27,745 nucleotides of DNA, taken from a virus. The notes under the pieces were generated by a model that had not been told where the DNA came from, did no database searches, and was given only the letters and a program-made list of their open reading frames with translations. This document shows positions 1 to 27,745 of the stretch, piece by piece. The first letter of the stretch is position 1. Each line of letters opens with the position of its first letter. The stretch is taken from positions 1 through 27,745 of the IMG/VR virus record IMGVR_UViG_3300012931_000063; one strand, written 5' to 3'. The position numbers and the translations under genes are program-made.

Positions 1-967
1 ACATAGCCCCTACAACTTCACCAACCAGATCCTTCATGTCATTTGCTCGTATTATCGCCGTACCGACGGTATCATCCACTGGTACTCCCTTCGCTACCAC
101 GTCGGCTTCAGGGACGTTGCACGTGCCAGTCTTGCTGTACCCAACCCCGTAAGTTGTATTTAACCTCACGTCAGATTCGCCAGGTAGATAAGCCATTGAT
201 GAACCAAATGACACAATATCACCTCCTTCAGTGTAAAAGTATATGCTCCCATCGTAAGAATTAGATAGCTTAATATTGCCGGACACAGCTACAATGCCGG
301 TATTAATTATGTCACCTGATATTACAATGTAATAACCATCTACAATAGACTGAACTGCATTTGATACATCACTTGAAATAGCGTTACCGTACAAGTATGA
401 ATTTTTAGTCCCCGACCTGTAAAAACCGTACGCGTTAGTCCCTGTACCCCCCGTGCTGTTACCTGTCTGGTAGATCACCCCTGATGAAGTGGCGACGTTC
501 CCGTGCGCGGAAGCCCCTGTACCCCCCGTGCTGTTACCTGTCTGGTAGATCACCCCTGATGAAGTGGCGTAGTTCCCGTGCGCGGAAGCCCCTGTACCCC
601 CCGTGCTGTTCCCGGTCTGGTATATCACCCCTGATGAATAGGCGTAGTTCCCGGACGCGCTAGCCACTGTCCCCCCCGTGCTGTTCTTTACACCAGTAAC
701 CGTGTATGCACCAGTGACGTTTAGGCAAGTAGTCGTGCCTGCCTCAACATCGCAAGATACTACCCTGTTGCTCATAACGTTGAACACGCCTCCAGCATTA
801 ATGCCAGTTGTAGCAGCGGTGCTTATCTTAACGCACTCTACATCAATGTCAATTAGAACTGTAAACGAGTTGGCGTACACGTTATCTAACGCTCCTGGCA
901 ACGTGCCACCGTCCCACCCGCTTACCGTCGACCAGTTCCCGCTCGCTAACCTGTACCTATCGCTCAT
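1..967 (-). CDS. Repeat-containing tail fibre/appendage protein, C-terminus cut by window edge
   Basis: The minus-strand frame starts at ATG 967 and stays open to base 1, giving at least 322 residues with no stop. The start overlaps the stop of the upstream gene as ATGA (964-967). The N-terminus (MSDRYRLASGNWST...) is followed by a beta-rich, Gly/Ser/Thr/Asn-rich stretch and, at about residues 95-181, by tandem 25-residue repeats beginning NSTGGTGASAHGN. Past the repeats the chain remains beta-like and low in charge. This composition and the last position in a minus-strand tail block fit a receptor-binding fibre or surface appendage; that is inference, since no named domain was recognised. 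The missing C-terminus would normally carry the binding tip. Confidence 0.7.
   Translation of the reverse strand, partial: MSDRYRLASGNWSTVSGWDGGTLPGALDNVYANSFTVLIDIDVECVKISTAATTGINAGGVFNVMSNRVVSCDVEAGTTTCLNVTGAYTVTGVKNSTGGTVASASGNYAYSSGVIYQTGNSTGGTGASAHGNYATSSGVIYQTGNSTGGTGASAHGNVATSSGVIYQTGNSTGGTGTNAYGFYRSGTKNSYLYGNAISSDVSNAVQSIVDGYYIVISGDIINTGIVAVSGNIKLSNSYDGSIYFYTEGGDIVSFGSSMAYLPGESDVRLNTTYGVGYSKTGTCNVPEADVVAKGVPVDDTVGTAIIRANDMKDLVGEVVGAM
425..685 (-). repeat. 75-bp tandem repeat inside the fibre gene (3 full copies plus a partial one)
   Basis: The motif cgtgctgtt (reading AAC AGC ACG on the minus strand) recurs with its g at 453, 528, 603 and 678, an exact 75-base period, i.e. 25 codons. 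The two middle copies differ by only about two bases, while the outer copies are more diverged. The repeat unit encodes an NSTGGT...SSGVIYQTG segment. In-frame repeat number could change by recombination and so change fibre length. Confidence 0.9.
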
Positions 968-1242
968 AACCCCATCAAGTCAATTAATTCCTGCACGTTT
1001 GACTTCAATTTCGCTACTGTCTCAGATACCGCATCGCTGGTGCTGTTGTTCACGCAAACACGATCCACCATCGAGTCTACTACCTTGCCGTCAATAGTAA
1101 CGGACGGTGAAAGCATTATGCTAACCATTGTATTAACTTCACCGTTAATAGGAATCTCCGACAAGGCCAGCGATAATAACAAGCTCGTGCTTGTGTATTC
1201 AACGCCATCTACAGTTACCGTTCTTGTAATGCTAGTATTCAT
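964..1242 (-). CDS. Small hypothetical protein (92 aa) in the fibre block
   Basis: A 92-residue ORF sits between two minus-strand genes with ATGA overlaps at both ends (964-967 and 1239-1242), which indicates translational coupling and a real gene. The sequence is rich in Ser, Thr and Val, with TVTVDGVEYTSTSLL near the start and a C-terminal helix-like segment (DAVSETVAKLKSNVQELIDL). No family is recognised. The position between a baseplate-like gene and the fibre suggests a virion or fibre-associated role, which is inference only. Confidence 0.7.
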   Translation of the reverse strand: MNTSITRTVTVDGVEYTSTSLLLSLALSEIPINGEVNTMVSIMLSPSVTIDGKVVDSMVDRVCVNNSTSDAVSETVAKLKSNVQELIDLMGL

Positions 1243-1613
1243 GTGTATATAAGGTTTAAAACATTAGTCCATGCCCCCACGGCTGTCGCTGTCGATGTAG
1301 TGTCACCGAAAGTCAAACGGTATATGACCCAAGTCTCTGCCGATTCGCTAGTCCCCTTATCCGCGTTGCCAAGGTAGTGGTATCCACCGTCAATCAAGTA
1401 CCTCTTTATAGATGCGTAAGCAGCACCACCGTTCTCTAGTGCCGTAAGCCTCTCCTTCACGTTAGTGTCGTCGTACGCTATGTTAGTGTACATCGAGAAC
1501 AAGGCTCTAATGCTGCCCGTAATGCTTATATTAACATCGAACACCTCGATGCCGAGATTAACGCTGGTGTCTGGCACCGAGAAAACAACGCATATAGTGC
1601 TATCAGATGCCAT
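1239..1613 (-). CDS. Hypothetical protein (124 aa) in the fibre block
   Basis: This 124-residue ORF overlaps its downstream neighbour by four bases (ATGA) and begins three bases after the stop of the upstream gene. The N-terminal half looks beta-rich (TICVVFSVPDTSVNLGIEV) and the centre has a short helix-like segment (NVKERLTALENGG), a type often seen where fibre proteins trimerise. The C-terminal part holds WVIYRLTFGDT. No family is recognised. Context suggests a structural or fibre-attachment protein. Confidence 0.7.
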   Translation of the reverse strand: MASDSTICVVFSVPDTSVNLGIEVFDVNISITGSIRALFSMYTNIAYDDTNVKERLTALENGGAAYASIKRYLIDGGYHYLGNADKGTSESAETWVIYRLTFGDTTSTATAVGAWTNVLNLIYT

Positions 1614-1616
1614 TTA

Positions 1617-1970
1617 TCACTTGTCTTTTATCGAGTTCCCCATCAACTTGCACAACCCGGCGGCCACTATCTTGTCGCCGTCGTCATTACTGAACTTTGA
1701 TTCAATTATTAGAATCTTACCAGGGTACAACTTCGTGATTGACGATGGTATGACAACCTGAGCGTGCGTGTCGTCAACAAGCGTCACATTACCGTCAGAA
1801 GTCTGGAAGAAACATATTTCCTCGTTAGTCCCGTTAATCTTAACCAGCACTTGTATGCTGGTGAAAGTGGTGAGGTCTACCAGCGTGTCGGTGCTCTCGT
1901 CAGTAATACTTATGGGCACTGTTATCGTGCTCCCTGCCATTACTTCTGGCAGCTCCTGGGTTATTACCAT
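1617..1970 (-). CDS. Baseplate/fibre-associated protein, BppU N-terminal-like fold (tentative)
   Basis: A 117-residue protein with the pattern of a single beta-sandwich domain: AGSTITVPISITDEST, then DLTTFTSIQVLVKI, then a strand-rich middle and LYPGKILIIESKFSNDDGD. This order (a directive about a dimension, 'DLT...', a polar loop, 'PG' and an aromatic/charged end) resembles N-terminal domains of BppU-type baseplate upper proteins that attach fibres. The resemblance is by eye and weak. The gene overlaps the upstream terminator-like gene by seven bases, so it belongs to the same transcription unit. Confidence 0.6.
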   Translation of the reverse strand: MVITQELPEVMAGSTITVPISITDESTDTLVDLTTFTSIQVLVKINGTNEEICFFQTSDGNVTLVDDTHAQVVIPSSITKLYPGKILIIESKFSNDDGDKIVAAGLCKLMGNSIKDK

Positions 1971-2476
1971 GTCAATGTAGTTATATCAATTTCACTCCCG
2001 GTTATAATGTCGTGTGGTGATTCAATAGCCGGCTGGTTAAGTTCAACGCTGTAATATTGTATAGACTCGCAAACTGATGTTATGACAGTTGGGTCGTCTT
2101 CTGAATCCAAGTTAGACACGAAGAAATAATCGCTACTCATGTTCTCAATGGCAGCGGCTACAACCTGGCATATCGCCAGGTTCCTCAAGTAAGACACGTC
2201 GTTATCTTGCAGACATTCTGTTATGACGTGTAGCTCTACAATGCACTTGGCGAACCTCTCGTGGTTCGGGTTTGATTGAGTCTCGTTCATCGTCTCCCAC
2301 TTCACTCGCTGCATCTTGTAGAAAACAGCCGGGAAACCATGAGCCTTCAACCTTTCATATTGCAAGTTGTTATTATTCCAGAACGTGAATTTCTTGATAA
2401 TCCTGTTCCCGCCTGTGTCTCTTATAGACTCAATCTTGTCCCTGACGGACATGTACAGCTGCTGCCTAGCGTCCAT
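1964..2476 (-). CDS. Tail terminator/completion protein candidate (170 aa)
   Basis: The 170-residue product has an N-terminal helix (RQQLYMSVRDKIESI), a segment with FPAVFYKMQRVKWETMNETQ, then beta strands (CIVELHVITECL) and a C-terminal helical and strand part. This layout matches tail terminator or neck-type proteins found next to virion morphogenesis (gpG-like) genes in many myoviruses. The assignment rests on position and general pattern, not on a diagnostic motif. It overlaps the upstream gene by 11 bases and the downstream gene by 7. It could instead be another head-tail joining protein. Confidence 0.6.
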   Translation of the reverse strand: MDARQQLYMSVRDKIESIRDTGGNRIIKKFTFWNNNNLQYERLKAHGFPAVFYKMQRVKWETMNETQSNPNHERFAKCIVELHVITECLQDNDVSYLRNLAICQVVAAAIENMSSDYFFVSNLDSEDDPTVITSVCESIQYYSVELNQPAIESPHDIITGSEIDITTLTW

Positions 2477-2840
2477 TTTTTAGACTTTTTAATAATATCT
2501 TGAGCAACTTTGCCTCCAGTGGTTTAGATGCCCCAACGATCTCACGAACGGGCAACCTCCCAGTCCCGTTGTTATGAAACCCCGCCACCTTGTATGTTGA
2601 CCCCACTATGACATAATTGGACCCGCGCTCCAGCGTCCTCAAGCTATCCGACGTCTGTCCAGTCTTCAGCAATATGGGGTGGTTGTAATGCCTCTTCCTC
2701 TCCTTCCAGCCGTCTATCGATTTATCCGTCATGTGGCCGCCATTATCAAACCCGGTGACGAAATGGGACAACGCCTCTACAGCCATGATGTCAAGCATCT
2801 TGTCTTTATTAATAATCCTTACATGTGGCGGCCTATTCAT
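2466..2840 (-). CDS. Virion morphogenesis / tail completion protein (Mu gpG / P2 gpS-like)
   Basis: A 124-residue protein with the characteristic string of the phage virion morphogenesis family: HPILLKTGQTSDSLR, then VGSTYKVAGFHNNGTG and RLPVREIVGAS. In this family a hydrophobic-Leu-x-x-TG-x-L-R motif is followed by VGS...A..H..G and a P-x-R-x-hydrophobic-G motif near the end. Members complete the head-tail joint or tail. It is the first gene of minus-strand block C, with a promoter-like site just upstream (2872-2905). The start at 2840 leaves a leader of about 25 bases. Confidence 0.8.
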   Translation of the reverse strand: MNRPPHVRIINKDKMLDIMAVEALSHFVTGFDNGGHMTDKSIDGWKERKRHYNHPILLKTGQTSDSLRTLERGSNYVIVGSTYKVAGFHNNGTGRLPVREIVGASKPLEAKLLKILLKSLKNGR

Positions 2841-2863
2841 TATTTAGAATCGTTTTAAATAGC

Positions 2864-2905
2864 TATGTTTGCAAATATAATTAATTATGTAAATGAACAT
2901 TCAAA
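2864..2905. promoter_or_regulatory. Face-to-face promoter-like sites forming a palindrome
   Basis: Bases 2864-2871 read TATGTTTG on the plus strand, and 2879-2872 read TATATTTG on the minus strand; both match the Bacteroidetes -7 element TAnnTTTG. Together they form a near-perfect 16-base palindrome around TTTGCAAA. A minus-strand TTTG at 2905-2902 lies 22 bases upstream of the minus -7 box and could be its -33 element; no good -33 is seen for the plus site. The minus site would drive block C (start 2840), and the plus site the large terminase (start 2893). Confidence 0.6.
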
Positions 2906-4392
2906 TACTAAGCAATAATTTCAACCCCAATTACTGGCACGTAAAGGAGTTCTTCGATAGCAAGTCAAGGTACTGCTTCTGCTGGGGTGGATCTGGTAGC
3001 GGCAAAACAAGATCCATAGTCCAGGCCATAGTTTTAGACACGTTCATGAACGGTAACTCGCACCTTGTAGTCAGGAAGGTGTCAAACAAGCTCGACATAA
3101 CTATCCTGCCAGATTTCAGGGCTGTTATGAAAGAGTTCGGATTATCTAAATACTTCAAGTTCAAGGGGAAACCATTATCGTTCACTTGCATTCACAACGG
3201 CGCAGTAATTGATTTAATAGGTCTTAACGACTCGGAAGATATAAAGGGTATATCGCAGTACAGGCGGGTGTACATGAACGAGATAACATCGTTCGACCAC
3301 GCCGATTACAAGCAGATGCGCAAGAGGCTAAGGGGCTCTGACGGGTTGCAGTTAATCAGTGATTTCAACCCGATAGACGAGACTCACTGGCTAAAGAAGT
3401 CAGTGTTCGACGCCATACCGATGTGCCATTCATCATTGATAGTGGAAAACGGTTTAGCCCCTGAATTAACGACTGTGTCTGACAAGTACGTCTCATCTGA
3501 CGGGTCTTTCGTGTTCATCAAGACCAACGCCATGAATAATTTCTGGATCGCCGGGTCTCCTGATGGATCGTTCGGTTTCAGGGACGTCGAGTACCTCAAG
3601 GATTTCGAGCGTGACAAGGAAACTGACCCGAATTACTGGAACATTTATTTCAACGGTAACTGGGGCAAGGTATCCAGGGGCACGGAGTTCTACAAGCTGT
3701 TCTCCGCCGTAAATAATATATCTGGAGACATTAGTTATGACGAGGACATGCCACTTCATTTGTCTTTCGACGAGAACGTTAAACCGTACATAACGTGTAC
3801 AGTATCACAGATTGACGGTGGTCACGTGATGGTAATAGACGAGTTTTGCCTCCGTAATCCACGAAACGACATATTCTCGCTTTGCAAGGCGATAACCAGC
3901 AAGTACAGTGGTCACAAGGGCAAGGTGTTCGTTTACGGCGACGCCACCAGCAATAAGAGGAACACCCTGCTAGAGCAAGGTAGGAACTGGTTTGACGTTA
4001 TCGCGTCTGAACTATCGTCAACATTCGACAACATAACAATGAGGGTGCCGTCATCAAACCCTAACGTTTCACAGAGGGGCGTGTTCATGAACAAGGTGAT
4101 GATCGGTGATATACCTGGTTTATCGCTTTCCATAAGCCGTGACTATTGCCCCAACACCATAGAAGATTTGATGTACGTGCAGGAAGACCCATCAGGTGGA
4201 AAACTAAAGCAGAAGTACCGCGACCCAGACACCAAGGAGACTTACGAGCGTTACGGCCACACGTCAGACACTCTAGACTACCTCGTGTGTTCAGCGTTCA
4301 GGTCAGAATTCGACAACTGGAAGAACAGCGGGTCGATGATTGAGCCGATGACTGTCATCGCCGATAGAACGTACGACGAGTTCAGCATTTAG
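2893..4392 (+). CDS. terL: Terminase large subunit (DNA packaging ATPase/nuclease)
   Basis: A 499-residue terminase with both expected domains. The ATPase domain has a Walker A GGSGSGKT at 32-39, a Walker B ending in YMNE (Glu130), and a coupling motif SDFNP at 156-160. The nuclease domain shows SFDEN (Asp293), VYGDATS (Asp350) and a C-terminal SDTLDY acidic site (about 459-462). It would cut concatemeric DNA and pump it into the prohead with the small terminase (20584-21033). The upstream ATG at 2887 runs straight into TAA, so 2893 is the start. It lies on the opposite strand to all other structural genes, and its stop overlaps the stop of the converging gene (4389-4392). Confidence 0.95.
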   Translation: MNIQILSNNFNPNYWHVKEFFDSKSRYCFCWGGSGSGKTRSIVQAIVLDTFMNGNSHLVVRKVSNKLDITILPDFRAVMKEFGLSKYFKFKGKPLSFTCIHNGAVIDLIGLNDSEDIKGISQYRRVYMNEITSFDHADYKQMRKRLRGSDGLQLISDFNPIDETHWLKKSVFDAIPMCHSSLIVENGLAPELTTVSDKYVSSDGSFVFIKTNAMNNFWIAGSPDGSFGFRDVEYLKDFERDKETDPNYWNIYFNGNWGKVSRGTEFYKLFSAVNNISGDISYDEDMPLHLSFDENVKPYITCTVSQIDGGHVMVIDEFCLRNPRNDIFSLCKAITSKYSGHKGKVFVYGDATSNKRNTLLEQGRNWFDVIASELSSTFDNITMRVPSSNPNVSQRGVFMNKVMIGDIPGLSLSISRDYCPNTIEDLMYVQEDPSGGKLKQKYRDPDTKETYERYGHTSDTLDYLVCSAFRSEFDNWKNSGSMIEPMTVIADRTYDEFSI

Positions 4393-6017
4393 ATAGTCAC
4401 TGTCCAGCCCTTTCGCTCTAGCTTGGCCTTTAGAGTTGATGTTATTGACCCGTGAGAGCTAATGTTATCGTTTACCTTGAGTATCTTGTAATTACCAGAG
4501 TAAACCGACGCGTTAGAAGCGAGCAACTTGCGCATTATAGACTGTATGTTGCACTCTTCTAGGTAATTGTAACTGAAATCAAGGTACACAGACAAGTAGT
4601 ACCTGTTCAACCCCCCGAATGTTACCCCCGACGTGTAGCATCCTGATAGGTCAACGTACACTGAACTAGCGCACAAGCATGGCAATGTAGCACGGTAAAT
4701 CTTTGGCTTGCTAGTCTTTACCAGCGTGCCAGTCTCCCCGGTCAAGTAAACGTTGTTAGCCCCAACCAGGCAAGCGTCCCTCAGATTGCTCGTTGTGCCA
4801 GATTCTTGAATAGTCCATGACGCCCCACCGTCAACAGTATTGTAAGCTGCGCCGCCAAACCCAACAATATACCCGTTTAGCTGGTCGTAGAATGTCACTA
4901 GTGTATACGTGTTAGAAGCTAACCCAAGTGATGTCCAAGTCACAGCCCCATCTGTTGACACGCTGGCGAAACCGTAACCGCAAGCAAACACCTTCGTGTC
5001 GCTCATGGCGTACACTGAAACTACGTGACCGCTTGACGGTTTAGATGACGTGTAATACATCGTGCTAGTGTTAAACTTGAACACGTAACCATCATTCGCC
5101 GCTATGTATAGATAACCACCGTAGTATGATAACCTTCTTGGAGCCGTGTCAACGACAGCAGCCTGAATCCATGTAGATAGCCCGTCCGTGCTCCTTAATA
5201 TTTGTGTCGAACTAGAGCAAGCGTACACCTCTAGCTGGCTCACTACGCAGATGTCATATATATTCCCAAGATCAGTATCTATATTAACACTAACCCAGTT
5301 ACCATCAAGGTAATTCACGAGTATATTACCACCTGACATCCCGCAAACGTAAGCGTAGCCAGGGATGTACACCATGCAGTAGATGATGTTAGTAACACCA
5401 GTATCAACTTCTTCGAACGTCTCACCGCCGTCAGTAGTGTGCAGCATCGTGCCATTCTCGCCAACTATGTACCCTTCCTTGCTGTCGATGAAACAGCTAT
5501 CTGCGAAATTTGACGTAGACCCCGTGTCTATGACTCTCAGCTGTCCTACCGTCGTCAATGACCTCAGCGTCATCTGGCCTGACAAATCGAGCCTGTTGGC
5601 CACTGCTTGCGTTATATCCATGCTCTTCAATGAGTTAGTAGCGAACTTTACCCTGTAATCAACACCAGCATCAACAGTTATATCGTCATAATACGTCACG
5701 TGAATCTCATCTCCAATTATAGCCTCGCCTGATTCAACATTGACATCAAGATCGCTAACAATGGTGTTGAACCCGGCGTCATGATACCCGTCATTGGCCT
5801 GGTAATTGTTAGCATCTTCACCGTTTACAGAGAAGAAGCTCTTCACGGATCTCACCCCGGCAGAATCGTCAACAAGCAATGATTGCCCTACCGTCAACAC
5901 CCCGTTTGATGGCAAACCGTTATCAGCCAATATCTTGCCAACATAAGACACGTCACCGTAATACTGGTTCGATATGTCATATATCGTCTGGCCGTTGCTA
6001 ACGTACACTGTTTTCAT
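4389..6017 (-). CDS. LysM / beta-propeller / LRR-like baseplate or receptor-binding protein
   Basis: A 542-residue multi-domain protein. Residues 1-50 look like a LysM module (NGQTIYDISNQYYGD...NGLPSNGVLTVGQSLLV), which in phages such as T4 gp53 and in contractile tails packs at the baseplate hub. Residues about 165-435 carry four Asp-box-like turns (TTDGGETF 194-201, STDGLSTW 276-283, STDGAVTW 354-361, TVDGGASW 394-401), typical of BNR/Ycf48-like beta-propellers. Residues about 450-542 include LDFSYNYL and end KGWTV, like the short leucine-rich tips of Bacteroidetes phage proteins. It is the last gene of block B, after the spike. Domain calls are by eye; host binding is inferred. Confidence 0.75.
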   Translation of the reverse strand: MKTVYVSNGQTIYDISNQYYGDVSYVGKILADNGLPSNGVLTVGQSLLVDDSAGVRSVKSFFSVNGEDANNYQANDGYHDAGFNTIVSDLDVNVESGEAIIGDEIHVTYYDDITVDAGVDYRVKFATNSLKSMDITQAVANRLDLSGQMTLRSLTTVGQLRVIDTGSTSNFADSCFIDSKEGYIVGENGTMLHTTDGGETFEEVDTGVTNIIYCMVYIPGYAYVCGMSGGNILVNYLDGNWVSVNIDTDLGNIYDICVVSQLEVYACSSSTQILRSTDGLSTWIQAAVVDTAPRRLSYYGGYLYIAANDGYVFKFNTSTMYYTSSKPSSGHVVSVYAMSDTKVFACGYGFASVSTDGAVTWTSLGLASNTYTLVTFYDQLNGYIVGFGGAAYNTVDGGASWTIQESGTTSNLRDACLVGANNVYLTGETGTLVKTSKPKIYRATLPCLCASSVYVDLSGCYTSGVTFGGLNRYYLSVYLDFSYNYLEECNIQSIMRKLLASNASVYSGNYKILKVNDNISSHGSITSTLKAKLERKGWTVTI

Positions 6018-6018
6018 C

Positions 6019-6321
6019 TTACTTCAGTTTTAGTTCTATCGTCCTATCCTTGCCCTCTCCTTTTATGCTAAGAGAGCTTTTAGAGTTCCCGCTGCTCTTC
6101 ACCGCGCTGTTAACCTTCACGGTTAGGCTGGCGTTAGTTATGTTTGATTCTATCACCTTATCTATGTTCTCACCAGTTGTAGGATTTAGTACCTGCGCGC
6201 CCCTGGACGATTTAAGGCATACTATCACATTCTGCTCGTTTATATCGCCGCACGATACCTCCCCCCCGTACGTCACGAAATTAAAGAACTCGTCGAGCTT
6301 CACACCTGTTTGCTTCCCCAT
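6019..6321 (-). CDS. Small baseplate-region protein (100 aa)
   Basis: A 100-residue ORF whose start shares a base with the stop of the spike gene (TGATG at 6319-6323) and whose stop lies one base from the next gene's start. The N-terminus is mixed (VKLDEFFNFVTYGGEVSCGD), and the C-terminus is rich in Ser, Lys and short strands (SSLSIKGEGKDRTIELKLK). No family is recognised. Its position between spike and LysM protein suggests a baseplate part, perhaps equivalent to the Mu gp46/P2 gpW place, but no gpW motif is seen. Confidence 0.7.
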   Translation of the reverse strand: MGKQTGVKLDEFFNFVTYGGEVSCGDINEQNVIVCLKSSRGAQVLNPTTGENIDKVIESNITNASLTVKVNSAVKSSGNSKSSLSIKGEGKDRTIELKLK

Positions 6322-6806
6322 CAGTGAGTTATTTTATCGTTAGAAATATCAGTTTCCACTGTTGGCGTTATCGTCGCGTTAGTTGCCGGGTCGACAGTAG
6401 TTATGGCCACTGCACCTGACGACACGTACATGTGCTGGTGTGTCGACATCCTGTTCTCTAGCGTGTTCAGCTTCTTAACCAGCTCCTTCACGTCAACAAG
6501 GCCACCGTGGTCGCCGGAGATAAGCATTATGCTCGACACGGAAGAGTACATTGACACGTAGCATGTTTTCCTTGACGTGTATGATACTACAACCCTGCTG
6601 CCAATCGCCGGTGTCACTACTATAGCCCCGGAATTACTCAGCGATGCCACCCTCCTGCTCCTCATACCAGTCACGCCGTTCTTTATGTTGACGACACACG
6701 TGCAGCTTGACTCGTCAACGGAAACAACGGTGGCGTAGTCGCTATACCATTTCTCCCTGGCCGCGAAAAAACTGAATAACCTGCCGAAAGCTCCCGATTG
6801 CGTCAT
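6321..6806 (-). CDS. Baseplate spike/assembly protein (gpV-like, OB fold)
   Basis: A 161-residue protein with the layout of a membrane-piercing spike. An N-terminal helix is followed by an OB-like domain (YATVVSVDESSCTCVVNIKNG...AIGSRVVVSYTSR), a linker helix (VKELVKKLNTLENRM), and an H-x-H motif (STHQHMY). A Gly/Thr-rich tail follows (AITTVDPATNATITPTVETDI), which fits a triple beta-helix tip. In P2 gpV and related spikes an HxH motif binds an iron ion near the apex. It follows the hub gene with an ATGA overlap, the usual hub-spike order. Confidence 0.8.
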   Translation of the reverse strand: MTQSGAFGRLFSFFAAREKWYSDYATVVSVDESSCTCVVNIKNGVTGMRSRRVASLSNSGAIVVTPAIGSRVVVSYTSRKTCYVSMYSSVSSIMLISGDHGGLVDVKELVKKLNTLENRMSTHQHMYVSSGAVAITTVDPATNATITPTVETDISNDKITH

Positions 6807-7825
6807 AACTTGTAAGATAATTGAACCGTCTGGTTGAAATCATTCTCCACTGACACGTCGTACCTGACAGAGCAACATAATGCGTCTATACCATCAACAC
6901 CCGTGTTGGCATCAGTGAAGTTTATCTTGTCGCCAACGCTCACCAGCTCCGCCCCCTTGCACGTGAACGACCCGGCGAAACCGTTGAACGACACGTTGTC
7001 GTAGATCCTCTTCATGAAGAAACGCAAGTCTGCCTCCGTGCAACCTGTCAGTGACACGTTATGCAGCTGCCCGGCAGGTCGATTAGTCGTGAACCCTGGC
7101 TTCTTTGTCTTGTTATTGTAAGAGTAGTACAGCTTGACGTCAACATCGTCATCGTTATCGTCATCAAGCTTGCCGCACACTATCACAGGGATGTTCTTCT
7201 CGTCGATGTACTCCAGCTCGTTCCACTCTGTTGGCACGTTGTAATTAACCTTGAATACGTGCTTTGTGTCATTAACTGGCGGTAGACCGCAATACAATTT
7301 ACTACCGTCAAACCACATCCGTAAACCATACACCGCTTTTATGGCGTTCAACACGTCAATCACGGTCGGGTTATTCTCTATCTTGAAATCACCCATGGAC
7401 GGGTTTATCCTCTCGCCCATCCCTGTTGTCTCGTTGTTCTTGTAAACGTAATTCAGCAGCGTTTTCAGCTTAACGTCATAGAATATATTGTCTTCCACGT
7501 TAATCTTCTTGGCCTCGTACGTGTAGTTCTCAAGGTCGCAAGTGGTAATCAGACCTATATTGTTTGTCTTCACGTAACCATCGAAAAGCTTGTATTGCTC
7601 CGGGTAGTACCCGGCGTAAACAGACACTTTTGACCCCCTGCTGAACACGTCGCTAGACTTTATCCCTAGATTATAGTATAACTTGTTAGGCATCACTAGC
7701 CTTCCAGTCTGCTCTATGTTATTATAAGATTTAGCGCACGTGAATTTGGCCAGGTAAGGGATCTCGTAGGTCTTGCCCGTCTCGCTGCTCTCTACTACCA
7801 CAAGTGTCTGAAGCCTGGTGTACAT
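6803..7825 (-). CDS. Baseplate hub protein (gpD / gp27-like)
   Basis: A 340-residue protein in the hub position between tape measure and spike. The N-terminal part has beta strands with an interface typical of tail-tube-like hub domains (SKVSVYAGYYPEQYKLFDGYVKTN...GLITTCDLENYTYEAKKI). A central region follows (NNPTVIDVLNAIKAVYGLRMWFDGSKLYCG), the segment in which late-control gpD-type hubs show 'ViDvL..i...yglr...dg..ly'. The C-terminus ends in SVGDKINFTD and VENDFNQTVQLSYKL. Such hubs form a trimer that joins the tube to the spike. An Asp-rich acidic loop (DDDNDDDVDV) lies near residue 220. Confidence 0.8.
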   Translation of the reverse strand: MYTRLQTLVVVESSETGKTYEIPYLAKFTCAKSYNNIEQTGRLVMPNKLYYNLGIKSSDVFSRGSKVSVYAGYYPEQYKLFDGYVKTNNIGLITTCDLENYTYEAKKINVEDNIFYDVKLKTLLNYVYKNNETTGMGERINPSMGDFKIENNPTVIDVLNAIKAVYGLRMWFDGSKLYCGLPPVNDTKHVFKVNYNVPTEWNELEYIDEKNIPVIVCGKLDDDNDDDVDVKLYYSYNNKTKKPGFTTNRPAGQLHNVSLTGCTEADLRFFMKRIYDNVSFNGFAGSFTCKGAELVSVGDKINFTDANTGVDGIDALCCSVRYDVSVENDFNQTVQLSYKL

Positions 7826-7836
7826 TATTAAATTAT

Positions 7837-9540
7837 TTACAAGTTCTCGGCCTGTATCTGCAACTCGGCCAGTGCCTCCATGAGCCCGCTCCTTGAATTC
7901 TCGGCCACCACGCTCTTAACGTCACCCGCGCCAGCCTGGTAGTTCTCTACTGCCACGAACTTGTTTATCACGATGGAGAAATGCTTCGGGGCTCTCGCCT
8001 CGACTTTAGTGCCCTCGAAGTCCTCGTCATCTTTCTTCTTCTTGGCCCTAATCTCGTCAATCTTACCTTGTTCCCCAGACAAGTAAGCCGTCAACCCCTG
8101 TTGAAGCTGCTCTAATGCCAATGCGTGTATGGCTTTCACAGATATATCTCCAGGAGCTGCATTATACTCAACCTGGATACTATCGCTAACACGTTTTTCC
8201 CAATCTCCCTCGAGGTCTTTCCGGAACCTCGGTATTGATGATAACGCCTTTTCTTCTTCTGCTATAGCTTCCTTGTAGTATTTTACCTGCAATGCTTTAG
8301 ACGGGTGTAGAGCCTTTTTCTGTGCATCTACACGAGATGTCGTCTTGGCTACTATCTCGTTCGCGTATTTCTGCTCTAGTGTCCTGCCATCGTTAATATC
8401 TGCTTCTGAATAACGCTTCTTCTTGCCATCTTGAATAACGTTAATGGTCATATTAATAGCTGATGGTATGCCCATCATCCTCGCGTCTAATGCCTTACGC
8501 CACGAAGAAGCATCAAGAAATGTACTCAACACGTCCATGCTCCCTGATAGTACTGGCCTAAGTAAGTTGCCGGAACTCTCTTTTATGGCAGTTATCTGGT
8601 TGCCAATACGACCCATTTTCACTGCCAGCTTATCAACGCCTTTACCCTTGGATAGGTCGTCAAGTGCTTCAGCCAGTTTCGGGATGAAATCCTCTGACAT
8701 CACGCTACCAGATTCAACCGCCTTCATGAATTGCGCTGACGTCATTCCCATCTTGTTGGCAAGCGTCTGGAAAGATATAGGTATCCTCTCCATCAACTGC
8801 CGGCGAAGCTCCTCCATTGATACAACGCCCTTCGAAGCCATCTGCGATACGGCCAGCAACGCCAGCTTGGTGTCCTCGGAGCTCAAGCTCATCACGGAAC
8901 TAGCTTTTGTTATTGACTCGAACACGCGCCTTGTTCTCTCACCAGCCAGGTTAGTTCCGTTGGTTGCGCCGTTGAACTGCATGAACGATTCCCTTAGCGA
9001 GTTGATGTCACTGCCGTACTTGGCGGCCATGTTGTCAACCAGGGCCATGTTAACGCCGAAATTGTGTACGCCGTTTGACGTCGCTCCTACTGACCTCTTG
9101 AACCCCTCCTGTTTTATAGTGGCGTTAGCGAGCGCAATCCCAACGCTGCCTATCATCCTAGCCCCCTCGTACATGGCCAACCCCTGGGCTACAACAGGGT
9201 TTCGCATGATGCCTGATATGCCACCGCTGAAGAAAGACTTGCCTTTTTCTGCCTCCATCTTCTTGCGCTGGCGCTCTTGATCCCTCAATAGCTTCACCTT
9301 CTCGGCGGCAAGCCTGCGCTCCTCCCTTATCTCCGCGGCCACTCGTGCCTTAGTGCGCATTACCTGCAAGTCAGACGCGAGCTTGTGCTCCCTGGCCTGC
9401 GACTTGAACATGTCGTTCAACTGGGCTTTAGCCGCTTTTGCCTTCAAGTAAGAAGCGTCAAGGTCAGCGTTGAACTTCTTTATGACGCGGTCGTAGTTAC
9501 CCTCTATGTCTATCCTGTACCCGACATCATACTCAGCCAT
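7837..9540 (-). CDS. Tail tape measure protein
   Basis: A 567-residue protein if started at MAEYDVGYRI (ATG 9540). An in-frame ATG at 9579 exists, but that stretch is used by the frameshifted chaperone ending at 9543. The N-terminus is a long, Lys/Ala-rich helical region (ADLDASYLKAKAAKAQLNDMF...). It is followed by the tape-measure N-terminal domain (LALLAVSQMASKGVVSMEELR, then MERIPISFQTLANKMGMTSAQFMK), the classic TIGR02675-type motif. The length of this protein sets tail length. It is short for a myovirus tape measure, so the tail may be short. A hydrophobic/Gly-rich segment lies near 105-135. Confidence 0.9.
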   Translation of the reverse strand: MAEYDVGYRIDIEGNYDRVIKKFNADLDASYLKAKAAKAQLNDMFKSQAREHKLASDLQVMRTKARVAAEIREERRLAAEKVKLLRDQERQRKKMEAEKGKSFFSGGISGIMRNPVVAQGLAMYEGARMIGSVGIALANATIKQEGFKRSVGATSNGVHNFGVNMALVDNMAAKYGSDINSLRESFMQFNGATNGTNLAGERTRRVFESITKASSVMSLSSEDTKLALLAVSQMASKGVVSMEELRRQLMERIPISFQTLANKMGMTSAQFMKAVESGSVMSEDFIPKLAEALDDLSKGKGVDKLAVKMGRIGNQITAIKESSGNLLRPVLSGSMDVLSTFLDASSWRKALDARMMGIPSAINMTINVIQDGKKKRYSEADINDGRTLEQKYANEIVAKTTSRVDAQKKALHPSKALQVKYYKEAIAEEEKALSSIPRFRKDLEGDWEKRVSDSIQVEYNAAPGDISVKAIHALALEQLQQGLTAYLSGEQGKIDEIRAKKKKDDEDFEGTKVEARAPKHFSIVINKFVAVENYQAGAGDVKSVVAENSRSGLMEALAELQIQAENL

Positions 9541-9542
9541 GA

Positions 9543-10138
9543 CTACTTCTTGTTTAATGAAATATCCCCTCGCTCGCACAGGAAGATTAACTCGTTCACC
9601 CTCTTTGAATACCCGTCAGCATCAAGCTTCTCCGGGTCTTCCTTGAAGTGAAAGCGTATCATCGCGTCCCACTCGATGAAATTAAAATCTTCAACCTTGT
9701 CAGCGAACGAGGGGAAATCTCCTATTTTTTTTTAATAATTGTGCCGAAAGTGTCCATGAAATAAGTGCCTATAGAATCGTACACGGCGACCTTCTGCATG
9801 CAAGTTATCGAGTTATCAACGGCCATGAACCCCTCTATGTCGTAAGGGGCGAAGCAAGAGTTGTATATCAACTGCCCTATCTCGGGTGTCATCAGCCTGC
9901 CATTATTGTCCCGCATACGGTAGCACTTCATCAGCACGTCAACGCCTGGTTTCATTATGTTGAGGTCGAACTTGTCGCCAGAATCTTCCTTGTACCTTGA
10001 CGTGTATCCTTTAATGTCCTCGGGAGCGTCCTCGAAAGAAAAGCATTCACCTGTTGCATCATTAACTAGCTCTCCAGTAGCGTTCACAACTAGCTCGAAA
10101 GTAACGTGATCCGATTGTTTGTCTTTTACTTTTAACAT
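9543..10138 (-). CDS. Tail assembly chaperone, -1 frameshifted product (G/GT type)
   Basis: After a -1 slip on the A9 run, translation continues as IGDFPSFADKVEDF...WDAMIRFHFKEDPEKL...LFLCERG-type sequence for 60 codons and stops at TAG 9545-9543, two bases before the tape measure ATG at 9540. The fused protein is 198 residues. The open frame fills exactly the 180-base gap that would otherwise be empty, and its content (aromatic, charged, helix-like) looks coding. Two-product chaperones of this kind are conserved in tailed phages even though sequences vary. No ATG-started gene otherwise fits this gap. Confidence 0.8.
9722..10138 (-). CDS. Tail assembly chaperone, unshifted product
   Basis: A 138-residue protein between tail tube and tape measure, the standard place for tail assembly chaperones (lambda G, Mu gp41-like). 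It begins MLKVKDKQSDHVTFELVVNA and ends FGTIIKKK. The last codons lie in a run of nine A (plus-strand T 9725-9733) followed at once by TAG. A -1 slip on this run opens a second frame (see the frameshifted product). The protein would bind the tape measure and recruit tube subunits during tail assembly; this is inferred from position and the frameshift signature. Confidence 0.8.
   Translation of the reverse strand: MLKVKDKQSDHVTFELVVNATGELVNDATGECFSFEDAPEDIKGYTSRYKEDSGDKFDLNIMKPGVDVLMKCYRMRDNNGRLMTPEIGQLIYNSCFAPYDIEGFMAVDNSITCMQKVAVYDSIGTYFMDTFGTIIKKK
9725..9733 (-). promoter_or_regulatory. A9 slippery site for -1 ribosomal frameshifting
   Basis: On the minus strand the sequence reads ATT AAA AAA AAA TAG in the chaperone frame. 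Nine A contain the classic slippery heptamer A-AAA-AAA, and re-pairing by -1 gives ATA GGA GAT, which stays open for 60 codons. The in-frame stop directly after the run would favour slipping. No downstream stem-loop was mapped. Confidence 0.75.
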
Positions 10139-10156
10139 GTTTGAAAAATTTTACTG

Positions 10157-10594
10157 TTATGGGAATTTTACTGTTATTCTATCGCACACGAAATCAACAG
10201 TAGCCTCCGAGTTATCGCCGGATGTTTCTGTCACTTTTGTGTACATCATTCCTGATACCGTCGCCACGCAATTCTTCTCGATACCGTTAGAGAACACGAA
10301 AGTGCTATCTTCTGGGCCATTAGCCACGAGTTGACCGCCTGGCGATGCTTTCCTTAACACGTTCAACTGTGACATTTTCATCTTCACGGTGCATGATGGC
10401 GCTTTAATAGCCCCCTCAGTCCAAGACACGTGCCTGTCGCTGTTAGCGTAGTTATCCGTGTATTGCTTCTCCTCCGAGTTTATATCTAGCGAGTCAAAAA
10501 GGCACTCTATCTTAGAGCTACCCATCATGAACAAAGCCTTACAATGGGAATATTCCATCCCGTTCAGCCTGGCTGGTTTTGGTGCTACTGCCAT
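10157..10594 (-). CDS. Tail tube protein
   Basis: A 145-residue beta-rich protein directly after the sheath gene and before the chaperone gene, where the tube protein sits in Mu- and P2-type phages. It has KIECLFDSLDINSEEK near residue 30, long predicted strands (SCTVKMKMSQLN, STFVFSNGIEKNCVATVSGMMY) and ends in strands TVDFVCDRITVKF. Size fits a tube subunit of the simple jelly-roll type that stacks as hexamers inside the sheath. No single diagnostic motif is visible, so the call depends on order and fold-like pattern. Confidence 0.75.
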   Translation of the reverse strand: MAVAPKPARLNGMEYSHCKALFMMGSSKIECLFDSLDINSEEKQYTDNYANSDRHVSWTEGAIKAPSCTVKMKMSQLNVLRKASPGGQLVANGPEDSTFVFSNGIEKNCVATVSGMMYTKVTETSGDNSEATVDFVCDRITVKFP

Positions 10595-10603
10595 GTGTTA
10601 ATT

Positions 10604-12280
10604 TTATAATGATTTAACATAACCAAGATTTATCTCTAGTGTCTTCAGTGTCTCTGTCTGCACTATCTTCACGGTCTCAGTGACCGTCCCGTCAACTATA
10701 GTAGAATTAACAACAACGCTATTATCTGGGATAGCCCCTGTCGAATCGGTAGATATTTCACCGGCGGCGGACATTGAAGTAAGCACTGCCAGTGCTGGTG
10801 CAGCCACTTTAGCCATAGCGGCGTTAGTGAGTAGCCCCGTTTCAATATCCTTTGACAACTGGCTCTCAACGATTTGCACAGAATTAACGTAGCACAACCT
10901 GGCTGCCTTGTATATCGTCTTAACTGACTTGCTCTCAGCGTAGTCAGAGCTCAACTCGTCGCAATTCTGGTCGGTGCAGAAGTACACGCCGGAAGCCCCC
11001 GGGTATTCCTTGGCGAACAAGTAGCCGTTGTTAGTTAGCAACGCCAGCAAGTTCTTCGAGTAAGTGTTTATAGACGACCACGAGAACCCGTTACTCGTCC
11101 CTCCCTCCAGGAACTCACCGTTACCAGTGAGGTTGCAAGATGCCGTTTCAGCTACAGACACGTTGCATTTAACGCCTGACCTTATACCTAGCCAAGCCCC
11201 GCAAGTACCTACTGATCTACCAGTTACACCAGTCAAGTACTCCAGTGTAGACGATTTAGTGCCGTTAATCTTCGACCTGGCACTCCTGAACGACCCCCCG
11301 AAATCAAACGTCACGTTCCTCGCCGCTGCACTACGTAGGTTAACCCCTGACGCCAGCGTGGCAGTGTTCGCCATAGTGGCTATATCTGTCACAGTGTCCA
11401 TCGTTAGTATACCAAGCGCGTACTGGCTGTAATTAGCCCCCATTTGCTCGTAAACATACTGGTGCTCTGATATTTGAGACAACAAGTCAGCCCCAGCCGT
11501 GCCCACGCCCTCCTTAGTGAACGCGGCGAACTGCCATATCGTGCCGTTCGCGTAGTCCTGCATGTCTTGCAGCCTGTCGGCATCCCATTTCTCGGCCGTG
11601 GTCACGCTAGAGTAGTCGTAGATCCCAACGTATATATTGATGTTAGGGTTCTTCTCGAATGCTTGCTTGATGTGGTAATGCAGGACGGCAATCTCGCTAC
11701 CAACACCGCCGGAGAATTGCGTTACGGTTATGTTCGACGTAACGGCAACACCGTTCGAATCCCTCACCGTTGCTGATAGGCCGGAGTGTATCGACTTGCC
11801 CATTTTTGAAGGAGCGACAAGCGTAGTTCCGTAGTCACTACCAGTCAATGTAGCCGTACCGGCAGTGTAACCGTGCGTGTTTGTATTAGCGTTTATAGCA
11901 TCCGCCACAGACTGGCATAATAACTGTTTAGTAGTGTCGTTAGAAGTAACAACGTACTTGCAAAGCGTTACCTTGTTGCCAAAAGACGGCTCAATAACGA
12001 CATTGACAACGTAACCTGTCGTCTGTGTGCTGGTGAACACAAGCTTACCACCAGTTGCCTTTGTCTCGTCGCTGTGCTTGTCGTTAATACCGTAAGATTC
12101 CGCCATTGATAGCGACAATATTAACTTTATCCTGTCGCTTGTAGAGAAAGAACCATCGTAAGGCGTCAAGTACCCTGTCATGTTGGCGTCAGACATGTCG
12201 AACATTAACCCGGAAACCGCCTCGTCCTGGGTTGATAGTTGACCTGTAGATTTGAGTATATTCGTGTTTACAGCTCCCAT
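10604..12280 (-). CDS. Contractile tail sheath protein (DUF2586-like)
   Basis: A 558-residue protein, by far the largest in the tail-tube cluster. The N-terminus (MGAVNTNILKSTGQLS) and the segments AVLHYHIKQAFEKNPNINIY, LLSQISEHQYVYEQMGANYS, GNWLG-like AWLGIRSG and SWSSINTYSKNLLALLTNNG match the sheath type seen in Bacteroidetes Mu-like phages (DUF2586). The C-terminal domain has a long helix region (KTIYKAARLCYVNSVQIVES), fitting the sheath handshake. It is followed by the tube gene after nine bases. It proves the tail is contractile, so the phage is a myovirus type. Confidence 0.85.
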   Translation of the reverse strand: MGAVNTNILKSTGQLSTQDEAVSGLMFDMSDANMTGYLTPYDGSFSTSDRIKLILSLSMAESYGINDKHSDETKATGGKLVFTSTQTTGYVVNVVIEPSFGNKVTLCKYVVTSNDTTKQLLCQSVADAINANTNTHGYTAGTATLTGSDYGTTLVAPSKMGKSIHSGLSATVRDSNGVAVTSNITVTQFSGGVGSEIAVLHYHIKQAFEKNPNINIYVGIYDYSSVTTAEKWDADRLQDMQDYANGTIWQFAAFTKEGVGTAGADLLSQISEHQYVYEQMGANYSQYALGILTMDTVTDIATMANTATLASGVNLRSAAARNVTFDFGGSFRSARSKINGTKSSTLEYLTGVTGRSVGTCGAWLGIRSGVKCNVSVAETASCNLTGNGEFLEGGTSNGFSWSSINTYSKNLLALLTNNGYLFAKEYPGASGVYFCTDQNCDELSSDYAESKSVKTIYKAARLCYVNSVQIVESQLSKDIETGLLTNAAMAKVAAPALAVLTSMSAAGEISTDSTGAIPDNSVVVNSTIVDGTVTETVKIVQTETLKTLEINLGYVKSL

Positions 12281-12282
12281 TA

Positions 12283-12504
12283 CTAATTGTTTTTGCTCGT
12301 TTTATTAGACTTCTTCGACTCTTCAACAGTTGATTGACCACCAGCTGAACCAGTCACAACAGGCACTACAAGCAACCCGACTATCGCCGAGTACCTTTCA
12401 GCCAAATCCTTCCTGTTAAAACGGTGTATACCGACACTGTATTTAACAGGAAGCCCTTCATCTAGGGCTCCTGTTTCAATACTGTCCATGTTACCTTGCT
12501 TCAA
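12283..12504 (-). CDS. Small hypothetical protein (73 aa) between capsid and sheath
   Basis: A short ORF that overlaps the end of the capsid gene by 14 bases. A second ATG at 12489 follows the capsid stop directly (TAACATG), so re-initiation there would give 68 residues starting MDSIETG. The middle holds HRFNRKDLAERYSAIVGLLVV, and the tail is Ser/Lys/Asn rich. No family is recognised. Its place fits a small head-tail joining or accessory protein, without further support. Confidence 0.65.
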   Translation of the reverse strand: MKQGNMDSIETGALDEGLPVKYSVGIHRFNRKDLAERYSAIVGLLVVPVVTGSAGGQSTVEESKKSNKTSKNN

Positions 12505-13465
12505 CTATTGCCACTATACCCTTGCCGTCGCTCCTGGCCTTGCCACCAGCGTAGTAGGCCGATGCCTCTATGAGAGTGTCACCCTCAACGCCGGTTGGTT
12601 GCTCCATCGCGGACCTGAACAAGCCAAGACCGCCTCGAACAGCCGATGGTTTGAACAATATCGCTGCACCTACATCCGTTGATGCGAAAGCTGTACCGGC
12701 CGTGTCGTACGTGCTGTTCTCCTTGATGAATTTTGGCACGCCAGCAGACGTGTAAACGACACCATTGCCACCAAGAACAGGGTGTAACCTTTCAACAAAA
12801 TGTACACCCATGAATTCCCATACCTTACCGTCTCTAAGAGCGGTGTCAATGTTTGTGCGCTCTGCATAAGTGAAGTTAGCCCACTCGAACATATCCCATT
12901 TGAATCCTGTAGTAAGAAGACACATTGTCTTCTCGTTCACGGCAAAACCGTCGTTATCAAGTGCATTCAACGCTAACCTGAAGTCGTCTTCCAGCATTCG
13001 TTTAACAACCGCCGGGCTAGTTGTAGACTTGAGGTTACAAGCCCTCGTTGTCGTGCCTGTTGTCCTGATGATCCTTGTTGAATCAGTCGGGGCGATGTCG
13101 TATAGCCACCTGTTGCATGCCCTATCAATAAGCCTGTTAGCGTGCTGTGTAGCTACCTCAGTGATCAAAGACGCAACAGTTTGATCACTCATCTCCTCCC
13201 TATACGCTACTGGCACCCTGCGCGAGTGAATGCCTATAGGAGTGAACTCGTTGTAAGTGTTCACCAGTGCAGACTGTGCCGGTACGGGCAGTATAGTAGA
13301 ATCACCGTAGTAAGCTGACTCTATGTCGCCAACTATGCCACCCTGTATCTTGTCAGACGCCAGTTCCTCGTTAGTGAACGTCTTCCCCATCTTGAAGACA
13401 GAGTTGTCAGCTACAATCGTGCGCTCTGCTTCCCTCTCTATGTATATTTTGCTTAACCTTGCCAT
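12491..13465 (-). CDS. Major capsid protein (HK97-type fold, Mu-like)
   Basis: A 324-residue protein placed after protease/scaffold and decoration-like genes. It carries TFTNEELASDKIQGGIVGDIES, ESAYYGDSTILPVP, a central helical region (QTVASLITEVATQHANRLIDRACNRW) and a C-terminal segment FKPSAVRGGLGLFRSAMEQPTG...IEASAYYAGGKAR, like the P-domain end of HK97-fold coat proteins. It would form the icosahedral shell. Cleavage of the coat's N-terminus by the protease is possible but not evident. Confidence comes from order, length and the C-terminal pattern. Confidence 0.85.
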   Translation of the reverse strand: MARLSKIYIEREAERTIVADNSVFKMGKTFTNEELASDKIQGGIVGDIESAYYGDSTILPVPAQSALVNTYNEFTPIGIHSRRVPVAYREEMSDQTVASLITEVATQHANRLIDRACNRWLYDIAPTDSTRIIRTTGTTTRACNLKSTTSPAVVKRMLEDDFRLALNALDNDGFAVNEKTMCLLTTGFKWDMFEWANFTYAERTNIDTALRDGKVWEFMGVHFVERLHPVLGGNGVVYTSAGVPKFIKENSTYDTAGTAFASTDVGAAILFKPSAVRGGLGLFRSAMEQPTGVEGDTLIEASAYYAGGKARSDGKGIVAIVEAR

Positions 13466-13476
13466 GATTTTATTTT

Positions 13477-13827
13477 TTAGTCAATTTGAACTCTTGCCGC
13501 AAGAGGCGTGAATACGCTACCGTTATATATCAACGTCCCGTTGATAGTCTTACCTGCCACACCAGTTACCGTCCGGGGGGAGAAACCATCACCGAATGTA
13601 AGTGTCTGCGCGCCAACAGATGTTGCCTGCATGAACATCATTGCCCCGACCTGTAACCCAGCCGGGATGTCAGCTGTCAACGTAACGTTCACCGAGATCG
13701 GGTTAGTAACGCCATCAACCATTGTCAGGTCGTTAGTCACAGTTATTGTTTGCGCCGCGTCTGCCGCCGTTAGCGTTACCGTCGCTGCACCTCCTAGAGG
13801 TCTAGCGTACCTTGTAGTATCTGCCAT
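13477..13827 (-). CDS. Capsid decoration-like / head protein (116 aa)
   Basis: A 116-residue Thr/Val/Ala-rich protein between protease/scaffold and major capsid genes. It is almost wholly beta-like (GGAATVTLTAADAAQTITVTND, ISVNVTLTADIP, AQTLTFGDGFS, NGTLIYNGSVFTPL). Phages often encode a decoration or stabilising protein (lambda D, or Mu gp-type) at just this point. It starts four bases before the end of its neighbour's spacer. The function is inferred from position and composition. Confidence 0.7.
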   Translation of the reverse strand: MADTTRYARPLGGAATVTLTAADAAQTITVTNDLTMVDGVTNPISVNVTLTADIPAGLQVGAMMFMQATSVGAQTLTFGDGFSPRTVTGVAGKTINGTLIYNGSVFTPLAARVQID

Positions 13828-13830
13828 GTG

Positions 13831-14331
13831 TTACTCCTCCTTCTTCTTGAATTTCAGTAAGTTGCTATACGCTGCCTTGTCAACAGCCCTCAGCCTATCG
13901 ACGTAAGCCTCTCCGCCTTCCATGGCCATTACCTCTTCTATCGTCTTGCCAGAGAACTGTGACGCGGCACTAGCCGTACTCGCGGCAGATACACCAGCCT
14001 GAGATACAGGGAGTGGCTTGTGTATTGGCGTCATTGCGTCAATTACTGCCTTTAGCTGCGCGATAGTTAGCGAGGCCGTGTTATCGGTTAATTCCTTGGC
14101 CTTGTCGGTGGCAATCCTGCCAGACGCCACGCCGGCTTCAACCAACCTTGTTTTCTCGACGTTATCGAACGCCTTTATCTCGCCATTAAGCCGTGTTATC
14201 TCGGCATCTTTAGCCGCTATAACAGCATTTTTTGCTGTTATTTCCTCACGGAGGGCAGATACCTTGGACACGACAACGGAGATGTTCTCCTCGCAACCTA
14301 TCACGGCCGCTACTGTCTTTAGATGCTCCAT
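13831..14331 (-). CDS. Nested scaffold protein from an internal start (candidate)
   Basis: An in-frame ATG at 14331 (Met219, MEHLKTVAAVIG) lies right after the NTNS linker, at the protease/scaffold boundary. Starting there gives 166 residues containing only the coiled-coil scaffold part. Lambda C/Nu3 and Mu I/Z use the same nested arrangement. The bases before it are AT-rich and repetitive (AACACTAATTCA x3), as in the A/T-rich leaders of Bacteroidota. This start is inference and is not needed for the longer product. Confidence 0.4.
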   Translation of the reverse strand: MEHLKTVAAVIGCEENISVVVSKVSALREEITAKNAVIAAKDAEITRLNGEIKAFDNVEKTRLVEAGVASGRIATDKAKELTDNTASLTIAQLKAVIDAMTPIHKPLPVSQAGVSAASTASAASQFSGKTIEEVMAMEGGEAYVDRLRAVDKAAYSNLLKFKKKEE

Positions 14332-14985
14332 ACTTGAATTAGTGTTTGAATTAGTGTTTGAATTAGTGTTATCATTTAACATCGCAGCGCAAACCTTGTA
14401 TCTATCTTGCACGTGCATGTCAATAGTTTTCCCCGTGTTTATAACCTCGTCAACGAGCCCCGCGTCTTCCTGTGTTTTGCCTAAGACAAAGTAATGATCT
14501 TTACCGTCAAGCCACTCATTATTGAATTTATCACCGAGTATCCCTTTTAATATAGTGAATAACTTGTCGTTCTCGGCAGATAGGTACATTTTCTCGCTGT
14601 CTGTCAACGGCGTCATATCACTATTTTCATAGTGTGCCGCGTGCACCATTGAGCTGGAGTAATCCCTTGCTTTCCTGTGCTTCCCGCACTGCATTAGTAT
14701 GAACCCCATCGAGTAGGCAACCCCGTCATTTATAGTCGTTATGTTCGCCTTAGAAGAAAGCATCTCGGCTATGACAGAAGTCCCCTCGTAAGTATACCCG
14801 CCGTGCGTGTTTATCCTCACGTTTATATTTATGCCAGGTATAGAGAAATTTGATAGCCATTGAGCTAGTGAATGGCCGTCTATTTCATAGCCTATATCGC
14901 CGTATATCCTAACATCATAAGTTTTATCGTCAATCTTGTTGACGACCTCAGACATTGGTTTGAACGATTTTGCCGCGTTATTCAT
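13831..14985 (-). CDS. Prohead maturation protease (ClpP-like) fused to scaffold domain
   Basis: A 384-residue protein. Residues 20-190 are a ClpP-like serine protease: INTHGGYTYEG (59-68), the catalytic Ser in AYSMG (Ser92), the catalytic His in MVHAAH (His115) and a likely Asp in GLVDEV (Asp179). A low-complexity linker of NTNS repeats (206-217) leads to a scaffold-like part with a long coiled coil (LREEITAKNAVIAAKDAEITRL) and an Ala/Ser-rich end. It should cleave the scaffold (and itself) during prohead maturation. It is the first gene of block B, and a nested start (14331) could make scaffold alone. Confidence 0.9.
   Translation of the reverse strand: MNNAAKSFKPMSEVVNKIDDKTYDVRIYGDIGYEIDGHSLAQWLSNFSIPGININVRINTHGGYTYEGTSVIAEMLSSKANITTINDGVAYSMGFILMQCGKHRKARDYSSSMVHAAHYENSDMTPLTDSEKMYLSAENDKLFTILKGILGDKFNNEWLDGKDHYFVLGKTQEDAGLVDEVINTGKTIDMHVQDRYKVCAAMLNDNTNSNTNSNTNSSMEHLKTVAAVIGCEENISVVVSKVSALREEITAKNAVIAAKDAEITRLNGEIKAFDNVEKTRLVEAGVASGRIATDKAKELTDNTASLTIAQLKAVIDAMTPIHKPLPVSQAGVSAASTASAASQFSGKTIEEVMAMEGGEAYVDRLRAVDKAAYSNLLKFKKKEE
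14336..14371 (-). repeat. 12-bp tandem repeat x3 in the protease-scaffold linker
   Basis: The plus strand reads gaattagtgttt three times (14336-14347, 14348-14359, 14360-14371; the last copy ends in tta). It encodes the NTNS repeats and sits directly before the internal ATG at 14331. It could act both as a flexible hinge and as an unstructured leader for the nested start. Confidence 0.85.
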
Positions 14986-15035
14986 GTGGCTAATTTAGAA
15001 CAATTACAAATAACAAAAACAATGTGAAGTATGTC

Positions 15036-15066
15036 GCATAATATGCAATTTTTGCACTTATATTTG
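15036..15066 (+). promoter_or_regulatory. Promoter-like -7 site with two inverted repeats, upstream of the HTH gene
   Basis: TATATTTG at 15059-15066 matches the -7 element TAnnTTTG for rightward transcription of the HTH gene at 15120. No good -33 TTTG is present. Just upstream are GCATAATATGC (15036-15046, palindrome with a central a) and TGCAATTTTTGCA (15044-15056), two overlapping inverted repeats. They are candidate operators, since an HTH protein lies next to them and a minus-strand structural block (start 14985) lies on the other side. Confidence 0.5.
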
Positions 15067-15119
15067 CCGTCAAATTTTTTAACCATATTTTAAATAAAAT
15101 CACCTAAAAACAATTAACT

Positions 15120-15383
15120 ATGCCAAAAGAGTATAAGGAAATCTTGGAAACAGCACTAGAGGCTACCCGGCAAGAGTGCCTTCGATTGAAGACATTCAGG
15201 AGAGACAATTGCATAACGCAGAAACAAGTGAAAGATGTGTCGTTTATAAGCACTAGAACTATATCAAGCATAGAAACTGGTGAATATAACGCGCGAGTTC
15301 ACACGCTAGAGATTTACAAGGCCGCGCTAAACTTGTTGTACAATAAAAAGATGGCCAAACGAAACATATGTTTTAACAAATAA
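15120..15383 (+). CDS. HTH (XRE/Cro-like) DNA-binding protein, 87 aa
   Basis: An 87-residue plus-strand gene starting a four-gene set. The segment FRRDNCITQKQVKDVSFISTRTISSIETGEYNARVHTLEIYKAAL fits an XRE-type helix-turn-helix: a 'TQ..vA...g.s...is.iE.G....s..tl..i..aL' pattern, with one helix replaced by FIS. It could repress its own promoter and the divergent block B. It may be the phage's repressor/Cro-like switch or a transposable-element type regulator; the DNA-binding role is well supported, the target is not. Confidence 0.8.
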   Translation: MPKEYKEILETALEATRQECLRLKTFRRDNCITQKQVKDVSFISTRTISSIETGEYNARVHTLEIYKAALNLLYNKKMAKRNICFNK

Positions 15384-15384
15384 T

Positions 15385-15549
15385 ATGGAATACATGTCAT
15401 TTATCCTGGCGGCATCATCATTCATGCTAAGTTTCATAGCGCACTGTTGCACTAGTAACCAGCGAACACGCAAGTTGTTATTCATAGTTGGCGCTCTCTC
15501 GCTGATAGCGTGCGCTTACGAGTATTCATTATTAATTAATAACTATTAA
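15385..15549 (+). CDS. Small two-helix membrane protein (54 aa)
   Basis: ATG 15385 opens a 54-codon frame directly after the HTH stop (spacing one base) and ends at TAA 15549. It has two hydrophobic segments: about 4-20 (MSFILAASSFMLSFIAH) and about 31-48 (LLFIVGALSLIACAYEYS), with positive residues (QRTRK) between them, which suggests a hairpin in the inner membrane with the loop inside. It could be a holin-like, immunity or exclusion protein. No family is recognised. Confidence 0.55.
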   Translation: MEYMSFILAASSFMLSFIAHCCTSNQRTRKLLFIVGALSLIACAYEYSLLINNY

Positions 15550-15553
15550 ATTT

Positions 15554-15751
15554 ATGGGAAACTTGAAAGAACAAAGTGTAGCATACCCCGTTTTGCTTGA
15601 AAAGTATGTTAAATACATCATGGGCTGCGAGGGCTCTGATTTTATACACATCCATAACGAGAGGCACATGTCCTACGTTGAATTCACGGATAAAGAGTGG
15701 GATGTATTGAAAGAAATATCTAAAAGATGCAACTATAAAAACGAAATATAA
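15554..15751 (+). CDS. Small hypothetical protein (65 aa)
   Basis: A 65-residue soluble ORF four bases after the membrane protein and one base before the next gene, so co-transcribed. It has a charged, helix-like pattern with Cys and His (LEKYVKYIMGCEGSDFIHIHNERHMSYVEF) and ends DVLKEISKRCNYKNEI. No family is recognised. Context places it in the plus-strand HTH/immunity set. Confidence 0.6.
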   Translation: MGNLKEQSVAYPVLLEKYVKYIMGCEGSDFIHIHNERHMSYVEFTDKEWDVLKEISKRCNYKNEI

Positions 15752-15752
15752 C

Positions 15753-15917
15753 ATGGAAATCATACCAGTACTATTCTTGATAGCGTTATACATGCTCCCT
15801 TCTATAATAGCAGGTTATAACAGTCACCCTAAGCTTAATGCCATAATAATTCTAAACGTACTAACTGGATGGACATTCTTCGGGTGGGTAGGAGCTCTAT
15901 TGTGGGCTATTTTATAA
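15753..15917 (+). CDS. Superinfection immunity-like membrane protein (54 aa)
   Basis: ATG 15753 to TAA 15917 encodes 54 residues, one base after the preceding gene. The sequence has two membrane segments (about 3-20 and 31-53) and the diagnostic string LPSIIAGYNSHPKLNAI...LNVLTGWTFFGWVGALLWA. This closely matches the small superinfection immunity family (PF14373; T4 Imm is the model), which blocks DNA entry of related phages. Its last 11 bases overlap the end of the convergent minus-strand gene (15907-15917). It likely protects an infected or lysogenic cell. Confidence 0.8.
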   Translation: MEIIPVLFLIALYMLPSIIAGYNSHPKLNAIIILNVLTGWTFFGWVGALLWAIL

Positions 15918-16524
15918 CGATATCGAAATCGAAATCACTAATTAGCTCGAAAGAAAATTCGTACGTGTTTGCTGATCCCCTAACTTGCGATACGCTCGAC
16001 TGACTATCCATTATGACATAGTTAATGTCGTATCCCTCGTTCAAGAGACGGCTCTCGCAGGTCAACCGCACCTCCGAGAGCCTTATTTTTTCGAGCGTGT
16101 TCACAAGGCTAATGGGTAATGTCCTGTCCATGGTAGTGAAAGTGCCCTCGCAATAAATCCTGTGATCCCCGAAACCAGTCAGCACCTTGAATGTCCCCTT
16201 CTGAGCAGACAACTGGGTCTTGCTTATTATCGTCTCCGGCACTACCCTTATCTTTATGTCAACAAATTGGATGGACTCTTCATCCACGTCATCACCTGCG
16301 ATCCTGGTGTGTGCTGGCATTGTCAACACAAGGTGATCGAATAGCTTCGCCCCAGTCCTTGATGACACCCCTACGACATCGAAAGAGTCAATTTCTGGCA
16401 CTTTGTTAGATTCAGAGGTCGGAACAGTCTTCGGCTTCAAGCTGTTAGCCTTCCGTACCTGACCAGCGTATGCCATCTGACCTAGATTGTAGCCTGAAAT
16501 GCTATTTATTGATATACTAGCCAT
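15907..16524 (-). CDS. Tail/baseplate protein candidate (205 aa, DUF6046-like)
   Basis: The last gene of block A. The segment ISKTQLSAQKGTFKVLTGFG followed by DHRIYCEGTFTTMDRTLPISLVNTLEKI resembles DUF6046-type proteins of Bacteroidetes phages, in which 'KT...G..GTVKE.I..GDY.ItI.G' leads into a Pro-rich loop. These proteins are assigned to baseplate or tail parts. The match is by eye and partial. The N-terminus (SISINSISGYNLGQ) may be extended. It is separated from the preceding gene by one base. Confidence 0.6.
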   Translation of the reverse strand: MASISINSISGYNLGQMAYAGQVRKANSLKPKTVPTSESNKVPEIDSFDVVGVSSRTGAKLFDHLVLTMPAHTRIAGDDVDEESIQFVDIKIRVVPETIISKTQLSAQKGTFKVLTGFGDHRIYCEGTFTTMDRTLPISLVNTLEKIRLSEVRLTCESRLLNEGYDINYVIMDSQSSVSQVRGSANTYEFSFELISDFDFDIVIK

Positions 16525-16525
16525 T

Positions 16526-17344
16526 TTACCACAATATTACTGATGATACAGCTATGAGTCTAGTGTACCCTAACCCCTTGTCGTCAGCCAGCAACCCAGT
16601 TGGGTGGATAGTCAGCACGGCGGGATCGAAGTTGAACGACCAAGTGCTAGTTCCACTGTCATATTTCTTAACCGTGTTCGACATTATGTCCAAGTGACGG
16701 TCAGAGTTGCTATCAAGGAGGGGTAACATGGTTGTGTCAACAGTCATCGACGATCCGCTAGTGTCGTTAGGGAACAGGACTGACCCGTTAATGCACAGCA
16801 TGTTACCGCTCCTGTAACAATTTAGTGACGCCGATTCGCCAAGATATGTCGTTTCTATCGTCACAAGAGACGCCTCTATCTTGGTGTTTTCCTTAGCGTA
16901 TAAAGAGTCGAGAGTTGAGACGTTGTTCTCCGGGTACACATACGTATCGCCGTCATACACAGATCCCTCGGCATACTCGTAGCTTAGTATCGCCCTCCTT
17001 TTCCTTATCCCGGCCTTGACATTTCCGTCATTATCTGTCGCAGGGGCGTAATAAGTCTCGCTGTATGTCAACTTTGGGTGGTAGTTGGCCGCCTTAGTGA
17101 TAGCTATAATCTGGTGTTCAACGTGTATTAACCCGTACAAAGGGAGGTAAATATCCCCGGCCGCGCAAGCCAATGCTGTTTCCCCCTCTATAATAGTGCA
17201 CCCGTTTACTATGCACGGCTTCTCGAAGAACGAGTACGCAATGTTGTTAAGCGCGTCCTGTGTCGTCAACGCGGTGGCGGTAAAATGAGCATCTTTTAGC
17301 GGTTTAGAACCATTACAAAGCATCCCCGTAGCTAATCTATCCAT
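16526..17344 (-). CDS. Tail fibre / receptor-binding-like protein (272 aa)
   Basis: A 272-residue protein in the place of gpH-type fibres, after gpJ- and gpI-like genes. The N-terminal part could attach to the baseplate, and the C-terminal part (LNCYRSGNMLCINGSVLFP...IHPTGLLADDKGLGYTRL) has the 'G...I.G.v......G.l.....g.g...' character of fibre C-termini. Near residues 100-130 lies a charged RKRRAILSYEY segment. No exact domain is recognised. A baseplate protein is the alternative. Confidence 0.6.
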   Translation of the reverse strand: MDRLATGMLCNGSKPLKDAHFTATALTTQDALNNIAYSFFEKPCIVNGCTIIEGETALACAAGDIYLPLYGLIHVEHQIIAITKAANYHPKLTYSETYYAPATDNDGNVKAGIRKRRAILSYEYAEGSVYDGDTYVYPENNVSTLDSLYAKENTKIEASLVTIETTYLGESASLNCYRSGNMLCINGSVLFPNDTSGSSMTVDTTMLPLLDSNSDRHLDIMSNTVKKYDSGTSTWSFNFDPAVLTIHPTGLLADDKGLGYTRLIAVSSVILW

Positions 17345-17356
17345 ATTGTGTGTATT

Positions 17357-17878
17357 TTATTTATATGTTATCTCGTAAACCTGGTTGGGGAATGACATTG
17401 CTTGCACGTCTGTCAGTATGTTGTCGGTAAAATACAACACAGACTGCGCGAGCTCCGACTCTATTACCTCGACCTTGTAATTGATTATGTCGCCATTCGA
17501 CTCTCCTACAGTGTATATCCCAACATCTTCTCCTGTTGGCACTGTCTCGTCAGTCGTGTACACGCTAATCCTATCTGATAGAGGTACGTACTCGTCAGTC
17601 GTGAATATAACAGTTGTGTCCTCGTCGTACCCGTCATAGATCTTGCAATAAGATAGGTTATACTTCTGTCGGATATAGTACTCCATCATCGCCCTCTTCC
17701 CTGCGAAGTTAGACTTGTTAATTTTGTCTGATATTATGAACGACGCCAGATCTCCAATGTCATTAGCCGGCGACAGCAGCACCCTGGCCAACTCTAGATT
17801 CTTCTCTGTCCTGAAAAGTGCATTGAACGCGTTGACGAACCAGCACCATTGATTTATGTCGTACAGTTTTGCTTCCAT
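17357..17878 (-). CDS. Baseplate wedge candidate (173 aa, gpI position)
   Basis: A 173-residue protein whose ATG shares a base with the stop of the gpJ-like gene (TAATG at 17876-17880). The N-terminal half is helical (QWCWFVNAFNALFRTEKNLELARVLLS), the second half strand-rich with DGYDEDTTVIFTTDEYVPLSDR. Directly after gpJ one expects gpI (Mu gp48), which completes the wedge; the length fits, but no gpI motif was seen. Alternatively it is a tail fibre connector. Confidence 0.6.
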   Translation of the reverse strand: MEAKLYDINQWCWFVNAFNALFRTEKNLELARVLLSPANDIGDLASFIISDKINKSNFAGKRAMMEYYIRQKYNLSYCKIYDGYDEDTTVIFTTDEYVPLSDRISVYTTDETVPTGEDVGIYTVGESNGDIINYKVEVIESELAQSVLYFTDNILTDVQAMSFPNQVYEITYK

Positions 17879-18714
17879 TAATATTCCTGGTAAGTTATAC
17901 CGGTAGTGTTTGCAAGTACGTAGTACCCGGCGGTAGGCGTGTCGTTTTTCTTGGCTGATGTTAGCACGTCGCGTGAGTTGGCGTAAGAATCCACCATCAC
18001 TAGTGACGTTATGTTGAAGCTCTTCACGCCGCTAACAGCCGACATCTTTGACTGTAGATCGACAAGCCTAAACTCGTCATCGTACATGGCATCTTTCGCA
18101 TAAGTCTCGAAGTAGTCGTTAATCTCGTCAATTAGTGGGAATACAGATGCGTCATTGATGCTAGACCCGTCAGTAATTGATATTATTTTTGGGTCTACAT
18201 AAACGATGCACGTCATGTACACGCTGTCACCGTCTATGGATCTGCAAGTTATTGGAAAGGACCTTTGCACGTCTATGTACGATTGCAGTGAAGCCAGCTG
18301 TGCGGCACTTAGCGCCACGAGGTTGTCGTCGTCGTCATACTTGGCAACCTTAATCACTAGCCCGCCTTGCGATGCCTCATAAGCCGACACAACTACTATC
18401 TTTTTCGTGTCATCGTCAACCGAGTAACCTATGCCACCAGTGTCGTAATCGAGAGCCAGTTCGTCGCCTTCTTGCCATTGCGCTGCGTTCCATGCCCAGT
18501 AAGCTGCCGAAGTTGGTATGATCTTGGCGGCGTAAACGTCAACGTCGTCTATGAATTGAGCAAGCACGACATCCGTGTTGCTTAGTGATACCGCAATAGA
18601 GTCGCGCAACGACTCGAAAAACTTGTCGCTATCACCTATGTACGTTGACAGGTCTCCGCTTGCCCTCTCGCTCTCAATCTCTGCACTTATCTCCGCCGCT
18701 GTCCTTGCTTCCAT
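17878..18714 (-). CDS. Baseplate wedge protein (gpJ / Mu gp47-like)
   Basis: A 278-residue protein. The N-terminal helix-rich part (TAAEISAEIESERAS...SLSNTDVVLAQFIDDVDVYAAK) and the motif AWNAAQWQEGDEL at about 70-85 are typical of gpJ-like baseplate proteins of Bacteroidetes Mu-type phages (sometimes mis-labelled nucleotidyltransferase). The central part (QRSFPITCRSIDGDSVYMTCIVYVDP) and the C-terminal LQSKMSAVSGVKSFNI resemble gpJ/gp6 family features. It would form the ring around the hub. It follows the portal after three bases. Confidence 0.7.
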   Translation of the reverse strand: MEARTAAEISAEIESERASGDLSTYIGDSDKFFESLRDSIAVSLSNTDVVLAQFIDDVDVYAAKIIPTSAAYWAWNAAQWQEGDELALDYDTGGIGYSVDDDTKKIVVVSAYEASQGGLVIKVAKYDDDDNLVALSAAQLASLQSYIDVQRSFPITCRSIDGDSVYMTCIVYVDPKIISITDGSSINDASVFPLIDEINDYFETYAKDAMYDDEFRLVDLQSKMSAVSGVKSFNITSLVMVDSYANSRDVLTSAKKNDTPTAGYYVLANTTGITYQEY

Positions 18715-18717
18715 AGT

Positions 18718-19941
18718 CTACTCTTCTTGTGTTTTAACTGTTACTGGCTCATCCTTGATCCTGCCACCGATTTTCATCTTGACGTACTTCTCCAGCTCAG
18801 ACGGGTCAACGTCATAATTAGCCACGACTATCTGCAACATCTTGATTATGTTCTCGACAGATATAACGTCGTCTATTCGCCACCTCATGAATGCCCCCTC
18901 TGGCAATATCCCGAGTTTCTTGAACGATTTATTGCTGTTCACAACCCTGGATATGATGCGCATGTCGTTTTTCTGCAATGACTTATATATGCGTTCCTGC
19001 ACCTCCATCGCCCCGACGAAAGACTTTTCAGCCGTCAAATCAGACCCGTTTAGTAGGCTAGCTATGCACCTGTCGCACTGCTTTATGAGCAACAGGTAAC
19101 CGTCTTGCCCGGCACTCGAGTTACTCGATTGCAGCATCTCGATGACATCATCCGTGTGAGCTACTACCCTGCTCCCTTTATCGAGAGATCGCAGCGACGC
19201 TTCTGCGTTACTTTTCCTTAGCGAGTCACTCAACTGTGTCTTTATAACGACAATATCACGCCCACTATTCTCCAGGAAAGCCCGCCAATTGGTGTATATC
19301 TGCTTGTAAATCACATAATTCATTATCTTCGGCAATATGCCAGTTGACTCCCTGTTAATCACCGATGTAACGTATGTAGAGTATTCTGGTGCGTTGTAGT
19401 CGATTACGTTGAACGACTTCGAGAATCCGAGATCTATTGACTCGCGGCACATCTCCCATGGCGTAAGTAGGTATTCGTCATTTATCCTCGTTACCCCTGT
19501 CGGCTTTCCGTCACTGCCTAGCGGGTTTAGCTGCTGCAACGTGTGCCCCGTTAGGATAGAATCATGCACATTAGTAATGTAGTCATTGAACCACGCCGCC
19601 GTTTCTCCGTCATAATCTTCGAACACGTCTTTTAAGCCATTAATACTGTTCCCTTTAGAGTCAATGATCTCTATGTCGCTGTCTATGAACGACCTACGGA
19701 TATTAATGCAGTTTGACACTTGTGCGTCATTGAACGCTAACTTCAAGTATTGTATGAATTTAACACGATCAGGGTAAATGATGTCGTTTGCCTGATTCAT
19801 CGAGGCAGTGAACAGCTTTAGTGTAGTATTAATTAATTCAAGTGCACGGTCATTCTCGTTCGTGACGATTAACCCGCTATTGCCCTTTGTTTTCCCGGCG
19901 AAGGCGTCGTATGCCGCTGTAACCCTTTGTCTTAGACCCAT
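18718..19941 (-). CDS. Portal protein (DUF935, Mu gp29-like)
   Basis: Started at MGLRQRVTAA (ATG 19941), 407 residues, ten bases after the stop of the preceding gene; an in-frame ATG at 19983 would overlap that gene by 32 bases. Characteristic segments are ARHGQ-like DRVKFIQYLKLAFNDAQVSNCINIR, ESIDLGFSKSFNVIDY, FENSG-like AFLENSGRDIVVIKT, then QSSNSSAGQDGYLLLIKQCDRCIASLL and MRWRIDD. This pattern is that of DUF935 portals. The dodecamer is the DNA gate, docking terminase and tail. Confidence 0.85.
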   Translation of the reverse strand: MGLRQRVTAAYDAFAGKTKGNSGLIVTNENDRALELINTTLKLFTASMNQANDIIYPDRVKFIQYLKLAFNDAQVSNCINIRRSFIDSDIEIIDSKGNSINGLKDVFEDYDGETAAWFNDYITNVHDSILTGHTLQQLNPLGSDGKPTGVTRINDEYLLTPWEMCRESIDLGFSKSFNVIDYNAPEYSTYVTSVINRESTGILPKIMNYVIYKQIYTNWRAFLENSGRDIVVIKTQLSDSLRKSNAEASLRSLDKGSRVVAHTDDVIEMLQSSNSSAGQDGYLLLIKQCDRCIASLLNGSDLTAEKSFVGAMEVQERIYKSLQKNDMRIISRVVNSNKSFKKLGILPEGAFMRWRIDDVISVENIIKMLQIVVANYDVDPSELEKYVKMKIGGRIKDEPVTVKTQEE

Positions 19942-19951
19942 GTAATTAGTA

Positions 19952-20587
19952 TTAGAATTGTGAGTATGGCGACAAGTAGTCATCTGTCGAGTTGATTACC
20001 GTTATACGGTTGCCTTCTTCCACGCCATCATCGTCCGTTATGACGACAAGGCCGTCGCAGTTTATCGACCCCTTTTGCACGTCTTCTAGCCAACTGATTG
20101 CACACGCGCTGTTCTTCTTGTTCCCGTCACCGTCAAATCGCTCCTTTCTAATGGCCGGTGCCGTGTTAGGGGCCACGCGTGCACTCAAGTGATACAGAGC
20201 TACATCGCAGCACGTAGTGACTAGTGTTTGATGACGCCAATCTTTTGCCTTCAAGGTGAAGTACGTAGTATCCGCCAGCTCGGTAGCCGCGGTAGTGTCA
20301 AGGATGCAAAGGTATGTCGCCATCCCGGTGAACTCCCCCGACACGTCGCTATATGTAGCTAGCATGACATAGTTGCCGGCGGTGGCCTCTGCTGTCGTCG
20401 TCCCGTCGTTGTCAACGTTGATAAATTGGCAGTCATCGTACAGGCTCATGTCAAACCTCTGCGTCAGGTAGCCACTAACGAAGCTTATAGCCGTATCGAC
20501 GTTCTGGTTAATTACCGACACATCTGTCGTCATGTCGTCAAGATCTGCCTGCGACAACACTCTGAACAAGTCTAGTCTACATATCAT
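19952..20587 (-). CDS. Mu gp36-like / DUF1320 head-tail protein with an insertion
   Basis: A 211-residue protein. The N-terminal part (DLDDMTTDVSVINQNVDTAISFVSGYLTQRFDMSLYDD) and the C-terminal part (LVTTCCDVALYHLSARVAP...IRKERFDGDGNKKN, then SWLEDVQKGSINCDGL) match the two halves of DUF1320. These halves are split by about 60 extra, beta-rich residues (about 55-115). Typical members are near 140 residues, so this one has an insert. The protein acts at the head-tail connector. It overlaps the terminase small subunit by four bases. Confidence 0.75.
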   Translation of the reverse strand: MICRLDLFRVLSQADLDDMTTDVSVINQNVDTAISFVSGYLTQRFDMSLYDDCQFINVDNDGTTTAEATAGNYVMLATYSDVSGEFTGMATYLCILDTTAATELADTTYFTLKAKDWRHQTLVTTCCDVALYHLSARVAPNTAPAIRKERFDGDGNKKNSACAISWLEDVQKGSINCDGLVVITDDDGVEEGNRITVINSTDDYLSPYSQF

Positions 20588-21033
20588 CTGTTCTTGTTTG
20601 TAGAGTCAATCACTATTGAAACAGTTGGTACTTGTGGCCCGTCCTCGTCGTCGAAAATCCTATCGCCATACTTCCTTGGTAGGGTCTTAGCGATTACCCA
20701 CTTGCGCGTGTCGACCCTCAGTTGCGAACGGCGGACAAATTCAGTGTCTTCAACCTCTATCTCACGCCCATCCTTCGTTAGTATAGTACGCTTATCCCCG
20801 CTAGAATCGTCTGCTATGTCTATGAGTGACTCAAACATTGCCTCTGTTCTGTTTCTGACCGCGCGCGCGTAGATGCTTGAGAGCTCCTTGTCGTTGCAAA
20901 CATAGCAATGAAACGCCCCCCTGCTTATCCCCTTTACGTTAAACTCATCACGCACTTTTTTACAAGCCTTACCGAGCGTTAGCTCTTCCTCCTCTATAAG
21001 TGTGATTATACGGTCGAAGTGTTCTCGTGTCAT
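20584..21033 (-). CDS. terS: Terminase small subunit
   Basis: The likely start is MTREHFDRII (ATG 21033), giving 149 residues. A longer in-frame ORF from 21135 would begin upstream of the promoter at 21054-21084, so it is not used. The protein has an N-terminal HTH-like region (LTLGKACKKVRDEFNVKGISRGAFHCYVC) and a helical oligomerisation region ending in RRSQLRVDTRKWVIAKTLPRKYGDR, the signature seen in small terminases of the Sf6 gp1 type. It recognises the DNA packaging site for the large terminase at 2893-4392. It heads block A. Confidence 0.85.
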   Translation of the reverse strand: MTREHFDRIITLIEEEELTLGKACKKVRDEFNVKGISRGAFHCYVCNDKELSSIYARAVRNRTEAMFESLIDIADDSSGDKRTILTKDGREIEVEDTEFVRRSQLRVDTRKWVIAKTLPRKYGDRIFDDEDGPQVPTVSIVIDSTNKNR

Positions 21034-21053
21034 AGTGTCTTTTTTTTGCCCTC

Positions 21054-21084
21054 CAAAATTAAGCTTATTTAAAATAAAAACAAA
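21054..21084 (-). promoter_or_regulatory. Promoter for block A (small terminase)
   Basis: On the minus strand TTTG (21084-21081) is followed by a 19-base spacer and TAATTTTG (21061-21054). This is an exact match to the Bacteroidetes TTTG-N19-TAnnTTTG promoter. Transcription would begin near 21047, with a short leader to ATG 21033. It backs onto a rightward promoter at 21118-21148. Confidence 0.8.
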
Positions 21085-21117
21085 TAATATTTTTTTTGAA
21101 AATAAATCTTGAAATGC

Positions 21118-21148
21118 TTGACTTCGCCCAAACATTGTCGTATATTTG
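21118..21148 (+). promoter_or_regulatory. Promoter for the rightward accessory region
   Basis: TTG (21118-21120), a 20-base spacer and TATATTTG (21141-21148) match the Bacteroidetes promoter. Transcription would start near 21155, so ATG 21189 is the natural start of the next gene; the longer frame from 21096 begins before the promoter. The two back-to-back promoters (21054-21148) divide leftward structural and rightward accessory genes. Confidence 0.75.
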
Positions 21149-21188
21149 TAAGGTCAAAGGCAATGAAGCCAAGATAAACACAACGATT

Positions 21189-21599
21189 ATGAAAAAGATA
21201 CTAGTAGGCGGGCAGGCATTGAGGAACATGGGTAGCGACAGGTACACTAGCGATGTCGATTACCTGATTAAGGACGAAAACAACACGTCGGCGTTCATTC
21301 ATGACGTCACTAATGACATTGATTACTTGAACGCTTCCGGGAACAAGTTCTTTAACGAGATCTACAAGTTAGAGGAGGGCAACGATCAAGCTAGCGCGCA
21401 ATCGTTGCTTGAGTTGAAGGCATACGCATTCGTGCAGCATTGCCAGAATTTCAACTTCAAAAAAGCTGATGCTTGCGAGTACGACATCAAATTCCTGGTA
21501 AGGTTTGCCGATCTTAAGTCATGCAAGATCGCTGTCAAGTACATGACAGCAGGTGAATATTCAGAAGTTGAAAAAATAATTTTATCAGTGAAAAAATAA
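21189..21599 (+). CDS. Nucleotidyltransferase-fold protein (136 aa)
   Basis: Started at ATG 21189, the N-terminus reads MKKILVGGQALRNMGSDRYTSDVDYLIKD, which has the GG (7-8) and D-x-D (Asp22, Asp24) pattern of minimal nucleotidyltransferases (AbiEii/MNT-like). The C-terminal part (LELKAYAFVQHC...KKADACEYDIKFLVRFAD) has the Lys-Ala...Asp-Ile pattern that follows in AbiEii-like proteins. No partner (AbiEi antitoxin or HEPN protein) is adjacent. It may modify RNA, a protein or a small molecule; target unknown. Confidence 0.75.
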   Translation: MKKILVGGQALRNMGSDRYTSDVDYLIKDENNTSAFIHDVTNDIDYLNASGNKFFNEIYKLEEGNDQASAQSLLELKAYAFVQHCQNFNFKKADACEYDIKFLVRFADLKSCKIAVKYMTAGEYSEVEKIILSVKK

Positions 21600-21607
21600 T
21601 CTATTTT

Positions 21608-21641
21608 TTTGCACAAACATCCAAATATTTCATTACATTTG
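21608..21641 (+). promoter_or_regulatory. Promoter for small rightward genes
   Basis: TTTG at 21608-21611, a 22-base spacer and TACATTTG at 21634-21641 match the Bacteroidetes promoter pattern. It lies just after the nucleotidyltransferase gene and would drive the genes from 21680. Confidence 0.65.
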
Positions 21642-21679
21642 TAATGTCAAATAGCAATTAACAATTAAAACATACGACT

Positions 21680-21922
21680 ATGAAAACGACAATGACTTTT
21701 ACCAGCGAACACGAAAAAGAGCTAAAAAGAATAGCTACTTTAAACGTTTTTGCTGCAAAAATAGCAAAAACAATTCTTGGTAGTGAAGTTTACAAGGCTT
21801 CCGCAAAGCAAGTTGACATATTGAATCAAGTTTCAGAAATTGAATTCTACATAAGTGATGGGTATTCAAACCAATATATGGAAACTGCACAACAAAGACA
21901 ACGTAATTTAATGTACTTTTAA
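21680..21922 (+). CDS. Small hypothetical protein (80 aa)
   Basis: An 80-residue, helix-rich, charged protein (EHEKELKRIATLNVFAAKIAK, then KASAKQVDILNQVSEIEF). It is preceded by a promoter-like site and the leader AACAATTAAAACATA (21660-21674), which recurs before the gene at 22185. No family is recognised. The gene is markedly more AT-rich than the structural genes. Confidence 0.65.
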   Translation: MKTTMTFTSEHEKELKRIATLNVFAAKIAKTILGSEVYKASAKQVDILNQVSEIEFYISDGYSNQYMETAQQRQRNLMYF

Positions 21923-21940
21923 TCATAAAAACTAAGTAAA

Positions 21941-22120
21941 ATGAAAACACTTAAAGAAATTTCAGCAAGCAACCCATCAACTTACCGAGTAATTGATTTA
22001 CAAGTAAGGAAAGGAGAAGTAAAAGAGTGGAATGATAAAATAGAAATTATCGTTGGCCGGAGATCAAAGTTTTGCACGCGCAGGAATGCTTATAAATTTG
22101 GATTATCAGAAGGCGAATAA
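21941..22120 (+). CDS. Very small hypothetical protein (59 aa)
   Basis: ATG 21941 opens a 59-codon frame ending at TAA 22118-22120, 18 bases after the preceding gene, with an A-rich leader. The protein starts MKTLKEISASNPSTYRVIDL and is basic near the end (GRRSKFCTRRNAYKF). No family is recognised; coding character is moderate. Confidence 0.55.
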   Translation: MKTLKEISASNPSTYRVIDLQVRKGEVKEWNDKIEIIVGRRSKFCTRRNAYKFGLSEGE

Positions 22121-22184
22121 TACTTATAACATACAAAGAAACTAATGAGGTTGTAAAATAAATAACAATTAAAACATAAACAAA

Positions 22185-22388
22185 ATGAAAACTTACAAAA
22201 ACGTAACCGGAATCAACAGAACAGACTTAGACAGTAGGAGTTTATTAGAAGCTGTAAAAGAACAATTACAAGATTCTTACCCAAGTTTAAACGGTGAAAG
22301 CTTAACAATAGTAACCGATTTAATGGTAATATATGATGAAGATGTAACCGAATCTAATGGTCAATTTTCTTGCTATGCTGGTCTTTAG
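22185..22388 (+). CDS. Small hypothetical protein (67 aa)
   Basis: A 67-residue acidic protein (SLLEAVKEQLQDSYPSLNGESLTIVTDLMVIYDEDV). It starts seven bases after AACAATTAAAACATA (22164-22178), the same leader as the gene at 21680; both begin MKT. No family is recognised. Confidence 0.6.
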   Translation: MKTYKNVTGINRTDLDSRSLLEAVKEQLQDSYPSLNGESLTIVTDLMVIYDEDVTESNGQFSCYAGL

Positions 22389-22397
22389 CCTTGCAGT

Positions 22398-22417
22398 TAA
22401 CATCCAAGTAACAGAAA
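22398..22417 (+). repeat. 20-base direct repeat, copy 1
   Basis: taacatccaagtaacagaaa here recurs as taacatccaagtaccagaaa at 27624-27643 (19 of 20 identical). Each copy lies just after the end of a small gene. The two flank the accessory stretch of about 5.2 kb and might be recombination or att-like sites; the pairing is an observation only. Confidence 0.7.
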
Positions 22418-22455
22418 GTTTTAAAATAATCTCTTAAAAACGTTAAATAACTTCT

Positions 22456-22767
22456 ATGCCTAGAATAATAGGGGGATACACACATTACAATAATGATAAC
22501 AGGTGTATCATACGTATTTACAAGGTTTCTAAAATGGATTTTGTCGCGAAAAGGACAGATTACCACCAGAGCGTAAAAGTTACAAACAGGTGCAACGTGT
22601 TTATATGTTGTTTCAAGTTGAGGTACAACACGTTATACAAGTCAATTAATGGTAAAATAGTTGGTGAAGGAGTCAAAGTAGAGAAAGGTGACGTTTCTGA
22701 GGCGGCCATACGAATTATGATTGAATCTGAACCTTTCTTGTATAACGCTTTTTATAAGAAATATTAA
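22456..22767 (+). CDS. Small hypothetical protein (103 aa)
   Basis: A 103-residue ORF, basic in its first half (RCIIRIYKVSKMDFVAKRTDYHQSVKV) with Cys residues (NRCNVFICCFKLR). It ends in DVSEAAIRIMIESEPFLYNAF. An internal start at Met27 (22534) is possible. There is no clear promoter just upstream. No family is recognised. Confidence 0.55.
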   Translation: MPRIIGGYTHYNNDNRCIIRIYKVSKMDFVAKRTDYHQSVKVTNRCNVFICCFKLRYNTLYKSINGKIVGEGVKVEKGDVSEAAIRIMIESEPFLYNAFYKKY

Positions 22768-22800
22768 TTACAAGATCTTGTTAAAAAAAATATAGTAATC

Positions 22801-22962
22801 ATGGGAATTAAAGAGATATTAATTGAGGTAGAGGCTAATCTAATGGCCATACACGTGTACAAGAGGTGTGTGATTAACGGGAAATTAAGCGCGAGTAACG
22901 GGCAATTCTTGATCTCCGGGGCTCGCGAAGAGATAATTAGGTTGACAAAATTTATAGTATAA
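22801..22962 (+). CDS. Very small hypothetical protein (53 aa)
   Basis: ATG 22801 to TAA 22962 encodes 53 residues (MGIKEILIEVEANLMAIHVY..., then SASNGQFLISGAREEIIRL). It follows a perfect 12-base palindrome, ACAAGATCTTGT (22770-22781), and an A-rich leader. The pattern of helix, loop and helix with a basic centre is consistent with a small regulator, but no family is recognised. Confidence 0.5.
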   Translation: MGIKEILIEVEANLMAIHVYKRCVINGKLSASNGQFLISGAREEIIRLTKFIV

Positions 22963-23125
22963 CTTCGACAAAATACACAAAAGAAGTTGATTTCGACAAA
23001 ATATAAATAGCAATATTTATATATTAAAATTATTGTGATATTATTGTTGTTATAACAATTGCTATAACAATTCAAGCGAGAGCAACAACATTGGTTCCAT
23101 TGAGGGTTTGAGGTGAGGTGGGAAG

Positions 23126-23186
23126 GTCAGGTAAAAGTAAGTCAACCCCCTACCCCCTTTAGGAAGTTAACTTACTAATACCTGAC
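23126..23186. repeat. Long imperfect inverted repeat
   Basis: Left arm 23126-23146 and right arm 23166-23186 are 21 bases each and pair except at three positions (an AA/TT double mismatch and one C/T position). The 19-base loop contains the C-rich tract (ccccta ccccc). The 3' side is not followed by a T-run on either strand that would make a standard terminator certain; on the plus strand it is followed by an A run. It may be a structured RNA end, a protein-binding site or part of an origin. Confidence 0.7.
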
Positions 23187-23366
23187 TGAAAAAAATTTGT
23201 CGAATTGTCTCCTTCTCGGGAATCGGCTCGTTCGGTTTCGGCTGTGATGGTACTGCAAGTCATAGAAATAATCCGCATCACATTTAACAGGATTTTGATT
23301 TCTTTCGTCGAAACTGAGTAACTGCTTTTTTTGTAGAGATGCAAGCCCCAGGCACCTTTGATGCCG

Positions 23367-23396
23367 CAAATATAAGAGATCTTTTTTAAATTCAAA
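23367..23396 (-). promoter_or_regulatory. Minus-strand promoter-like site into the gene-free region
   Basis: On the minus strand TTTG (23396-23393), an 18-base spacer and TATATTTG (23374-23367) match the Bacteroidetes promoter. Transcription would begin near 23360 and run left through the gene-free stretch toward the inverted repeat. The predicted RNA begins with a GGCATC...GGTGCC hairpin (23364-23350). The 81-codon minus-strand ORF in this area starts upstream of this site, so an RNA (or a short peptide from 23277) is more likely than that protein. Confidence 0.55.
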
Positions 23397-23447
23397 AAAC
23401 ACATGCCCCGAAAAAAATAATTTGTAAAGATTCTAAATGAATAAAAA

Positions 23448-23939
23448 ATGGAAATTAAAATAATTAAAGAGCACGCGCAAATCTTTTATTCATACAAGAA
23501 ATACATCATATTAAATGGATGTCCTTGCTCTGGTAAATTTTACGCGTCTTGCCAGAAGGCTGTGATAAATTGTATGGCCAGACGGACGCGATGTGCTATT
23601 TATTCTGAAAGCGAAGAATACGCGAGATATATTTTGAAAGAAATTATAGGCGATTCAAAGTTTAATTCAAGGTTGTTATTGTTCGACAACAATTCAACGA
23701 TAGATATTATAGGGCATAGATATGTCGATGATATGCCACGGTACGATATGTTAATCGTCAGGTCAGCAGATATTTTAACCCATGATACCATTGAAAAAAT
23801 TACTCGAAAAACAACTGGACAAATCATATTAACTTGCAATGATTATTCTAGCAATTCCTGGTTAATGAATGCAAGCAATTTAGATGTATGTTGCATGTTG
23901 CATATTACTCGCCCGCTTTGGTTTTGTCCTATTATTTGA
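23448..23939 (+). CDS. Stand-alone degenerate terminase-ATPase-like protein (163 aa)
   Basis: A 163-residue P-loop protein with NGCPCSGKF (23-31) where a Walker A has GxxxxGK[ST]; the last Ser/Thr is Phe. Beyond it come NNSTIDIIG (81-89), a hydrophobic strand DMLIVRSAD (100-108) where a Walker B would end in Asp-Glu, and ILTCNDYSSNSWL (127-139). By eye these align in order with the large terminase of this window: WGGSGSGKT, HNGAVIDLIG, RRVYMNE, LISDFNPIDETHWL. It lacks the catalytic Glu and any nuclease domain. It could be a catalytically dead terminase decoy or regulator, or an unrelated AAA-type protein. Confidence 0.55.
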   Translation: MEIKIIKEHAQIFYSYKKYIILNGCPCSGKFYASCQKAVINCMARRTRCAIYSESEEYARYILKEIIGDSKFNSRLLLFDNNSTIDIIGHRYVDDMPRYDMLIVRSADILTHDTIEKITRKTTGQIILTCNDYSSNSWLMNASNLDVCCMLHITRPLWFCPII

Positions 23940-24021
23940 TACAGTTTAAGTGCAATAATTTATTTATAACAAATATTAATATTCAATTGTATTTTTTTTT
24001 AATAATTTAAACAATAAAAAC

Positions 24022-24429
24022 ATGAAAACAATAGAATTATCAGGAGTAATCAAATTTGAATGTGAAGATGAATGTAACGATTGGAATAAAATAAAACTTA
24101 TTCAATCTGATGGCTATAAAATTGACCTTGTAAATAGGTTTAAAGAAGCTGATGAAAGTTTTCCAAACGCTGAATTTCAAGTTAATTATTGGCTATCTGA
24201 CAAACCTTGTTCAAAAAATGATATGATTGAAGGATTCCTTAAAAAATTATATGGAGATATTTCAGCCGACTACGAAAAAGTTCATTGTTATTATACTTCA
24301 TGGTCAACTGGAGATAAATATGATACTATCCTACAAATAGGAGGGCATAATTTAGGTTCAGAATTATCAGATGAAGAAGGAAAATTTTTAATTATAGAAA
24401 TAAATGTCAAGGATGCACCGCTTATTTAA
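24022..24429 (+). CDS. Hypothetical acidic protein (135 aa)
   Basis: A 135-residue acidic protein, beta-rich at the start (IELSGVIKFECEDE) and with aromatic strands (AEFQVNYWLSDKPCS, HCYYTSWSTGDKYDTILQIGGHNL). The leader is A-rich (aaacaataaaaac). No family is recognised. The region is clearly AT-rich. Confidence 0.65.
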   Translation: MKTIELSGVIKFECEDECNDWNKIKLIQSDGYKIDLVNRFKEADESFPNAEFQVNYWLSDKPCSKNDMIEGFLKKLYGDISADYEKVHCYYTSWSTGDKYDTILQIGGHNLGSELSDEEGKFLIIEINVKDAPLI

Positions 24430-24507
24430 TTACATAATAAATAATGCAAAAATAGTTGTTATTTCCAAAAAAGTACATAAAAGTTATGTAAAGTATAATA
24501 AATAGTT

Positions 24508-24515
24508 TATCTTTG
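24508..24515 (+). promoter_or_regulatory. -7 element-like site before the GIY-YIG gene
   Basis: TATCTTTG matches TAnnTTTG and lies 25 bases before ATG 24540. No good -33 TTTG is seen at the right distance. It is weak evidence for a promoter at the head of the single-gene row. Confidence 0.4.
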
Positions 24516-24539
24516 TATAAACTTATAAATAGATAATAT

Positions 24540-25151
24540 ATGATTTACTTTATCGGAAACAAAGAAATGAATATTTGTAAAATTGGATTTTCAAAAAGAC
24601 CATACAGGCGTATTGATAGTTTAAGGAAATTATATCCTTTCAATTTAGAAATATTTAGCATAATTGACGGAACTCCTCACGATGAAAAAATGTATCATTC
24701 AAAATATTTTGATTACAGGATTAAAGGCGAGTGGTTTAAATTAAATAATGTGCAAGAACTTGGTTTTAGTAAGTCAATAAAAGAGTTAAAAATGGGGCAT
24801 TTAATTCTAAATATAAATGAAAAAAATGGCTATATTCATTTACAGAGTTTATTAGCTCAATTAAATCAAGATAGGATTTTAGAACAATTAAATAATATAA
24901 ATTTCAATTCATGGGTGCAACATAATACTCAGTTTTTAGAAACGCTAAATAATCCTATAATTAAAGAGACTTGCTTATGGATTAATATTTACGTTGCATT
25001 TGAATTAATAAGGTATTCAACAATTAAAAATAAAATAATACTTTATGAAAATATTTATAATTGCGATGTACTTCGTGATAATAATCAAGCTATCAGAATT
25101 GGGATTGAAAAGGCTATAAATATGCACGAGGCTTCTTTAAGTGGTGCATAA
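24540..25151 (+). CDS. GIY-YIG (T5orf172/MUG113) and KilA-N domain protein
   Basis: A 203-residue protein. The N-terminal third is GIY-YIG-like of the T5orf172/MUG113 type: MIYFIG at the start, NICKIGFSKRPYRR, the core Arg, LEIFSIIDGTP, the E...H...F pattern and GEWF at about 62-65. The C-terminal part (GYIHLQSLLAQLNQD, NFNSWVQHNTQFLETL, CLWINIYVAFELIRY) fits a KilA-N domain, where 'W-hydrophobic-x-x-x-x-A' marks the DNA-binding helix pair. Such fusions occur in phage antirepressor-type regulators. The stop codon TAA (25149-25151) is also the first bases of palindrome R1. Confidence 0.75.
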   Translation: MIYFIGNKEMNICKIGFSKRPYRRIDSLRKLYPFNLEIFSIIDGTPHDEKMYHSKYFDYRIKGEWFKLNNVQELGFSKSIKELKMGHLILNINEKNGYIHLQSLLAQLNQDRILEQLNNINFNSWVQHNTQFLETLNNPIIKETCLWINIYVAFELIRYSTIKNKIILYENIYNCDVLRDNNQAIRIGIEKAINMHEASLSGA

Positions 25152-25276
25152 CGGCTGCGGGTATGAAATCGGTTGGGATTGCGAAGTACTATACTATCAA
25201 GTTGTAAAACACTTGCTACGGGCTACGAATTTTAATAAACCACTAAAACCCAACTGTTTTATACCACGTGTTGTAC
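25149..25276 (+). repeat. Palindromic element R1 (128 nt, attC-like)
   Basis: It begins TAAC inside the stop codon of the GIY-YIG gene and ends GTTGTAC. The arms pair imperfectly: TGCGGGTATGAAATCGGTTGGG on the left is matched by the complement of CCCAACTGTTTTATACCACG on the right. R3 shares both arms and the centre (GGTATGAAATCG, GGATTGCGA, CACTAAAAC, TTTTATACC) and the same length of 128. Such short, folded sites between single genes resemble integron attC sites (AAC...GTT ends), though the inner bases do not fit RYYYAAC/GTTRRRY exactly. Confidence 0.7.
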
Positions 25277-25327
25277 GCAGTTGTTTATAACTTATATTTG
25301 TAAATTAAATAATAAAGATTATCTTTG
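25271..25327 (+). promoter_or_regulatory. Tandem overlapping promoters (start within R1 end)
   Basis: TTG at 25271-25273 (inside the R1 end), 19 bases, TATATTTG (25293-25300), 19 bases, TATCTTTG (25320-25327). The TTTG of the first -7 box is at the right distance to be the -33 of the second. Both would drive the AntA-like gene at 25351, from start points near 25307 and 25334. Confidence 0.7.
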
Positions 25328-25350
25328 TAGTATAATTAAATCTATAAAGT

Positions 25351-25683
25351 ATGTTACAAATAAATGAAAGAAACAGAGTATATGGCGAAGATATTCACTT
25401 GGCTATTGAAAGTAAAAACAAAAATTACAGAGATTGGCTTAATGATAAAATTCAATATGCTGATTTAAAAGAAGAAAAAGACTTTTTCGCTATCCTGCTA
25501 AAAAGTTCTGGAGGCAGACCAAAGACACAATATGAATTTACTTTGGATGCCGCAAAGGAAATTTGCTTACTTGAAAAAAATGAAAAAGCTAAACAAATAC
25601 GCAGATGGCTTATTGATTTATCGAATAAAGCAGAAAACCTTGAATTAATTACCGTTAAACAGGCTGCATTGCCGTTAAAGTAA
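25351..25683 (+). CDS. AntA/AntB-like antirepressor, N-terminal part (110 aa)
   Basis: A 110-residue ORF with the AntA/AntB pattern: ERNRVYGEDIHLAIESKNKNYRDWLNDKI, then DLKEEKDFFAILLKSSGGRPKTQYEFTLDAAKEICLLEKNEKAKQIRRWLI. The 'd.W......f.e..Df.......ggr...dY.lt.daAke......k....r...i' layout is typical. Antirepressors block phage repressors and so switch to lytic growth. The frame ends at TAA 25683, but the neighbouring frame stays open from 25659 and continues for about 160 codons, so the gene may be broken or frameshifted. Confidence 0.75.
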   Translation: MLQINERNRVYGEDIHLAIESKNKNYRDWLNDKIQYADLKEEKDFFAILLKSSGGRPKTQYEFTLDAAKEICLLEKNEKAKQIRRWLIDLSNKAENLELITVKQAALPLK

Positions 25684-26141
25684 TTAACTGCTTAAAGTAT
25701 GTTGAAAATCAAAAAGAGGCATACAAAGTACATCAAACAAAAATTCTTGCAGAAAATATAGATATATGTAACCCGAAATATATTTATTCTGAATTTGCTA
25801 AATATAGGGCAAATATTGTAGGATGGGATAAAAATAAAGTTGACGAAGCAATAGGCAAGTATTTGAATGAACATTCTGGTTATAATAGGTCAAAAATTGA
25901 CAAAACAGATATGCAAACAAAACTTTCTGTTATGGATATTTGTGAAGCTGTTAGGGTTGCTTGTTTAGATATTCTTTATTCAAAAGACACCGATGAACAA
26001 CTTGCAAGCCGATTTTCAATGCTTTGTAAAAATTTAGCAAAAGAAATGCAGATAGTTCCTGAAAAGCGAAATGAAAGCAATCTATTCAGAGAAAAAGAGG
26101 CATTAGATTCTGTTAAAGAACTAAGAATTGAAAATTTATGA
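25659..26141 (+). CDS. C-terminal part of the split antirepressor (open frame, internal ATG at 25863)
   Basis: The open frame from 25659 covers about 160 residues but has no ATG until 25863 (MNEHSGYNRS...). If translated alone from 25863 it gives 92 residues. The segment EFAKYRANIVGWDKNKVDEAIGKYLNEH and DICEAVRVACLDILYSKDTDEQLASRFS resembles the C-terminal part of phage antirepressors of Bacteroidota. The part before 25863 is clearly coding-like, which argues for one longer protein rather than a short separate gene. Confidence 0.5.
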   Translation, partial: TGCIAVKVINCLKYVENQKEAYKVHQTKILAENIDICNPKYIYSEFAKYRANIVGWDKNKVDEAIGKYLNEHSGYNRSKIDKTDMQTKLSVMDICEAVRVACLDILYSKDTDEQLASRFSMLCKNLAKEMQIVPEKRNESNLFREKEALDSVKELRIENL

Positions 26142-26165
26142 TTGGCGTAGTTTTACAATTGCGTA

Positions 26166-26292
26166 TAACGTTAAGTATATGGCAAGTTGTGGATTAAAAT
26201 GTGCTACCCTATCGAACCTCACAAAAGTAAATTAATGGCACAAATATACAAGTTGGAACGACACCCCCAAATTGCTATATACATTGTTAGTG
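26166..26292 (+). repeat. Palindromic element R2 (127 nt, attC-like)
   Basis: It begins TAACG after the end of the split antirepressor and ends GTTAGTG. Left arm TAACGTTAAGTATATGGCAA pairs with the right arm TTGCTATATACATTGTTA, with one wobble and small bulges. Length and layout match R1 and R3, but the internal sequence is different, as is usual for attC sites of unrelated cassettes. Confidence 0.65.
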
Positions 26293-26313
26293 TGCGTTTT
26301 TATTCAAATCGAA

Positions 26314-26601
26314 ATGAGAGCCTATAAACAAGAATTGGAGATTATCGCAAATGACATATTAAATCAAAATGCAGATGCAAAGGGGGATGAAAATAAACCA
26401 AACTATACCAATCGAGAGTTTATGAATGCTGTTATCATTTTCCAAACGGCATTGATGGATAAAATGTATGACAATCAAAATTATGATAAAATGAATGTCG
26501 ATGACAGGTTAAAGATGACTGAAAAATGCGGATTAGATTTGCGAAAATTAATACATACATATACAAACCTCGATACTCATAAGATTGAGCAGTTTCTTTA
26601 A
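26314..26601 (+). CDS. Hypothetical helical protein (95 aa)
   Basis: Start chosen at MRAYKQELEII (ATG 26314), 22 bases past the end of R2; the in-frame ATG at 26272 lies inside R2. The product is helix-rich (KQELEIIANDILNQN, REFMNAVIIFQTALMDKMYDNQ, RLKMTEKCGLDLRKLI). No family is recognised. The stop TAA at 26601 lies eight bases before R3. Confidence 0.6.
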   Translation: MRAYKQELEIIANDILNQNADAKGDENKPNYTNREFMNAVIIFQTALMDKMYDNQNYDKMNVDDRLKMTEKCGLDLRKLIHTYTNLDTHKIEQFL

Positions 26602-26609
26602 ATGCACCC

Positions 26610-26737
26610 TAACGTTTGTCGGTATGAAATCGAAGCGGATTGCGAGCGATGAACTGTCAATATACACCGAAGTTTGGACGGGAAACAAAGCCCAAAATTA
26701 GCACTAAAACTGCTTTGTTTTATACCGTGTGTTATGG
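26610..26737 (+). repeat. Palindromic element R3 (128 nt, attC-like)
   Basis: It runs from CCCTAACG to GTTATGG. Left arm TCGGTATGAAATCGAAGCGG pairs with the complement of the right arm CTGCTTTGTTTTATACCG. It is a clear homologue of R1 (shared GGTATGAAATCG, GGATTGCGA, CACTAAAAC and TTTTATACC, same length). Confidence 0.75.
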
Positions 26738-26778
26738 TTTCGTGCTTTATTAAATGTCTAATTTTAAACTAATTATAA

Positions 26779-27111
26779 ATGAAAAAAGCAAAAGAACACG
26801 CAAACGAACTGGTAGTTTCCTATTCAGATGCAGTTATGAATAACAATTGGGATATTTTTAAAACCAAAATATCTGATGTGTTTTATGAGGTTGCAGTAAA
26901 CGAGGTTAAAGAACTCCAAAAAGCAAGAAACATAAAATTAGATACTGGTTTAATTCCAATATTTAAAGACCAGCGAGCAAAATATGGTTCAATTTGTAGA
27001 ATAGTAAACACGGTAAAAGCTGATTTACTTTCGATAACAGACTTTGACGAAGTTATAAAAGAAATTCATCCTAATATTTACGATTGGTACGTGTCTCAGG
27101 TTTTAGCATGA
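26779..27111 (+). CDS. Hypothetical helical protein (110 aa)
   Basis: A 110-residue protein starting 42 bases after R3. It is helix-rich (KEHANELVVSYSDAVMNNNWDIFK, VNEVKELQKARNIKLD) and has a conserved-looking RAKYGSICRIVNTVKADLL segment. No family is recognised. The stop TGA at 27111 lies five bases before R4. Confidence 0.65.
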   Translation: MKKAKEHANELVVSYSDAVMNNNWDIFKTKISDVFYEVAVNEVKELQKARNIKLDTGLIPIFKDQRAKYGSICRIVNTVKADLLSITDFDEVIKEIHPNIYDWYVSQVLA

Positions 27112-27115
27112 ACCA

Positions 27116-27208
27116 TAACGATGGTTGTGTGCGTGCGGTTTTGCCTGCACGCAACTATCAATTTATACGAAATTACACGGCAAAACTGACGCACACAACG
27201 TGTTATGG
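27116..27208 (+). repeat. Palindromic element R4 (93 nt, attC-like)
   Basis: CCATAACG at the start and GTTATGG at the end are exact complements. Inner arms GGTTGTGTGCGTGCGGTTTTGCC and GGCAAAACTGACGCACACAACG pair well with small bulges. The hairpin is shorter than R1-R3 but has the same end pattern, and lies between single genes in the same orientation. Confidence 0.75.
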
Positions 27209-27263
27209 GCTGCCGTTTTTAAGATATAGCCTTGGACGGGCTTTGTAAAATCCACTTAATATT

Positions 27264-27572
27264 ATGGTAGCAAATAATTTGATTGTTAATTACAAATTGA
27301 GTGCTGAAAATGCCGCTCAGATTAACAGACGTAGAACTAATTCTGTCTCAATTGCAGAAAGAATTAAAGAGAAAATTTGGCCAACTGGTGCACAGGCTCA
27401 CATAGGTAATGAAGCCAAAGAAGGGCAAATATTACCGATGGTAATTGTTGGGATTTGGAGTGATACGTGCGTAAATGGTCAGGTTTTTTTAGATGGCTGC
27501 GACCAATTTTGGGTTACATCCGCTCTACAAGGGAATGAACCGGGTAACTGGAACTATTTCATGTGCGACTAA
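27264..27572 (+). CDS. Hypothetical protein (102 aa)
   Basis: A 102-residue protein 55 bases after R4. It has an N-terminal Asn/Ala/Arg-rich part (INRRRTNSVSIAERIKEKIW) and a C-terminal strand-rich part with Trp and Cys (LPMVIVGIWSDTCVNGQVFL, DQFWVTSALQGNEPGNWNYF). No family is recognised. Confidence 0.6.
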   Translation: MVANNLIVNYKLSAENAAQINRRRTNSVSIAERIKEKIWPTGAQAHIGNEAKEGQILPMVIVGIWSDTCVNGQVFLDGCDQFWVTSALQGNEPGNWNYFMCD

Positions 27573-27581
27573 AGTTTTTGG

Positions 27582-27623
27582 GTTCGTAAGACTGTTTCTT
27601 CGGAGCGGTCTTACGGTTGCCCA
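27582..27623 (+). other. Stem-loop after the last gene
   Basis: CGTAAGACTG (27585-27594) and CGGTCTTACG (27606-27615) form a 10-bp stem with one wobble and an 11-base loop holding TTCG. Flanking GGG and CCC can extend it with bulges. It lies ten bases after the stop at 27572. Without a following T-run, a terminator is only one possibility; a folded recombination or protein-binding site is another. Confidence 0.6.
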
Positions 27624-27643
27624 TAACATCCAAGTACCAGAAA
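27624..27643 (+). repeat. 20-base direct repeat, copy 2
   Basis: taacatccaagtaccagaaa matches copy 1 at 22398-22417 at 19 of 20 bases. It directly follows the stem-loop at 27582-27623 and begins CATAACATCC, which also has the TAAC start of the palindromic elements. The window ends about 100 bases later with no further gene seen. Confidence 0.6.
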
Positions 27644-27745
27644 CATGCGTGACACACAGCACTTTATGCGGTAACGTCATTACGTGTCCACTGGTTAATC
27701 AACATAGATAATTGAGGCACAGCATGTTTGCAAACACACTTTCGG

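Follow-up and report, generated by a model that had tools for sequence, protein, structure and literature searches.

The right-hand end of the viral record IMGVR_UViG_3300012931_000063, analysed over 27,745 nucleotides (the window), most probably holds a phage-borne array of four integron-like cassettes, whose units would be moved by a host recombinase acting in trans. Comparison at the sequence level establishes the array, the mobile unit, its exchange in related phages, the inverted polarity of the phage cassettes, and a chromosomal platform of recombinase and attI-like site. Three points are inferred: movement of phage units by the chromosomal recombinase, its action on single strands in folded form, and activity of the array in the window.

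The earlier note had described four folded elements (R1–R4) and read them as attC-like sites separating exchangeable gene units, a reading that the evidence below supports. Their positions were verified, with TAAC starts at 25149, 26166, 26610 and 27116, and GTTR at 25270, 26286, 26731 and 27202. A full-length covariance model (model "R2"), trained solely on chromosomal Bacteroidota cassette sites and on no window sequences, returned exactly R1–R4 as its top four matches in the window, all on the plus strand: R1 (25149–25276; match 25139–25283, 79.8 bits, E 3.6e-16), R2 (26166–26292; 26156–26299, 69.5 bits, E 6.8e-14), R3 (26610–26737; 26600–26744, 70.7 bits, E 3.7e-14) and R4 (27116–27208; 27106–27215, 27.1 bits, E 1.5e-4). 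The next match reached only E 0.53, and R1–R4 are confirmed as real and beyond chance. A trimmed-loop model had picked up R4 alone in the window, probably because it penalised long loops, and was superseded by the full-length model. An Rfam search gave no match.

As in attC sites, structure rather than sequence is conserved in this family, with an unpaired internal loop and an extra-helical base. The site alignment comprises 88 gapless columns with a fixed asymmetric internal loop, and inner stem covariation is 0.390, compared with 0.172 ± 0.012 in shuffles (reached in 0 of 500). In viral loci, the sites favour one strand by 40 to 1. The consensus outer box is GTTR-N6-G, and the boxes of R1–R4 read GTTGTAC, GTTAGTG, GTTATGG and GTTATGG; the attC boxes R''=RYYYAAC and R'=GTTRRRY are not met, and the departure from GTTRRRY that had been pointed out earlier is real. 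R1 and R3, previously called homologous, are the two most similar elements. R2 and R4, which had been credited with shared architecture only, nevertheless belong to the same covarying family.

Folding energy by itself does not have the power to reveal these elements. R1, R2 and R3 resemble shuffled sequences when folded as linear single strands (z -0.87, 0.09 and 0.01), and only R4 stands out (DNA fold z -4.0). Joining every palindrome to its unit's end arm, to mimic an excised circle, gives z -2.6, -2.5, -2.9 and -6.0 for units 1–4, against -1.5, 0.0, -0.3 and -3.8 for the array form in the same comparison, the circle form folding clearly better in all four. Arm complementarity across genes averages 3.41 of 6 positions, versus 1.79 within elements and 1.70 in random pairs (equalled in 0 of 10,000 permutations), and position 11 is unpaired in every one of 29 clear arm pairs. 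As is required of integron cassettes, R'' pairs with the opening R' of its own cassette. Since the end arms match across the gene and not within the palindrome, the full hairpin would form only in the excised circle.

All features of the array lie on the plus strand. Its left neighbour, a GIY-YIG-like gene (T5orf172/MUG113; 24540–25151; Pfam PF13455 E 4e-9, PF10544 E 7e-5), does not make up a complete cassette, because no matching arm lies upstream of it; the best upstream partner of the R1 outer arm scores 7, compared with about 11–13 for true partners. Unit 1 (25153–26169), whose boundaries are placed by analogy with the junctions in sibling phages described below, consists of R1, an antirepressor gene and the closing T-N6-TAAC. 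Its arms, GTTG-TACGCA-G (25270) and T-TGCGTA-TAAC (ending at 26169), pair at 6 of 6 N6 positions across the gene versus 3 of 6 inside R1. The antirepressor gene (25351–26141; AntA domain, PF08346 E 2.6e-14; phrog_5817 anti-repressor, E 6e-20) is split by a frameshift near 25655–25683, the other frame reading on to 26141. Unit 2 (26170–26613) comprises R2, a gene without assigned function (26314–26601) and the closing arm; GTTA-GTGTGC-G (26286) and T-GCACCC-TAAC (ending at 26613) pair at 5 of 6 positions across the gene versus 0 of 6 inside R2. Relatives of the gene are mostly viral, with 41 in viral contigs versus 1 in 84,980 species genomes in the same scan. Unit 3 (26614–27119) contains R3, a gene (26779–27111) and the closing arm; 5 of 6 positions pair between GTTA-TGGTTT-C (26731) and GAACCA-TAAC (ending at 27119), and the pairing runs on past N6 with one bulge. 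Unit 4 (27120–27627) contains R4, a gene (27264–27572; PHROG phrog_19300, E 1.3e-21) and the closing arm, with GTTA-TGGGCT-G (27202) and T-TGCCCA-TAAC (ending at 27627) pairing at 5 of 6. In some cassettes the closing arm is preceded by a separate hairpin that resembles a terminator.

A fifth TAAC at 27624 pairs with the R4 outer arm and closes the array; therefore, all four cassettes lie inside the window. The array end (27624–27745), made up of this TAAC followed by TAACATCCAAGTACCAGAAA, has no recognisable palindrome, and nothing in the last 118 bases of the window clearly points to another site, although it is not possible to rule out completely a palindrome that ends just beyond the contig. 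Sequences like the array end occur in L005, in L008 and at 22398 of the window. The alternative of a fifth, truncated palindrome at 27624 was rejected, as other loci show matched array ends without palindromes, making an array end likelier.

The Flavobacterium phages lillamy, morran and sniff are siblings with 14–15 sites each. Their arrays are 99–100% identical in aligned blocks, yet show clean gains and losses of units, the evidence of exchange that the earlier note had sought, and every resolved junction lies at TAACG. On the opposite strand this junction reads CG|TTA, which is the G|TT of integrons; single-unit exchange at this point is seen in the siblings, not in the window array. Locus L002 is 86% identical to the window from 26159 to 26613 and divergent outside, sharing R2 and its downstream gene, with similarity ending at the TAAC of R3; in L043, the same pair is present in a different setting. 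The sibling indels and L002 junctions indicate that the palindrome travels with the downstream gene, and the mobile unit, which has its boundaries at TAAC|G, comprises a palindrome and the one gene downstream of it. The integron arrangement, in which the palindrome belongs to the upstream gene, was rejected because the same indels and L002 show the opposite. The gene-plus-element units proposed earlier need correction in this respect: the palindrome goes with the downstream gene and not with the one at whose stop codon it lies. Among the genes carried by phage units are methyltransferases and an antirepressor. Other parts of the early regions differ between the siblings as well.

Phage and chromosomal units differ in polarity. 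The gene lies on the TAACG strand in 22 of 23 decided phage units, and on the opposite strand, the classical polarity, in 48 of 52 chromosomal units; hence the phage cassettes are inverted. The rule that the gene lies upstream of its attC is not met in phage arrays (22:1 inverted), whereas chromosomal arrays are classical (48:4). The units in the window are inverted with respect to attC polarity. Inversion in all Bacteroidota arrays was considered and discarded, since the chromosomal arrays turned out to be classical.

The site family was found in about half of the sampled genomes of Bacteroidota, the phylum of the likely hosts (146 of 296). Chromosomal arrays adjoin a XerA/IntI-like tyrosine recombinase together with an attI-like site. 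The attI-like site, TAACTcgTTTATA, closes the last cassette, mostly 92–106 bp from the recombinase stop codon. A conserved attI-like motif, TAACT(cg)TTTATA, lies near the chromosomal recombinase; the window shows the array end only. The best sequence matches of the recombinase are XerA (8e-36) and IntI4 (2.5e-34, in two pieces). Array-adjacent recombinases have 91–92 aa from box I to HxxR, versus 131–133 in IntI, and score 199 bits or less against the TIGR02249 cut-off of 265. Taking a match at E<=1e-90 as recombinase-positive, a cut-off that may let in a few Xer housekeeping enzymes, sites were found in 49 of 50 positive genomes versus 97 of 246 others (odds ratio 75, p 2e-16). At this cut-off, no recombinase was found in 97 of the 146 array genomes. 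An integron is defined by an integrase carrying the IntI-specific additional domain (PMC9668308). This is not met here, as the window encodes no recombinase gene and the chromosomal enzymes do not have the domain, which bears out the earlier remark that no integron integrase is visible. By this definition the chromosomal system is not an integron, yet, as inferred from sequence, it works in an integron-like way.

We propose that in the excised circle GTTR-N6-G and T-N6'-TAAC, the arms that bound each unit, would pair to give the full hairpin, and that units would join or leave the array at TAACG. The likeliest enzyme would be a host tyrosine recombinase of the XerA/IntI group without the IntI-specific domain, like that beside the Bacteroidota arrays, which, working in trans on the phage array, may fold a single strand of each site. 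The complete genomes of lillamy, morran and sniff have no annotated integrase, and a recombinase search of viral contigs gave just two weak matches. With no recombinase in the window or annotated in the siblings, action in trans is inferred, not demonstrated.

Movement of the cassettes by a true IntI from the host is possible but improbable. According to the available text of Qi et al. 2023 (PMC9892861), IntI1 recombined one attC site of the Bacteroidota phage P12002L (Polaribacter), which by our site-model search holds sites of the window's family, and true IntI is present in 4 of 22 array genomes. However, most array genomes have none above the cut-off, the array-adjacent recombinase is a different enzyme, and a classical Shewanella phage array was matched by neither site model. 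Classical IntI was also rejected as the arrays' own enzyme, because the IntI loci examined, from four array genomes plus one other genome, have no more than a single candidate site close by.

The array might instead be host DNA, the phage lying inside or beside a chromosomal cassette array. Its location at the contig end and the abundance of such sites in Bacteroidota chromosomes would fit, but the phage-type polarity, the almost exclusively viral relatives of the unit 2 gene and the presence of arrays internally in complete isolated phages make this quite unlikely. Exchange by phage homologous recombination at the shared TAACG, with no site-specific enzyme, would fit the other differences between the siblings, and phages do recombine at short homologies; this is less credible still, as all resolved junctions lie at one 5-base site and, across unrelated sequences, the two arms of a unit keep matching each other. 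Intergenic palindromes of an ordinary, scattered kind (REP-like or terminators) without a role in gene exchange, which the shuffle-like folding energies of R1–R3 and the terminator-like hairpins might suggest, can scarcely be upheld, since they leave the arms pairing across genes, the clean TAACG unit gains and the strand bias in viral loci unexplained. Movement of the units by a HUH transposase (IS200/IS605 or RAYT type) that cleaves the hairpin at its TAAC foot would explain a hairpin beside a fixed tetranucleotide that forms the unit boundary. It is hardly tenable, as no such gene family was seen recurring next to the arrays, in contrast to a tyrosine recombinase, and HUH elements are not known to have complementary arms at both unit ends.

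The preferred reading, of host-mobilised phage cassettes, has wider implications. The ability of integron integrases to act on single strands in folded form is attributed to one innovation, the I2 helix (PMC7790495). With a Xer-like enzyme that has no such helix and lies next to folded attC-like sites in many Bacteroidota, the origin of integrons becomes open to direct testing. The frequency of the sites and the genes carried by phage units indicate an overlooked route of phage–host gene exchange. We lean towards the view that Bacteroidota possess a widespread, largely unrecognised integron-like system with a Xer-type recombinase lacking the I2/IntI domain, and that their phages carry inverted cassettes belonging to it, reshuffling accessory genes with an enzyme borrowed in trans from the host.

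Like integron arrays and CALINs (attC clusters without an integrase), the arrays consist of tandem single-gene units with folded, covarying sites, whose outer arms pair only as a circle and whose crossover lies at G|TT; as in integrons, chromosomal arrays have an attI-like site at one end. Unlike integron attC sites, the family has the GTTR-N6-G outer box with about 10 paired positions and a constant mismatch, and an asymmetric internal loop of 5 and 1 nt; unlike in integron cassettes, the phage gene is inverted relative to the site. Phages with attC arrays but no integrase are known from the survey of Qi et al. (PMC9892861), which, as far as its available text goes, counted 17 CALINs and included P12002L; its main text does not name the Lillamyvirus arrays of 14–15 sites, and describes neither a consistent cassette inversion nor a dedicated recombinase. 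The chromosomal recombinase has SAM-like and catalytic domains, as do XerA, XerC, XerD and IntI (PDB 4a8e, 5hxy, 1a0p, 2a3v); it differs from these by an N-terminal extension, which in some of the enzymes includes two W-x(n)-W repeats, and is without the IntI insertion.

The window is the entire IMG/VR record (27,745 bases). Its left part is a tailed-phage structural region (terminase large subunit PF04466), where one gene carries a 75-bp repeat three times in tandem (426-685); short genes pointing right form a row that finishes near the right end of the contig. The four attC-like palindromes described in the earlier note were confirmed at R1 25149-25276, R2 26166-26292, R3 26610-26737 and R4 27116-27208. 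That note had also seen no integron integrase, and searches of the window for this enzyme and for other tested integrase families found none; an Rfam search of the window gave no match. A frameshift near 25655-25683 interrupts the antirepressor gene downstream of R1 (25351-26141); decay, a programmed shift and an assembly error cannot be distinguished as its cause. A near-copy of the array end at 27624, TAACATCCAAGTAACAGAAAG (22398-22417), sits 5 kb further left in a stretch of small phage genes and perhaps marks where a second array, or one since lost, comes to an end.

Folding of each element, a check suggested in the earlier note, supported only R4 on energy relative to shuffled sequences (z -4.0) and not R1 (z -0.87), R2 (z 0.09) or R3 (z 0.01); on this measure alone, three of the four would not count as genuine sites. 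A stronger, independent test is the search with covariance model R2, a full-length model trained on 36 sites from bacterial chromosomes only. Applied to both strands of the window, it placed palindromes R1 (E 3.6e-16), R3 (3.7e-14), R2 (6.8e-14) and R4 (1.5e-4) first, every one of them on the + strand, with the best remaining match at E 0.53. Although the E-values are approximate, the four sites clearly rank ahead. A gap-free alignment of 47 elements, mostly viral, runs over 88 columns, in which AACG and TGTT do not vary; covariation of the inner stem in this alignment was 0.390 versus 0.172 +/- 0.012 for shuffled versions (0 of 500 shuffles reached it; slid versions, 0.157-0.272).

Each palindrome and its downstream gene form one unit (units 1-4: 25153-26169, 26170-26613, 26614-27119 and 27120-27627). 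The arm following a palindrome (GTTR-N6-G) is complementary, across the gene, to the arm preceding the next palindrome (T-N6'-TAAC), and does not pair with the other outer arm of the palindrome it belongs to. In a noisy set of 75 neighbouring pairs, N6 pairing averaged 3.41 of 6 across genes, compared with 1.79 inside elements and 1.70 for random pairs, and none of 10,000 permutations exceeded 2.32. Position 11 was unpaired in all 29 clear arm pairs (mostly G against T), with pairing restarting beyond it. Window units 1-4 pair at 6/6, 5/6, 5/6 and 5/6. In a cassette excised as a circle, both ends would join; when each palindrome was fused with the closing arm of its unit, the fold improved in all four units by 4.5 to 7.7 kcal/mol, with z of -2.6, -2.5, -2.9 and -6.0 for units 1-4. 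Before the closing arm of several units lies a hairpin, GGTTCGTA(A/G)GA...TC(T/C)TACG, that looks like a terminator (window 27581-27620; also upstream of the unit-2 homologue at loci L005 and L007).

Flavobacterium phages lillamy, morran and sniff carry homologues of the unit-2 gene, as do 41 viral contigs. The three complete phage genomes hold 14-15 elements apiece, grouped in a single early region; the elements lie on the same strand as the genes, and their arms match near-perfectly. Aligned blocks of these arrays show 99-100% identity, but entire units are present or absent: relative to its siblings, morran has gained a two-gene unit (junction directly after ACATAACG) and sniff two units (junction directly after TTAACG), while one lillamy unit is missing from sniff and morran (junction TAACGTT). 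The crossover window common to these junctions is TAACG, reading CG/TTA on the other strand, and at every one the palindrome and downstream gene move together. The window follows the same pattern, since locus L002 shares palindrome R2 and its downstream gene (86% identity over 26159-26613) between unlike flanks on both sides; the pair recurs in a third setting at L043.

Model R2 matched 146 of 296 sampled genomes (E<=1e-6) from the phylum of the 'Bacteroidetes bacterium' containing L043, and most neighbouring pairs in 20-kb pieces around these matches met the arm rule. Leaving out L043 and Polaribacter phage P12002L, all 56 viral matches (E<0.01) lay on the gene strand. Of the cassettes that passed the arm rule and whose orientation could be decided, 22 of 23 viral ones had the gene on the TAACG strand, and 48 of 52 chromosomal ones had it on the opposite strand. 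The classical array of Shewanella phage M16-3, with sites reading TAACA...CGTTA on the gene strand, has the chromosomal polarity. By these orientations the phage cassettes are inverted, and this phage-type polarity speaks against a host origin of the window array. At one chromosomal locus, L092 (G387:C1:61500-81400), the palindromes are mostly near-identical to one another, resembling a sedentary chromosomal integron, and arm matching is weak.

When every ORF in the neighbourhood of chromosomal arrays and of true IntI (integron integrase) genes was clustered, tyrosine recombinases were the family present in the largest number of regions. The array-linked enzymes have domains PF13495 and PF00589. 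Their best scores are against XerA-type and integron models but fall below the cut-offs, and the proteins are frequently extended at the N terminus, the extension bearing a W-x(n)-W motif, in some cases two copies. Box I to HxxR spans 91-92 aa in 17 measured members (two possibly ordinary Xer enzymes; for L141 the second motif was used) versus 131-133 in four aligned Bacteroidota IntI, an interval indicating that the IntI-specific domain is missing. At the recombinase end of the array, a matched arm closes the last cassette and is followed by a conserved attI-like TAACTcgTTTATA but no palindrome, at 92-106 bp from the stop codon of the recombinase gene in most loci. One contig (G390:C8) has two recombinase copies ~30 kb apart, each ending its own array (L147 and L077); true IntI also occurs in this genome and in G204. 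A diverged copy near another array (L085:5992-7332) has altered catalytic motifs and an additional C-terminal part.

Sites were present in 76 of 86 genomes with a recombinase at E<=1e-75 (odds ratio 15, p 4e-19) and in 49 of 50 at E<=1e-90 (odds ratio 75, p 2e-16). Some training loci of model R2 had been picked near the recombinase, which biases these values somewhat upward; the earlier model R1, trained without any such loci, gave an odds ratio of 9.1 (p 1.5e-8; recombinase E<=1e-100). The recombinase lay within 14 kb of an array in 15 genomes.

The sequence evidence establishes the units and their arms, the crossover site, unit exchange among related phages, the inverted polarity and the chromosomal platform. 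We propose that the recombinase would fold a single strand of the site, cleave at the TAAC/G foot and insert or excise units, and that phages without the gene would borrow the host enzyme. Action on folded strands is supported by the covarying stem and by arms free to vary between units yet matched inside each. In a published study, IntI1 recombined one site of P12002L (PMC9892861). This phage holds sites matching the model R2 family, and the result lends support from a related site, the tested site not having been matched here to family sites.

Clusters of attC in phages are already known (PMC9892861), and integrons have been reported in Bacteroidota (PMC8618304). In the open-access literature, excluding subscription papers and preprints, we found no paper on a Bacteroidota system with a recombinase lacking the IntI domain, or on inverted phage cassettes. 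Because a defining integron feature was tested and found lacking, the system is not classed as an integron; it is not one by definition, but works like one, with action on folded strands and movement of units being inferred.
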